Assembly (NCBI GenBank): GCA_963205275.1
Contig: CAUJIH010000100.1
Span: 1 to 58,701 of the forward strand
DNA: 58,701 nt
Reading direction: 5' to 3'
Source of the DNA: Verrucomicrobiota bacterium
GTDB taxonomy: Bacteria > Verrucomicrobiota > Verrucomicrobiia > Verrucomicrobiales > DEV007
Both the position numbers and the translations under genes were made by a program. The notes under the pieces were generated by a model, which was given only the letters and a program-made list of their open reading frames with translations, was not told where the DNA came from and made no database searches. Shown here piece by piece: positions 1-58,701 of this stretch (the first letter of the stretch is position 1; each line of letters begins with the position of its first letter).

Positions 1-33
1 CGTCTTTTCGTTCTTTTGGGTAGTGTTTCATGA

Positions 34-97
34 TAAATAGGCACCGCCCGCTGCTCTGGTCGGCAAGCCTCCCGACGCAGCGGGCGGTGCCTATTTA
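34..97. repeat. Long perfect palindrome (REP-like hairpin)
   Basis: Two perfectly complementary 20-base arms lie at 35-54 and 77-96, extended by one more pair (34/97), around a 22-base loop. The loop holds a further short TCGG/CCGA complementarity (60-63 and 72-75). The right arm contains the stop codon (91-93) of the minus-strand DUF6807 remnant. It is too long to be chance and has no T-tract, so it looks like an intergenic interspersed repeat rather than a rho-independent terminator. No second copy of this exact sequence was seen in the window. Confidence 0.8.
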
Positions 98-495
98 ATC
101 CAGTAAGCGGCAGGTGGACAACTACGCTGACAGCTAATGCCATTCATTCCCTTGTGTAAGATGCGCCCTCGTTTCTTTTCCGAATTCGGGGTCGGGTGGA
201 AGTCGTATCCGTTCACGTCACCCAGGGAAACCCATATTCCGCGTCCCCGTGAGGGCGCTTTCTCTGCTGTAGCGGTGATGGCTGCTCCGCCCGGACCGAT
301 GAGCGGAGCCAAATGAGGCAGACCGTCCCTGAATCCTGAATGATAGGAAGAGACGCGCCGTTTTCCGTGGAAGATCTCGACCGGGTCGGTTCCTTGGATG
401 GACCATCCCTCGCCGCCGATGATCTGAGCCGTTGCCATCGTAGGTGCCAGAGTGGAGAGCAGGAAAAGAAATTGACGGCGTGAAGGGTGATCCAT
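91..495 (-). pseudogene. Truncated DUF6807 (PmoA-like) protein with Tat signal
   Basis: The start at 495 gives 134 residues opening with a twin-arginine signal (SRRQF, then a hydrophobic stretch ending near ATAQ). Around residues 88-97 the segment GRGIWVSLGDVNGYDF resembles the DUF6807 core, where DHPHHRGLW is followed by GDVNG; here the HH part is degenerate. DUF6807 proteins are usually around 300 residues, so more than half is missing, and the C-terminal 20 residues read like non-coding sequence ending inside a palindromic repeat. It is divergent from the sugar isomerase gene at 565, a common pairing of secreted sugar-related genes. The family call is from memory of the motif. It could still be expressed as a short protein, but a decayed gene is more likely. 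Confidence 0.55.
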
Positions 496-564
496 GTCAG
501 GCAAAGTGGAGAATATTATCTCAAGTCTTGCCGATTCCCGCAAGCTCCGATACCTTGCGCAGAT

Positions 565-1488
565 ATGGACTCCCTTTCTCAACTGAATCGACGTCGTTTT
601 CTCAAAGGTTCTGCTGCTTTCGCGATTGCGGGGCTTTCCAATGCTACTCCTGGGCGATCTGCGGCGAAGGAAGGAAATCTCGCACGCTATGAGTTCTGCA
701 CCTTCACAAAAGCGATTCAGCATCTTAGCTATGAGGAGAATGCGATGGCGATGGCCGACATCGGATTCGACGGTATCGAGTCTGCCGTTCGCCCGAAGGG
801 CCAAGTAGAGCCTGAGCGAGTGACGGAGGATTTACCTCGTCTCGTCGATGCACTGAAGGCGAAGGGGCTGGTTCTGAGCGTCATGACCTCTGGATTGAAC
901 GAGGTTAGTTCAGAGCAGCGCACCGAGGAAGTGTTGCGCATCGCAGCAAAACTGGGCATCAAGCGCTATCGCATGAATTACTACCGGTATGATCTGGCGA
1001 AGCCGATTCGGCCCCAGATCGATGAGTTTCGTCCTCGTCTGAAAGATTTGGTCGCGCTCTCTCGAGAAGTCGGGATCAAGCCCATCTATCAGAATCATTC
1101 TGGAAAGAATTACTTCGGTGGTCCTATCTGGGATCTGGCGAGCGTGCTGGACGATTATTCTCCTGAAGAGATCGGAGTCGCCTTCGACATCGGACATGCC
1201 ACAGTTGAGGGTGCACGAGACTGGCCTCTAAACTTCGCTAGGATTCGGGAGTATCTCGATACGGTTTATCTAAAGGAGCCCACCTGGCGGAATAATGAAC
1301 TGAGCTTTGGACCGCTCGGGGAAGGAGTTGTGGACAAGAATTTTTACAAAATCCTGACGCAATCAGGATTCCGTGGTACGGTCAGTGTCCATGTCGAATA
1401 TCTCGGACACAGTGGCGAGACGCCCACAGAGACGATTTTGGCTGCGATGGCTAAGGATTTCGCAACGGCTCGTACCCTGTTGGCCTGA
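565..1488 (+). CDS. Tat-exported sugar phosphate isomerase/epimerase-like TIM-barrel protein
   Basis: The start at 565 is chosen because it places a twin-arginine signal (RRRFLKG, residues 9-15) at the N-terminus; an in-frame start at 487 would bury it. The 307-residue product is a xylose-isomerase-like (AP endonuclease 2 superfamily) TIM barrel. Visible metal-site candidates in family order are E in GFDGIES, H in YQNHSG, D and H in AFDIGHA, and E in VHVEYL. Such secreted or periplasmic barrels are abundant in Verrucomicrobia and Planctomycetes and isomerise or epimerise sugars, but substrates are rarely known. hflX follows after 17 bases, so the two may be cotranscribed. Substrate is not predicted. 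Confidence 0.85.
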   Translation: MDSLSQLNRRRFLKGSAAFAIAGLSNATPGRSAAKEGNLARYEFCTFTKAIQHLSYEENAMAMADIGFDGIESAVRPKGQVEPERVTEDLPRLVDALKAKGLVLSVMTSGLNEVSSEQRTEEVLRIAAKLGIKRYRMNYYRYDLAKPIRPQIDEFRPRLKDLVALSREVGIKPIYQNHSGKNYFGGPIWDLASVLDDYSPEEIGVAFDIGHATVEGARDWPLNFARIREYLDTVYLKEPTWRNNELSFGPLGEGVVDKNFYKILTQSGFRGTVSVHVEYLGHSGETPTETILAAMAKDFATARTLLA

Positions 1489-1505
1489 ATTTTACCTGAC
1501 GCGCT

Positions 1506-2846
1506 ATGTTCGACACCCGTGAAAAGCCGCGCATGGTCGAACATGCCTTTCTCATTTCGGCTTATTTTGATCGCGACGAAGAAGAGGCCTCCGGCAGTCT
1601 GCTTGATGAGTTGGTTGAACTGGTCGCCACCCTCGGGATCGGCGTCTGCGGGACTGCCCTGGTCTTTGTACGAGATCGGAATAAGCGCTATCTGACTGGA
1701 TCGGGAAAGGCACGGGAACTCATGGATGCCGCCCGTGAGGCCGGAGCAGATTGTATCGTATTCGATAATGAAATTTCTCCTGCTCAGCAGCGAGCTTGGG
1801 AGGAGGAGGCTGACATCACGGTCATCGACAGAGAAGAAGTCATTCTGGACATTTTCCGCATGCGTGCGAGGACTCGCGAAGCGGTGTTGCAGGTGGAGTT
1901 GGCTCGGATGCAGTATTCTCTGCCGCGATTGGCTCGAATGTGGGGCCACCTAGATCGCCAGAGTGGTGGTGCTGGCGGTGGGAAAGGCGGTGGAGCTGCA
2001 TCGCGGGGTGAAGGAGAGCAGCAGATCGAGGTGGATCGGCGTCTTGCTCGCGAAAGAATTAGTCGAATCCAGAAGGATCTGGAGGAAGTGCGTCGAAACC
2101 GTCGCACCCAGCGCAAGCAGCGGGCGGACGAGGGAATCTGCCAGGCTTCTATTGTGGGATACACCAATGCAGGCAAGAGTTCTCTGTTGAATCTCCTGTC
2201 CGGAGCGGGCGTTCTGGCTGAGGACAAACTTTTCGCGACACTAGATCCGACGACTCGTCGTATCGATCTACCCGACGGTCAGCCTCTGTTGATCACGGAT
2301 ACCGTTGGTTTCGTCCGCAATCTACCGCACAGACTCGTCGAGGCCTTCAAAGCGACGCTCGAGGAGGCGGTAATCGCTGATTTTCTCATTCACATTCTCG
2401 ATGCCAGTTCACCCGAGGTCGTGGCTTTCCACGAGACGACCATTCGCGTGCTTCAAGAACTCGGAGTCTCTGAGAAGCCGACGATAACGGTGCTGAACAA
2501 GATCGATCTGCTGGACGGAGATGCGCAGCGGCTGCACGATCTGAAGATGCATTTTGGTCCAGATACGGTGTTTATTTCCGTTGCGACCGGAGCGGGGATT
2601 CCTGTTCTGATCGACCGTTTCACTGACATGATGCTAGATCGGGTGAGGCGTATGACCCTACGCCTGCCACAGGCAAGGCAGGATCTGGTCTCACTGCTGC
2701 ATCGGGATGGGAAGATTCTGTCGAAGGAATACGAGGAGAACGACATCCTCGTGACGGCCGTCGTGCCGCACAAGATTTGCCACTTGTTCGAAGTCTTCTA
2801 TCACGATCCCGTTGAGAAGGAGGAAGGAACGGCGACTTCGGATTGA
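1506..2846 (+). CDS. hflX: GTPase HflX
   Basis: This 446-residue protein has the HflX layout: an N-terminal nucleotide-binding-like domain, a glycine-rich linker (about 153-168) followed by a basic coiled coil, then a G domain with G1 GYTNAGKSS (218-226), G3 DTVGF (265-269) and G4 NKID (331-334). HflX binds ribosomes and splits stalled or hibernating 70S particles using GTP. Length is close to the E. coli protein (426). An alternative start lies at 1533 (MVEHAFL); neither has a clear ribosome binding site. The genes around it suggest no special role. Confidence 0.95.
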   Translation: MFDTREKPRMVEHAFLISAYFDRDEEEASGSLLDELVELVATLGIGVCGTALVFVRDRNKRYLTGSGKARELMDAAREAGADCIVFDNEISPAQQRAWEEEADITVIDREEVILDIFRMRARTREAVLQVELARMQYSLPRLARMWGHLDRQSGGAGGGKGGGAASRGEGEQQIEVDRRLARERISRIQKDLEEVRRNRRTQRKQRADEGICQASIVGYTNAGKSSLLNLLSGAGVLAEDKLFATLDPTTRRIDLPDGQPLLITDTVGFVRNLPHRLVEAFKATLEEAVIADFLIHILDASSPEVVAFHETTIRVLQELGVSEKPTITVLNKIDLLDGDAQRLHDLKMHFGPDTVFISVATGAGIPVLIDRFTDMMLDRVRRMTLRLPQARQDLVSLLHRDGKILSKEYEENDILVTAVVPHKICHLFEVFYHDPVEKEEGTATSD

Positions 2847-2960
2847 CTGGACGAGTCGCATGGGAGCGCAGTCGTCCCCGATCACCGATTTGCGACCGAA
2901 TGTCGAGATTAGAAATCGGCTGTGTATTGCTCTGGACCTTTGAATCCGTAGATCGCGATC

Positions 2961-3380
2961 TCAACTCTCTTCAGCCTTTTGTAATTCGACGTAGGTCAGG
3001 ATGTCGGCGCGGTCCCCGAATCCAGCGGCTTGCTTTTCTTCCTCCAGCCCCGCTGTTGATTCATCTCGCCAACCGCGCTTGAGTAAAAATGCGGTGAAAA
3101 TTCCGACTTCTTCCTCGTTGGGATTCGAGCCGTTACTGAGACACCAGGCGCATACCTCGTCGTCGCTGGCCCCGCTCTCGACGAGCTTGCGCAGATCTGG
3201 GTAGGAAACACCCAGAAAGCGGCAGACACGATTATCCCACCAGTAATAATCGTCGTCGCCGAGGAAGTAGCCTTCCGGCAGTGTGCCTGCCTGAGCGAGG
3301 CGGATTTTATCCAGCATACGGCCAAAGTGGGCGATGCCGTGGACGAGTTCATCTGCAGCACGAAGTCCAGGAATTTTCAT
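2961..3380 (-). CDS. DUF5069 domain protein
   Basis: The 139-residue acidic protein matches the DUF5069 pattern: an N-terminal segment on arranging a helical bundle (GIAHFGRMLDKIRLAQAGTLPEGYFLG), then DDDYYWWDNRVCRFLGVS, and a C-terminal NEEEVGIFTAFLLKRGWRD. DUF5069 is a small cytoplasmic family frequent in Verrucomicrobia and Cyanobacteria and has no known function. There is no signal peptide or membrane segment. It lies 37 bases downstream of the dehydratase gene on the same strand, so it may be read through from the pentonate operon. It converges with hflX. Confidence 0.75.
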   Translation of the reverse strand: MKIPGLRAADELVHGIAHFGRMLDKIRLAQAGTLPEGYFLGDDDYYWWDNRVCRFLGVSYPDLRKLVESGASDDEVCAWCLSNGSNPNEEEVGIFTAFLLKRGWRDESTAGLEEEKQAAGFGDRADILTYVELQKAEES

Positions 3381-3417
3381 AATCTAGTAAGTGAGTTGGG
3401 ATTAAAAATGGTTTCGC

Positions 3418-5340
3418 TTATGAGTTGAGTTTGGCTATAATGGTGTCCACATCATAGACGCAGCCCCCCCAAGTGCCACCGCAGATGTTCTGCATGGCGG
3501 CCCAGAGTCGAGTATCGTCCGGCACGCCGGGCAGATGATGGAGTTTTTCACTTCGGGGACGTGCTAGGAATTCGGTTTCATCGCCTATGTAATCGACACT
3601 GCCCGTGAGGTTTTTACAATCGATGTGAATGCGAATGCGGTCTCCGTCGCGCACTTTACCGATCGGGCCTCCAGCCCACGCCTCGGGAGACATGTGGCCG
3701 ACACAGGCACCGGTGGAAACTCCCGAAAAGCGTCCGTCGGTGATCAGGGCGACGTGCTTGCCCCATGGGGCGTGCTTCAGGGCGATGGTGACCTGGGCTG
3801 TCTCGGGCATTCCGCAGCCGAGAGGTCCGAGACCGATCAGCACCATCACATCGCCCTCGCGTATCCGGTCCGGGCCTGTCGATTTGACAGCGGCGATGGC
3901 ATCGGGTTCGGAAGCGAAGACTCTAGCGGGGCCTTCGTGCAGATAGATTCCATTTTCATCGATCAGACTGGGATCAATGGCAGTGGATTTGATCACGGAG
4001 CCGTCGGGTGTCAAATTTCCTCCGGGGAAGGTGACGGTCGAGGTGATGCCACGTCCTGCGGCGACTTCGGGTGACATGATCGCTTCGTCCGGATTGATGC
4101 GATCAAGCTGCCAAAGCTTCTCACGAAGGTGCTGACGACGTTCAGATTTTTCCCACCATTCGAGATTTTTCCCCAGTGTCTGGCCGGAGACAGTAAGCGC
4201 ATCAAGTCGCAGCAGTCCAGCATCGCGCAGGTGCAGCATCACCTCGGGCACGCCTCCCGCGAGGAAAACTTGGACGGTGGCAAAATGCTGGGGACCGTTT
4301 GGCAGTGCATCGACGATGCGCGGAATTTCTGCATTGACACGCCGCCAGTCATCGACGGTGGGGCGTCGCACGCCTGCCTGATGAGCGATAGCGGGCAGGT
4401 GCATGATGAGATTGGTAGATCCTCCGAAAGCAGCGTGCAGAACTAGAGCGTTCTCGAAAGAATCTTCGGTCAGGATGTCCCTCGTAGTGATCCCACGCTT
4501 TTGTAGAGTCACGAGGGCGGCTGCAGAGCGACGAGCCATGTCCTTCCAGATATCCGATCCGGAAGGAGCCAGAGCGGAATGAGGAAGAGACAGCCCCAGA
4601 GCTTCGCCTATCACCTGACTGGTGGCGGCAGTGCCGAGAAACTGGCATCCGCCGCCGGGGGTAGCGCAGGTGCGGCATCCGGCTTGAGCAGCTTCATGAT
4701 AATCGATGAGTCCTAGGGCATAGCGAGCGCCGATGGTCTGGATGCTCCCCATATTTTCATCCGTGTCCTCGCTCAGCAGCATGACGCCACCGGGCACAAG
4801 AATGGTCGAGATCTCATGCTGTGCGGCCAGAGTCATCATCATCGCAGGCAAGCCCTTATCACAGGTGGCAACGCCCATGAGTCCCTTACGCGTCGGCAGA
4901 GATCGGACCAGACGACGCATCACGAGCGACGCATCGTTTCGATACGCGAGGGAGTCCATCATCCCATCTGTGCCCTGAGTGCGTCCATCGCAGGGATCGC
5001 TGACGAACCCGGCGAAGGGAACCCCGCCGAGAGACGCGATGGTTTTCGCGGCTTCCTCCATCAGGATACCAACTTCGAAGTGTCCAGAGTGATAGCCGAG
5101 GGCGATGGGTTTTCCGTCTGGCTGACGAATGCCACCCTGTGTACTAAGAATCAAAAAGTCACCTCCTCCTACTTTGTCCGCGGGCCAGCCCATGCCGACA
5201 TTCTGTGTCCAGCCGAAGAGGTTTCCGCTGGGATCATGAGCGAGCTGTTCCTTCGTGAAAGGTAGGATCCCTCGCGGCCCAGGAGACTTGGTCCGGATGG
5301 TGTAGATGGAGTCGTCACCGGAGTCGAGTAGGGGATTCAT
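3418..5340 (-). CDS. yjhG: Pentonate (xylonate-type) dehydratase, YjhG/YagF family
   Basis: This 640-residue IlvD/Edd-superfamily protein reads along its length like the YjhG/YagF branch (about 655 residues), which dehydrates D-xylonate to 2-keto-3-deoxy-xylonate. Recognisable blocks are PSGNLFGWTQNVGMGW near the start, DPCDGRTQGTDGMMDSL (about 115-131), TCDKGLPAMM, TPGGGCQFLGTAATSQ, and the C-terminal DGRFSGVSTGACVGHMSPEA. The cysteines in CDGRTQG and TCDKG and in PGGGC are the expected iron-sulfur ligands of this superfamily. The FAH-family gene lies 52 bases upstream on the same strand. The amino acid pathway enzyme IlvD is shorter and lacks these blocks, so dihydroxy-acid dehydratase is the less likely reading. 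The exact pentonate is inference. Confidence 0.85.
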   Translation of the reverse strand: MNPLLDSGDDSIYTIRTKSPGPRGILPFTKEQLAHDPSGNLFGWTQNVGMGWPADKVGGGDFLILSTQGGIRQPDGKPIALGYHSGHFEVGILMEEAAKTIASLGGVPFAGFVSDPCDGRTQGTDGMMDSLAYRNDASLVMRRLVRSLPTRKGLMGVATCDKGLPAMMMTLAAQHEISTILVPGGVMLLSEDTDENMGSIQTIGARYALGLIDYHEAAQAGCRTCATPGGGCQFLGTAATSQVIGEALGLSLPHSALAPSGSDIWKDMARRSAAALVTLQKRGITTRDILTEDSFENALVLHAAFGGSTNLIMHLPAIAHQAGVRRPTVDDWRRVNAEIPRIVDALPNGPQHFATVQVFLAGGVPEVMLHLRDAGLLRLDALTVSGQTLGKNLEWWEKSERRQHLREKLWQLDRINPDEAIMSPEVAAGRGITSTVTFPGGNLTPDGSVIKSTAIDPSLIDENGIYLHEGPARVFASEPDAIAAVKSTGPDRIREGDVMVLIGLGPLGCGMPETAQVTIALKHAPWGKHVALITDGRFSGVSTGACVGHMSPEAWAGGPIGKVRDGDRIRIHIDCKNLTGSVDYIGDETEFLARPRSEKLHHLPGVPDDTRLWAAMQNICGGTWGGCVYDVDTIIAKLNS

Positions 5341-5392
5341 GGAGACAAGGGGAAGTTCTGAGGATGGGGAGATGAAGTGCGTGAAGTGCGAG

Positions 5393-6247
5393 TCAGACCG
5401 TTTCCACTGTATTCAGGAGAGTCCCCGCCTCGCCAATAGAGATCGCGATTTGATCTCCCTCGCGCAGAGTGAAGTCGCCGCCTGGAACGATGCCGGTGCC
5501 CGTCATGAGGCAGACACCAATTGGGAAATGGTTGCACCGGAACAGCCACTCGGCAAGCTCCGTGAAACTCCTTTTCATCTGAGAAAGCGTCGTTTCTCCG
5601 ACAAAAGCGGGCTGATCGCTGCGTGTGATCGCGATGCTAACAGGGGTTTCGAGTGCGGGGAGTTCTCCCACGACGAGACAAGGGCCGAGCGCGGCAGAGC
5701 CAGTGTAGCTTTTTGCCTGAGGCAAGTAGAGCGGATTTTCGCCCTCGATCGAGCGCGAACTCATGTCATTGCCGATGGTGTAGCCGAAAATTTTACCATC
5801 AGCACTGATGGCTAGCGTAAACTCCGGCTCCGGCACGTCCCAGGTGGAATCGAAGCGAATCCCGACCTTTGCCAGATGACCGCGCACTCGCGGAGCCGTC
5901 GCTTTGAAAAAGAGTTCGGGGCGGGCCGCGTGATAGACTCTGTCGTAGAAGCTGTCACCTCCTGCGACCTCCGCCTCCTCCATGCGAGCTGTGCGACTGC
6001 GGAAATAGGTGACTCCAGCTGCCCAGACTTCCTGTTGTCCGAGAGGGGGTAAGAGGGTCGTGTCCGCCGGATTAAATGCAGGGTCCGTTGGTGAGGCAGC
6101 AATCCAGATCTCTCGAACGTAGCTGAGGGGATCGGATGAGGTGAAGAGGGTGTCGAAAGAGAAGCCAGAAGCCTGACGTAGGGATTCCGGCTGAGTAGAA
6201 TCCTCGATAAGAATGGCGTCGCTGGTTCGAAAAATACGGTAGGACAT
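5393..6247 (-). CDS. FAH-family protein, likely 2-keto-3-deoxy-pentonate dehydratase
   Basis: The 284-residue protein has the fumarylacetoacetate hydrolase C-terminal fold. Metal ligands of the family are visible as E140 and E142 (VPEPEF) and D161 ([13 protein letters not shown]), with K179 (PQAKSY) further on and the late GTGIVPG block. The fold covers hydrolases, decarboxylases and dehydratases. In the Weimberg route, XylX-type FAH proteins remove water from 2-keto-3-deoxy-xylonate, giving alpha-ketoglutarate semialdehyde. The downstream YjhG/YagF dehydratase makes exactly that substrate, which is why I favour this role. The neighbourhood supplies the inference; the sequence alone gives only the family. 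No sugar dehydrogenase or semialdehyde dehydrogenase is adjacent. Confidence 0.75.
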
Positions 6248-6348
6248 GCGATGAAAATAGCGGATTGTTTCGACTTGGCTAGAAGAGAGAAAATTCTATG
6301 AATTTTTAGTTGCAGGATTATTTAATTAAACTTAAAATTCTGACACTT

Positions 6349-6645
6349 ATGAAAATGCCGTTCCTTCTTTCTCTGTTTGCTGCGTTCTCCTTCGCCTTCA
6401 TCGGATGCACCCCGACGCAACAAGGCGCGACCACTGGTGCCGCTGCAGGTGCCGGGATCGGTGCTCTAGTGTCCAAGGATGGGAAGCGCGGAAAAGGTGC
6501 TCTGATTGGCGGTGCGATCGGTGGTCTCGGTGGTGCAGCCATCGGATCTGCACAGGAAAACAAGCAGCAGCAATATTATGGCCCTCAGCCGCAGCCATAT
6601 GGCCCCCAGCCCCAGCCCCAGCCCCAGCCTCAGTACCGCTATTAA
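6349..6645 (+). CDS. Glycine-zipper lipoprotein with Pro-Gln tail
   Basis: The start at 6349 gives a 98-residue protein with a short lipoprotein signal ending in the lipobox FIGC. A glycine-zipper segment follows (GAAAGAGIGALVSKDG, then GALIGGAIGGLGGAAIG), as in YMGG/2TM outer-membrane lipoproteins. The C-terminus is a PQ repeat (PQPQPYGPQPQPQPQPQ) encoded by CAGCCC-type hexamers at 6577-6633, which could vary in copy number. It is a single gene, divergent from the FAH gene at 6247, with its own terminator. The function of these proteins is poorly known; envelope stress or stability roles are described for relatives. Confidence 0.75.
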   Translation: MKMPFLLSLFAAFSFAFIGCTPTQQGATTGAAAGAGIGALVSKDGKRGKGALIGGAIGGLGGAAIGSAQENKQQQYYGPQPQPYGPQPQPQPQPQYRY

Positions 6646-6690
6646 TTCTGAATTTTGATTCGCCGGAAGAGACTCCGATCTCTAGGCATT

Positions 6691-6720
6691 AAAAGGACCG
6701 CCGAAAGGCGGTCTTTTTTT
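6691..6720 (+). terminator. Rho-independent terminator after the lipoprotein gene
   Basis: A 7-bp stem GACCGCC/GGCGGTC (6696-6702 and 6707-6713) with a GAAA tetraloop is followed by seven T residues and preceded by four A residues. This is the clearest terminator in the window. Confidence 0.93.
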
Positions 6721-6791
6721 GTCGCAAGCTTTCAGAGAAATTAGACACATCTCAAAATTCTAGGGTTTATGCACATTCTAATTATTTCGGC

Positions 6792-6821
6792 TTGATTAAT
6801 AGTAAATTTAGATAATATAAT
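6792..6821 (+). promoter_or_regulatory. Candidate sigma-70-type promoter for the dcw cluster
   Basis: TTGATT (6792-6797) and a perfect TATAAT (6816-6821) are separated by 18 bases in an AT-rich island between the lipoprotein terminator and rsmH. The remaining stretch from 6822 to 7085 holds no mraZ gene, although it is open in the rsmH frame. If the start at 7086 is right, the transcript carries a leader of about 260 bases. Confidence 0.5.
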
Positions 6822-7085
6822 TGATTGAAAAGAAAATGGAATTTTAACCCTCTCCTCCGGCTCACTCCAATCTCAAACACATCAACTCCTCAGTTCGCCT
6901 TTTACCGGATGATTATTCCTCTCAAGCCATGGCTCGATTCCTTCGATGGACGAATCACCAGAGACTCTCGCTTCATTTCTCCTGCACTGCGGCAGGTGGC
7001 GGGACTCGGGCGTACCGCGCAATCACTGCGAATGGAAAGCGAATGGAGCGAGAAGTCTCAATTTTCTAACCGGATAGTGAAGCCC

Positions 7086-8003
7086 ATGGACTTTTACCAC
7101 GATCCCATCATGTCTCGGGAGATTCTTGAGGCGATGAAACCAGCGCCGGGCAAGCAGTTCTTTGACGGCACGCTTGGTGGTGGCGGACACACGGAACTGC
7201 TTCTTCGCAAGGGAGCGCATGTGATCGGCTGCGATCAGGACGGGGCCGCGTTGGGCTATGCGATGCATCGACTCGCTCCCTACGGAGACGCATTTCTTCC
7301 TATGCGAGGGAATTTCAGCGAGATGGACGAATTACTCGCTGGGCATGGAGTCAGTCAGGTGGATGGAATTCTGCTTGATTTAGGCGTCTCTTCACGGCAG
7401 CTCGATCAAGCAGACAGGGGGTTTTCCTTTCGCGAGGAAGGACCGCTGGATATGCGCATGGATGACAGAGCTGATCTCTCTGCCTTTGAAGTGGTCAATG
7501 AGTGGAGCGATGAGGAGTTAGTGCGGATTTTTCGTGATTATGGCGAAGAGCGCCAAGCCAAGCGCATTGCACGAGAGATCGTAAAGGTTCGGAAATCTGC
7601 TCCGCTACGGACTACGACGGAACTAGCAGACCTTGTGGCCTGCGTCGTGCCTCGCGTGTCGGGGAAACATCCAGCCACCCGCGTGTTTCAGGCGATTCGG
7701 ATCGCGGTCAATCGTGAGTTGGAAGTCCTTGAAACGGCTTTGGCGAAATCAGTTCACCTGCTGAATCATGGAGGTGTGCTTGCGATCCTCACCTTCCATT
7801 CGCTGGAGGACAGGATCGTCAAACAGTTTCTGCATCATCGTAGCCAGGAACTGATCGACCGACCCGAGTGGTCACAACCGATGCGGAATCCAGAGTGTGT
7901 CTATCATTTGCCTCGGCGGAAGTCGCTGGCTCCAGATGAGGGAGAAATCAATCACAACCCACGTGCTCGAAGCGCTCGCTTGAGAGTCGCAGTCCGGCTC
8001 TGA
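7086..8003 (+). CDS. rsmH: 16S rRNA (cytosine-1402-N4)-methyltransferase RsmH (MraW)
   Basis: The 305-residue product (E. coli 313) starts with FYHDPIMSREILEAM, the usual N-terminus of the family, and has the SAM-binding motif DGTLGGGGH (about 27-35) and the late FHSLEDRIVKQF block. RsmH methylates C1402 of 16S rRNA and is normally the first or second gene of dcw clusters. The frame is open back to 6825, adding up to 87 residues with possible starts at 6825, 6906 and 7032, but that part is not like the family, so 7086 is preferred. No good ribosome binding site precedes it, which leaves the start uncertain. Confidence 0.93.
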   Translation: MDFYHDPIMSREILEAMKPAPGKQFFDGTLGGGGHTELLLRKGAHVIGCDQDGAALGYAMHRLAPYGDAFLPMRGNFSEMDELLAGHGVSQVDGILLDLGVSSRQLDQADRGFSFREEGPLDMRMDDRADLSAFEVVNEWSDEELVRIFRDYGEERQAKRIAREIVKVRKSAPLRTTTELADLVACVVPRVSGKHPATRVFQAIRIAVNRELEVLETALAKSVHLLNHGGVLAILTFHSLEDRIVKQFLHHRSQELIDRPEWSQPMRNPECVYHLPRRKSLAPDEGEINHNPRARSARLRVAVRL

Positions 8004-8007
8004 TCCA

Positions 8008-8364
8008 ATGGAAAGGCGGAATCGATATAAAAACGGGATTGGCTTGGGAACAGTGCTGCGGCTCTTCTTCTCCGGGGGGTTGTTGCTGGCTACTGGCGTT
8101 GGATTCGTTTACACGCGCAATTCTCATGTGATGGAGGGGGACAAGATTAGCAAGGTCGAGCACGAGATTCAGGCACTGAATCAGCAGATTGAGCTGTGGG
8201 AGCTACGGATCGCGGCGGTGAGAGACAGACAGGAGCTATCACGACGACTTCGTTGGGTGCAGAGCGATCTGGCGGGAATTGATATGAGCAGAGTGATCGA
8301 AATCACACCGTCATCTCCGTCAGATGGCATTGGGAAAAAGGAGGGCACATGGACACCCGAATGA
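8008..8364 (+). CDS. ftsL: FtsL-like divisome protein
   Basis: The 118-residue protein has a basic N-terminus, one membrane segment (about 17-35, LRLFFSGGLLLATGVGF), and then a coiled coil (about 45-82). It sits between rsmH and ftsI, the standard place for ftsL, and FtsL proteins are recognised by this layout rather than by sequence. FtsL would join FtsB and FtsQ in the septal complex activating FtsW/FtsI. The gene starts 4 bases after rsmH and overlaps ftsI by 16 bases. Assignment rests mainly on position and topology. Confidence 0.75.
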   Translation: MERRNRYKNGIGLGTVLRLFFSGGLLLATGVGFVYTRNSHVMEGDKISKVEHEIQALNQQIELWELRIAAVRDRQELSRRLRWVQSDLAGIDMSRVIEITPSSPSDGIGKKEGTWTPE

Positions 8365-10247
8365 AAACCAGACTCATCGTCGCCTGCGGATTTCTGACGC
8401 TGACGCTGTCCTTGCTCAGCGCCAGACTCACGTATATCGAAGTCTGGGAGGGGGAAAAGCTGACGATCGCTGCACGTTCGCATTACGAGAGCGTAATGAC
8501 GCTGCCTGGCAATCGCGGGCGCATTTATGATCGCTCAGGAGAGATGCTGGCTCGGAGTCAGACTGTTTATTCTTTGGTAGTCGATCCCTATCACCTCCGC
8601 GATCCTATGCTGGGAAGCATCGCACTGGGAAAGAAGGAGGGTATTTCTCCCCGCGAAATTAACGCGAAGCGGATGCCAGACGAAATTGCAGCTCAATACC
8701 GGGAGTATGTCGCTGAGACTCTTTCCAGTCTTCTTTCTCAGCCGCGCCACGAACTCTCTCGCCGTCTGAAGGAAAGCAGGGGTGACTTGGTGGTCACGAA
8801 GGGACTCGAGGATGATTTCGCGAATCAGTTGGAGAAGGAGTTGAGAGATCGCCGAATCAGTGGCGTGCGTCTCGTCCCAGGGGAGCAGCGCTACTATCCC
8901 AGCCCACAGACGCTGACACAGGTGATCGGCTACGTGGATGAGAATGGAAAGGGAGTTTCAGGGATCGAGAAAGTATTCGATGAAGAAATGCAGGGGCAGG
9001 ATGGAAAGCGCTACTTTGAGCGAGATCGGAGTCGCCATGAAATCCACGCCTTTCGTGGAGAGCAAGTCGATCCCGTCCCGGGGAACGACGTATATCTGAC
9101 CATCGATATGGCTCTGCAAACCGTTCTGGAGCGTGAACTGGACGCTATTCTCGACGAGTTCCGGCCAGCTCGGGTGACGGCGATCTTCATGGACCCGTCT
9201 ACTTCGGAAATCCTCGCCATGGGGAGCCGTCCTCACTTTGACCTGTCCACCCGGAGGGGGATACGCGGGCAAGAGCCGCTGCGGGAAGTCCCTGCGGTGT
9301 CTGACGTGTATCAGCCGGGGTCCACTTTTAAGATCGTGGGCTACAGCGGCGTTTTTGATCGCTCGCTGGCGACTCCGTCTACCGAGGTGGATTGTCATAT
9401 GGGGCAATATACTCTCGATGGCTTCACCCTTCATGATCATCACCCATACGGAAAGCTAACAGCCCGTATGGCGTTTGCCAAATCGTCCAATATCGGTGCC
9501 TATCTCCTAGCGCGCCCTTTGAACAAGGATGTGTTTTTCCAGTATGTGAAACAGTTCGGATTCGGTGAGAAGACCGGGATCGAACTGAACGGGGAGAACG
9601 CAGGACGGCTGATTCCACCGAATCGATGGTCGGCGACTTCGTTTTCCAGTCAGGTGATGGGTTATGAAGTCGCTGTAACTCCCATGCAAATGGCTGTGGC
9701 ATGTTCGGTAATCGCCAACGACGGGATCTATCGTCGACCGACTCTGATTAAAGGAGTGCGAAAGATGGAACAGGGAAAAAAGAAACTCGTTCGCGCTCCA
9801 GAGCGGGAAGAGCGTCGCATCATCAGCGAAAAAGCTGCGGCACAAGTTGCTCAATGCATGATGGAGACGATGGGTGAACATGGAACGGGGACAAAGGCGA
9901 ATGTGCCGGGGTATTCGGTGGCAGGGAAGACTGGTACGGCTCGCAAGCATGTGGAACACGTCGGCTATGTGAAGGGAAAATACATCGCCTCCTTCATGGG
10001 CTTCCTGCCTGTAGAGCATCCTCGCTTGCTCGGGCTGATCGTGATCGACGAGCCTAAGGCGAGTGGACCGCAGGTGTATGGAGGTGCCGCAGCTGCTCCC
10101 ATATTTCGTGCTGTGGCTACAGAGGCGGTGAAAATTCTGTCGATTCCGCCTGATCGCCCGGATGAACTGGTGCCAGGGAAGGCGAATCCTATTCCACTGG
10201 CAGCTACTACTATGACAACGCCACACGATGAGGGAGGTGTGCATTGA
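8349..10247 (+). CDS. ftsI: Septal peptidoglycan transpeptidase FtsI (PBP3)
   Basis: The 632-residue class B penicillin-binding protein has a membrane anchor (about 7-25), a dimerisation domain opening with NRGRIYDRSGEMLA, and a transpeptidase domain with S325-T-F-K (YQPGSTFK), SSN (379-381) and KTG (527-529). It cross-links septal peptidoglycan with FtsW. The start at 8349 is supported by AGGAGG four bases upstream, inside ftsL. No PASTA domain is seen. The stop overlaps the murE start. Confidence 0.95.
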   Translation: MDTRMKTRLIVACGFLTLTLSLLSARLTYIEVWEGEKLTIAARSHYESVMTLPGNRGRIYDRSGEMLARSQTVYSLVVDPYHLRDPMLGSIALGKKEGISPREINAKRMPDEIAAQYREYVAETLSSLLSQPRHELSRRLKESRGDLVVTKGLEDDFANQLEKELRDRRISGVRLVPGEQRYYPSPQTLTQVIGYVDENGKGVSGIEKVFDEEMQGQDGKRYFERDRSRHEIHAFRGEQVDPVPGNDVYLTIDMALQTVLERELDAILDEFRPARVTAIFMDPSTSEILAMGSRPHFDLSTRRGIRGQEPLREVPAVSDVYQPGSTFKIVGYSGVFDRSLATPSTEVDCHMGQYTLDGFTLHDHHPYGKLTARMAFAKSSNIGAYLLARPLNKDVFFQYVKQFGFGEKTGIELNGENAGRLIPPNRWSATSFSSQVMGYEVAVTPMQMAVACSVIANDGIYRRPTLIKGVRKMEQGKKKLVRAPEREERRIISEKAAAQVAQCMMETMGEHGTGTKANVPGYSVAGKTGTARKHVEHVGYVKGKYIASFMGFLPVEHPRLLGLIVIDEPKASGPQVYGGAAAAPIFRAVATEAVKILSIPPDRPDELVPGKANPIPLAATTMTTPHDEGGVH

Positions 10248-11740
10248 GAAGTATGAATTTAGCCGACGTAATCGGTGGCTTTCATGTGCGCCACGTCTCG
10301 GGAACGCTTGATCAGGAGGTGAGTGGCGTGTACTTCGACTCCCGTCAGGTCAAGCCAGGGGGGATTTTCTGCGCGCTGAAGGGAGCCGATCAGGATGGAC
10401 TGCGCTATGTGCAGGACGCTGTGGATCGTGGAGCTGTGGCGGTGGTGTCGGAACGCCCGGACCCTGCGGGATTCATGGCAACTTGGATTCAGGTTGGTGA
10501 TGGACGTGCGGCGATGGCCAAGATGGCTGCGAATCTGGCGGGAAATCCGAGTCATCACCTGTACACGGTCGGGATTACCGGTACGAATGGAAAGACGACA
10601 ACGGCTTTTCTGCTCCATCATCTGATGCAGACAATTCTGAGGCGAGCCGGACTGATCGGGACGGTGTATTACTCGACAGGTGATTCCTTTGAATCGGCAC
10701 CGCATACCACGCCAGAATCGACAGATGTGCAGCGACTCTTACGCGAGATGGTAGATGCGGATTGTCGCGGGGTAGCGATGGAGGTCTCGTCGCACGGGCT
10801 AGTGGCGCATCGTGTGGACGGGGTGGCTTTTGATGTGGGCGTATTCACCAATCTGACACAGGACCATCTCGATTTCCATCACACGATGGACGAGTATTTT
10901 GCTGCGAAGCAGATGCTCTTCGAGCAAATGGATGCCGAGACTGCGAAGAAGGGTGTCGCCCTACTGAATCTGGATGACACCTACGGAGCTCGTCTTTTCA
11001 GCCTTCCCTTCTCTCGACTGAAAAAAATTACATATGGGCGTGGAGCGAACTGTGACTATAGAGCTTCTGATATTCGTCAAGACCTTCGGGGCACTCAGTT
11101 TCGGCTTTCCTACGGCGAACGTCAATTTTTGGTACGCGTTCCTCTGATCGGAGCATACAACGTGTACAACGTCGTCGCCGCTCTGGCGGCAGCCCGTGAG
11201 ATCGGCCTGAATTTGCGAGAATCTGTCGCCGTGATGGCATCGGCCCCACAGATTCCAGGACGGCTCGAATCCGTCGGTGATCGGCAGACAAATTTTCGAG
11301 TTTATGTGGACTACGCTCACACGCCGGATGCTCTGACTAATGTGCTTTCGACCCTCCGAGGACTCAGTCCCCGACACATCATCACAGTCTTCGGCTGCGG
11401 AGGTGATCGTGACCGTTCCAAGCGACCTCTGATGGCAGCTGCTGCGGAGGCGGGCAGTGATTTCTGTCTATTGACCTCTGACAATCCGCGCACGGAGGAG
11501 CCAGGGAAAATTCTGGAAGATGCAGCGAAAGGGTTTCGCAGGAATCGACATGAGATCATCGAGGACCGTCGTGAAGCCATCGCCCGGGCGGTGGATCTGG
11601 CGGGCGAGCGCGATATCGTCCTGATCGCGGGAAAGGGGCACGAGACCTATCAGGAGGTGAATGGCGTGAGGCATGACTTCGATGATCGCCGAGTCGCGAC
11701 GGGCTTCATCAATCGTAAAGTGGAAAGGAGACCGGAATGA
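10244..11740 (+). CDS. murE: UDP-MurNAc-L-Ala-D-Glu:meso-diaminopimelate ligase MurE
   Basis: The 498-residue Mur ligase has the ATP loop GITGTNGKTTT (110-120), the carbamylated-lysine region, and DNPRTEEP (413-420). DNPR marks ligases that add meso-diaminopimelate rather than lysine, so DAP-type peptidoglycan is predicted. The start is probably TTG at 10244: GGGAGG ends six bases upstream and the codon overlaps the ftsI stop. An ATG at 10253 is the alternative but is far from that site. The end overlaps murF by four bases. Confidence 0.95.
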   Translation: MRSMNLADVIGGFHVRHVSGTLDQEVSGVYFDSRQVKPGGIFCALKGADQDGLRYVQDAVDRGAVAVVSERPDPAGFMATWIQVGDGRAAMAKMAANLAGNPSHHLYTVGITGTNGKTTTAFLLHHLMQTILRRAGLIGTVYYSTGDSFESAPHTTPESTDVQRLLREMVDADCRGVAMEVSSHGLVAHRVDGVAFDVGVFTNLTQDHLDFHHTMDEYFAAKQMLFEQMDAETAKKGVALLNLDDTYGARLFSLPFSRLKKITYGRGANCDYRASDIRQDLRGTQFRLSYGERQFLVRVPLIGAYNVYNVVAALAAAREIGLNLRESVAVMASAPQIPGRLESVGDRQTNFRVYVDYAHTPDALTNVLSTLRGLSPRHIITVFGCGGDRDRSKRPLMAAAAEAGSDFCLLTSDNPRTEEPGKILEDAAKGFRRNRHEIIEDRREAIARAVDLAGERDIVLIAGKGHETYQEVNGVRHDFDDRRVATGFINRKVERRPE

Positions 11741-13113
11741 GGGCGATGACGCTGCAGGAAGTCGCGGAATGGGTGGACGGCGCGCTGATTCAGGGTACGC
11801 CCTCGACTCAGGTGTCTCGGATTACCACAGATTCCCGAGATGTTAAACCGACGGATCTCTTCGTGGCTCTGCGTGGTGAGCGATTCGATGCTCATCAATT
11901 TCTGGATCAGGTGTCTGAGGCGGGAGCTTCTGCGATTTTTGTGAGCGACCTGCCTGCATCGACCGAGCGGTTCTCTGGCGGAATCATTCGAGTGAAAGAT
12001 ACGCTGCATGGGCTGCAACGGCTCGCTTATCGCTATCGCCGCAGCCTGAGTGATCTCTTTGTGGTCGGGATTACGGGAAGCAATGGCAAGACGTCCACCA
12101 AGGATTTTCTGGCAGCGGTATTGAGCGAGGCAGGACCAGTGAATGCCACAAAGGGGAATCTGAACAATCACATCGGGCTGCCGATGACCATTTTGAGCAC
12201 GGAGCTGCAAGATCGTCACGGCGTCTGGGAAATGGGCATGAATCACCGAGGAGAGATCGGCGTGCTCACAGATATCGCCGTACCTGACGCTGCCGTGATT
12301 ACCATGATCGGCACCGCGCACATCGAATACATGGGGTCGCGCGAAGCGATCGCGGAAGAGAAGGCGACTTTGGCAGAGGCGATTCCGACGGGAGGATTTT
12401 GCGCCATGCCAGCGAGCGATGATTTTTATGACTTTGTCAAAGAACGGGCATGCTGCGATATGGTTCCCGTCGGTATCGAACAGGGAATGGTTCGTGCCGA
12501 GAGACTGACAGTGAGCGAAGACGGACGTAGCCATTTCCATCTGGCGTCCGATGCGACAGCTCCGGTCTCGGTCGATCTGCCGGTGCGTGGGGAACACATG
12601 GTCATGAACGCACTGCTGGCTGCTGCTGTGGGATTGCGGAGAGGGATTCCGGCAGATCGAATTGCGGCAGCGCTCTCGACGGCCCAGCTCAACAAAGGGC
12701 GACTGAAAGAGAAGCAAATCGGCGGAATCACATTTCTCGACGACAGCTACAATGCGAATCCCGACTCCATGCTCGCAGCGCTGCGCATTCTGCAATCTGC
12801 CAAGGTGACAGGACGCCGAGTCGCCGTGTTCGGTCACATGGGCGAATTGGGTGAACATGAGAAGTCTGAGCACCTCCTCCTGGGGCAACGAGCAGCAGCG
12901 CACGGAGTCGAAATTTTAGTGACAGTTGGGGAGCGTGCCGCCCGTATTGGAGAGGGAGCGTCTGACATCACGCTCAATGAAAATTTTCCGGATCACAACG
13001 CGGCGGCGGACTTTCTCCGAGATCGCCTGAAACCAGGGGACTTCGTTCTAGTAAAGGGGAGTCGCAGTACTGAAATGGAGCGGGTGATCGCCGCTTTCGA
13101 ATCCAAATTCTGA
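11737..13113 (+). CDS. murF: UDP-MurNAc-tripeptide:D-Ala-D-Ala ligase MurF
   Basis: The 458-residue ligase has the ATP-binding loop GITGSNGKTST (111-121), NKGRLKEK and the FLDDSYNANPDSM block typical of MurF. It completes the UDP-MurNAc-pentapeptide in the cytoplasm. AAGGAG six bases upstream of the ATG at 11737 and an ATGA overlap with murE indicate translational coupling. mraY follows one base after its stop. Confidence 0.95.
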   Translation: MRAMTLQEVAEWVDGALIQGTPSTQVSRITTDSRDVKPTDLFVALRGERFDAHQFLDQVSEAGASAIFVSDLPASTERFSGGIIRVKDTLHGLQRLAYRYRRSLSDLFVVGITGSNGKTSTKDFLAAVLSEAGPVNATKGNLNNHIGLPMTILSTELQDRHGVWEMGMNHRGEIGVLTDIAVPDAAVITMIGTAHIEYMGSREAIAEEKATLAEAIPTGGFCAMPASDDFYDFVKERACCDMVPVGIEQGMVRAERLTVSEDGRSHFHLASDATAPVSVDLPVRGEHMVMNALLAAAVGLRRGIPADRIAAALSTAQLNKGRLKEKQIGGITFLDDSYNANPDSMLAALRILQSAKVTGRRVAVFGHMGELGEHEKSEHLLLGQRAAAHGVEILVTVGERAARIGEGASDITLNENFPDHNAAADFLRDRLKPGDFVLVKGSRSTEMERVIAAFESKF

Positions 13114-13114
13114 C

Positions 13115-14227
13115 ATGCTCTACTATCTACACTTACTCAAGGAAAAATGGGATTATCTCGATATCCTAAATCTCTTCCAGTACCAGACCGTTCGCGCCGC
13201 AGGGGCGGCCTTGACCGCCTTCCTCCTGTCGGTGGGTTTCGGAAACTACACGATCCTGAAACTCACGGCGCTCAAGATTGGACAACCGATCCGGACGAAG
13301 GAAGAGGTGCATCGCCTTGCAGAATTACACGGGATGAAGACGGGTACGCCGACGATGGGGGGTATCCTGATCGTATCTACCATACTGATCTCTTGCTTGC
13401 TCTGGGCGCGAATTACGAATCCCTTCATCCAGACTTTGCTTTTTGTGACCATCGGGATGGGGCTTCTGGGCTTTGCGGATGATTACAAGAAGGTCACGAA
13501 GAAGAATTCCAAGGGGGTGAGTGGACGCATGAAGCTGATCGTGCAGTTCGTGGTGGCCGTGATCGCTGTGGGCTATCTTTATTGGCTGCCTGAGACTTCC
13601 GCCTACATTCGCCAATTGTGGCTGCCTTCGATCAAGTTCCCTGTGATTCACGACATGGGTCTGTTCACGCTCCTGTTGCTCCCCATCGTCATCATCGGAG
13701 CCTCGAATGCTGTGAATCTCACGGACGGACTCGATGGGCTGGCGACGGGTTGTACGATCACGACGGGAATGGCCTTCAGCGGACTAGCCTATTTGGCCGG
13801 ACACCAGGTGCTAGCGCAAAAATATCTCTTCGTGCCCTTTCATCCGGCTGCGGGCGAGGTATCGATCTATTGCTCGGCTCTGGTCGGTGCGGCTTTGGGC
13901 TTCCTCTGGTACAATTGTCATCCCGCTCGCATGTTCATGGGCGATACGGGTTCACTCTCCATCGGTGGGATTCTGGGGATGATTGCGATTTCTTGTAAGC
14001 AGGAGTTCCTGCTGGCGATCGTGGGATTCGTCTTCGTGATGGAGGCGGGGTCGGTGATGCTCCAAGTGGCATCCTACAAGCTGACGGGCAAACGGATTTT
14101 TAGAATGACCCCGATTCACCATCACTTCGAGTTGGAGGGTTGGGAGGAAAATAAGGTGATCAATCGATTTTGGATCATTTCCATCATCGCCGCCATGGTG
14201 GGACTGATGACATTGAAGATTCGCTGA
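13115..14227 (+). CDS. mraY: Phospho-MurNAc-pentapeptide transferase MraY
   Basis: This 370-residue polytopic membrane protein transfers phospho-MurNAc-pentapeptide to undecaprenyl phosphate, giving lipid I. Family blocks are GMKTGTPTMGG, the first aspartate-rich site GFADDYKK, NLTDGLDGLA and the C-terminal MTPIHHHFELEGWEE. Around ten hydrophobic segments are visible. No ribosome binding site is obvious, and the murF stop is one base away, so translation is probably coupled. Confidence 0.96.
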   Translation: MLYYLHLLKEKWDYLDILNLFQYQTVRAAGAALTAFLLSVGFGNYTILKLTALKIGQPIRTKEEVHRLAELHGMKTGTPTMGGILIVSTILISCLLWARITNPFIQTLLFVTIGMGLLGFADDYKKVTKKNSKGVSGRMKLIVQFVVAVIAVGYLYWLPETSAYIRQLWLPSIKFPVIHDMGLFTLLLLPIVIIGASNAVNLTDGLDGLATGCTITTGMAFSGLAYLAGHQVLAQKYLFVPFHPAAGEVSIYCSALVGAALGFLWYNCHPARMFMGDTGSLSIGGILGMIAISCKQEFLLAIVGFVFVMEAGSVMLQVASYKLTGKRIFRMTPIHHHFELEGWEENKVINRFWIISIIAAMVGLMTLKIR

Positions 14228-14256
14228 ATACAGTTCAAGAAAGGACGCAGTTAAAC

Positions 14257-15588
14257 ATGGATCTCGCAGAAAAACAGATTGCAGTGCTGGGAGCTGGTGA
14301 CAGCGGATACGCTGCCGCAGCACTCGCTCGTGCTCGCGGAGCGAAGGTCTGCGTCTTTGACAGCGGCGATCCGAAAAAATTGGCGGCTGCCACGGAGAAA
14401 TTTCGGACTCTCGGTGTTTCACTGATTTGCGGGGAAGAAGCGCTTCACCCTTCAGGTCGCTACGACGTTACAGTCGTGAGCCCAGGAATCGATCTCGCTT
14501 GGCCGATCTCACAGGCTTTCACAGCGGTATCTGATGAGGTGATCGGGGAAATCGAGCTGGCTTGGCGCTGCTCCGATATCCCGGTGATTGGGATCACGGG
14601 TACGAATGGCAAAACTACCACGACTTCTCTCATTGCGACGATGCTTCAGGCCGCCGGACTCAGAGCAGTAGCGGCAGGGAATATCGGGTTGCCCTATAGC
14701 GAGGTGGTTCTCTCGGCTGAAATATATGATTGGATCGTGCTGGAGCTGAGTTCGTTCCAGTTGGAGACGATTCGCACCTTCGCGCCTCGCATCGCGATTT
14801 GGATGAACTTTGCCCCCGACCACATGGATCGCTATCATTCAGTCGAGGACTACTACGCAGCCAAGCTTCGCATCTTCGAGAATCTGCCGTCCGATGGACT
14901 CGCGATTCACAAATGGGAGTGCGAATTGCATCCAGCATCGCGTTCGCAGACATTCTCGGCCTTCTCATCCGAAGCAGATCTGACCTATGAGACGGGGGAG
15001 ATTCACCATCGTGCTTCCGGTCGTAGCTTCGCTTTCCGTCCTTGCGTCCTTCAGGGGAAGCACAATGCAGAAAATGTCATGGCAGCGCTCGCTGTCGCCG
15101 ACGCTCTGGGAATCCCTTGGGAATCGGTGGCTCCGACGATCACCGAATTTCAAGCTCCGCCCCATCGCTGTGAACGTATCGCATGCATCGATGGAGTGTT
15201 GTATTTGAATGACTCGAAATCGACGAATCTTCACTCGCTGGCCAGCGCGCTGGCGGGACAGGATGAGCCAGTAATTCTGATCGTAGGGGGAAAGAACAAG
15301 GGACTCGATTTCGCCGAACTGCGTGATCTGGCAGGCCAAATGGTTCGCGAAGCCATCTGTATCGGGGAGATCGCAGAGAGCATCGCTGCTGCGTGGGATG
15401 GAGTCGTCTCCTGCCGCTTCGCCTCCGACGTCGATGTCAGCATCGACTTGGCTCGCTCTCTTGCTCGACCCGGTGACATCGTCCTGTTCTCTCCCGGCAC
15501 CTCCAGCTTCGACATGTTTCCGAACTATCAGGTGCGAGGCGAAACCTTCCGTCAAGCCGTTCTCAAGCGTGCTGAACTCACGCACTAA
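14257..15588 (+). CDS. murD: UDP-MurNAc-L-alanine:D-glutamate ligase MurD
   Basis: The start at 14257 gives 443 residues (E. coli 438) and follows AAAGGA about ten bases upstream. An in-frame start at 14170 would overlap mraY and add an unrelated 29 residues. An N-terminal Rossmann-like segment (AVLGAGDSGYAAA) is followed by GITGTNGKTTTT (about 110-121), NFAPDHMDRYHS, and YLNDSKSTN. MurD adds D-glutamate to UDP-MurNAc-L-Ala. Confidence 0.95.
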   Translation: MDLAEKQIAVLGAGDSGYAAAALARARGAKVCVFDSGDPKKLAAATEKFRTLGVSLICGEEALHPSGRYDVTVVSPGIDLAWPISQAFTAVSDEVIGEIELAWRCSDIPVIGITGTNGKTTTTSLIATMLQAAGLRAVAAGNIGLPYSEVVLSAEIYDWIVLELSSFQLETIRTFAPRIAIWMNFAPDHMDRYHSVEDYYAAKLRIFENLPSDGLAIHKWECELHPASRSQTFSAFSSEADLTYETGEIHHRASGRSFAFRPCVLQGKHNAENVMAALAVADALGIPWESVAPTITEFQAPPHRCERIACIDGVLYLNDSKSTNLHSLASALAGQDEPVILIVGGKNKGLDFAELRDLAGQMVREAICIGEIAESIAAAWDGVVSCRFASDVDVSIDLARSLARPGDIVLFSPGTSSFDMFPNYQVRGETFRQAVLKRAELTH

Positions 15589-15645
15589 GATTCATTTTTC
15601 CACCAAGCAACAACAACCCAAGCAACCTCAACCAATAACCTACCG

Positions 15646-16455
15646 ATGAGCAACCGAAGAAGAACGAATCGTCGCAGCGCCAAAGAACGTCGTGGAATCC
15701 TCCGCGTCGCTCGCGCTGAGAGAAGATTGGCCGCGAATGTGGTCGAAGAAGAAGACTGGTATCTGGATGCCCCAGATGTGAAGTTACCGCGTATTTTTGG
15801 AGTGGTGATCCTGCTGCACATCCTCGCCGTCGGTGGGATTTTTGCCTTCAAAATGGTCGATAAGGCTTCGAGTCACGAGATCGTCATCACGAAGACGCGG
15901 CAGAATCTCGAGTCTGTCGTTCAGGAACAGAAGGCCATCGCAGCGCAGGTTCCGGCCACGGGAGCGATGGACGCGGCTCAGGCTCGTCAGCCCATTCCCG
16001 CACCGCTGCGGCCTGATCCGTCGAAGCGTCAGCACCAGATTCTCGTCGGAGAAAAGCTGACTGATATTGCCGCGATGTATCATATCTCTCCGCAAGCACT
16101 GAGGACCAAGAACGGAATCATCTCAGATAACGAACTCTATCCCGGACGATTTCTCGATATTCCGGAGGTGAATGAGGTAGTGGCCAAGCCTGTCGATCAG
16201 GAAGCGACAGCTGTGGCAGCGGCAGTTCCGGTCGCGAAGCCTATTGAAAAAGTCGCTGAAAAGGCTGCGGAGAAGCCCGCAGCCCAGCCAGTTCCCCCGA
16301 AAGCCCAGTCCTATGTAGTCAAGCAGGGAGATACTCCGTGGGGAATCGCTCGGCAGTTCAATGTGCCCTTTAATAAGCTGATGAGTGCCAATGGAATCAC
16401 GAATCCCCAGACGCTGAAAATCGGGCAAAAATTGAGTATTCCGGCGGGAAACTGA
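15646..16455 (+). CDS. Membrane-anchored protein with two LysM domains
   Basis: The 269-residue protein has a strongly basic N-terminus (1-28), one membrane segment (about 51-69) and an external part with two LysM domains: about 129-172 (HQILVGEKLTDIAAMY) and 222-266 (SYVVKQGDTPWGIARQF, ending GQKLSIP). The spacer is rich in Ala, Lys, Pro and Glu. LysM binds the N-acetylglucosamine of peptidoglycan. There is no catalytic domain, so it is likely a wall-tethering or divisome-associated protein. Its position between murD and ftsW, 57 and 55 bases away, suggests cotranscription with the dcw genes. The rest of the family's role is unknown. Confidence 0.85.
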   Translation: MSNRRRTNRRSAKERRGILRVARAERRLAANVVEEEDWYLDAPDVKLPRIFGVVILLHILAVGGIFAFKMVDKASSHEIVITKTRQNLESVVQEQKAIAAQVPATGAMDAAQARQPIPAPLRPDPSKRQHQILVGEKLTDIAAMYHISPQALRTKNGIISDNELYPGRFLDIPEVNEVVAKPVDQEATAVAAAVPVAKPIEKVAEKAAEKPAAQPVPPKAQSYVVKQGDTPWGIARQFNVPFNKLMSANGITNPQTLKIGQKLSIPAGN

Positions 16456-16510
16456 ACCCTCTCAAGTTTTGGGCCATACCCTGTTCGATCCTGCTTTCTC
16501 CTGATTCTCT

Positions 16511-17659
16511 ATGCAACGGCACAGTGCTCTGATTCTTCTCCTAGTAGTCTCATTTTTGGTCGTGATCGGCTTTGTTATGCTGGTGAGCACTTGTGCGTTC
16601 ACCGCAGATTCGGCAGGAGCGAGTGATGTGTATCGCGAGGCGAAACACCAAGGCGTGTCGTTGATCGTTGGGATCGTCGCTCTGTGTGTAGCGGCCTCGA
16701 TTGATTACCGATTTTGGAGAAAGCATGTCTGGTGGATTCTGATCGCGACGAGTTTCTTCCTAGCTCTTTGCTATGTGCCCGGGATCGGGATGGAGATCAA
16801 CGGGGAGAAGCGCTGGATCGGGGTCGGCTTGATTCGCATTCAGCCGTCGGAGTTCGCAAAGATTGCTTCTGTCATCTTCGTCGCGTTTTGGTATTTTCGC
16901 TATCCGGATCGGGGAAAGTCGTTTGGCAAGGGTTTCATCTATCCGCTGAGCATTCTCGCGGTGCCGCTTGCGCTGGTGCTCTTCGAAGTGGACATCGGCA
17001 CCACCGCCGTGATTTCTGCGACTGCCCTGCTCATGCTCTTCGTCGCTGGGGTGGACTGGAAATATCTGACGGGCGTGGTTTTGCTGGGAGTGATTGGCTT
17101 CATCGGGATGCTGAGCTATGCATCGAACCGCATAGAGCGAATCTTGGCCTTTCTCGACCCCGAGAAGTATCGGCTCGATGAGGGTTTTCAGCAGTGGATT
17201 TCGCTGATGGCGATCGGATCGGGCGGATTGAGTGGACGGGGAATCGGAGAGGGGCGATTGAAAATGCTCTACATGCCCTTCGCCCAGACGGATTTTATTT
17301 TTCCGATGATCGCGGAGGAAATGGGACTCTATGTGACCTTCTTGATCGTCCTCGCTTTCATTACTCTCATGGTGTGCGGCTATGTGATCGGCTACCACGC
17401 ACCGGACCGATTCGGTTCGCTCCTCGCAGTCGGGTTATCCAGCTATATTTCCCTGCAGGCCTTCGTGAATATCGGGGTCACCACCTCGATTCTGCCGAAT
17501 AAGGGGATTCCGCTGCCTCTGATCAGCTACGGTGGATCTTCACTAGTGATGACTCTGGTAGCGGTCGGCATTCTGATCAATATTTACCGACAGGGACGCC
17601 CCGCTGAGGAGGAGATGGCCCACTGGATGCCACGCGGGAGGATCACTCCCACGGTGTGA
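16511..17659 (+). CDS. ftsW: Septal peptidoglycan polymerase FtsW
   Basis: The 382-residue SEDS protein has about ten membrane segments and SEDS blocks GEKRWIGVGLIRIQPSEFAK, DPEKYRLDEGFQQWISLMAIGSGG and the C-terminal NKGIPLPLISYGGSSL. It polymerises lipid II during septation with FtsI. RodA is the alternative SEDS member, but the dcw location favours FtsW. The cluster ends here: the next gene is convergent on the other strand, 20 bases away. Confidence 0.93.
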   Translation: MQRHSALILLLVVSFLVVIGFVMLVSTCAFTADSAGASDVYREAKHQGVSLIVGIVALCVAASIDYRFWRKHVWWILIATSFFLALCYVPGIGMEINGEKRWIGVGLIRIQPSEFAKIASVIFVAFWYFRYPDRGKSFGKGFIYPLSILAVPLALVLFEVDIGTTAVISATALLMLFVAGVDWKYLTGVVLLGVIGFIGMLSYASNRIERILAFLDPEKYRLDEGFQQWISLMAIGSGGLSGRGIGEGRLKMLYMPFAQTDFIFPMIAEEMGLYVTFLIVLAFITLMVCGYVIGYHAPDRFGSLLAVGLSSYISLQAFVNIGVTTSILPNKGIPLPLISYGGSSLVMTLVAVGILINIYRQGRPAEEEMAHWMPRGRITPTV

Positions 17660-17679
17660 ATGCGTAGATCGTTTCGCTC

Positions 17680-18933
17680 TCACGCGGGATCGAACTGCGG
17701 CACTTTCAGGCTCTCGCCGCCTTTCAGTGCAGACTCGTGCGCGACGATCCCGGGAGCGGTGCAGGCGATGGCGGTGTAGAGATCGACCTGAGGTTTGCGC
17801 TGCTTTCTCACAGCATCGACGAATTCGTGCGTGATGAAGGTGTGCGAACCCTCATGCCCACTGTTGTGGCGGAGAGGCTCGGGCAGCATATCCGTTTCCC
17901 ACCAGTGGACGGGTTCGTATTTCTCGATCACCTGTGCTGTCCGGACGAATCCTCCGGAGTCCTTCTCGGTGCGTTCTTTTTGCTCGCTCTTGACGATCAT
18001 AGGATCGCTATTGTTCGGGCCGTTGTAGTAGAAGCTCATCTTGTCGCCGAAGAATCGTGCCCGCTCGCCGCCTTGCACGACTCCTCTCCACCACACAGCT
18101 ACGCGCATGGAGTTGCCGCGATTGGTCTTGAACAGCGCTGTCTCATTCCAGAAAGGGTTTTTGTAGACATTGTCCTTCAGAATGGGATTGTCATCGCCCC
18201 ATCCGTGACAGCTCACCTCCGTAAGTCGCTCGCCCGTTACCGTCACCAAGTGGGCGGTGCAGTGAGTCGGGTAATGCATCGGAGCGATACCGTAGCGCCA
18301 GGTTCGCACTCCATTTTCGAAGTACAAATCGTCCAGTCCGGGGTGATGATACTCAGATTCGATGTAGTAGAGGTTCCCGAAGGCATTTTCCTCGTAGAAC
18401 TTGCGGGCTGAGATCGTCAACTGCTGCCAGCAACTCGTTTCTGCCATCATATAGGTCAGTCCCGTTTTCTTCACCAGATCGATCAGGGATTGACAGTCTT
18501 CCAGCGTCATCGCTACAGGCACGGCACAGAGGACGTGCTTCCCATGAGAGAGACAGAGTCTCACATGATCGGCATGATCGGGTACTGGAGTAAATAGGCA
18601 GACGGCGTCGATATTCGGGTCTTTGACCAGTTCCGCCAGTGAGGGATAGACTTTTTCACAGCGATACGTTTTCTGGAGTCGTTCGCGACGCTCCGGGCGT
18701 AAATCGCTGACCGCTTCGACGATACAGTCGGGATGCTCGTGAAACTGAAATCCCAGACCGAACCGACCTCCCACGATCCCGACGCGGAGCTTTTTCCCTA
18801 CACCATCTTGACCGTAGATTCCATGGGGCAAGAAGGAGGCTGCTGAGATGAGTCCAGCTGTGCTAGTAAAGGCCCTGCGGGTGAACGAAGAAGGCTGATT
18901 CTGAGTTGGACGGGAGTCTGTGGAAGATTTCAT
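17680..18933 (-). CDS. Tat-exported Gfo/Idh/MocA-family oxidoreductase
   Basis: The start at 18933 gives 417 residues with a twin-arginine signal (TRRAFTS) and is preferred over a start at 19062 that adds 43 unrelated residues. A Rossmann NAD(P)-binding motif GIVGGRFGLGF follows the signal, then DPNIDAVCLFTPVPDH. The usual EKP motif is replaced by CAVPVAM, as in some PVC members. The C-terminal domain contains YIESEYHHPGLDDLYFENG and HYPTHCTAHLVTVTGERL. Likely a periplasmic sugar or sugar-acid oxidoreductase; substrate unknown. It is downstream of the GH99-like gene on the same strand. Confidence 0.85.
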   Translation of the reverse strand: MKSSTDSRPTQNQPSSFTRRAFTSTAGLISAASFLPHGIYGQDGVGKKLRVGIVGGRFGLGFQFHEHPDCIVEAVSDLRPERRERLQKTYRCEKVYPSLAELVKDPNIDAVCLFTPVPDHADHVRLCLSHGKHVLCAVPVAMTLEDCQSLIDLVKKTGLTYMMAETSCWQQLTISARKFYEENAFGNLYYIESEYHHPGLDDLYFENGVRTWRYGIAPMHYPTHCTAHLVTVTGERLTEVSCHGWGDDNPILKDNVYKNPFWNETALFKTNRGNSMRVAVWWRGVVQGGERARFFGDKMSFYYNGPNNSDPMIVKSEQKERTEKDSGGFVRTAQVIEKYEPVHWWETDMLPEPLRHNSGHEGSHTFITHEFVDAVRKQRKPQVDLYTAIACTAPGIVAHESALKGGESLKVPQFDPA

Positions 18934-19007
18934 GTATGGCTCGAATGTGGGCAGCAGGCTATCAGGGTTTTTAAAGTTCGGGAAGTGGCTTAAATACGGA
19001 TACGGTC

Positions 19008-21212
19008 TTATTTCTCTGTGGCAAAGCTGTGAATCTCCTCGGGTGTCAGCACCCTCTTCCACAAGCGCACTTCATCTAGGTGCCCTGTGAAATGTGCGGC
19101 ATGAGCGACGGCGTAATTGCCTAGTACCAAGGGCCCAGTCGCTCTCCCGACCGGCCCTGAACGCTCGAGTGTGCCCTGGTCCTGCCCGTCCATATAGAGT
19201 CGTATTTTCTGCCCGTCGAAGGTCGCCGCGAGATGGACCCAGCGCCCGAGCGGAAGCGGATTGCGGGCTACGATCTGATGGCTCCATGGAGTCAGTGGTA
19301 GGTGAAACGCTGCACGTCCTTGAGCTAGGCCAAAGCGAAATCCCCCCGACGTATGATCCCCGAAAATGCGATTGAGAAACCATTTGTCGCTTTGGTTGCC
19401 TTTGTCTGTCCAGACACGGCAATCGACGGAAAAAGCTTCGCCCAGCTCTGGCTGTAAATCGGGCGCTACGGTGACGCTCCCTCCCGCGCATTCCAGTGCC
19501 TGACCTCGAAATCCGGGAACTCGGGCGGCTCGGTGGATTATCCCGCCGAGACGATGGCCAGACACGTCGAGTATGACTTCCGCATCATCCGTCTTTTCAT
19601 CGAAATTCCACCAAGCGATCAGCCCCTCGGGCACATCAGTGCGACGGATGACTCGTGTAGCGAGGCGAGCAAGCCTCGCCTCCTGGGCAAAGATGGCTCG
19701 CATCGCGGTATCGTAGGGACCCAGACCGATGTCTTCAGGCAGGAGGTCATCGTGCGCTTCAGGGGCAGTGGAAAAAACACGCCTCACTGCATCGAGATAG
19801 CCGAATCCATACTCCCGGTAAGGTGCGATATAGTGCCCTTCGCCCCATTCGTTCCAGTTATCGAGTAGTATCATCTTTCTCCCCAGCTCATTCTCTGGCA
19901 GCGTCTCGGCGATCATTTTCGCCCGACGCAGGAGCGTCTCGAAGTCATCTGGTGGAATCTTCCATATACTGTCTTCGTCTCTCCACCCACTCCATGCCTG
20001 TGATACGGTCAGGACTTGCGGGAGGATGTTGAGTTGCTGGACCTTCGTGATCGACTCGATCTGCGTCTGGATCGCCTTTTCTGGCGAGGGGCTTCCCGGG
20101 ACCGGCCAGCAGTAGGCGAAGGTGTAGTCCAGTCCGAGGCGCTTCATTTGCTCGATGGATTTCGGATCGGTGCCGCGATATTCTCCGAGCAGCCAGAGTC
20201 CCTTGAAGCCTGCAGCACGGCAGGCCTCGCGCATTTTGTCAAAGGCATGGCGGACATTTTCCTCGCCTCCGAGGTCGTCGATCAGAAAAGTGGGGCGGTA
20301 GATGAAGAGCAGCGGTTTTCCATCGACTTGGAGATAGTTGGGACGAGAAAAATAATTTTCGATCCAGTAGGGGAGTAAATTTCCCATCAAATCACGCTCG
20401 TCAGAGACGCCCGCCTCCCCACGATTCTGGTTTTCCCACATCAGAGTAAATTTCATCTGATTACCGAATCGAGACTGAAAAAGCCCGTCGTGGATCGCAC
20501 TGCCGAACCTCGTTTTTACTGCTCCTCCTTGGCCGTCGCGATACCAGCAATAGACGAAAAACGAGATTCCGTGTTCCACTGCCCACTTCGTCTCCCAGTC
20601 CGCTACATCGGGGTTCTCTTGTGAGTAAAAACCCAAAGCTGGAGTGCGCTCAGGGTGTTTGTGAATATTGTCCCACATGCGAGGTTTGTCATTTTCCCAC
20701 AGGGGACAGGCGTGTGCTCCGATGAGGAAATCAGTCGTGACGGGATGAGGATCGGGGATCGCAGAGAGGATGCGCTTTTCTGTGGGGGGAAGAAAGCGCA
20801 GAGACAATGTGCGCTCCATCGGAGGGAGTTCCTTCGAACGAATCACGAGCCGAAACTGATACAATCCTTCGTCTGGAGCCTCGACTTCCCAGATGCAGGG
20901 AGTCTCTTCCTCTGGGGCGAGAGAAACACTTCTACTCTGCTCTGAGTTAAGGAGTCGAATTCCTGGGGGCAATTCTAGCGATAGGGTTGCGACCAGCGGA
21001 TGCTGGCCATGCCACGAGGCAGTGATCGCGAGATCAGTCTTTCGCTGCGCTCGACAGAGATTCGCTTGAGGGAGAAGATCGGAAATCTGGAGTTCCGCGC
21101 ACAGTCCATGATCATTCCCCGCCCAGCAGACAAGAAAGAGGGAGAGAATGAAATAGGGAAATCGAAAGGGGCGACAAAAGGAGTGCATAACAGCGATAAT
21201 AAGATGTTGCAT
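19008..21212 (-). CDS. Secreted GH99-like glycosidase with C-terminal LamG domain
   Basis: Starting at 21212 (or 21188) the protein of about 734 residues has a signal peptide (RFPYFILSLFLVCWAG) ending near GLCA. After a short N-terminal beta-sandwich comes a TIM-barrel related to GH99/WbsX proteins, recognised by FFVYCWYRDG, the WENQNRGE segment, and DNWNEWGEGHYIAPYREYG. The last 200 residues are a LamG/concanavalin-like domain (WWNFDE near its start, YMDGQDQGTL, and HLDEVRLWKRVLTPEEI at the end). It probably acts on extracellular polysaccharide such as mannan-like glycans; this specificity is inferred from the fold only. Its end lies 74 bases before the Gfo/Idh/MocA start, so the two may form an operon. 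Confidence 0.75.
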   Translation of the reverse strand: MQHLIIAVMHSFCRPFRFPYFILSLFLVCWAGNDHGLCAELQISDLLPQANLCRAQRKTDLAITASWHGQHPLVATLSLELPPGIRLLNSEQSRSVSLAPEEETPCIWEVEAPDEGLYQFRLVIRSKELPPMERTLSLRFLPPTEKRILSAIPDPHPVTTDFLIGAHACPLWENDKPRMWDNIHKHPERTPALGFYSQENPDVADWETKWAVEHGISFFVYCWYRDGQGGAVKTRFGSAIHDGLFQSRFGNQMKFTLMWENQNRGEAGVSDERDLMGNLLPYWIENYFSRPNYLQVDGKPLLFIYRPTFLIDDLGGEENVRHAFDKMREACRAAGFKGLWLLGEYRGTDPKSIEQMKRLGLDYTFAYCWPVPGSPSPEKAIQTQIESITKVQQLNILPQVLTVSQAWSGWRDEDSIWKIPPDDFETLLRRAKMIAETLPENELGRKMILLDNWNEWGEGHYIAPYREYGFGYLDAVRRVFSTAPEAHDDLLPEDIGLGPYDTAMRAIFAQEARLARLATRVIRRTDVPEGLIAWWNFDEKTDDAEVILDVSGHRLGGIIHRAARVPGFRGQALECAGGSVTVAPDLQPELGEAFSVDCRVWTDKGNQSDKWFLNRIFGDHTSGGFRFGLAQGRAAFHLPLTPWSHQIVARNPLPLGRWVHLAATFDGQKIRLYMDGQDQGTLERSGPVGRATGPLVLGNYAVAHAAHFTGHLDEVRLWKRVLTPEEIHSFATEK

Positions 21213-21312
21213 TGTTGCACGAAATGTCCGCCCCTGTCGAGCGCACGACATCTGCGACACTGTCATGGCCATTGCAGCTTGCTCAAGCCTCCATCGTGGT
21301 GAATGTAATCGC

Positions 21313-22080
21313 ATGAATCGATACGATACAGCTTCTGATATTGTCACCAAAGCCATCCGAGGGCGTGGCCTCGACGTCACTACCGCTGCGAATCAGGCAG
21401 GGCTGGATCCTACGATTTTGCAGAAGTGGCTGGATGGAAACGGCCCACAGCCTGAGTTGACCGCTCTGGCGGAGACTCTTGGTCTGGGAGCCGAGGCTCT
21501 GGGATCGCTCTCGCCAGCCTTCGATGCGATCACCTTACCCGCAGGAATCGAGGTCTTGGTTCTGCCCTTCGATGGAGAAACGGTCAACGCTTGGTGGATC
21601 GAGTCCGCTGGCGAGACACTCCTGATCGACGCGGGACCGGATGAAGAATCGCTCAAGACGGCACTCAAGGGACGCATTCCCCAGACGGTCATTGTCACGC
21701 ACACGCATCATGATCATATCGGAGGCTTACCGTTTTTAGAAAAAAGTGGTGCGCGCATTCTGAAGCCGTTGGAGGTGGGCTTTCGAGGCATCGCATGGGG
21801 TGGGGGTAAACTCACCGCCGTGTCCTTGCCAGGTCACCATCCCGAAGGTTGGGGCTACCATTTTGTCGGGCCGTCGTATTCATGGCTGGCTACGGGCGAC
21901 GCGATGTTCGCTGGTTCCATGGGGGGATGCCCTGATCCAGCAAGCTATCGTCAGGCCTGCTGCGGCCTAGGGCAGGTGCTACTGACCACTGCGGACGATG
22001 TTCTGATCCTACCCGGCCATGGTCCGGCGACGCGCCGCGACATCGAGGAGGTGCAGAATCCCTTTGCGCCGACTTGGTAA
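21313..22080 (+). CDS. MBL-fold hydrolase with N-terminal HTH-like domain
   Basis: Using the ATG at 21313 the product has 255 residues. Residues about 20-60 (TTAANQAGLDPTILQKWLDG, then PELTALAETLGL) look like an Xre-type helix-turn-helix or a degenerate version. Residues 77-255 form a metallo-beta-lactamase fold with HTHHDH (130-135), GHHPEGW (174-180), D196 (ATGDAMF) and LPGHGPAT (233-240), the glyoxalase II-like metal set. There is no signal peptide. The reaction is not predictable; relatives hydrolyse thioesters or phosphodiesters. The HTH call is by eye and could be a small helical domain without DNA binding. Confidence 0.75.
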   Translation: MNRYDTASDIVTKAIRGRGLDVTTAANQAGLDPTILQKWLDGNGPQPELTALAETLGLGAEALGSLSPAFDAITLPAGIEVLVLPFDGETVNAWWIESAGETLLIDAGPDEESLKTALKGRIPQTVIVTHTHHDHIGGLPFLEKSGARILKPLEVGFRGIAWGGGKLTAVSLPGHHPEGWGYHFVGPSYSWLATGDAMFAGSMGGCPDPASYRQACCGLGQVLLTTADDVLILPGHGPATRRDIEEVQNPFAPTW

Positions 22081-22357
22081 TCGCAGATTCTTTCCTCATG
22101 GAAGTCAGACTCGGGACTGCTGAGTCGGACATTTTGTGCCATGCTGCGAGAGCATGAGCGTTCGCTCACCCTTGTAATCTTTGAACCATTGCTCGATCAC
22201 AATATTGCAATCTAGGATTCGAAAGCGATAACATTTTATCCGAGGAAATAGATTGAAGCTTCCTCATTTCCTGAGTAGCCCACCGCCGTTTTTGTGCCAC
22301 AGTGCTGGCGTTGACCAATCCAAATCTTCGCACGACAGTCAAAATCAGAATTCATTC

Positions 22358-24268
22358 ATGAACGACGACACAACCTCCACTGCTTCTTCTTCCACCTCGG
22401 TGAGGGTGGCGCTGATCCTCGGTGTGCTCTGGGCTGCCGCTATCGGAGCGATCTGGTATGCGGATCAGGAAAAAGTTCTCAATCAGACTTTTTTACATTT
22501 CTTCGCTCGATTTCACGTTTTGATTGTCCATGTTCCGATCGGACTCATCTCGGTCGCTTTCGTGATGGATGTCTTGAGCTACTTCACGGCTTTCGGATAT
22601 CTGAAGAGATCGATTCCGTTCATCCTCTGGGTCAGTTTTATCGGGGCGATCGGATCGACAGTAGCGGGTTGCCTGCTCATGTTCATGGAGGATTTCTCCG
22701 GACGGGCGCTGGATCTTCACCTTTACACGAGTCTGGCGATCGTGGTGCTGACTCTTTTCGCTCTGATCCAGTCTTTGCGAAATCGCCGTATCCTCGCTGG
22801 CCTGGGCACTGCAGCGGCTCTTCTCATGACGGCCGCCAGCGGGCACTTCGGTGGCGCGATGGTTCACCGCGATGATTACCTTACTCAATACGCTCCCGAT
22901 CAGTTAAAGCCGATTTTGCATTTTGGACTAGTGTCTTCAAAGGCTCCTGCTCAGTCGGAATCGACGGAAACGGAGATGGAGAAAGACCTTGCGAAACCCA
23001 TAGGGGATCGGCTCGTATATCAGGATTTCGTCGCTCCTATCATGGACAGAAGCTGTGACGAGTGTCATAACGAAAACAAGACTAAAGGCAAGCTCCGGAC
23101 GGATACTTACGAAATGCTAATCGCTGGAGCCAAAGGATCGGAGTATCCGAATATCGTACCTGGCGATGCAGCGGAATCGGAACTGATTGTGCGAGTGGAA
23201 CTGCCGGAGGATGACGACGAGTTCATGCCGGAAGACGCTGATCCTCTCCCGAAAGCAGAAATTGAGTTATTGAAGCTCTGGATCAATGCGGGAGCGAAGG
23301 AGGATATGACGATTGCTCAACTGGGAGACGATCCGAAGATCATTCAGCTCGCCGAGGAGGTTTGGGCACTGTATTCTGGTGGAAAGGCTGCGGGAGCAGC
23401 CCCGCTGACCCATCCCGTGACGCAAGACTCTGCTTCTGCTTGGGAGGCACTGCCCGACGAAGAAAAGGAGTCGCGCTTGAAAGCTGTCCGTGCGGAGGCT
23501 GACAAGCTGAACTTCACCATTTCCACTGTCTCAGATAAGGATTCGCGCCTTCAGATAGACGTCGTCAATGCCGCGAAGGATTTCGGAGACGAGCAAGTAA
23601 AGCTGCTCGAGCCAGTCGCAGAGCAAATTGTATCGCTGAATCTGGCTCGGAGTCAGGTGACGGACCACGGGTTAAAATCCGTCGCGATGATGACGAATCT
23701 GGAAACGCTGCATCTCGAAGCCACTGGTATTACGGATGCCGGAGTTTCAGAACTCGCTCCGCTGAAAAAGTTAACTTACCTGAATCTGTATGAAACCAAA
23801 GTGGGGAATGGGATCTTCGACACCTTGGCTGAGCTTCCAGCCCTTCGTAACGTTTACGTTTGGAAAACTGAAGTCAATCCAGAGCGAGCCAAGGCATATG
23901 AGCAGAGTGTGAATCTGAAGATTGACACGGGTGAAGAGTTGATGCCGCCACCTCCGGCCCCTCCTTCACAGAGCATTCAGGGGGGAAATGCTAAAGGTGC
24001 AGAGGCTCCCAAGCCAGTTGCCCCTGCAAAAACGGAAACTCCGAAGCCAGCGAAAAAGCTTGCTGAACCTGTAAAGGCTGAGGCTCCGAAGCCAGTCGAG
24101 AAGCCCGCTTCACCGGCCAAAGTAGAGGCTCCGAAGCCAGCGGAGAAGCCCGCTGCATCGGAAAAGGCGGATTTACCCAAGCCTGTGGAGAAGGCGAATG
24201 AGGCCGCCAAGCCGGAGGCTCCCAAGCCTCAGAAACCAGCTCCTGTGATTGAGAAAAAGGCAGCCTAA
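22358..24268 (+). CDS. DUF2231-like membrane / planctomycete-type cytochrome c / LRR fusion
   Basis: Start 22358 gives 636 residues; a farther start at 22253 would add 35 residues with no signal. An N-terminal membrane domain of about five segments (16-34, 51-75, 84-107, 119-139, 145-163) resembles DUF2231. A haem c site C233-D-E-C236-H237 opens a PSCyt1-type domain (VPGDAAESELIVRV, ELLKLWINAGA). Leucine-rich repeats follow (about 425-505: LNLARSQVTDHGLKSVAMM, LHLEATGITDAGVSELAPL). The tail is rich in Lys-Pro-Ala-Glu. It is probably an electron-transfer or sensing protein whose haem faces the periplasm. Downstream ResB/CcsA may supply its haem attachment. Partner molecules are unknown. Confidence 0.8.
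   Translation: MNDDTTSTASSSTSVRVALILGVLWAAAIGAIWYADQEKVLNQTFLHFFARFHVLIVHVPIGLISVAFVMDVLSYFTAFGYLKRSIPFILWVSFIGAIGSTVAGCLLMFMEDFSGRALDLHLYTSLAIVVLTLFALIQSLRNRRILAGLGTAAALLMTAASGHFGGAMVHRDDYLTQYAPDQLKPILHFGLVSSKAPAQSESTETEMEKDLAKPIGDRLVYQDFVAPIMDRSCDECHNENKTKGKLRTDTYEMLIAGAKGSEYPNIVPGDAAESELIVRVELPEDDDEFMPEDADPLPKAEIELLKLWINAGAKEDMTIAQLGDDPKIIQLAEEVWALYSGGKAAGAAPLTHPVTQDSASAWEALPDEEKESRLKAVRAEADKLNFTISTVSDKDSRLQIDVVNAAKDFGDEQVKLLEPVAEQIVSLNLARSQVTDHGLKSVAMMTNLETLHLEATGITDAGVSELAPLKKLTYLNLYETKVGNGIFDTLAELPALRNVYVWKTEVNPERAKAYEQSVNLKIDTGEELMPPPPAPPSQSIQGGNAKGAEAPKPVAPAKTETPKPAKKLAEPVKAEAPKPVEKPASPAKVEAPKPAEKPAASEKADLPKPVEKANEAAKPEAPKPQKPAPVIEKKAA
24077..24166 (+). repeat. 45-bp tandem repeat coding for the Lys-Pro-Ala-Glu tail
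   Basis: Two near-identical 45-base units (24077-24121 and 24122-24166) share GAGGCTCCGAAGCCAG and GAGAAGCCCGCT blocks. They encode a 15-residue EAPKPVEKP-type motif, and looser copies flank them from about 23995 to 24240. Copy number could vary between strains. Confidence 0.7.
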
Positions 24269-24373
24269 CTTATCTTTCCTCGATCATTCGATGACTCGCG
24301 CATGTGCGCCTCGATCGTCCTTTCTCCATGAACTTTGAGCATTTTTTGTATATTGATTGACTAAGCCCCTTCG

Positions 24374-25075
24374 ATGTTTCTGTTCCGGATCACCTTTTCG
24401 CCACACTTTTCTCTGTCCAAGCGCCCGTCTCAAGACCAAGACAATTCGAATCGTGCGTTTCCCTCCGTTGTTATCGCAGCAGCAGCGCTCGGGCTGGTCT
24501 CGTGCGAGCGTGCTTCGACGATCTTGGAGGAGCGCCCGCTGTCTGAATCGGAGAAGCAGTTCCGGATCGACGTGAGTGATGCCCAGCGCTTTCGAGAAAG
24601 TCGAGGCGAGCACGCGGATGATTCACACGGTACCCCTGGGCTGAGTTTCACAACACCGGATGGCTGGACACAAAAGACCGGAGCCGCGATGCGTGATCTG
24701 GACTTCTCCTTCGGTCCCAATGGAGAGGGCGAGTGCTATCTAGCTCGCCTCCCCGGCGCGGGTGGCGGGCTGGCTGCCAATGTGAATCGCTGGCGCAAAC
24801 AGATGGGCGTTGATCCGCTCACCGACGAGCAAATTCAGGCTCTGCCGACTCGCTCTCTCTTCGGTCAGCCCGCCCGCTTTATCGAAGCAGAAGGCTCCTT
24901 CTCCCCTGGGATGGGCAGTACGGAGACTTTTGCTGGGTATCGTCTCATGGGTTTAATTCTTGCGTCTGATGATGGAGCGGTCTTCGTGAAGATGACTGGT
25001 CCTGGAGATCTGGTGGAGCAAAATAAGGCTGCCTTCGAGCAGTTCATCTCCTCCCTCGGCGTCAAGATGCCCTGA
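24374..25075 (+). CDS. Predicted lipoprotein of unknown function
   Basis: The 233-residue protein has a hydrophobic segment ending in the lipobox LVSC (about residue 44). The first 27 residues before that segment are unusually long and polar for a lipoprotein signal, so the true start may be downstream at a non-ATG codon, or the N-terminus is atypical. The mature part contains TTPDGWTQK, an all-beta-looking central region and a C-terminal KMTGPGDLVEQNKAAFEQFISSL. This resembles small envelope proteins found beside ResB in PVC genomes, but I recognise no named family. resB starts 14 bases later, so it probably belongs to the ccs operon. Confidence 0.6.
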   Translation: MFLFRITFSPHFSLSKRPSQDQDNSNRAFPSVVIAAAALGLVSCERASTILEERPLSESEKQFRIDVSDAQRFRESRGEHADDSHGTPGLSFTTPDGWTQKTGAAMRDLDFSFGPNGEGECYLARLPGAGGGLAANVNRWRKQMGVDPLTDEQIQALPTRSLFGQPARFIEAEGSFSPGMGSTETFAGYRLMGLILASDDGAVFVKMTGPGDLVEQNKAAFEQFISSLGVKMP

Positions 25076-25089
25076 TCCTTTTTTCTACC

Positions 25090-26337
25090 ATGGCAAGAAA
25101 TCCCATCGACTGGTCGCCGAAAAACTGGCTGCGCCTGCTCTACGACTTTTTTTCCTCATTCAAGCTCGCAACCGCGATCCTGATCTTCATCACTTTGGTG
25201 ACGCTACTGGGGACTCTCGGACAGGTGGATCATGGTCTCCATGCGGCGAAGGAGAAGTATTTTCACTCTTTCTATTTCGTCGAGCGCTTTGGTCCTGTTC
25301 CCGTGGTTCTCCCCGGCGGGCTTTTGCTGATGATCCTGCTTTTTATCAACATGGTGGTCGGTGCGATCATCCGTGTCAAAAAGCGATGGAAGGGAGTCGG
25401 GCTTCTGATCTCGCACCTAGGCATTCTGATGCTGCTCGTGGGTGGTTTTGTGACGTGGGCATTCTCGACCGACGGCTTCATGGCTCTGTATCCTGGCATG
25501 TCAAGTGACCGGGTGGAAAGCTATCGCGACTGGCAGATCGAGATCGTACCTATAACGGCGGAAGGGAAGGGGGAGAAAGCGTGGATTTACCCTTCACGAC
25601 AGTTCGAATCGCTGCGTCCGGGTGAGGAAAGAACTCTGGACGCCTCTGAGCTACCTTTTGCAGTCGTGGTGAGTGACTATTCCAAAAATACTCATCCGAT
25701 CCCGATTTCCGCTCCGATGGCGAGTCAGGTCCAAGCTCCGGAGGTCAACGGATATAAACTAGCTGTGAATACCCCTTCCAAAGAAGCGGAGCAGAATCTG
25801 CCCGGCTGTTATCTCACGATTCAGCCGCGCAAGGGAGGTGATTCCATCCGTGCGATTCTATGGGCCGCTTCCTACCGCTTCGATCCGAAGGAGAAGTCCA
25901 TGCCTTTCACTTTCACTGTTGATAATCAGCTCTATGCTGCCTTGCTGAGCAAGAAGTCGTGGACGGTGCCTTTCACGGTCAAGTTGGATCGATTCGACTT
26001 CTCTCGGCATCCAGGGGTGATGATGGCACGTAGCTATGAAAGCCTCATCACGCGATCCCAGGGCGATCATACCGACACGCAGGTCGAAATTAAGATGAAC
26101 GAACCCATGCGCTATGCGGGTTTCACTTTCTTCCAAGAGTCCTTCGGGCCTGCGGGCGCTCAGCCTGGGGATGAAATGTTCTCGCAGTTTGCCGTGGCGA
26201 ATAACCCCGCTGATCAGTGGCCGCTCTACGCACTAATCGTCGTAGCTTTCGGGCTGTCTCTCCACTTCCTTCTCATGCTATTTCAATTCATCGTGCGGTC
26301 TCGCCACAAGACGCCGCCCACCCCATTTACGTCATGA
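25090..26337 (+). CDS. resB: Cytochrome c biogenesis protein ResB (CcsB)
   Basis: The 415-residue protein has the ResB plan: membrane segments at about 20-40, 72-94, 101-124 and 380-402, with a large periplasmic domain in between. Typical N-terminal sequence is LYDFFSSFKLATAILIFITLVTLLGTLGQ, only partly quoted here (SSFKLATAIL). System II (ResB/CcsA) handles haem transport and its ligation to CxxCH apocytochromes on the outer face of the membrane. It overlaps ccsA by four bases. Confidence 0.9.
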   Translation: MARNPIDWSPKNWLRLLYDFFSSFKLATAILIFITLVTLLGTLGQVDHGLHAAKEKYFHSFYFVERFGPVPVVLPGGLLLMILLFINMVVGAIIRVKKRWKGVGLLISHLGILMLLVGGFVTWAFSTDGFMALYPGMSSDRVESYRDWQIEIVPITAEGKGEKAWIYPSRQFESLRPGEERTLDASELPFAVVVSDYSKNTHPIPISAPMASQVQAPEVNGYKLAVNTPSKEAEQNLPGCYLTIQPRKGGDSIRAILWAASYRFDPKEKSMPFTFTVDNQLYAALLSKKSWTVPFTVKLDRFDFSRHPGVMMARSYESLITRSQGDHTDTQVEIKMNEPMRYAGFTFFQESFGPAGAQPGDEMFSQFAVANNPADQWPLYALIVVAFGLSLHFLLMLFQFIVRSRHKTPPTPFTS

Positions 26338-28376
26338 AGACACGATCCCTGATCACCCCGATCCTTGCTCTGGTTTCATTCCCCGCATTTCTCTTCGGAG
26401 GAATGGAGGCACCCAAAACCACCTTGGAGAGCTACACGCCTTGGCAGGATGACACGGTTAAAACCTTCGAGAATATCCTCGTTCAGCAGGACGGGAGAGT
26501 AAAGCCGATCAATACGGTCGCACGTTTCACGCTGCTCCAGTTCCTAGGAAAGTCCAAGGTCTGGTTCCAGACGGAAAGCGGCGAATCCTATCGTGTTGAT
26601 TACGCGGCTTGGTTACTAGACGTGCTCTTCCGTCCTCAGATCGCCAATCAATTACCAGTTTTCGTCGTCGATGATTCAGAGGTGGTGGTTCAGATCGGGG
26701 TGTCGCCGAAGTCAAAACGAGATCGATATTCCTATAACGAGCTTCTCAAGGGGCGATCAAAGCTGGCCGAACTCGGAGCAGAGTTTGAGGCGAAAGAGAA
26801 GAAATACCGCGATAGCGAAAAGGATCCGCAATATGAACTCGAGCGTGTCGAGGGAATGATTCTGACGCTTGCCCGAAACGTCAGCTCGTATGAATACTTG
26901 ATCGGGCAGTTCGGATTCGCTCGGACGGGGGAAGCAATGGTCAATGAAGGAATGCTCCCACCCGAGATGGTGGAGCTATCTCGTCGACTCAACATGGTGG
27001 ATATGGTGGACAAGATGCCTGAGATGACGACTGCTCAGCTAAGTCAACTCATACGGCAGGCACCGGGTGAGAGCGAGGATGAAAAGAGGTTCTCTGCTGC
27101 TCTTCGTCTATTTTTCTTCCAAGCTAGTTCCGCTCAAGGGATCCATCTCTTTCCTCCTCGTGATTCTGATCAGGAGGAGTGGCTCTCAGGAGGCGATCTT
27201 CTCTTCGCGGGTCTGGCTTCGAAAAAGGATAGGGAGTGGACTCGTGAGCAACTTGTCAAAATTCAGGCCTTGACCCAAGCACTGAAGGAAGGAGAGAAAG
27301 ATTTTAATACGGCGCTTCACACCTTCTCAGACCAGCAACATTCCGCCGCTGCCGCTCTGGGCGAGGGCACGCACTCCCAGATGGAGATTCGTCTCTATCG
27401 CGGGCAATGGTTCATCAATGCCCTCTACTGCTTCATTCTCGCATTCCTGTTGATGGCCTTCAGTTGGATGACTCCAGGCACGAAGGTTGGGAGGCTGCTG
27501 ACTTTTGGGGCTGCGATTCTGACACTCTTGGGATTCGCTCTCGATGTGTACGGCATCACTCTGCGCTGTATTATTCGCCAGCGTCCACCGATCACGAATT
27601 TGTATGATACGGTCCTCTTTATCTCAGCCATCGCAGTGCTGCTGGGACTGTTCATCGAATATGCCACGAGGATGGGAGTGGGACTGTTGGTCGCTGTTCT
27701 CTCGGGCGTTCTTGGCATGTTTTTGTCTCTGAAATATGAGGCCAAAGAAGCCTCTGACACGATCAATCAACTCCAAGCGGTGCTGGACACGAACTTCTGG
27801 CTCGCAACGCATGTAACTGTGATTAATATCGGATATGCAGCAGGCTTAGTCGCTGCTGTGATCGGGATTTTGTATTTGTCGGGTCGCTTTGCGGGACTCT
27901 GGATGCGACGAGAAAATCCAGATTTCTACCGTTCTTTGACTCGAATGAACTATGGAGTGATCTGTTTTTGCCTATTCTTCTCCTTCGCCGGAACGGTACT
28001 CGGAGGAATATGGGCGAATTACAGTTGGGGGCGTTTCTGGGGATGGGATCCAAAGGAAAATGGTGCCCTCATGATTTGTCTCTGGACGCTAGTGATTCTT
28101 CACGGACGCAAGGCAGGGTGGATTCGTGAGATCGGTCTGCATGTGAACGCCATTATGCTTGCGATTTTCACCACCTTCAGTTGGTGGGGGGTGAATAATT
28201 TGGGAGTCGGGCTTCACAGTTACGGATTCACCGAAGGAGTGTGGGGGGCTCTCTACGCTTCATGGGCTGTCATGGCCGTGTTTATGCTGATGGGGATTCC
28301 GATCTGGCTCCACGATACGAAGGAACGTCAGGAGAAGAAGTTGAAGTCTCATGTAGGGAAGGAAGCTCACGCCTGA
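26334..28376 (+). CDS. ccsA: Cytochrome c biogenesis protein CcsA (ResC)
   Basis: The ATG at 26334 overlaps the resB stop (ATGA) and is preferred to a start at 26217 inside resB. The 680-residue protein has a signal-like N-terminal helix, a soluble region of about 340 residues, and then a CcsA membrane domain with around eight segments. The haem-handling WWD motif is WGRFWGWDPKEN, near the C-terminal third. CcsA with ResB attaches haem to periplasmic CxxCH proteins. The long soluble region before the membrane part is longer than in many CcsA proteins. Confidence 0.9.
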   Translation: MKTRSLITPILALVSFPAFLFGGMEAPKTTLESYTPWQDDTVKTFENILVQQDGRVKPINTVARFTLLQFLGKSKVWFQTESGESYRVDYAAWLLDVLFRPQIANQLPVFVVDDSEVVVQIGVSPKSKRDRYSYNELLKGRSKLAELGAEFEAKEKKYRDSEKDPQYELERVEGMILTLARNVSSYEYLIGQFGFARTGEAMVNEGMLPPEMVELSRRLNMVDMVDKMPEMTTAQLSQLIRQAPGESEDEKRFSAALRLFFFQASSAQGIHLFPPRDSDQEEWLSGGDLLFAGLASKKDREWTREQLVKIQALTQALKEGEKDFNTALHTFSDQQHSAAAALGEGTHSQMEIRLYRGQWFINALYCFILAFLLMAFSWMTPGTKVGRLLTFGAAILTLLGFALDVYGITLRCIIRQRPPITNLYDTVLFISAIAVLLGLFIEYATRMGVGLLVAVLSGVLGMFLSLKYEAKEASDTINQLQAVLDTNFWLATHVTVINIGYAAGLVAAVIGILYLSGRFAGLWMRRENPDFYRSLTRMNYGVICFCLFFSFAGTVLGGIWANYSWGRFWGWDPKENGALMICLWTLVILHGRKAGWIREIGLHVNAIMLAIFTTFSWWGVNNLGVGLHSYGFTEGVWGALYASWAVMAVFMLMGIPIWLHDTKERQEKKLKSHVGKEAHA

Positions 28377-28534
28377 TCGAGCGGAAGAGTCGATGCAGAT
28401 ATAGGAAAGGGATGGCCCAATCCGAAGTGTAATTTTGCCTCTTTCACTGGACAAGAGTGAGAAACAGTTGGACTTCTGCAGTCATGCAAACACTGCCTTT
28501 TCGAGTGTGCACTCCCATTTGGAGAAGGACGAAG

Positions 28535-29830
28535 ATGGGGACGACCTTTTTACTCGCCCTCGTTTCCATTGTATGCCTAGGGAACACGAGTCGTGCGGAG
28601 AAGGAACTCCTACAGGAGAGTTACCGCGCCGAAGTGACAAAGCTGGCGGAAAACCCTGCGATCCAGTCAGCATTTCAGCATATTCAGGAGATTGATGCGG
28701 CATCAGTAGAAGAATTGATCACTTTGACGCAGATTCCTGCTCCTCCGTTTCAGGAAGCCGAACGTGGGAAAGCCTATCGCAAGCTCCTAGAGGGAACTGG
28801 AGCGGATCAGATCAGCACCGATTCTGTGGGTAATGTCATTGCCATACGTAAGGGCACGAAAGGAGATCGTGTGATCGTCCTGTCGGCTCATCTCGATACG
28901 GTCTTTCCCGAAGGAACGGATGTGACCGTAAAGCGGGAGAAAGATCGTCTGCTGGCTCCGGGAATTGCGGATGATACACGTGGACTAATTCTGGTTCTCA
29001 ATGTGTTGCGAGCGATGAATTATGCGAAAATTCGGACGGAAGCTGACGTCTGGTTCGTGGCGACGGTCGGCGAAGAAGGCTTGGGCGATTTACGTGGGGT
29101 AAAGCATCTGTTTAAAGAGCACGGGACGAAGATTAGCGGCTTCATTACAGTCGATGGGGGCGGAGACTCCGGGATGACCAGTAGTGCGATTGGATCGCGC
29201 CGATATCGCGTCACCTTCTCCGGTCCCGGAGGGCATTCTTGGGCAGCTTTTGGCACAGTGAATCCCGCCCATGCGCTGGGCAGGGCCATCGACTTGTTTA
29301 CGAAAGAGGCGATAGATTACACCGGGAGCGGGGAGAGAACTTCCTTTAACGTCGGGCGTATCGGAGGTGGAACATCCGTGAACTCGATCCCTTTCGAGAG
29401 TTGGATGGAGATCGATATGCGCTCCGTTAGTGCGGAAAGGCTAAAAGGGATTGATGAAATCCTGCACTCTACTGTGAACCAGGCGCTTAGTGAGATGAAT
29501 CAGGAGCGCAAGCGAGGAGACGAACTAAAAGTCTCGCTCGATCTCGTCGGCGACCGGCCTTCGGGACAGATTCCTGTCTCTGCTTCACTGGTGCAACGCT
29601 CCATGGCAGCGATTACCTATTTCGGACTCGAGCCAAAATTCGATACCGGATCGACAGATGCCAATATTCCAATCTCGATGGGTATCCCCGGGATCCGCAT
29701 CGGTGGTGGAGGCCGTAGTGGCGGCTCTCATTCGCTGAGCGAATGGTGGTCGAATGACAATGGACATCTCGGGATTCAGAGAACTCTGCTCACCGTCGTG
29801 GCCGAGGCAGGGCTGGCTTCTGAGCCGTGA
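28535..29830 (+). CDS. Secreted M20-family metallopeptidase
   Basis: The start at 28535 has GGAGAAGGA just upstream and directly precedes a signal peptide (MGTTFLLALVSIVCLGN, cleavage near SRA). A start at 28484 is possible. The 431-residue mature-length protein shows M20 zinc-site residues in order: H in SAHLD, D in GIADDTRG, E in VGEEGLG, and the C-terminal H in GGSHSLSEWW. Peptidase T/carboxypeptidase-like members cleave short peptides. It would act in the periplasm or outside. It stands alone between the ccs genes and the tRNA. Confidence 0.85.
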   Translation: MGTTFLLALVSIVCLGNTSRAEKELLQESYRAEVTKLAENPAIQSAFQHIQEIDAASVEELITLTQIPAPPFQEAERGKAYRKLLEGTGADQISTDSVGNVIAIRKGTKGDRVIVLSAHLDTVFPEGTDVTVKREKDRLLAPGIADDTRGLILVLNVLRAMNYAKIRTEADVWFVATVGEEGLGDLRGVKHLFKEHGTKISGFITVDGGGDSGMTSSAIGSRRYRVTFSGPGGHSWAAFGTVNPAHALGRAIDLFTKEAIDYTGSGERTSFNVGRIGGGTSVNSIPFESWMEIDMRSVSAERLKGIDEILHSTVNQALSEMNQERKRGDELKVSLDLVGDRPSGQIPVSASLVQRSMAAITYFGLEPKFDTGSTDANIPISMGIPGIRIGGGGRSGGSHSLSEWWSNDNGHLGIQRTLLTVVAEAGLASEP

Positions 29831-29991
29831 GCGTAGTTCTCTCAGCCGATCTGTTCATCTCAAGAACCTTTCGATCAAACGAAAGAGATCTCAGTCCTCC
29901 TCTGGATGGGCTTCAAATATCGCGATTTCGAAGCGGTTTGCTAATCGGATAGATTTCCTGTAACTCTTTTATGTAAAGGTTATAATGAGGA

Positions 29992-30064
29992 AGCCAACTG
30001 CCGGACTCGAACCGGCGACCGGCTGATTACAAATCAGCTGCTCTACCAACTGAGCTAAGTTGGC
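29992..30064 (-). tRNA. trnT: tRNA-Thr (anticodon TGT)
   Basis: The reverse complement folds as a complete 73-base tRNA: acceptor stem GCCAACT/AGTTGGC, D-arm GCTCAGTTGGTAGAGC, anticodon stem GCTGA/TCAGC around TTTGTAA (anticodon TGT), variable loop, and T-arm GCCGG TTCGAGT CCGGC. The 3' CCA is not encoded (TCC follows), so the CCA-adding enzyme would be needed. It is strikingly close to E. coli tRNA-Thr(TGT). Confidence 0.97.
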
Positions 30065-30095
30065 ACGATTGCCCTTGAGGGGTGGTGCGAGGCGG

Positions 30096-30124
30096 ACTTT
30101 AGTCGCAGACGATGAAAGCTGCAA
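30096..30124 (-). promoter_or_regulatory. Likely promoter of the tRNA-Thr gene
   Basis: On the minus strand, TTGCAG and TAAAGT are separated by 17 bases; the -10 ends 31 bases before the first tRNA base. The position and spacing fit a sigma-70 promoter dedicated to the tRNA rather than read-through from the ABC operon. Confidence 0.5.
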
Positions 30125-30178
30125 GGATTGCTTTGAAGAAAATGACAGGTCGATGTGTGAGACGGATTTCCAGACGAA

Positions 30179-31501
30179 TCACTCGTGTCGCAGAGCTTCG
30201 ACAGGATTCATTCCCGCTGCGCGAAAGGCAGGATAGATGCCGAACAGGATTCCTGTGATCACGGAGATGGAGAAGGCCAGAACCGGTGCCCAAAGCTGTA
30301 TGATGGTCATCATGTTAGCAAAGTGAGTGATCAGAATGGGAATGCTCAGCCCGAGAGCGACGCCGATCAGGCCACCCGTTCCGGAGAGAATAACGGTTTC
30401 GATCAAAAATTGGATGACGATGTCCTTTCTTTTCGCTCCGAGCGCTCTGCGGATTCCTATCTCGCGAGTGCGCTCGGTCACGGTCGCCAGCATGATGTTC
30501 ATGATCCCGATGCCTCCGACGATCAGGGAGATCGCAGCGATAGAACCGAGCACGATATTGAAAATCTGCTTTGTTCTCTCAGCTCGGCGTAGCAGATCGA
30601 GCGGAACGAGCATGGTAAAGTCTCCTGTCTTGTGATTCCGCTCCAGAATGTGCCGAATTGCCCCAGCAGCGGCCATCACGTGAGCTGGATCATCAATTCT
30701 TACGGTCACTTCATGAAACTGAACTTTTTCAGCTTCGAAGCTGCCGGAGCGTCGTTTGTAATTGATCTCTCCGAATCTGTCATTCAGCGTGGTGAGCGGT
30801 AGCATCATTTCCATTCCATCGCTGGCATCTCCAGAACCTGCTGCACTGCTCGATGACTTGTCCGAGCTACTGGCCGGATTATCTTGGATCACGCCGATGA
30901 CTCGAAAAAACTGAGAGGTGATACGAACAGTCCGTCCGAGTGGTTCGTCGAGAGGAAACAAGCGTCGCGAAAGACTTTTCGACAGCACGCAAACCGGTGA
31001 GCGATCTGTCATTTCCAATTCCGAGAAATATCGGCCACGTAGGATCGCCCGGTTTCGCATCTCAGGAAACCAAGGGACTGTCCCGAGGGCAACGCCATCT
31101 ACAAATCGATCTCCTCCCCAAACGAAATCTTTTCGTTCGCGTGCGGGGGTGACGACCATGACGCCGGGGACGGTTGCCTGAATCTGGGAGATGTCTTGAT
31201 ATGTGAGGCCATATTCGAGCACGAAAGAGCGATCCTGCTCTTCCATTGTGGTCTTGTAAGTGGGTTTAGTGGAGCGAAGGATTACGTTTTGACTGCCTAG
31301 CTCCTTGATCTGCTGCTGCGCTTCGTAACTTGCCCCTTCGCCGATAGCGAGCATTGCAATCACCGAACTGACCCCGAATACAATGCCCATCGCTGTGAGT
31401 AGGGAACGAAGGCGATGCATCCACAGGCTTTTTAGACCGAGAATGACGCTTCGTTTGAGTCCGAACAAGGTCAGTCCACCGAAGGGCTTTCTAGCTGTCA
31501 T
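30179..31501 (-). CDS. MacB-like ABC transporter permease
   Basis: The 440-residue protein has an N-terminal membrane segment (LLTAMGIVFGVSSVIAMLAIGEGA), a periplasmic MacB domain, and a C-terminal FtsX-type block of three segments with VTERTREIGIRRALGAKRKDI. This is the permease half of a MacAB-type export system. In E. coli, MacB fuses ATPase and permease; here they are separate genes with a four-base overlap. It is the last gene of the adaptor-ATPase-permease operon. Confidence 0.9.
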   Translation of the reverse strand: MTARKPFGGLTLFGLKRSVILGLKSLWMHRLRSLLTAMGIVFGVSSVIAMLAIGEGASYEAQQQIKELGSQNVILRSTKPTYKTTMEEQDRSFVLEYGLTYQDISQIQATVPGVMVVTPARERKDFVWGGDRFVDGVALGTVPWFPEMRNRAILRGRYFSELEMTDRSPVCVLSKSLSRRLFPLDEPLGRTVRITSQFFRVIGVIQDNPASSSDKSSSSAAGSGDASDGMEMMLPLTTLNDRFGEINYKRRSGSFEAEKVQFHEVTVRIDDPAHVMAAAGAIRHILERNHKTGDFTMLVPLDLLRRAERTKQIFNIVLGSIAAISLIVGGIGIMNIMLATVTERTREIGIRRALGAKRKDIVIQFLIETVILSGTGGLIGVALGLSIPILITHFANMMTIIQLWAPVLAFSISVITGILFGIYPAFRAAGMNPVEALRHE

Positions 31502-32292
31502 GAAGCGGAGGACTCCTTTCGTCCGGTATCGAGAGCTACGGAACCGTCCTTCAGTCGGATAGTCCGATTCGTGCGCTGAGCCATGCTCTCATCGTGCGTG
31601 ATGAGGATCAGCGTCTTTCCCTCCGCATTCAGTCCATCGAAGATTTCTAATATATCTCGGCCAGATTTCGAGTCGAGATTTCCTGTCGCTTCGTCAGCTA
31701 GGATGACCGCAGGATCGTTTGAGAGCGAGCGGGCGATCGCAACACGCTGTTGCTGTCCGCCAGAGAGTTCAGTCGGTCGGTGATCGAGTCGCTTGCCCAA
31801 TCCGACGCGATTGGCGAGTTCGATGGCAATCTCGCGACTTTCTTTTTCCGAAACGCCCTGGTAGTACAGCGGGACTTCAATATTCTCCACGACGGTGAGT
31901 TGCTGGATGAGATTGTAGCTCTGAAAAATGAAGCCGAGCTTTTTTCCTCGGACTCGTGAGAGTTCGTCATCGGATAAATGAGAGACGTCGATGCCGTCGA
32001 GCAGATAGGTACCGATCGTAGGCTGATCCAGACAGCCCAGGATATTGAGCATGGTAGACTTCCCACATCCAGACGGTCCCAGAATGGAGATGTAGTCGCC
32101 GGGATAGATCGCCAGATCGATGCCGTGAAGGGCTTTTACCAAGGTATCACCCATCTGGTAGTGTTTCTCGACACCACACAATTCGATGACGGGATGAAGT
32201 CCCTCCTGAGTCGATACAACTGAAGGAGGCGGAGGAATCACGCCCGTCGCCTGATCGATCTCAGTGTTAGAGGTTGGAAGCGACTTTCCCAC
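31498..32292 (-). CDS. MacB/LolD-like ABC transporter ATPase
   Basis: The 264-residue ATPase has Walker A GPSGCGKST (72-80), signature LSGGQ (176-180) and Walker B VILADE (196-201). The motifs and partner gene place it with the MacB/LolD group. A proline-rich N-terminal extension of about 33 residues precedes the core. It overlaps the adaptor gene by 26 bases at its 5' end and the permease by four at its 3' end, so translation of all three is likely coupled. Confidence 0.92.
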   Translation of the reverse strand: MGKSLPTSNTEIDQATGVIPPPPSVVSTQEGLHPVIELCGVEKHYQMGDTLVKALHGIDLAIYPGDYISILGPSGCGKSTMLNILGCLDQPTIGTYLLDGIDVSHLSDDELSRVRGKKLGFIFQSYNLIQQLTVVENIEVPLYYQGVSEKESREIAIELANRVGLGKRLDHRPTELSGGQQQRVAIARSLSNDPAVILADEATGNLDSKSGRDILEIFDGLNAEGKTLILITHDESMAQRTNRTIRLKDGSVALDTGRKESSAS

Positions 32293-34096
32293 TGTCGTCA
32301 GACGAAGCGTCTTTTTTCGGATGAACTTTGGGAGCGGGCGTATCCTTTTTTTCTGCTTTCGCTACCCGAGTCTTGTCGGAATGAGATGACTCATAGTCTT
32401 CTGGCATTTTCAGCAGAACTTGATCGCCCGCGTCCAGTCCCTCCATCAGTTCGACGTATTCGCTGTTGTGAGATCCGATTTTCACTGGGCGACGTTCGTA
32501 CCCGTTCATCGTCTTTCGGAAGACGAAACGCTCATTGTTCTCGACAAAGACGGACTGAACGGGGACGAAGGTGATATCGGCGAGCTGATCCACGATGATT
32601 TCTACCTTCGCGTTCATCCCAGGCTTAAGAAATTCATGGGAACCATCGATTTCCACCGTGACGGGATACACCTTCAGGGAGGGATTAAAGCGAGATGCAT
32701 TGGAATCTGGTAGAACGGCGACCTTAGTAATCCGTCCTTCCAGAGTCATATCAGGAACCGATTCCGCAGTGATCAGAACTTTCTGTCCGATCTTGATCTT
32801 CTTAATCTGGGACTCGTGAATCTTCACGTCCACTCCCAGTTTTGACATATCGGGGATCACGAAGATCGGCTGCCCGGTGCGCAGGGTCGAACCGACGGTG
32901 ATCGCATCATAGGCACGATTCGTATACATATCACCACCAGATCCTCCATAGGCGACCAAGCCCATCTGGCTGGCTCGGATCGTGCATCCGGCGAGTTGCT
33001 CTTCCAGATTCTCCCGCTTTTTCAGTTCCAACTCATACCGGCGCTTGACGGTGCGGTATCTGGCATAGACCTGTGACATCGTAGCCAGTTTCGCACGCTT
33101 CGTGCGGATGAGGGAAAGTAGAGCTTCCTCATACAGAGAGAGCATCTTTTCCGCTTCTTTTGGAAACTCATAATCTTGGAAGAGTTTGAGTTCTGTCTCG
33201 CTGCGCTGAAGAGCCAGACGAGATTTATCGAGTCCCAGCATCTCGTTTTCTAAATTCTCCTTCGTGATGAAATTGCGTTCATGGAGGCGTTTGGCTCCCT
33301 CGACAGATTCTTCCACCACTGACAGTTCCGTGGAGGCAACCAAGGCTTCGTCCCGCATGCGGCGCACCGTTTGCTCGGCTTCACCATCTCCGAGAACGCC
33401 TTCTTTCAGATAGCCGGCGAAATCGACATTCGACGCTAGGCTATCGCTCGCTACCAAGGCGAAGGAGGCGATGTTCGCATCTTCGTCCGCTACGGTTTTG
33501 TCACTCTGACGTCCGGTCTCGAAGGCTTTGGTGATCAGGGATGTCGCTTCTTTTTCGTACGAGGCGAGCGAGTCATTGTCGTAGGGGAGTCCCAATTTTT
33601 TCAGGGTAGCTACAGCGGCCGTTGCTCCGACGTATTTCTGAAAGTCCAGCAGGGCAAAACGGAGTTTTTGTCTGGCAGCTTTGATCTCACTGAGTGACTC
33701 ACTCTCCTTGATCTCGATGTCCTGCTTTGCTTCTGCGAACGAGGCATCCGTCTGCTGAAATTGAACGTCGTGATCCACGATCGCTTCTTCCAATTCTGAC
33801 TGATCGAGACGAGCGAGGACCTTGCCTTCCTTCACGTCTTTCTCGGTGACGTTGTATCCTTCCTCAATGATTTCCAAAATCTTCACGCCTCCCGGCAGTT
33901 TTACATCATTCTTGAATTCTGCATTATTGAGTGCGGTGATACTCCCTCCCTCTAACACATCGATGGTGAGGTCACCCTGTTGGGCGGTGGCAAAGGGCAG
34001 TGTCTGCTCCGGATTTTTTCCTCCCGAGAACAGCCATACACTCAGCCCAGCCACAAGCCCGATAATCAGCGTCGCTGAAATAATTCGCTTCTTCAT
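32267..34096 (-). CDS. Long HlyD/MacA-like membrane fusion protein
   Basis: The 609-residue periplasmic adaptor has an N-terminal membrane helix (ISATLIIGLVAGLSVWLF), two lipoyl-like half motifs, a very long alpha-helical central region (about 95-370), and a C-terminal beta-barrel and membrane-proximal part (GQPIFVIPDMSKLGVDVKI, FVPVQSVFVENN). MacA proteins are about 370 residues, so the hairpin is roughly twice as long as usual. A long hairpin fits reaching an outer-membrane channel across a wide periplasm. No TolC-like gene is adjacent. A lysine- and aspartate-rich tail ends the protein. Confidence 0.85.
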   Translation of the reverse strand: MKKRIISATLIIGLVAGLSVWLFSGGKNPEQTLPFATAQQGDLTIDVLEGGSITALNNAEFKNDVKLPGGVKILEIIEEGYNVTEKDVKEGKVLARLDQSELEEAIVDHDVQFQQTDASFAEAKQDIEIKESESLSEIKAARQKLRFALLDFQKYVGATAAVATLKKLGLPYDNDSLASYEKEATSLITKAFETGRQSDKTVADEDANIASFALVASDSLASNVDFAGYLKEGVLGDGEAEQTVRRMRDEALVASTELSVVEESVEGAKRLHERNFITKENLENEMLGLDKSRLALQRSETELKLFQDYEFPKEAEKMLSLYEEALLSLIRTKRAKLATMSQVYARYRTVKRRYELELKKRENLEEQLAGCTIRASQMGLVAYGGSGGDMYTNRAYDAITVGSTLRTGQPIFVIPDMSKLGVDVKIHESQIKKIKIGQKVLITAESVPDMTLEGRITKVAVLPDSNASRFNPSLKVYPVTVEIDGSHEFLKPGMNAKVEIIVDQLADITFVPVQSVFVENNERFVFRKTMNGYERRPVKIGSHNSEYVELMEGLDAGDQVLLKMPEDYESSHSDKTRVAKAEKKDTPAPKVHPKKDASSDDSGKVASNL

Positions 34097-34482
34097 GATA
34101 AGGTTGGGGAAAGTATCCGGCGAGCCAGATTGCCCTTCCCAGAATCGACTTCATAAACTATACCGGAAGCTTACCCGTCGCCAAAGGCGCAAGCACGCCA
34201 CACGGGAATCGGTACCCTGACGACGATGATGAGAGCGAAAAGTGGTGTAAGAATCTCGGAATCGATGGCTTCAACGGGCCATCCCACGGGGGTGGGGGAA
34301 ACGACGGCTGGATCGAGATTTGACAGAGTCCGAGGTCGCGATGAAGGGCGATCTCGAGGACAATTTCACTGATCTTCGCACCTATCGAATGCCCCGTGTA
34401 TCGACAACTCGTTCTGGGAAGGTAGCACAGACAATCCTGTCTGTGGAAGCTACCCCTAGAGCCATCTCACCCTTTCTCCACC
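34097..34482. other. Intergenic region with no gene, containing a hairpin repeat
   Basis: No open frame here resembles a protein. The region holds the upstream sequences of the efflux operon on the 34097 side, whose promoter I could not place with confidence, and a hairpin repeat at 34421-34454 on the dxs side. Confidence 0.6.
34421..34454. repeat. Interspersed hairpin repeat with TCCTGT core (copy 1)
   Basis: Arms CACAGACA (34426-34433) and TGTCTGTG (34438-34445) flank an ATCC loop, and an outer pair GGTAG/CTACC (34421-34425 and 34450-34454) lies around a short asymmetric bulge. On the plus strand the sequence would encode AQTILSV-like residues, a spurious peptide seen repeatedly in PVC genomes from memory. 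It shares its ACxxTCCTGT core with the hairpin at 39555. Confidence 0.7.
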
Positions 34483-36405
34483 TTACCCTGCCAAGGCATT
34501 CGATTTCCGCACGGGCAAGTGCTTCAGCGCTTTCGCAAGGGCATTTTCTACAGTGAGTCCGTGTTTTCTCATCAGGACGTCGGGAGTCCCGTGCTCGATG
34601 AACTGGTCGGGCCACCCGATTCTCTCAACCGGACAGACGATGCCTACGTCGTTCAGGTGCTCGACGAGGGCAGAACCGAATCCGTTCATCAGTACTGCAT
34701 CCTCGAAGCTGAGCAGCAGGCTGCATTTACGAGCGAATCGCTCGATACATTCTGTATCGAGAGGCTTGATCCAGCGGGCGTTAATCAGAGCGACGGAGTA
34801 GCCAAGTTCGACAAGCCGATCGCGTGTTTTCTCTGCTAGGCTAAACATTCCGCCGAGGGAGAACAGCGCGATATCGTCGCCGTCTGTCACCACTTCGGCT
34901 TTGCCGATCTCGAGAAGTTGCGGTTCGTCCTTGGGGAGCGCTCCCGTGCCAATCCCTCGAGGATAACGAATGGCGGAGGGCCCATCATCATGATTGGCCA
35001 TGGTCCAGAGCATGTCGATAAACTCTTCTTCGTCCTTCGGCTGCATGAAGATCCAGTTGGGGACGTGGCGGAGATAGCCGACATCGAAAAGGCCGTGGTG
35101 CGTCGGGCCGTCGTCACCGCTGAGACCAGCGCGGTCCATGCACAGGCGCACAGGCAGATTCTGGATGCCGATGTCGTGGATCGCCATGTCGTAGGCCCGT
35201 TGGAAAAAAGTGGAGTAGATCGCGAGAAAAGGGCGCAATCCCTGAGTGGCTTGGCCACAGGCGAAGAGAGCGGCGTGTTCTTCGGCGATTCCGACGTCAA
35301 AGTAGCGTTGCGGAACTGCTTTTTGGAATTCTAGGAGTCCCGTACCACTGGGCATAGCCGCTGTGATGGCAGTAAGACGGGGGTCAGTCTGTGAGAAGCG
35401 TGTGAGATAGGCTCCGAGAAGTTGGGAGTAGGTGGGGCTAGAGCTGGGAGGTGTTTCGCCCGTCTCGGTTTTGTAGGGGCCGAGTCCGTGGAATTTCATC
35501 GGATTAGCCTTGGCTGGCTCGTATCCGCGACCTTTTTCCGTGATGATGTGGAGAATCACGGGTGCATCGAGTTCTTTCAGAAACTCGAAGGTTCGGACCA
35601 GCAAGCCGACGTCGTGTCCGTCAATGGGGCCGTAGTAACGCATCCCGAATTTTTCGAAAAGTACGTTCGGAAAGAGGAGGTTTTTCGCCCCGATTTCGAC
35701 TCGTCCCGCAATATCTCGGACGGATTTCCCTATGGTTCTTTCGACAAAGCTGGCTGCCTTATCACGGATATGGTCGAAGGCGGAACTGGTCTGAAGGGCG
35801 TGAAAGTAGCGAGCGATGGCTCCGACATTGCGATCGATAGACCATTCGTTATCATTTAGCACGAGAATGAAGCGCTTGGTGGTTTCGGCGATATTGTTGA
35901 GAGCTTCGAAGGTTGTTCCGCAGGTGAAGGCGGCATCTCCGGCGACAGCGATGACGTGCTCCTTGCCACCGAGAAGATCGCGAGCGGCAGCCATCCCTAG
36001 AGCGGCGGATACGGCAGTACCTGCGTGACCAGCACCGTAGCAGTCGTGCTCGCTCTCGCTACGCAGAAGGAATCCGTTCAGCCCTTCGTAGGTGCGCAGG
36101 GTGTGGATGCGATCCCAGCGTCCGGTCAGCATCTTGTGGACGTAGCCCTGATGACTAACATCGAAGATAAACTTGTCTGCCGGAGTCTGAAAGACACGAT
36201 GCAGGGCGATGGTCAGCTCCACGACACCGAGGTTCGGTCCCAAATGGCCACCAGTATTCGAGAGGCTGCGGATCAGAGTACGACGTATATTCTCTGCCAG
36301 CTTGGGCAAGTCCTCCAAAGGCAGTTTTTTGAGATCCGCCCCGTTATCGATTCGGGGGAGTTGATCCGTGGGAGTATCGTAAAAGTCAGAACAGTTCTCC
36401 ATCAT
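34483..36405 (-). CDS. dxs: 1-Deoxy-D-xylulose-5-phosphate synthase Dxs
   Basis: The start at 36405 (ATGATG) lies inside the end of xseB, 20 bases before its stop, and gives 640 residues (E. coli 620). Dxs blocks are visible: TGGHLGPNLGVVEL, a thiamine-diphosphate region GDAAFTCGTTFEALNN with LNDNEWS, GIAEEHAALFACG, IYSTFFQRAYD and DRAGLSGDDGPTHHG. Dxs joins pyruvate and glyceraldehyde 3-phosphate in the non-mevalonate isoprenoid route. Several invariant-looking spots are altered (GHAGTA for GHSSTS, GDAAFT for GDGAMT), suggesting a divergent lineage. No ispA lies between it and xseB. Confidence 0.92.
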   Translation of the reverse strand: MMENCSDFYDTPTDQLPRIDNGADLKKLPLEDLPKLAENIRRTLIRSLSNTGGHLGPNLGVVELTIALHRVFQTPADKFIFDVSHQGYVHKMLTGRWDRIHTLRTYEGLNGFLLRSESEHDCYGAGHAGTAVSAALGMAAARDLLGGKEHVIAVAGDAAFTCGTTFEALNNIAETTKRFILVLNDNEWSIDRNVGAIARYFHALQTSSAFDHIRDKAASFVERTIGKSVRDIAGRVEIGAKNLLFPNVLFEKFGMRYYGPIDGHDVGLLVRTFEFLKELDAPVILHIITEKGRGYEPAKANPMKFHGLGPYKTETGETPPSSSPTYSQLLGAYLTRFSQTDPRLTAITAAMPSGTGLLEFQKAVPQRYFDVGIAEEHAALFACGQATQGLRPFLAIYSTFFQRAYDMAIHDIGIQNLPVRLCMDRAGLSGDDGPTHHGLFDVGYLRHVPNWIFMQPKDEEEFIDMLWTMANHDDGPSAIRYPRGIGTGALPKDEPQLLEIGKAEVVTDGDDIALFSLGGMFSLAEKTRDRLVELGYSVALINARWIKPLDTECIERFARKCSLLLSFEDAVLMNGFGSALVEHLNDVGIVCPVERIGWPDQFIEHGTPDVLMRKHGLTVENALAKALKHLPVRKSNALAG

Positions 36406-36697
36406 TCTTCGCGATACCGGATTGAGCGGAGGCATCGTCCGTTTCCTGATCGAATGGCTCGGGCACAGTTTCGCCGTTGCGCTTTCTCCGAAGGATTTCG
36501 ATCCGACCCTGTGCTGCATCGAGATTCTCGATGCAGATGCGGTGAAGCCGCTCTCCATCTTCGTACTTGCGGATAAGATCAGCTAGGGGGATTTGATCCG
36601 ATTCCATCTCACGCACGAGTTCTTCTAGTTGCTGCAAAGCATCCTCGAAGGGAATCGTTTCGGTGGAATGTGGAGTTTTAGAAATGGCTTTGGCCAT
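36386..36697 (-). CDS. xseB: Exonuclease VII small subunit XseB
   Basis: The 103-residue helical protein has the core PFEDALQQLEELVREMES, ADLIRKYEDGERL and a C-terminal acidic tail. XseB binds XseA to form exonuclease VII, which degrades single-stranded DNA to short oligonucleotides. The tail after about residue 75 is longer than in many XseB proteins. The 3' end overlaps dxs, and the pairing xseB-dxs is common in bacteria. xseA is not in the window. Confidence 0.88.
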   Translation of the reverse strand: MAKAISKTPHSTETIPFEDALQQLEELVREMESDQIPLADLIRKYEDGERLHRICIENLDAAQGRIEILRRKRNGETVPEPFDQETDDASAQSGIAKNDGELF

Positions 36698-36840
36698 GGA
36701 TCAGTGAATATCAATACGGCTCGTTTGAGCACGTCTTACTCGTGCCCCCGGAAAGGCATTCCTTCAAGCCTTTTTGATTAAGATCGTTCGTTTAAAAATC
36801 AGACTTGTTTCTTGAGGGAGAAAACGAGAAAATCTGCGAG

Positions 36841-37857
36841 ATGACCTATTTGTCCCTTTCGATGCAGAGAGTTAAAGGCGCTCTGCTGAAGAATGCAGCC
36901 TACGCCTTCATTATCAGTGCAAGTATTTTTGCGAAGTCTGTTCGTGCCGAGGAGTCCTCGCTGAGGCTTCCGCCCGGGGTTCAGGTCGAGCGAGATATTT
37001 CCTATATTCCGGGGGGTGATCCGGCACAGAAGCTGGATATCTATCGGGCGAAGGCGAGCACGAATGGGATTTCACCCCTCATCGTTTATATCCACGGTGG
37101 AGGATGGATGGGAGGGAGCAAGTCACATTGTCCTTACGTCGGGATGGTCGCTCGAGGCTATGTCGTGGCCAGTGTGGAATATCGCTTCAGTCAGGTGGCG
37201 ACCTTTCCTGCACAGATTCAGGACTGTCAGGCGGCGATCCGCTGGCTGCGTGTGAATCGAGAGAAATACGGGATCGATCCGGATCACATCGGGGGCATCG
37301 GAGAATCTGCGGGAGGTCATCTGAGTGCTCTGCTGGGGACGACGGGAGGGAAGGGTGTCTTTTCACCCATTGGAGAGCATACAGATCAATCGGATCGCGT
37401 GCAGGCCGTCTGCGATGTTTTTGGTCTCATGGATTTCACCACCATCATCCAGCAGGCGGCGGACGATAAAGACGTTCGCAATATTATCGAGTTCAATACT
37501 CCGAAAGATCCCTGCTCGCTGTTGCTCGGTAAACATCTGGATCGTGGTGAGGCGAGTCGTGCTGCGAGTCCGATTTTTTACGTCGAGAAAGGCGATCCAC
37601 CTTTTCTGATTCTGCATGGCACGCACGATATCGTCGTACCGTATGCCCAGAGCGTCGAGTTCGCGAAAGTGCTGCGTGAGAAAGATGTTCCTGTGTGGCT
37701 ACAGACCTTGCCGGGAGCGAATCACGGTGGCCCTGCTTTTGTCAGACCAGAGATTCGGCAGTTGGTCGAGAACTTTTTTGCCAAGTTTCTTCAGAACAAG
37801 GATGTCGAAATCCAACTGGTGCAGAAATCAAAGTTTCACGAGGAGAAGGCTCCGTAG
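36841..37857 (+). CDS. Secreted alpha/beta-hydrolase (BD-FAE/esterase-like)
   Basis: Using the ATG at 36841 (338 residues) the protein has a signal peptide (LLKNAAYAFIISASIFAKSVRA), then an alpha/beta-hydrolase with the oxyanion motif HGGGW, the nucleophile GESAGG, an acid in HGTHDIVVP and the late histidine in GANHGG. Members cleave carboxylic or feruloyl-type esters, often on plant polysaccharides. An upstream TTG at 36805 and an ATG at 36862 are alternatives. It stands alone between dxs-xseB and the SUKH gene, divergent from the former and convergent with the latter. Confidence 0.85.
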   Translation: MTYLSLSMQRVKGALLKNAAYAFIISASIFAKSVRAEESSLRLPPGVQVERDISYIPGGDPAQKLDIYRAKASTNGISPLIVYIHGGGWMGGSKSHCPYVGMVARGYVVASVEYRFSQVATFPAQIQDCQAAIRWLRVNREKYGIDPDHIGGIGESAGGHLSALLGTTGGKGVFSPIGEHTDQSDRVQAVCDVFGLMDFTTIIQQAADDKDVRNIIEFNTPKDPCSLLLGKHLDRGEASRAASPIFYVEKGDPPFLILHGTHDIVVPYAQSVEFAKVLREKDVPVWLQTLPGANHGGPAFVRPEIRQLVENFFAKFLQNKDVEIQLVQKSKFHEEKAP

Positions 37858-37858
37858 A

Positions 37859-38278
37859 TTACGCCTGACCTCGAAACACTTTCTCCAGATATTCTGAGAA
37901 TCCAGTGGTGAAAAACTCCTCGTCAGATCCCGCTTTTTCGTGTCGATAGATGGATGGACTGTGACCTAGGGAGATCAAATAACGCCAGTCTTTAGTTTCT
38001 CCAAATCGGATCCAAGGGTGCCCGGAGATGCAGAGATCGTCGATGTATTCCCACTGAGCGAGAGGCAGCACTGGCCACAGCCCACCCCGCGCTGCTTCCA
38101 GTCCGTCGGATTGGAGGAGAAAAGAGCGGATCGTCACGGGGATCATCGCATGCTCTGACTCCCAAGTGTTTAGTGTCTCGGGAGTGAGAGCCGGGAAGAA
38201 AGATGCATCAATCTTTCCAGCGCGCGCTTCGGGAGCTTCTGTTAAGCGAATGATTTGTGCTTTCCAGTCGGGTGACAT
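37859..38278 (-). CDS. SUKH (SMI1/KNR4-like) domain protein
   Basis: The 139-residue acidic protein shows the SMI1/KNR4 pattern: an N-terminal helix with LNTWESEHAMIPVTIRSFLLQSDG, then LWPVLPLAQWEYIDD, an IRFGET loop, and EEFFTTGFSEYLEKVF at the end. SUKH proteins are often immunity proteins against toxins but many are housekeeping. No toxin or polymorphic-toxin signature is nearby, so a defence role is not supported. It lies 35 bases downstream of the DUF1015 gene on the same strand and may be cotranscribed with it. Confidence 0.6.
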   Translation of the reverse strand: MSPDWKAQIIRLTEAPEARAGKIDASFFPALTPETLNTWESEHAMIPVTIRSFLLQSDGLEAARGGLWPVLPLAQWEYIDDLCISGHPWIRFGETKDWRYLISLGHSPSIYRHEKAGSDEEFFTTGFSEYLEKVFRGQA

Positions 38279-38313
38279 TCGAAGACTGCGATCCGAAGGC
38301 CGCGATTCTGAGC

Positions 38314-39543
38314 TTACTCGAAAGTGTGAACGGCCAAGCCGGATTTCAGTTTCGGCTCAAACCAAGTGGACTTGGGCGGCATGATCTGACCAGCGTCGGC
38401 TATGTCGATAAGCTGCTGCACGGTCGTGGGAAACATGGAGAAGGCGACAGCTCCGTCCCCGGAGTTCACACGCTTTTCCAGTTCCGCTGTGCCACGAATT
38501 CCTCCGACGAAGTCGATGCGCTTGTCCACGCGCGGGTCACCGATTCCGAGGAGGGGAGTGAGGACGTGGTCTTGGAGGAAGGATACGTCCAGCCGCTCGA
38601 TGGGGTCTGCTGAGGTCGATACATCCCACTCCAGAGTGTGCCATTGTCCGTCCAGATAGATGCAGGCGCTGCCCGATCCAGTGGGCGTCTTTCGACCGTC
38701 TGAGCTGAGGCGGAAGAGAGAGGCAAGTTTCGCCAAAAACTCTGCTGAAGTCATTCCGTTCAGATCCTTCACGATCCGATTGTAGGGCAGGATGTGGAGC
38801 TGACTGGCGGGAAACATGACGGCGAGGAACCAATTGTATTCTTCGGTGCCGTCGTGATCAGGGTTGGCCTCGCGGCGTTCACGCCCCACGCGGGCTGCGC
38901 TGGCGCTGCGATGATGGCCGTCGGCGACGTAAGAGAGCGGCACGTCTCCGAGTGCAGTGAGCACGGAGCTGGCTTCGCTTTCGGTCACCCGCCATACGGT
39001 GTGCGAGACTCCGACTTCATCGACGAAATCAGCGACAGCCGGGTGAGCATCTGTCCAGGCTGCGACGAAGGCGTCGATCGATGCGACATCTTTATAAGTG
39101 AGGAAAACCGGTCCAGTTTGAGCACCGAGGACATCGGTGAGTCGAGTGCGGTCATCTTCCTTGTCCTTCCGCGTTTTTTCATGTTTGCGGATCAGATCGT
39201 TCTCGTAGTCCTCGATATGGCAGGTAAGCACGATGCCGGTCTGCGAACGGCCGTCCATGATCTGACGGTATAGATAGATGCAAGGGATAGGTTCGCGGAC
39301 GAAATCTCCTTGGCGCTGCATTTTTTCGAAATTGCTCTTCGCATGGGCATAAACCTCGTCGCTATAAGGATCGGTGCTTGGTGGCAGTTCTAACTCTGCC
39401 CGCTCGACTCGCAGGAAGCTGTGTGGTTTGCCCTCGGCGATGGCGCGGGCTTCCTCCGTGTTGACGACATCATACGGAACGGAGGCGATTTCGGGGGCGA
39501 GTCCCGGTGCTGGGACGAGTGCGGAAAAGGCTTTAACTCTCAT
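38314..39543 (-). CDS. DUF1015 family protein
   Basis: The 409-residue cytoplasmic protein carries DUF1015 blocks: ASVPYDVVNTEEAR and NPHSFL-like PHSFLRVERAE near the N-terminus, IYLYRQ, HEKTRKDKEDDRTRL and the strongly conserved YVADGHHRSASA. DUF1015 proteins occur widely in Verrucomicrobia and are often near serine or glycolate-type metabolism genes, but the activity is unknown. Only recF (141 bases upstream, separated by a hairpin repeat) and the SUKH gene are next to it here. Confidence 0.88.
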   Translation of the reverse strand: MRVKAFSALVPAPGLAPEIASVPYDVVNTEEARAIAEGKPHSFLRVERAELELPPSTDPYSDEVYAHAKSNFEKMQRQGDFVREPIPCIYLYRQIMDGRSQTGIVLTCHIEDYENDLIRKHEKTRKDKEDDRTRLTDVLGAQTGPVFLTYKDVASIDAFVAAWTDAHPAVADFVDEVGVSHTVWRVTESEASSVLTALGDVPLSYVADGHHRSASAARVGRERREANPDHDGTEEYNWFLAVMFPASQLHILPYNRIVKDLNGMTSAEFLAKLASLFRLSSDGRKTPTGSGSACIYLDGQWHTLEWDVSTSADPIERLDVSFLQDHVLTPLLGIGDPRVDKRIDFVGGIRGTAELEKRVNSGDGAVAFSMFPTTVQQLIDIADAGQIMPPKSTWFEPKLKSGLAVHTFE

Positions 39544-39554
39544 GGAAACAGAAG

Positions 39555-39576
39555 ACCCGGACGTTCCTGTCCGGGT
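39555..39576. repeat. Interspersed hairpin repeat with TCCTGT core (copy 2)
   Basis: Perfect 8-base arms ACCCGGAC (39555-39562) and GTCCGGGT (39569-39576) around GTTCCT. It lies in the 140-base gap between recF and the DUF1015 gene. The stem differs from the copy at 34421 while the ACxxTCCTGT core is kept, as expected of one structured family. Confidence 0.6.
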
Positions 39577-39683
39577 GAGAGATACTGCTACACGCGCCAG
39601 ACTAGATCACAACTGGGAATCCGAGCTGATCAGAAAGATTGGGTGGATTTTCCATTCGATTCCAGGCATCGGGAGGAAGGATC

Positions 39684-40763
39684 TCAGCTTTCTCTCTCGA
39701 CTCGCGCCTGCGAGACGCGCATCCGCGCTGCGTCTGCGAAGCGATCATCCAGCCAGTCGAGGTGCGTGGTGGCGATAAGTTTTTGGGAAGCCAGAGGCCA
39801 GTACGCCATCAGCGCGTTCCGCCTGTCCGGATCGAGTTCGCCGAAGATGTCGTCGATCAGGATTACGGGTGGTTCGGGCCTGGATTGCAGAAAGAGATTC
39901 GCCTGTCCTAGCTTCAGGGCCAGGGCTACGGTTCGCTGCTGGCCTTCGCTGGCGAATTTAGCGGCTGGTTTATCATTGAGGGAGAGCAGCAGATCGTCGC
40001 GATGGGGGCCAGAGACGGTGACGCGACGACGTAGTTCCTCGTCTCGGCGGGCGTTGAGAGTGGTGAAAAGGTCATCATTGTCACCGCTGGCGGATTCATA
40101 GGTAATGTGCAGATTCTCCTCGCTGCTTGCGATTTCCTTCTGCCCTCGTTCGGCCAAAGGGGCAAGACTCTCGACGAGCAAGCGACGACATTGTGTCAGA
40201 ATCCGAGCGTTCTCGTCCAGAATGTGGGTGTAGGCATCAATCTGAGGCCACGGAGGTCGAGCGTCGCGCTTTAGGAGAAAATTCCGAGAGCGAAGGGCTT
40301 TTTCATAGCTCTTGAGAGCCTCCCGATAGCCGGGAAAGAGCTGGGATGCCATGAAGTCGAGAAAGCGTCGCCTTTGTTCTCCGCTCCCGCGCACTAGACT
40401 GAGATCTTCATTTGACATCCAGACGACGAGCGCGCTGTGTCGCAGGTAGTCGGTGGCACTGCGCTGTGATTCTCCATCAACGCTGAGTTTGCGCCCATTT
40501 TCTGCATAGTGGAATCGCAGGGAATTCGTCTCTTTTCCTTCCAGCGATCCAGCGATGCCAAAGGTGTTCTGAGAGAATTGCGCACATTCCCCTAGGGCAG
40601 TGGCACGGGGACTCTGTAGGCGCAGCAGAATGCAGGCCGCTTCCAGCAGAGATGTTTTGCCCTGAGCGTTACTGCCATGAAAGAGGACGACCCCCTGCGG
40701 AATCTCTAGGCGAAGGGAATCAAAGCATCGGAATCGGCTGAGGAGTAGCGAACGGAGCATCAT
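39684..40763 (-). CDS. recF: DNA replication and repair protein RecF
   Basis: The start at 40763 gives 359 residues (E. coli 357) beginning MMLRSLLLSRFRCFDSL, as usual for RecF. ATPase motifs are Walker A GSNAQGKTS near the N-terminus, a signature-like SEGQQRTVALALKL and Walker B ILIDDIFGELD. RecF loads RecA at gaps with RecO and RecR. dnaA, dnaN and gyrB, frequent RecF neighbours, are not seen. An ATG at 40802 would add 13 unlikely residues. Confidence 0.93.
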   Translation of the reverse strand: MMLRSLLLSRFRCFDSLRLEIPQGVVLFHGSNAQGKTSLLEAACILLRLQSPRATALGECAQFSQNTFGIAGSLEGKETNSLRFHYAENGRKLSVDGESQRSATDYLRHSALVVWMSNEDLSLVRGSGEQRRRFLDFMASQLFPGYREALKSYEKALRSRNFLLKRDARPPWPQIDAYTHILDENARILTQCRRLLVESLAPLAERGQKEIASSEENLHITYESASGDNDDLFTTLNARRDEELRRRVTVSGPHRDDLLLSLNDKPAAKFASEGQQRTVALALKLGQANLFLQSRPEPPVILIDDIFGELDPDRRNALMAYWPLASQKLIATTHLDWLDDRFADAARMRVSQARVERES

Positions 40764-40842
40764 GCGCTTTGCACAATCAAGCCCCGGTGAAGGGAGACGC
40801 AAGGAGCATCCTCCCGATTCGAGCGTTTCCTGTCGATCTGGT

Positions 40843-42171
40843 TTATTTCCAAGATGGCGGTAGATCGGGAACGGTCTCGCTAACGATCTCCAAAATGTTC
40901 TTTCGCTCGGAGGAACTGAGATGCGAGAATTGTGCCCACTTGTCAGGCTCCGTCAGAATTCCGTGCAGTTGATCGAGAATGCGTGTGCGGATCTCAGTGG
41001 GTAACTGTTGGAAGGCTTCGGAATAGATCAGGTAACTGCAGCGATACTTCATCATTCTTTCGTAGAGGCGGAAATCACGTAAGGATTTCCCCTTTTTGCT
41101 CTTGATTGCCTTTTTTGCGAAGGCGTCTTGAAATGCTTCTCCGCCCTCAATGCCGCCGGGCAAAGCGACCTCATCCACAAAGAGCATTTCGTTCAATACC
41201 CGGGTCGCCAGTCGGTCCAGAATCTTCGCGTTGGAATCGGATAGAGGAACATCGTTCCCTTCTCCGAAGGCTTTTCGCATCTCAGCCTGTCGCTTCAGAG
41301 TTTCACGCGTTGTCAGGTTCGCCTCTACGAGCATGTTATGGACGGCTACCTGGTGTTCCAGCACCATGAGCGCGAGCACGTCACTCTGTCCTCCATTAAG
41401 ATACGGCTTGGTAGGGAAAACTCCGTCGAGGGTTTTCAGGTTCCCTTCAGCCAAGCGACGGACTTCGATACTACTCCCATCGGCAGACTCCTCTGCAACA
41501 GAATTCCCCATGTGCTCGCGTCCTTCGACGTGTCCCGTCACATACCACCCTCCCCAACGCTCCTCGATCGGGGTGCTATGGCGAACGTGAAAACTCCCGG
41601 CTTCGAAGATCGGCATCCCCGTGGTCGCGACGTGAACCGAGCGAGCCATGACTCCGGGTAGATCGTGATTCGATGATCCTGCATGACAATTCAGACAGGT
41701 TTGGTCGCGATTTAGAACAGGCGGTTCGCCCTGCTTGTGAGTAGTAAGGCCAACGAGATGAAACACCAACCCCAGCTTAGGGTCAAAACTGGCGACCTCA
41801 ATTTCGCCGTCCTGAACCCATCCCAGATAAACGTTATCAGAAAAATAAATCGCCCGAGGTGTCTGAGGAGCGATATGTGGGTTTTGCGCGCTGGTCTTAG
41901 AATATACTAGAATCTGAGACTCGATCGGGATGTCCAGCTTTTTCAGTAATGCCACCAGAAGATCATGCGACGAGCCATTGCACAACTCGGGATCGTTCTT
42001 GGCCGTATTGAAGAGGCGAGTCACTCGGGTATCCGGCTTCATCCCTTCGAAGTGCGGGATGACCTTTTTCACTGGGTTCTGTCCAAAAGTTACCGAGGAT
42101 ATCAGGCCTAGGGCGAGAGCGAGAATCAAGGAAATCTCATCCCTAAGCAAACGAGAATTAAATTTTTTCAT
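40843..42171 (-). CDS. Secreted mono-haem cytochrome-like protein of unknown function
   Basis: The 442-residue protein has a signal peptide (SLILALALGLISSVTFG) and a single haem c site CLNCH in RDQTCLNCHAGSSNHD (about residues 158-162). Downstream methionines such as PGVMARS and TTGMP could supply a sixth ligand, but this is a guess. Other visible features are YFSDNVYLGWVQDGEIEVASFDPKLGLVFH upstream and a helical C-terminus (RRMMKYRCSYLIYSE-like). I do not recognise a named family. It stands alone, convergent with no gene; ResB/CcsA in this window could attach its haem. Confidence 0.7.
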   Translation of the reverse strand: MKKFNSRLLRDEISLILALALGLISSVTFGQNPVKKVIPHFEGMKPDTRVTRLFNTAKNDPELCNGSSHDLLVALLKKLDIPIESQILVYSKTSAQNPHIAPQTPRAIYFSDNVYLGWVQDGEIEVASFDPKLGLVFHLVGLTTHKQGEPPVLNRDQTCLNCHAGSSNHDLPGVMARSVHVATTGMPIFEAGSFHVRHSTPIEERWGGWYVTGHVEGREHMGNSVAEESADGSSIEVRRLAEGNLKTLDGVFPTKPYLNGGQSDVLALMVLEHQVAVHNMLVEANLTTRETLKRQAEMRKAFGEGNDVPLSDSNAKILDRLATRVLNEMLFVDEVALPGGIEGGEAFQDAFAKKAIKSKKGKSLRDFRLYERMMKYRCSYLIYSEAFQQLPTEIRTRILDQLHGILTEPDKWAQFSHLSSSERKNILEIVSETVPDLPPSWK

Positions 42172-42285
42172 ACTTCACGAAGATAGAGAAGTGTTTTTCG
42201 GAAAGAAAGATCCGCAATCTCGTACTCTCTGTTTCTACGTATTTATCTTGCTAATTTTTTCAAAATCGCATAGAACGATTCTCTG

Positions 42286-42744
42286 ATGAGTGATTTGCCT
42301 TCCCCACCTCCGATGGAACCATACGTCCCAGATCCAAACTCGGTACCGCCGGGAAGCCAGAGCGATCTCCTCGGACGTGGAAAGCTTCCGATTGCAGATG
42401 AAAAAACTATGGGGATGCTCGCGCACATCCTAGGCGGAGTAACATCTTTTCTTGGACCGCTGATTATCTGGTTGATTAAGAAGGATGAGAGTCCCTTCGT
42501 GAATGATCAGGGGCGAGAGGCCTTGAATTTCCAGATTACGATAGGTCTGGCTGCGGTGGTGATGGTTGTTTTCGGCTTGATTGCTCAATTTATTCCTGTG
42601 GTCGGTCAGATAATCGGGTGTGTTTTCGCTCTCCTGTATCCCCTGCTATGGGTTACTGGACTGGTCTTCGGAATTATCGGAGGACTGGCGGCGAATAAAG
42701 GATTGGCATATCGCTATCCGTTTGCGGTGAGGCTGATCAGTTGA
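42286..42744 (+). CDS. DUF4870 family membrane protein
   Basis: The 152-residue protein has a proline-rich N-terminus (about 1-40), then DUF4870 blocks GMLAHILGGVTSFLGPLIIWLIKKDESPFV and NDQGREALNFQ, quoted only in part here as EALNFQ, and three to four membrane segments. The family is related to Tic20-like proteins and its role in bacteria is unknown. It is likely monocistronic, 69 bases before the helicase gene. Confidence 0.85.
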   Translation: MSDLPSPPPMEPYVPDPNSVPPGSQSDLLGRGKLPIADEKTMGMLAHILGGVTSFLGPLIIWLIKKDESPFVNDQGREALNFQITIGLAAVVMVVFGLIAQFIPVVGQIIGCVFALLYPLLWVTGLVFGIIGGLAANKGLAYRYPFAVRLIS

Positions 42745-42812
42745 TTGTGGCACGGGCGAAGCGAGGTACGGAAATTTTGATTTTCGACTGATTTCGACTA
42801 TCATTCGCACTC

Positions 42813-44840
42813 GTGAAATTTTCTCGGAGTGGTCTTCTGGCTCTCAATCCACCTCAGCGGGCGGCAGCAGAGCAGATTGAGGGGCCTGTGCTCATCCTTG
42901 CAGGGGCGGGCACGGGTAAAACGCGTGTCATCACGACGCGGATTGCAGGGATGGTGTACAACGGAATCCCGGCGCAGCAGATTCTGGGACTGACTTTCAC
43001 TAACAAAGCGGCGGGTGAAATGCGAGAGCGCGTCGCAACGATGATTCCGCAGGAGCAGGCGAAGGAGTTGACGCTCTCGACCTTTCACAGCCTCTGCGTG
43101 AGAATTCTGCGTAGTTGTATCGAGCGGCTCGGCTATAAATCGACCTTTACGATCTATACACAGAGCGACCAGATCGGTTTGCTGAGGCGTATTATCGTCC
43201 GAAAGACGGGGAAGGAGGAAAATCTCGATGCCAAGCTGGCCATATCATTGATCAGCAAAGCGAAGAATTCCGGAGAACCGCCGAGCGATTACCCGGATGC
43301 GTTGATTAACGAGGTGTATGAGACCTATCAGAAGGAATTGAAACTGCTGAACGCAGTCGATTTCGACGATCTTCTCATTCTCGCCGTGCGCGGATTGGAG
43401 ACGGCTCCTGACATCCGCGCCGCGTGGCAGAGTCGCTACCGCTATATCATGGTAGATGAGTTTCAAGATACGAATCATCTCCAGATGCAATTGCTGCGCC
43501 TACTCGTCGGCCCGGAGCGGAATGTCTGCGTGGTCGGAGACGACGATCAGAGCATCTACGGATGGAGGGGGGCTGACATTACGAATATTCTCGAATTCGA
43601 GCGCCATTTCTCCAATCCTGTGATCATAAAGCTAGAGGAGAATTATCGCTCCAATAACGTCATTCTTCGCCTAGCGAACAGCCTGATTCGGCACAATGTG
43701 AACCGCCGAGAAAAGACGCTCTGGAGCAGCAAGGGTGAGGGTGAAAAAGTGCGATTGATCGCGATGCCTGACGCCGAGACAGAGGCTGACTGGGTGGTGG
43801 GCGAGCTGGTCGAGAGACATCGCATTCATCACTGCCCCTATGATGGGATGGCGATTCTTTTTCGGATGAATTCTCAATCTCGTGTAATGGAGGAAAAGCT
43901 GAGGGAGAATCAGATTCCCTATCGACTGATCGGAGGTCAGAGTTTCTACGAGCGTCGCGAGGTGAAGGATGTGCTCGCCTACCTAAACCTCTTTCTCAAT
44001 CATGCGGATGACATCAGTCTCCTACGAGTAATCGCGGCTCCGCCTCGCGGGATCGGGGAGGGAACTGTGAGTCTGGCGACCCAGTACAGCATTGATCACA
44101 AGATCAATATTCACACAGCATTGGGAGAGCTAGACTTCTTGGGAGGACTCAGTACGCGGGCGCGTCAGTCTGTCATATCATTTCTCGAATTGATTGATCG
44201 CTACAGATCTGCGATCAGGAGTGGCTCACTGAATTACGCCGAGATGACGCGAGAGCTGCTCCGGGAGATCAACTACGAGTCGTTTCTCCGGAAGAATTGC
44301 AAGAATGATGCGGAATTCGATATGCGTCGTCAGAATGTGGCCGAACTCATCGAGGGGATGCAAATTCATCGCGAGCGCTCTGATCGTGGATTGCGTGGTT
44401 TTCTAGACAGTGTCGCTCTGATGCAGGATCGCGAGGACAAAAAAGAGGATGAAGGCCAAGGGGTCTCGCTGATCACTATGCATGCGGCCAAGGGGCTGGA
44501 GTTTCCTATATGCCACATTATCGGACTGGAGGAAGGTATTTTGCCGCACACGCGATCACTGGACGAGGGGACACGCGACGAGGAGCGTCGCCTGCTCTAC
44601 GTGGGGATTACCCGGGCGATGAATGAACTCACCCTGACTTGGTGTCACAGCCGGAGGCGCTATGGGGATAAAATGCCCTGTATGCCGAGCTCTTTCATTA
44701 AAGAGCTTCGCCATGAGGAGTTAGAAGAGACTTCCTGGGATACCTTGGCCTCGACCCCGGCGGAGGAAGACTTCGCGATGGATCTTTTCGCTCAAATGAA
44801 GGAGATGCTTGCCTCTGGACGCTCTTCGAACCCGGACTGA
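42813..44840 (+). CDS. uvrD: UvrD/Rep/PcrA-type DNA helicase
   Basis: The 675-residue superfamily 1A helicase has Q-motif LNPPQRAAAEQ, Walker A GAGTGKT (31-37), motif II VDEFQDTN, GDDDQSIYGWRGA, and the late TMHAAKGLEF and RLLYVGITRAMN. Such 3'-5' helicases act in mismatch repair, nucleotide excision repair and replication restart. The start is GTG at 42813. Its length is close to Rep (673), shorter than UvrD (720), so the ortholog call is open. Confidence 0.92.
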   Translation: MKFSRSGLLALNPPQRAAAEQIEGPVLILAGAGTGKTRVITTRIAGMVYNGIPAQQILGLTFTNKAAGEMRERVATMIPQEQAKELTLSTFHSLCVRILRSCIERLGYKSTFTIYTQSDQIGLLRRIIVRKTGKEENLDAKLAISLISKAKNSGEPPSDYPDALINEVYETYQKELKLLNAVDFDDLLILAVRGLETAPDIRAAWQSRYRYIMVDEFQDTNHLQMQLLRLLVGPERNVCVVGDDDQSIYGWRGADITNILEFERHFSNPVIIKLEENYRSNNVILRLANSLIRHNVNRREKTLWSSKGEGEKVRLIAMPDAETEADWVVGELVERHRIHHCPYDGMAILFRMNSQSRVMEEKLRENQIPYRLIGGQSFYERREVKDVLAYLNLFLNHADDISLLRVIAAPPRGIGEGTVSLATQYSIDHKINIHTALGELDFLGGLSTRARQSVISFLELIDRYRSAIRSGSLNYAEMTRELLREINYESFLRKNCKNDAEFDMRRQNVAELIEGMQIHRERSDRGLRGFLDSVALMQDREDKKEDEGQGVSLITMHAAKGLEFPICHIIGLEEGILPHTRSLDEGTRDEERRLLYVGITRAMNELTLTWCHSRRRYGDKMPCMPSSFIKELRHEELEETSWDTLASTPAEEDFAMDLFAQMKEMLASGRSSNPD

Positions 44841-45033
44841 GATTCGTATCGTGATCGAAATTGACCGAAGGCACTCCACGAAAAATGTTACTGGATTACG
44901 GGAATGACGACTTTTATTCTTGCCAGTCCGCCCCTGTCCTCTTCATATTCGAGGCATTCACATGTGTAAGCCCCATCAACAGCTCATCATTACGATTTCT
45001 TCGCTTTTAACCTGATCAGATTTTTCTATTCCC

Positions 45034-46113
45034 ATGTCCGATACTGTTCCAGTTCTTTCTCACGTTGACGAATATCTGCGCCTCGCTCAGGAGCACAATG
45101 TTTCCGACGTTCATCTCGCTCCATTCTGCCCTCCGAAATGGCGTCGCTTCGGCATCCTCCAGCCCATCTGGGATAATGCGGAAGAGTTCACCGCAGAAGA
45201 TACAGAGAGTCTGGCTCGGCGTTATCTCCCTGCACCGGAATTGCGCCGTCTGGAGGAACGTGGGGATGTGGACTTCGCCTATGCGCCCGAGATTGGACGC
45301 TTCCGTGCTTCGGTGGTGAAAACCCGACTTGGTTGGGAGATGGTATTTCGTGTGATTAGCACAGAACTTCGAACAATGGACGAGCTTCATCTCCCTGATG
45401 CGATCAAGCCACTGCTGGAATACCAAAATGGTCTCGTGCTGGTCACCGGGGCGGTTGGTTCCGGGAAATCCACGACGCTAGCCGCGCTGATCAATCAAAT
45501 CAATCATCAGCGCAATGACCATATTATCACCTTGGAGGATCCGATCGAATACGTCATCGAATCGAGTAATTGTCACGTGAACCAGCGCGAAATTCACACG
45601 CATACAGAGAGTTTCTCCCACGCCCTGCGTGCGGCTCTCCGGGAAGACCCCGATATCATTATGGTGGGGGAAATGCGTGACTTGGAGACGATTTCGCTGG
45701 CGATCACTGCGGCGGAAACGGGTCACTTGGTGCTGGCGACTCTACACACGGGCAGCGCGGCTCGCACACTAGACCGTATCCTCGACGTATTCCCGACGGA
45801 GCAACGCGAACAAATTCGCATTATGGTCGGCGAGTCCCTGCGTGGAGTGATCTCGCAGCAGCTAGTTCCCCGTAAGGATGGCACGGGACGCGAACTGGCG
45901 CTGGAGCTTCTGGTGAATACCCCAGCAGTCTCCGCCTCGATTCGCGACGGAAAAACTTTCATGCTGCCTGGGATCATGCAGACCGGGAAAAATGTGGGGA
46001 TGATCATGATGGACGATGCTCTGGCTAGGCTCTATCAGCAGGGTCGCATCACTCGCGAGGAAGCTCTGGGTCGAGCGATTGACGAGAGCACACTTCGCTC
46101 TACGATTGGCTGA
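45034..46113 (+). CDS. PilT-like ATPase (first of a tandem pair)
   Basis: The 359-residue secretion ATPase has a PAS-like N-terminal domain and a RecA-like domain with Walker A GAVGSGKST (139-147), the ITLEDPIEY Asp box, VGEMRD (Walker B region), TLHT and the late DDALARLYQQGRITREEAL. PilT proteins depolymerise type IV pili to power twitching. Canonical PilT has GPTGSGKST; the A-V here is a variant. Together with the gene at 46176, 62 bases later, it may be a PilU-type accessory. Confidence 0.85.
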   Translation: MSDTVPVLSHVDEYLRLAQEHNVSDVHLAPFCPPKWRRFGILQPIWDNAEEFTAEDTESLARRYLPAPELRRLEERGDVDFAYAPEIGRFRASVVKTRLGWEMVFRVISTELRTMDELHLPDAIKPLLEYQNGLVLVTGAVGSGKSTTLAALINQINHQRNDHIITLEDPIEYVIESSNCHVNQREIHTHTESFSHALRAALREDPDIIMVGEMRDLETISLAITAAETGHLVLATLHTGSAARTLDRILDVFPTEQREQIRIMVGESLRGVISQQLVPRKDGTGRELALELLVNTPAVSASIRDGKTFMLPGIMQTGKNVGMIMMDDALARLYQQGRITREEALGRAIDESTLRSTIG

Positions 46114-46175
46114 TTCTCAGATTTTTGCCAATTCTCTTACTTTTATAATTAAAGCTTTTTCCGCACTTCATTCGT

Positions 46176-47270
46176 ATGGCTGTCATCGATCAATACTTTC
46201 AATATCTCGTCGCAAGCGGCGGATCGGACCTTCACCTCAGCGAAGGGCAAGCGCCAAAAATGCGAGCCAATGGCGCGATTTCTCCTATCGCCGATGGCAT
46301 TTTAGAGCACGCAACCATCGACTTCATGTTGCGCGAGATCTGTGATCCCGCTGCCTATGAGCGTTATCTCGAAAAGGGCGATCTCGACTTCGCCTACGAG
46401 ATGGATGCGCAGTCGCGATTTCGTTGCAATTACTTCAAACAAAATAAAGGACTGGGAGCTGTCTTTCGCTTGATTCCGACGAAAATCAAAACCATCTCCG
46501 ACTTAGGAATCCCGGATCGAATCGAGCGCTTCGGCGATATCCGCAGTGGTCTTGTGCTGGTGACCGGTCCGACTGGATCGGGTAAATCGACGACCTTGGC
46601 TGCGATCATCGATTACATCAATCGAACCCATGCCCGCCACATCATCACTGTGGAAGAGCCAATCGAGTTCGTTCATAATCACAAAAAGAGCACGATATCC
46701 CAGCGTGAGGTTCCCATCCACAGCCCGTCCTTCGCCGATGGGCTTCGCGCCTCATTACGAGAAGACGCGGATATCGTTCTGGTGGGCGAAATGCGCGACC
46801 TCGAGACGATTTCTCTCGCGCTCACTGCGGCGGAAACCGGTCTTCTGGTCTTCGGCACCCTGCATACGAACAATGCACGGAAGACGGTGGACCGTCTCGT
46901 TGACGTCTTTCCATCGGATCAGCAATCACAAGTGCGGACCATGCTGGCGGGTTCACTGCGCGGCGTCGTCGCCCAGCTCCTGCTGAAGCGTGATGATACC
47001 CCTGGTCGTGTGGCCGTAAATGAGATTCTCGTTACCACTCCTGCTGTCAGCGCCGTGATCCGCGAAGGAGCGACGCAGAAGCTCTACGACATTATCACGG
47101 GCGGTCGTGAATACGGGATGCAGTTCATGGATGATGCGATCTGGCAGAAAATGCTGGCCGGACAGGTTTCCCCGGTGGAGGCCTACATGAAAGCCATCGA
47201 TAAATCTCGCTTCCGCGCCGCACTGCCTCCTGAATATGCTGCCATCGGCAATTCGGGCGGCTCAGTGTGA
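46176..47270 (+). CDS. pilT: Twitching motility ATPase PilT
   Basis: The 364-residue protein has canonical PilT motifs: GGSDLHLSEGQAP near the start, Walker A GPTGSGKST (131-139), TVEEPIEF, VGEMRD and TLHTNNA, and the C-terminal MDDAIWQKMLAGQVSPVEAY. It drives type IV pilus retraction. No pilin, pilB or pilC gene lies in the window, so the pilus genes must be elsewhere. Confidence 0.92.
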   Translation: MAVIDQYFQYLVASGGSDLHLSEGQAPKMRANGAISPIADGILEHATIDFMLREICDPAAYERYLEKGDLDFAYEMDAQSRFRCNYFKQNKGLGAVFRLIPTKIKTISDLGIPDRIERFGDIRSGLVLVTGPTGSGKSTTLAAIIDYINRTHARHIITVEEPIEFVHNHKKSTISQREVPIHSPSFADGLRASLREDADIVLVGEMRDLETISLALTAAETGLLVFGTLHTNNARKTVDRLVDVFPSDQQSQVRTMLAGSLRGVVAQLLLKRDDTPGRVAVNEILVTTPAVSAVIREGATQKLYDIITGGREYGMQFMDDAIWQKMLAGQVSPVEAYMKAIDKSRFRAALPPEYAAIGNSGGSV

Positions 47271-47338
47271 TCACTGAGGGGAAGGATGCCTTCATTGCGT
47301 GCTTGTCATTCGGCGAATATTGGCGAAAAACTAGAGGC

Positions 47339-48388
47339 ATGACTGGCTTCGCCATGCCTTCGCAGTTTCATCGTGGATCGATTCTTCCGCTTCTTCTGAT
47401 CTGGGCGCTCATCGCCTTTCCGGAGAATCATTACGCGGCGGAGGCTGACGATCTGGTCGAGTTACCCGTTCTCCGTCGGAGTTTCGCCGAGCCATCTTCT
47501 CCGATCCCGCCCTTCCCTGATGGGCGCTTCGAGCTTCGAAATGAGGAGACGGTCGCTTGGCTGGGGGGAACGGAGATCCTTGATCTGGATCGAGATGGTA
47601 TTTTGGAGGCCGGATTGGAACTGGCTTGGCCTATGGCGAAGATCCATTGGCGAAATCTCGCTTGGGCGGGTGACACGATCTACTATCAAGCTCGACCACG
47701 AAATTACTATACGAAGAAAGGCGATTCCCAACCCGGCAGTATTCCAGATCATCGAGAGAAAGCGATCCCCGGCATCATCTTTCTGTCGTTCGGGAAGATG
47801 GAGTCGCTCGAGGATGAGGCGCGCCTGCCGGAGTTCGTTCAGGCGTATCAGCAGGTGCTTGATGATCTAAAGACCTTGACGCCTCGGCTCGTCCTGATCG
47901 AACCAACTCCTTTCCTCGCCAGTGGTCCCGCTGCGGATCGAGCGAAAGAGCGAAATGTCATGCTCCGCAAGTACTGGGAGGCGATCGCGACTGTTGCTCG
48001 ACAACAGGGGTTTTTGACAATGGAACTCCCTAGGGACATCTTTTCTCCGGCCCACTCGCTCAACGGAATTCACCTAAATGAGGAGGGGCATCGGGTGTTC
48101 GCCCGAGTGATTCTGCAAGCACTTGGGGCACCCCATGTGAGCGAAAATACGGCGAATCCATCCTCTGAACTACTCGCTGCAATTCAGGCGAAAAATCGGC
48201 TCTGGCATCAGTATTATCAGCCGACCAACTGGGCGTTTCTCTTTGGAGATCGACAGCATGTTCCCGCATCACGAGACCCAGAAAAGCGTGAGGAACGATG
48301 GTTCGTCCGCGAGATCGACTCCTTGCCTGCCCTGATCAAGAAGGGCGAAGAGGATGTGTTCCGATTGGTATCCACGAGTAAAAAATGA
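47339..48388 (+). CDS. Secreted GDSL/SGNH-like hydrolase
   Basis: The start at 47339 precedes a signal peptide (SILPLLLIWALIAF, cleavage near YAA); a start at 47354 is equally possible, and 47267 is a TTG/ATG overlapping the previous stop. The 349-residue protein has a degenerate GDS block as GGTEILDLDRDG and the C-terminal GIHLNEEGH with the family histidine. SGNH hydrolases act on esters such as acetylated sugars. PVC genomes often place such a gene directly before a haem-binding dehydrogenase gene, and here the two overlap by four bases. Confidence 0.75.
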   Translation: MTGFAMPSQFHRGSILPLLLIWALIAFPENHYAAEADDLVELPVLRRSFAEPSSPIPPFPDGRFELRNEETVAWLGGTEILDLDRDGILEAGLELAWPMAKIHWRNLAWAGDTIYYQARPRNYYTKKGDSQPGSIPDHREKAIPGIIFLSFGKMESLEDEARLPEFVQAYQQVLDDLKTLTPRLVLIEPTPFLASGPAADRAKERNVMLRKYWEAIATVARQQGFLTMELPRDIFSPAHSLNGIHLNEEGHRVFARVILQALGAPHVSENTANPSSELLAAIQAKNRLWHQYYQPTNWAFLFGDRQHVPASRDPEKREERWFVREIDSLPALIKKGEEDVFRLVSTSKK

Positions 48389-51300
48389 AGACATCACCCT
48401 CTTTCTTCGCCTTTCGTCTCGGAGTTTTCGGTCTCATTCTCGCGTGGGTGGGCAGTGCCTCCGCTGCTAGTCCTGACAAGACCCCTACTTCTGATCCTTC
48501 GCCCGCGAGCGAGCTGGCGAGCTTCACGATCCACCCCGATTTCGAAGTCACTTTGTTCGCGGATGAATCGCTCGGTATCGTCGATCCCATCGCGATCCAC
48601 TGGGACCATCGAGGTCGGCTCTGGGTGCTGTGCACCTCCGGCTACGCACAATTGCGTCCGGGGCAAATGCCTGATGACAAGCTCTTTATTCTGGAGGATA
48701 CGAACGGAGACGGTAAGGCGGATCAGTCAACCCTCTTCACTGCCGGGCTGAACATGCCTCTGGGCTTCGCTCTCGGGCGAGGGGGAGTATGGATCGCGTC
48801 GGAGTCGGATTTACTCTTTTTTCGCGACACCGATGGCGATGATAAAGCGGATGAAAGGACGCTCATTCTGACCGGATTCGGGACGGGAGATACCCATCAG
48901 AACATCAGTAATCTAATCTTCGATGCGGGTGGCTACCTATACTTTAGTCAGGGACTCCACGCCTATTCGCAGATTGAGACTCCGTGGGGCATTGCGCGAG
49001 GTGACACGGCTGGCTTCTGGCGCTTCGACCCACGCACTCAACGACTTTCGCCCTATGGCTTTCCTGAGATGACCAGTCAGAATCCCTGCGGAATCGCCTT
49101 GGATCGATGGGGGGCGCTGTTCGTGAAAAGTAATGGTCCCGAGCTCTGCTTTGCAACTCCCGCACTCATTCCGACCACGCATCCACGGGAACTGATGCGT
49201 TTCGCTCAAGTCGGACAGACCCCTGGGAAAAGCATGGGAGGTGAGATTGTTTCTTCTGCTCATCTTCCACCGTGGACTGAGAATCATGCCATTATCGCCG
49301 GATATTTCGCCCGGGAGGTTTCGGCGATTCCCTTGGTAGAAGAGGGGGCGGGCTTTCAGTCATCTCCGCCAGTGCAGCTCATTTTTGGTTCTCACGAGAG
49401 CTTCCGCCCAGTCGATATCCGCCAGGGGCCCGACGGAGCGATCTACATCGCAGACTGGTACAATCCGATTATCAATCACTATCAGGTCTCTCTCCGTCAC
49501 CCTGATCGTGATTACAGCCGGGGCAGAATCTGGCGACTCGCGGCGAAAGCTCGTCCCTTGCAGCAACGTCCTGCTTTGGAAAACATGAAGCTGGATGAAC
49601 TCGTTCAGCAATTGCGCAATCCCGAACGCTGGCCTCGTGAGCAGGCGCGTCGGATGCTGGGCGACTGGACGGATGCGGAGGCCGCTGCAAACGCTGTCCG
49701 AACGCAAATGGCCAAACTCAAACCGGAGGAAGCGCTGGCGCTGTCCGAGAGTGGCGGAGTTTTGGAAGCGCTGAATCGAGTCGATGCCGCTTTACTGGAT
49801 CAGCTCATGGCCTCGGATGAACCTCATGTCCGCGCCGTCGCTGCTCGGATTCTTGCGCGAGCGATGGTCGCACCGGACGATCTGGCCGAACGTCTCACAA
49901 CGCTGATCGCCGATCCTCATCCTCGACCGAGACTTGAGGCAGTGATCGCCTGCGCTAATCAGCCGAAGGATGGAAAAATTCCGCAATCCGAGCTTTTTCG
50001 TATCGCTCTCGGTGCACTCGATGCGGGGGAGGATCGATTCGTCGATTATTCCTTGCGGCAAACAGTCTTCGCCATGGAGACGGCTTGGCGTCCTTTGCTG
50101 GAGAGTGGGAAGTTCCGCTTCTCTCGTCCTGAGCACCTGGGATTCGTTCTGGAGACATACGGAGGCGAGTTTTCGGCGCAGATTGCGCGTCGAGAGCTGG
50201 ATCATACCTCAGAAGCGAGAATACGGACGCGTCTGCTGAGCGTTCTGGCAGGACTGGGGAATCAGGAGGATCTCCGTCTTGTCCTCGCTGAGGCGGCGGC
50301 GCGGCGAGACCGGGTGTTGCTTACCCGTCTCGCAGAGTCCAAGTCGTCCATCGGCGAAGCGGCGGCCACTCCTCTGCTGAGCCTGCTCGCTGATGCGGAC
50401 TCTGCGACGGTGACTGCGGCTCTGCGCCTCGCTGGACATTGGAAGGTGGGTGGGGCGAAGGAAGCGATTCAGAAGATTGGCACGGATCCAGAACGGTCTC
50501 CTGAGATCCGTGCTGAGGCGCTGATCGCTCTGGCCAAAGTCGCAGGAAAAGGCACCTTTCCGCTCCTGAAGGAAATTTTTGAAGATGGGAATCAGCCAGA
50601 TTCCGCTCGAAAGGCGGCGGCACAAGGAATGGTCCTAGCCGATGTTTCCGGAGCCGCACGATGGCTCGTCATGCGATGGGGTTCGAAAGGGCAGGCGATT
50701 TCAAAGGAAAATGCTACTGCATCAACGGATTTCGAGACTCAAATCCTTCTTCCTCTTCTGCTGGAAGCGAATCCCGGGCCGGGCGCTCTCGCTGCCGCAT
50801 TAGAAAATCCGTCTCAAGTCGATTCCAGCTTTGCACAGGAGGCGCTTAACGGAATGAATCGGCTCGGGCGCGTCCATTCGGAACTCAGCTCCCGAATTGA
50901 TACGGCGCTGGGCCGTGAGACAGGATCGCCTGCTTACGATGCGACCCGTGTTACCGCAGTGGTCGAGGCCGTAAAGGGGGGAAAAGGTGATCCGAAACAT
51001 GGACGAGAGATTTTCCTACGTCCCCAACTGGCCTGCAGTGCCTGTCATCAGATCGGCGACGAAGGTGGGGTGATCGGTCCAGAGCTGAATGCGGTTGGTG
51101 CAGGACTCCCACTAGATCAGATCGTCGAGTCCATCCTCTGGCCGGAGCGCCAGATCAAGGAAGGATTTCAGGCCATTGTGCTGACGACGACTTCGGGGCG
51201 GAGTATCACGGGGTACATTCAGCGAGAGGAGCAGGGATTGCTCTGGTATCGCAATACCACCACCCCGTGGATTCAGCCTCTAGCGGTCAGTGAGATCGCC

Positions 51301-51405
51301 AAGCGAGAGGCGATTCCCACGCTAATGCCACCGCAGTTGACGGCGAGTCTGAGCGATCAGGAATTTCTCGATCTGGTTGCCTACCTCGCGTCTCTGAAGG
51401 GATAA
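48385..51405 (+). CDS. PVC-type secreted dehydrogenase-like protein with C-terminal haem domain
   Basis: The 1006-residue protein has a signal peptide (LGVFGLILAWVGSASA), a six-bladed propeller like the membrane-bound or sugar dehydrogenase family (about 45-390; DHRGRLWVLCTSG, PDGAIYIADWYNP), HEAT-like helical repeats (about 400-860) and a C-terminal cytochrome domain with C884-S-A-C887-H888 (ACSACHQIGDEGG). The LMPPQLTASLSDQEFLDLVAYLASL end is typical of the family. It probably oxidises an external sugar or alcohol and passes electrons to its haem; the substrate and electron partner are unknown. The overlap with the hydrolase suggests coupled roles. Confidence 0.88.
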   Translation: MKTSPSFFAFRLGVFGLILAWVGSASAASPDKTPTSDPSPASELASFTIHPDFEVTLFADESLGIVDPIAIHWDHRGRLWVLCTSGYAQLRPGQMPDDKLFILEDTNGDGKADQSTLFTAGLNMPLGFALGRGGVWIASESDLLFFRDTDGDDKADERTLILTGFGTGDTHQNISNLIFDAGGYLYFSQGLHAYSQIETPWGIARGDTAGFWRFDPRTQRLSPYGFPEMTSQNPCGIALDRWGALFVKSNGPELCFATPALIPTTHPRELMRFAQVGQTPGKSMGGEIVSSAHLPPWTENHAIIAGYFAREVSAIPLVEEGAGFQSSPPVQLIFGSHESFRPVDIRQGPDGAIYIADWYNPIINHYQVSLRHPDRDYSRGRIWRLAAKARPLQQRPALENMKLDELVQQLRNPERWPREQARRMLGDWTDAEAAANAVRTQMAKLKPEEALALSESGGVLEALNRVDAALLDQLMASDEPHVRAVAARILARAMVAPDDLAERLTTLIADPHPRPRLEAVIACANQPKDGKIPQSELFRIALGALDAGEDRFVDYSLRQTVFAMETAWRPLLESGKFRFSRPEHLGFVLETYGGEFSAQIARRELDHTSEARIRTRLLSVLAGLGNQEDLRLVLAEAAARRDRVLLTRLAESKSSIGEAAATPLLSLLADADSATVTAALRLAGHWKVGGAKEAIQKIGTDPERSPEIRAEALIALAKVAGKGTFPLLKEIFEDGNQPDSARKAAAQGMVLADVSGAARWLVMRWGSKGQAISKENATASTDFETQILLPLLLEANPGPGALAAALENPSQVDSSFAQEALNGMNRLGRVHSELSSRIDTALGRETGSPAYDATRVTAVVEAVKGGKGDPKHGREIFLRPQLACSACHQIGDEGGVIGPELNAVGAGLPLDQIVESILWPERQIKEGFQAIVLTTTSGRSITGYIQREEQGLLWYRNTTTPWIQPLAVSEIAKREAIPTLMPPQLTASLSDQEFLDLVAYLASLKG

Positions 51406-51413
51406 TTTTTTCC

Positions 51414-51920
51414 ATGCCTGCGATCCCACCAGCTTCCCCCGAGCAAACTGAGCGAATCGATCTTTGGACTTGGGCTGTGCGTCTCTTCAAGACGCGATCC
51501 CTCGCGGCAGTTGCCTGTGAAAAAGGGCAGGTTTTTATTAACGGGCAGCACTGTCGCGCTTCTCGTCGAATTCGAGTGGGCGATGAAATTCTCCTGCGGC
51601 AGGGGAGCTTGGAAAGACGACTGGAAGTGAGGGCGCTTTCGCGCCATCGGATGGCAGCAAAAGACGTTGCGAGTTTCTGCATTGATCACACTCCGCCAGA
51701 AGAATATGAGCGAGTCCGAGAAGAAATCCGGATAGCGCGGGCATCTACCCCGCATCGTGCTTCAGGCGAGGGGAGACCTACGAAGAGAGACCGCCGGCAG
51801 GTGGAAAAAATGGATGACCTGCTGTCGAATTCAGAACTGACAGGATTAGATTTCGGCGAGTTTACCGAGGCATTTTTCCAAGGCATCCGTCGAGGGCAGA
51901 AAGATGCCTACGGAAAATAA
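51414..51920 (+). CDS. S4-domain RNA-binding protein (Hsp15-like)
   Basis: The 168-residue protein has an N-terminal S4 fold: ERIDLWTWAVRLFKTRSLA followed by the VFINGQHCRASRRIRVGDEI loop, as in HslR/Hsp15. Hsp15 recycles 50S subunits carrying stalled nascent chains. The C-terminal 60 residues are acidic/basic and helical, longer than E. coli HslR (133 residues). It starts eight bases after the dehydrogenase stop. Confidence 0.8.
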   Translation: MPAIPPASPEQTERIDLWTWAVRLFKTRSLAAVACEKGQVFINGQHCRASRRIRVGDEILLRQGSLERRLEVRALSRHRMAAKDVASFCIDHTPPEEYERVREEIRIARASTPHRASGEGRPTKRDRRQVEKMDDLLSNSELTGLDFGEFTEAFFQGIRRGQKDAYGK

Positions 51921-52047
51921 AACGCAGAGAAATGATGAATTAGCTTGCAGGAATTCCTAAAACTGATTAAAAGGTATCCTGTGAGAGCATAGCTCCTATC
52001 CATTCATGCCGGATTTGAGATTTTGCTTGATCTTGTAAGGAGGAGGA

Positions 52048-52082
52048 CCCCGGTGCCGCGCAAGCAGCACCGGGGTTTTTTT
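52048..52082 (+). terminator. Strong hairpin-T terminator before smpB
   Basis: A 9-bp GC-rich stem CCCCGGTGC/GCACCGGGG (52048-52056 and 52067-52075) with a 10-base loop is followed by seven T residues. It lies 127 bases after the S4 gene. AAGGAGGAGG precedes it, and a smaller hairpin GGATCA/TGATCC follows at 52083-52104 with GGAGGAGG in the loop. It ends the upstream transcription unit or an unannotated small RNA. Confidence 0.85.
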
Positions 52083-52210
52083 GGATCAGGAGGAGGCTTG
52101 ATCCACCTATTCTTGTTTCACCTACGAGACTTGTGACACGAGATCGAATTTTTTTCACATTTTCTTACGCTTTCCTCTTTTTCATTTACACGATAGATTC
52201 TCCCTGAATT

Positions 52211-52660
52211 ATGAAGGACATCGCCACGAATCGTAAGGCCAAGCGTGATTATCAGATTCTGGACTCCTACGAAGCCGGGATCGAGCTTCTCGGAACGGAA
52301 GTTAAATCGATTCGCGCCGGGCACGTTAATCTGAGCGAAGCGTTCGCCCGCATCGAGAGAGGACAGCTCTGGCTCTACAATTGTGACATCCGTCCCTATG
52401 AGCAGGCCAGTCACGAGTCCCATCCGCCCTTGCGCCATCGTCGATTACTCCTGCACAAAAAGGAGATTCGGAAACTCGCTCAGATAATCGATCAGAAAGG
52501 ACTCACTCTCGTTCCTCTTCGTCTCTATTGGAAAAATCGTAGGATCAAGCTGGAGGTTGGCGTTGGGCGAGGGAAGGATCAACGCGACAAGCGCCAAGAT
52601 CTGAAGGAAAAGATGCAAAAAAGAGAAGTCGCTCGGGCAATTGCGCAATTTAATCGCTGA
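52211..52660 (+). CDS. smpB: tmRNA-binding protein SmpB
   Basis: The 149-residue protein has the SmpB core KDIATNRKAKRDYQIL, YEAGIELLGTEVKSIR, GHVNLSEAF and the C-terminal helix that mimics tRNA (KRQDLKEKMQKREVARAI). SmpB with tmRNA rescues stalled ribosomes. No tmRNA gene is recognisable next to it. The gene is bounded upstream by the terminator at 52048. Confidence 0.96.
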   Translation: MKDIATNRKAKRDYQILDSYEAGIELLGTEVKSIRAGHVNLSEAFARIERGQLWLYNCDIRPYEQASHESHPPLRHRRLLLHKKEIRKLAQIIDQKGLTLVPLRLYWKNRRIKLEVGVGRGKDQRDKRQDLKEKMQKREVARAIAQFNR

Positions 52661-52746
52661 TTTCTCGGATGAATTGCGATTTCGATGGATGAAAGAAAAG
52701 GAAGTCGGTTGACTCGCTACCCGATTCCCGTTCATTCCAGCACTTC

Positions 52747-53859
52747 ATGGGTTCACAATTCGGTCAGCTTTTCCGTCTTTCCACCTGGGGCGAGTCCCAC
52801 GGTGGAGGGGTCGGTGTCGTTATAGATGGATGTCCTCCTCAGATTCCTCTGACGGAATCAGAGATTCAGATCGATCTGGATCGTCGTCGTCCGGGGCAGA
52901 GCGAAGTTACCACGCCGCGCAATGAGGCCGATCAGGCTGAGATTCTTTCTGGCACCTTCGAGGGGCTGACCCTTGGCACGCCGATCGCGATTCTAGTGCG
53001 GAATAAGGATCATCGCCCGGAGGCGTATTCTGAAATGGCCACGAAGTTCCGGCCCTCCCACGCGGATTACACCTATCAGGCAAAGTTTGGGATTCGGAAC
53101 TGGCAGGGTGGGGGACGCGCCAGTGCGCGAGAGACGATTGGACGGGTTGCTGCCGGGGCGATCGCGAAGAAAGTCATCGCCAGTCATTTCGCTCCGACAC
53201 TGGAAATTGTACCTTGGGTGGAATCCATCGGAACGCTCCGCTCTGACATCGATCCAGCAAGCGTGAACCGGGAACTGATCGAATCGAATATTGTTCGAGC
53301 AGGTGATCCGAATCTGATCGAACCCATGATCGAGTTGATCAAGGCGACCCGTGCGGATGGCAATTCTATCGGTGGAGTCATCGCGTGCGTTGTTCGCAAT
53401 GTTCCCGTTGGATTGGGTATGCCGGTTTTTGACCGCTTAGAGGCGGATTTGGCGAAAGCCATGTTGAGTCTTCCTGCGACGAAGGGTTTCGAGATTGGTT
53501 CGGGGTTTGCAGGCACTCAGATGACGGGGCGAGAACACAATGACGCCTTCCGCATGGAGGCTGGACGCGTGCGCACACTCACGAATCGATCCGGTGGTGT
53601 GCAGGGTGGGATCAGCAATGGCGAAGATCTATTTTTCCGCGTCGCTTTCAAGCCTACTGCGACCATTATGACGGAGCAGGATACGGTATCCTCCGAATTC
53701 GAGAATACCGCGCTGAAAGGCCGTGGTCGTCACGATGCCTGTGTGCTACCTCGGGCAGTTCCCATCGTCGAAGCCATGACCGCGCTGGTGCTGGTCGATC
53801 ACATGCTCCGCCAGCGTGCGCTGTGTGGAGACGAAAGTTTTCAATTGCAGGAATCATGA
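52747..53859 (+). CDS. aroC: Chorismate synthase AroC
   Basis: The 370-residue enzyme has the family blocks [28 protein letters not shown] and a C-terminal [13 protein letters not shown]. AroC makes chorismate from EPSP using reduced flavin and is the last step of the shikimate path. It starts 86 bases after smpB and overlaps the CvpA-like gene by four bases (ATGA), indicating a small operon aroC-cvpA-like-gatB. Confidence 0.96.
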
Positions 53860-54734
53860 ATGAATACTTTGCCGTATTGCTAGCGATTCTCTTTGTTGTT
53901 CTCGCTTTTTTGATTGCGTTCCGGAAGGGCGTGATCGGGATCTTGGCGAGCGGCGGTGCTCTGGCGGCTGGATTTGCCGTTTTTCTCCTCTCCTTTGCAT
54001 ATCTCTCACCTCTGAGCCAGACGTATCTCGGAGTCGCTCTTTCTTGGCAGGTGATGCTAGGAGCTTCCTTCGTTTTGGCTCTCGCAGTGTCAGTTCCGCT
54101 TCGCATCGTCCTGACAAAGGTTCTCAAGGGGTTCTTTAATCCGGACACACCATTCCATCGTTTCGTCGATGGGAGTGTCGGCGCTCTCCTCTCACTCATT
54201 CCCAGTTTGGTCGGAGTATTTATTTTTTTCAGTTGTTTGCGTGTCGCGGGAACGGTTCAGGAACTCGCTTACATCGACGCTCTGACCCAAAAGCAGATTG
54301 GAATTACGAGTGAGCTACCGACTTTTCCGCTCAGTGCGACGTGGAGAAACGGGATTGAACGACTTCCTTACATCCCTGACCTCCTCGATAAAGTCGATCC
54401 CATCAGCCGTCGTGCTTCCCGTAATGTGGCCGCATTCATCCTAGCATCCAGAGGTGCGATGCTGCGCGATTTCCTTCTGGAACGCAAGGAAACTTCTGCC
54501 TTCATGGGCTCGTCTCGCTGGGCTGAAATCACTGCGGATGAGAGAATTTCTCAGATTTTGAAAAGGCAAGATTGGATCGCGCTGGTTCTCTCCTCGCCAG
54601 TAAAGACTCTAGCGAACAGCCCAAGCGCGAATCCCGATCTCACTCGTCTCGTTCTAGAACCTGCTCTGAAAGACTTTATCGCGACTCTGCAGGAGCAGAT
54701 TCCAGGGAATAAGGCCGGCTCCGTCACTCCCTGA
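53856..54734 (+). CDS. CvpA-like membrane protein
   Basis: The start at 53856 (ATGA overlap with aroC) gives 292 residues. The N-terminal half has four hydrophobic segments (about 5-22, 28-48, 58-80 and 103-125), typical of CvpA family members, with FRKGVIG and [15 protein letters not shown] blocks. The C-terminal half is hydrophilic and helical and has no recognised domain, making it longer than E. coli CvpA (162). CvpA is needed for colicin V production and envelope homeostasis in E. coli; the role here is unknown. Family assignment is moderate. Confidence 0.6.
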
Positions 54735-54757
54735 TTCCTTCGCCACTCCTTTTTCTC

Positions 54758-56224
<1,467 letters not shown>

Positions 56225-56484
56225 TGAAAATGATGCAATGAGTCGGTTTCTGCATCGTAGGTCCTTTTGATTTTTGCTCAAAAACCTCTAAGAGTTCTTC
56301 AGGATTGGCCGTCTTAGACAGCGTTGCTGGATTCTGCCGACGGAATTTATTAACGCTCCTGCATCAAAAAGCACGATTAAGATTTTTGGATTCTGCTTGC
56401 CAGAATGGTGTAAAACGTGGTACAGTATGGCTTCACCTTTGAGTCTCATCCGACTGAGCGGCGATTGCTTCGAAGGCAATGGCT

Positions 56485-56544
56485 GTGGAAATATCAGTGG
56501 AAATAGTAGTGAAAATACCAGTGAAAATAACCGTAGAAATAGCG
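56485..56544 (+). repeat. Five 12-bp tandem repeats upstream of the 3D lipoprotein
   Basis: Five 12-base units based on GTGGAAATANNN (56485-56544) lie just before the ATG at 56562. In the long open frame they would encode a GNSS/ENTS-like tetrapeptide repeat. Because 12 is a multiple of three, changes in copy number would not shift the frame if translated. They may equally lie in an untranslated leader. Confidence 0.75.
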
Positions 56545-56561
56545 GTGTCGTATTACTTTCA

Positions 56562-57563
56562 ATGATCGCATCACAGATCGAAGTCCTGAAACGACTCTCC
56601 ATTTTCGTCTTGGCTACTGGAGCCATGATGACTCTGACGAACTGCACCAGTTTGACCAGTCTTTCCTCACTTGAGGCTCAGAATCGAGCGGTAGTGACGA
56701 AGATCGCACAGGAAGATCAGGGTGGAGCAAATACTCCTGTGGAAACTCCCTCTGCTGCATCGGCCCCCCAGATTGTCGGATCATCGACTACGAAGCCGGG
56801 AGAAAATACAACTTCCTCTCTTGCATCTACATCTGCATCTGCGCCGCCTCCGCTTTCTCCGGTGTCGAGTGCTGAAATTGGGCGAAATGGTAGAACACTA
56901 ACCTCTCTCAAGGTGCCGACGTCGATCCAGGCCTCTTCTGAATCTGCCGCTACCGCTGCGATGCAGTTAACATCCACGCAGTCGATCGATCCTGTGGCTC
57001 TTCCGGGGCGCACTCAAGCTCCCGTCATAATGCAGCCGGATCCCGTAGCCTTGCCGAAGCCACCTACGGGACGTACATCCGCAGCCACTTCGCTTTCTTC
57101 CGTCCCTCTCACTCCTGTCGAGAATCGCCCCACCAATCAGATCATGATGGTGCGGACGACGGCCTACACGCATTCCGAGTCGGACCACTTGAAGTATGGT
57201 CGACAGACAGCCGCAGGGAATACTCTTCAATACGGTTCTCGAGTTCGGAGCGCTGCGGCAGATTGGTCGAAGTATCCAGTCGGCACACGCTTCATGATCG
57301 AGGGATTGCCATACGAGTACGTTGTGGATGACTACGGGAGTGCCTTGGTCGGTACGGAGACCATCGATATTTACAAGCCTGAAAGGGAAACGATGAATGA
57401 ATGGGGCGTGCGCAACGTTCCCATTCGAGTTCTGCAATGGGGATCTGTCGAGGAAAGCCGCCGAATTCTTGAAGGTCGGAAGGGTTCCGCAGAACACGTC
57501 CGGAAAATGTTGCGAGAAATCGAGAAGAAAGGGAAATCTGGCTCGCTCGCATTTTCATCTTGA
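56562..57563 (+). CDS. 3D-domain (RlpA/MltA-like) lipoprotein
   Basis: The ATG at 56562 gives 333 residues with a lipoprotein signal ending LTNC. A serine-, threonine- and proline-rich stretch (about 30-190) is followed by a 3D domain, seen as RTTAYTHSESDH, then AADWSKYPVGTRFMIEG, YEYVVDDYGSALVG and TIDIYKPE, with the conserved aspartates of this double-psi barrel fold. Such domains occur in peptidoglycan-acting proteins such as MltA. It is probably an outer-membrane lipoprotein acting on the wall; catalytic activity is not shown. An in-frame start at 56397 would include the 12-bp repeats but removes the signal from the N-terminus. Confidence 0.75.
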   Translation: MIASQIEVLKRLSIFVLATGAMMTLTNCTSLTSLSSLEAQNRAVVTKIAQEDQGGANTPVETPSAASAPQIVGSSTTKPGENTTSSLASTSASAPPPLSPVSSAEIGRNGRTLTSLKVPTSIQASSESAATAAMQLTSTQSIDPVALPGRTQAPVIMQPDPVALPKPPTGRTSAATSLSSVPLTPVENRPTNQIMMVRTTAYTHSESDHLKYGRQTAAGNTLQYGSRVRSAAADWSKYPVGTRFMIEGLPYEYVVDDYGSALVGTETIDIYKPERETMNEWGVRNVPIRVLQWGSVEESRRILEGRKGSAEHVRKMLREIEKKGKSGSLAFSS

Positions 57564-57636
57564 GTCCAAGTCTGGAATCGGGAAGGCCAGATTTTCGTTC
57601 CCCTCGCGGCGCTGCTTCAGGTAGCGTGTTCGTAAG

Positions 57637-58287
57637 ATGACCAAGTCAGAACGGTGCGCATGGATCGAGCGACGGCTAGAGGAGTTATATCCGGAAACTC
57701 CGATTCCACTGGATCACCACGATCCCTATACTCTACTCATCGCAGTGCTACTCTCGGCGCAATGTACGGATTCCAGAGTGAATCAAGTAACGCCCGAATT
57801 GTTCGCTCTAGCCGACACGCCGGAGAGAATGGCGCTCGTTCCCGTTGATGAAATCCGGGCGATCATTCGTCCCTGTGGTCTCTCGCCTCGGAAATCTGCT
57901 GCAATTTCTGAATTGTCACGGATTCTGACAGAGCAGTATGAAGGGAGGGTCCCCGCCGATTTTGCTGCGCTCGAAGCACTGCCAGGGGTCGGACACAAAA
58001 CCGCGTCTGTGGTGATGAGTCAGGCCTTCGGAGTTCCCGCCTTTCCTGTCGATACGCATATCCACCGCCTCGCTCAACGTTGGGAACTCACCAATGGAAG
58101 AAGCGTCGAGCAAACTGAAAAAGACCTGAAGCGTCTTTTTCATCGAGACACTTGGAACACCCTGCATCTCCGCATCATCTATTACGGGCGCGAGCACTGC
58201 ACTGCCCGAGGATGTGACGGCACCATCTGCGAATTCTGCCGCACCCTGTTTCCCAAGCGAAAGAAGCCAGTGGTGACGAAGAAGTAG
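57637..58287 (+). CDS. nth: Endonuclease III (Nth)
   Basis: The 216-residue DNA glycosylase/AP lyase (E. coli 211) has the HhH motif LPGVGHKTASVV with the catalytic lysine, and the catalytic aspartate in PVDTHIHR. Iron-sulfur cysteines are C-X4-C-X4-C-X2-C (HCTARGCDGTICEFC) rather than the usual C-X6-C-X2-C-X5-C. Nth removes oxidised pyrimidines. The ATG at 57637 follows an open intergenic stretch of 73 bases. Both active-site residues are present, so activity is likely. Confidence 0.93.
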   Translation: MTKSERCAWIERRLEELYPETPIPLDHHDPYTLLIAVLLSAQCTDSRVNQVTPELFALADTPERMALVPVDEIRAIIRPCGLSPRKSAAISELSRILTEQYEGRVPADFAALEALPGVGHKTASVVMSQAFGVPAFPVDTHIHRLAQRWELTNGRSVEQTEKDLKRLFHRDTWNTLHLRIIYYGREHCTARGCDGTICEFCRTLFPKRKKPVVTKK

Positions 58288-58701
58288 CGAGAAGCAGGGG
58301 GAGAACTGTCCTCCCTTCCAACGACCGCCCCACGAACGGCCACCGTGCGAGCGACGGCGCGAAAAAGCAGCGTATCCCGGCGGCGTCGATGAGAGTCACA
58401 GTAGAATTTGAGATGTTTATCCACAAATTTCACGGATGAACACAGATTTTTTTGATCCTTATCTGCGGAAATCTGCGTAATCTGTGGATGAATAAAATAG
58501 CCTGTCCTTGAAAATTGTCCCTGAAAGTTTAATAAATAACCTGTCCCTGTAAATTCCGAACCAACGGTGTCCAAACTTCCGTGAGATTTTGGGGCCTACG
58601 CACCTGTTTAAAACGCTGAAACTCCATTCTGAGAAGCTGGGGATCCGAGGGCTAAATTTTTGACTCAAAGAGCGTTACGATGAGAAATTTGCACGTTTAG
58701 G
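58288..58701. other. Non-coding right end with repeat sequence
   Basis: No gene is supported in these 414 bases. The minus-strand frame at 58182-58574 reads as a known type of spurious peptide (ITQISADKDQKN, LCSSVKFVDKHL) from interspersed repeats. The tail after about 58560 has no recognisable feature and may hold the start of the next gene's upstream region. Confidence 0.65.
58411..58555. repeat. Interspersed repeat with inverted and direct components
   Basis: TTTATCCACA (58416-58425) and TGTGGATGAATAAA (58483-58496) are imperfect inverted copies. ATCTGCGGAA and ATCTGCGTAA lie side by side (58461-58480). An imperfect direct repeat of about 25 bases (58491-58516 and 58531-58555) carries AATAAA and CCTGTCC. 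The sequence resembles repeats common in Verrucomicrobia and Lentisphaerae intergenic DNA, from memory. Confidence 0.7.

Follow-up and report, generated by a model that had tools for sequence, protein, structure and literature searches.

An insertion sequence (IS) of the IS3 type, several copies of which are present in the genome, has almost certainly transposed into a DUF6807 gene at the left edge of the window, duplicating the target ATGG and splitting the gene in two. The window is the whole stretch of DNA that was analysed, 58,701 bases of contig C100 in an assembly (G000) of 109 contigs and 4.08 Mb. The palindrome that drew attention to this edge is a real feature, and the cause of the broken gene is an ordinary one, a transposon insertion. 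The result settles what broke the DUF6807 gene and most probably accounts for the end of the contig at this point as well. It also delimits an IS lineage with near-identical copies that has split at least two genes of this genome. The features concerned are the following:

1-31, minus strand: start of the transposase gene orfA (ATG at 31-29), running off the window; a full orfA of 162 aa is found on C37 (L014:3925-4413)
1-139, minus strand: left 139 bases of the IS, with identical or near-identical left ends on C46, C37 (two), C8 and C38; the element extends past the window edge
34-97, minus strand: palindrome, with 21-bp arms and an inner 5-bp stem, containing the chance TAG stop (91-93) of the cut DUF6807 frame
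116-139, minus strand: left terminal inverted repeat, CATTAGCTGTCAGCGTAGTTG..., the right end reading inward CGGTAGCTGTCAAGCGAGTTG...; inner limit approximate
140-143, minus strand: target-site duplication ATGG, with its second copy immediately past the IS right end on C16
140-495, minus strand: 5' part of the DUF6807 gene, the left flank of the insertion (PF14100 positions 2-89 of 270); the 3' part is on C16

The palindrome at the window edge

The palindrome is a perfect inverted repeat, its arms at 34-54 and 77-97 forming 21 pairs with 100% complementarity around a gap of 22 bases. It is the sole inverted repeat in the 58,701 bases with arms of at least 11 bases and a gap of 3-40. The initial annotation had described a 21-pair perfect palindrome containing the stop codon of a shortened DUF6807 frame, and this is what we find: the frame runs on the minus strand from an ATG at 495 to a TAG at 91-93, inside the right arm. 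The length of 62 bases given there is corrected to 64. Folded as RNA together with the adjoining start of orfA, the palindrome reaches −51.2 kcal/mol (z = −9.3 against 200 shuffles); a search of Rfam returned only matches far below the gathering scores. In the coordinates of the IS, the palindrome occupies 43-106 and orfA starts at 109. Only 2 bases separate the end of the 3' arm from the start codon, and the bases ahead of the ATG are nearly all paired by computation.

A search of the whole genome, which the initial annotation had recommended, proved the palindrome not to be unique. With a few flanking bases it is present in full at five places (C100, C46, the start of C37, C8 and C37:3855) and cut by the contig end at a sixth, the end of C38; in the copy at C37:3855, one pair is broken and another is a wobble pair. 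The other matches were the same places on the opposite strand and one 17-base match with an E value of 1.66. Every copy in this genome occupies the same fixed place within an IS left end.

The interrupted DUF6807 gene

The 134-aa stump in the window matches profile positions 2-89 of 270 in PF14100 with 33.1 bits (cut-off 27). This is about the first third of the domain, less than the intact N-terminal half that had been claimed for it. PF14100 is found at six places in the genome, namely four complete or nearly complete copies, the stump, and a match on C16 that covers profile positions 76-257. On the minus strand of C16, an orfB-like end, CTTGACAGCTACCG and the remainder of a DUF6807 gene follow one another in this order. 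When the flanks on C100 and C16 are joined with one ATGG, an open frame of 318 aa results, which matches PF14100 over positions 2-257 with 112.4 bits, as against 33.1 for the stump alone. The continuity of duplication, frame and profile across the two contigs argues that transposition split the gene. It is from these three that we infer the link between C100 and C16, since the interior of the IS, including most of orfB, is unassembled and no copy is read end to end. The stop codon of the stump is then a by-product, as the cut 5' frame stays open across the terminal repeat and ends only at a TAG that happens to be part of the palindrome of the IS.

The initial annotation had supposed that insertion of a repeat, or decay up to one, shortened the gene. 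A repeat was indeed inserted; the inserted unit, however, is not the palindrome, which is internal to an IS whose true end lies at 139, and the gene was split rather than shortened, its 3' two thirds surviving on C16. Decay up to a repeat is rejected, given that the flanks share ATGG and rejoin into the open PF14100 frame. One could still suppose that the gene decayed by itself and that the match between the contigs is artefactual, as C100 and C16 are not physically joined in an assembly of 109 contigs. This is scarcely credible: duplication, open frame and profile continuity coincide, and five other pairs of left and right ends behave likewise. The suggestion that the rest of the gene may lie left of the window was correct in that the rest exists, but no uninterrupted DUF6807 frame continues there; the orfA of the IS stands in that place, and the 3' part lies on C16 behind the IS right end.

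The window, and with it the contig, most likely starts here because the assembly breaks at copies of the IS, which is a repeat. There is a caution in this: a gene that looks truncated at the edge of a contig may be no more than split by an IS copy missing from the assembly. A literature search listed one paper that names DUF6807.

Copies of the element and their target duplications

All six assembled left ends begin with CATTAGCTGTCAGCG, and the sequences diverge outside it. A search with the right end gave nine strong places, seven of them (C16, C89, C86, C33, C30, C78 and C18) at 99-100%; the lesser matches were a shorter one on C12 at 84% and two weak ones. The two diverged right ends among the nine, C104:929-1063 (L085) at 96% and C46:34949-35087 (L086) at 94%, suggest that the IS lineage has been in the genome for some time. 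The flanks of the six left ends were compared with those of eight right ends, leaving out C104 and C12. Every left end could be paired with a right end (..CTTGACAGCTACCG) by a target duplication of 3-4 bp:

C100 and C16: ATGG, 4 bp
C46 and C86: GAGG, 4 bp
C37 start and C18: AATC, 4 bp
C8 and C89: ACCT, 4 bp
C37 end and C78: TTAC, 4 bp
C38 and C30: TAG, 3 bp

The right ends on C33 and at the far end of C46 have no left partner. One of the pairs reveals a second split gene. The copy at C8:1-183/C89 (L015, L079) interrupts a gene for a large Ser/Thr protein kinase at its start, within the glycine-rich loop, and joining C8 with C89 restores the kinase frame through that loop. As the DUF6807 and kinase frames are both restored on joining, two independent lines of coding evidence support splitting by transposition.

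The first 15 bases of the IS, CATTAGCTGTCAGCG, are also met mid-contig with no IS behind them, at C6:84496-84508, C59:20009-20021 and C62:1436-1448, all on the minus strand (L059, L065 and L066); at the C6 site, 28 end bases are matched at 93%. These three sites look like relics of left ends; within the 3-kb loci, none has a convincing partner at the right end. In a scan that allowed up to one mismatch, CATTAGCTGTCAGCG gave 11 matches against 8 for a reversed-pattern control, so that only the exact matches are telling.

Assignment to the IS3 type

Several traits point to IS3. The orfA product carries a helix-turn-helix domain (PF01527, HTH_Tnp_1) with 39.6 bits (cut-off 24.1). A slip site A AAA AAG lies in frame at L014 4374-4380, a predicted −1 frameshift signal that would join orfA to orfB; beyond it, an orfB-like frame stays open as far as the contig end. 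The terminal inverted repeats are imperfect, and the target duplications of 3-4 bp fall in the range of 3-5 bp expected for the family. Slip site, repeats and duplications are all shared with IS3-family insertion sequences. The profile evidence for orfB and its DDE integrase core (rve) is limited by the assembly: only a C-terminal fragment, of the copy on C104, is assembled, scoring 21.0 bits with PF13683 (cut-off 26.5), and orfA alone scores 45.7 bits with NCBIfam NF033516 (cut-off 160), a model most of whose region is missing from the assembly. The ends are different. All paired copies have CATTAG at the left and TACCG at the right, in place of the TG...CA dinucleotides that are usual in the IS3 family, though common rather than defining, and that are reportedly present at the termini of ISSau2. 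Since its termini lack TG...CA, we would call the element, judged by sequence, IS3-type and make no claim to full membership of the IS3 family.

Relatives and conservation of the hairpin

Protein searches with orfA matched only this genome, both among 56 related genomes and among 387 of the phylum; among 386 genomes of the order, they matched this genome and one other, which by contig number and coordinates is the metagenome-assembled genome (MAG) of L098. A scan of a collection of genome contigs with orfA gave two relatives, L098 in the Akkermansiaceae MAG DAH.28, with 83% identity over residues 1-86, and L099 with 44%. No relative was found in a scan of viral contigs with the orfA protein. 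More distant relatives on plasmids are annotated as "IS3 family transposase" (e.g., NC_021077.1 and NZ_CP132340.1); they have a helix-turn-helix orfA with up to 45% identity over about 75% of orfA and, upstream of it, a GTCAG..TAG.TGTC-like core that is also seen in the terminal repeats of our IS.

L098 has a terminal repeat and a palindrome like those described here. The palindrome core is identical at 50 of 52 bases, as against 210 of 258 for orfA (Fisher p 0.006, for a single sequence pair); the end region is identical at 39 of 48 bases and the third codon positions at 64%. The pair just outside the core, at its edge, has changed from A-T to T-A by a double change, and the 22-base gap has two differences, of which one disrupts a pair in the inner stem. 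Eight bases lie between core and start codon in both, three of them identical, and the 3' arm ends 6 bases from the start codon in L098. There the start codon is computed to be partly paired and the last bases ahead of it partly open. The orfA frame of L098 itself breaks off after some 90 codons.

Of eight plasmid relatives, seven entered a comparison of the fold, and none of these has such a hairpin; the folding there is not markedly unusual against shuffles (z from −2.7 to +1.4). L095 and L099 were left out of the fold comparison because the start is unclear or too near the contig end. With no comparable fold in the seven distant relatives, the hairpin is no general need of such elements. 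These relatives also differ from our IS in its ends, CATTAG..TACCG, and in that its orfB is known from fragments only. Whether a C-run at the IS tip of these relatives might pair with a G-run close to the start codon, and so serve a similar end, was also considered. The idea was dropped, as the C-run is wholly paired in one of the seven (L097), partly in five and not at all in one (L092), in folds that are not markedly unusual. The hairpin is carried by two lineages only, this genome and L098. In the collections searched, the IS has no close relative other than L098, and it is unusual in one trait only, the strong and conserved hairpin of its leader. Two bacterial families have kept this hairpin in front of the transposase gene, which makes it a clean case.

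Could the palindrome have spread by itself, as a REP- or MITE-like repeat that inserted independently into the DUF6807 gene or into the IS? In favour of this, the repeat unit is near-perfect, and a loosely similar G+C-rich hairpin with the same GGGAGGCTTGCC loop and no IS seen beside it occurs at C97:6915-6960 of G108 (L100), in another family of the phylum. This is one other genome of 387, in a scan that scored two candidates per genome and is therefore a weak negative. The motif CGGGAGGCTTGCCG is found in 30 of the 387 genomes, ours included, and by eye, among the matches listed, only G108 has a comparable hairpin. Against it, the copies of this genome are confined to IS left ends and not dispersed on their own, and the palindrome has the same position in the diverged L098. 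There is also no blastn match to the palindrome in plasmids or phages and no exact match to its core in viral contigs. Insertion of a stand-alone palindrome into DUF6807 is already contradicted, and we hold the explanation as a whole to be very improbable.

A possible role of the hairpin

We think the chances are even that the palindrome acts as a conserved hairpin in the 5' leader of the transposase mRNA, a reading that draws on analogy with other elements. In IS200, the tnpA transcript reportedly carries an inverted repeat in its 5' leader, and the stem-loop formed by it is described as sequestering the ribosome-binding site (PMC12594629). The tnp 5'-UTR of ISPpu9 likewise has a folded leader; mutations that weaken the fold reportedly raised translation, and an antisense RNA is proposed to open the leader (PMC8450116). 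Our IS resembles IS200 in the inverted repeat of its transposase leader, and ISPpu9 in having a folded leader ahead of the transposase gene, the ISPpu9 leader being a long one. The transposase of IS200 is of a type unrelated to that of our IS.

By the same analogy with IS200 and ISPpu9, the likeliest role for the hairpin would be to restrain translation of the transposase, a proposal we consider evenly balanced. The 3' arm, just before the start codon of orfA, would occupy the region of ribosome entry. Transcripts reading in from outside, and perhaps also the element's own, would then be translated poorly, and transposition would stay rare. The masking is argued from position, as no Shine-Dalgarno sequence could be named. 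A literature search on impinging or read-through transcription of IS elements found nothing.

The stem might instead work at the IS edge as an insulator or by terminating transcription. It is strong and G+C-rich, and TATTTA follows the core in our copy; L098 has AACGCC there, with no T run, and a scan for promoters and terminators recognised none at the window end or in L098. We consider this unlikely. Two promoter candidates were set aside: one at the junction, built on a TTGACA of the right end, for which no −10 at a fitting distance could be seen by eye, and a TTGTCC-17-TTAAAT pair, kept in L098 with a diverged spacer, which the promoter scan did not accept.

That the arms and most of the gap are kept in sequence, more than a plain fold requires, would also fit a DNA-binding site for the transposase OrfA or a host regulator, with the RNA fold incidental. 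Arms so long and perfect are unusual for an operator, and we regard such a site as a doubtful alternative. The same conservation of arms and gap beyond the needs of a plain stem underlies a more speculative thought, to which we give a small chance: the palindrome may be a sequence-specific regulatory RNA element, recognised by a protein or an antisense RNA, that would control IS copy number in a lineage of such elements, undescribed until now, from Verrucomicrobiota-type bacteria.

Elsewhere in the window, positions 24011-24235 hold tandem repeats with a period of 45 bases, by sequence probably a coding stretch rich in lysine, proline and alanine.
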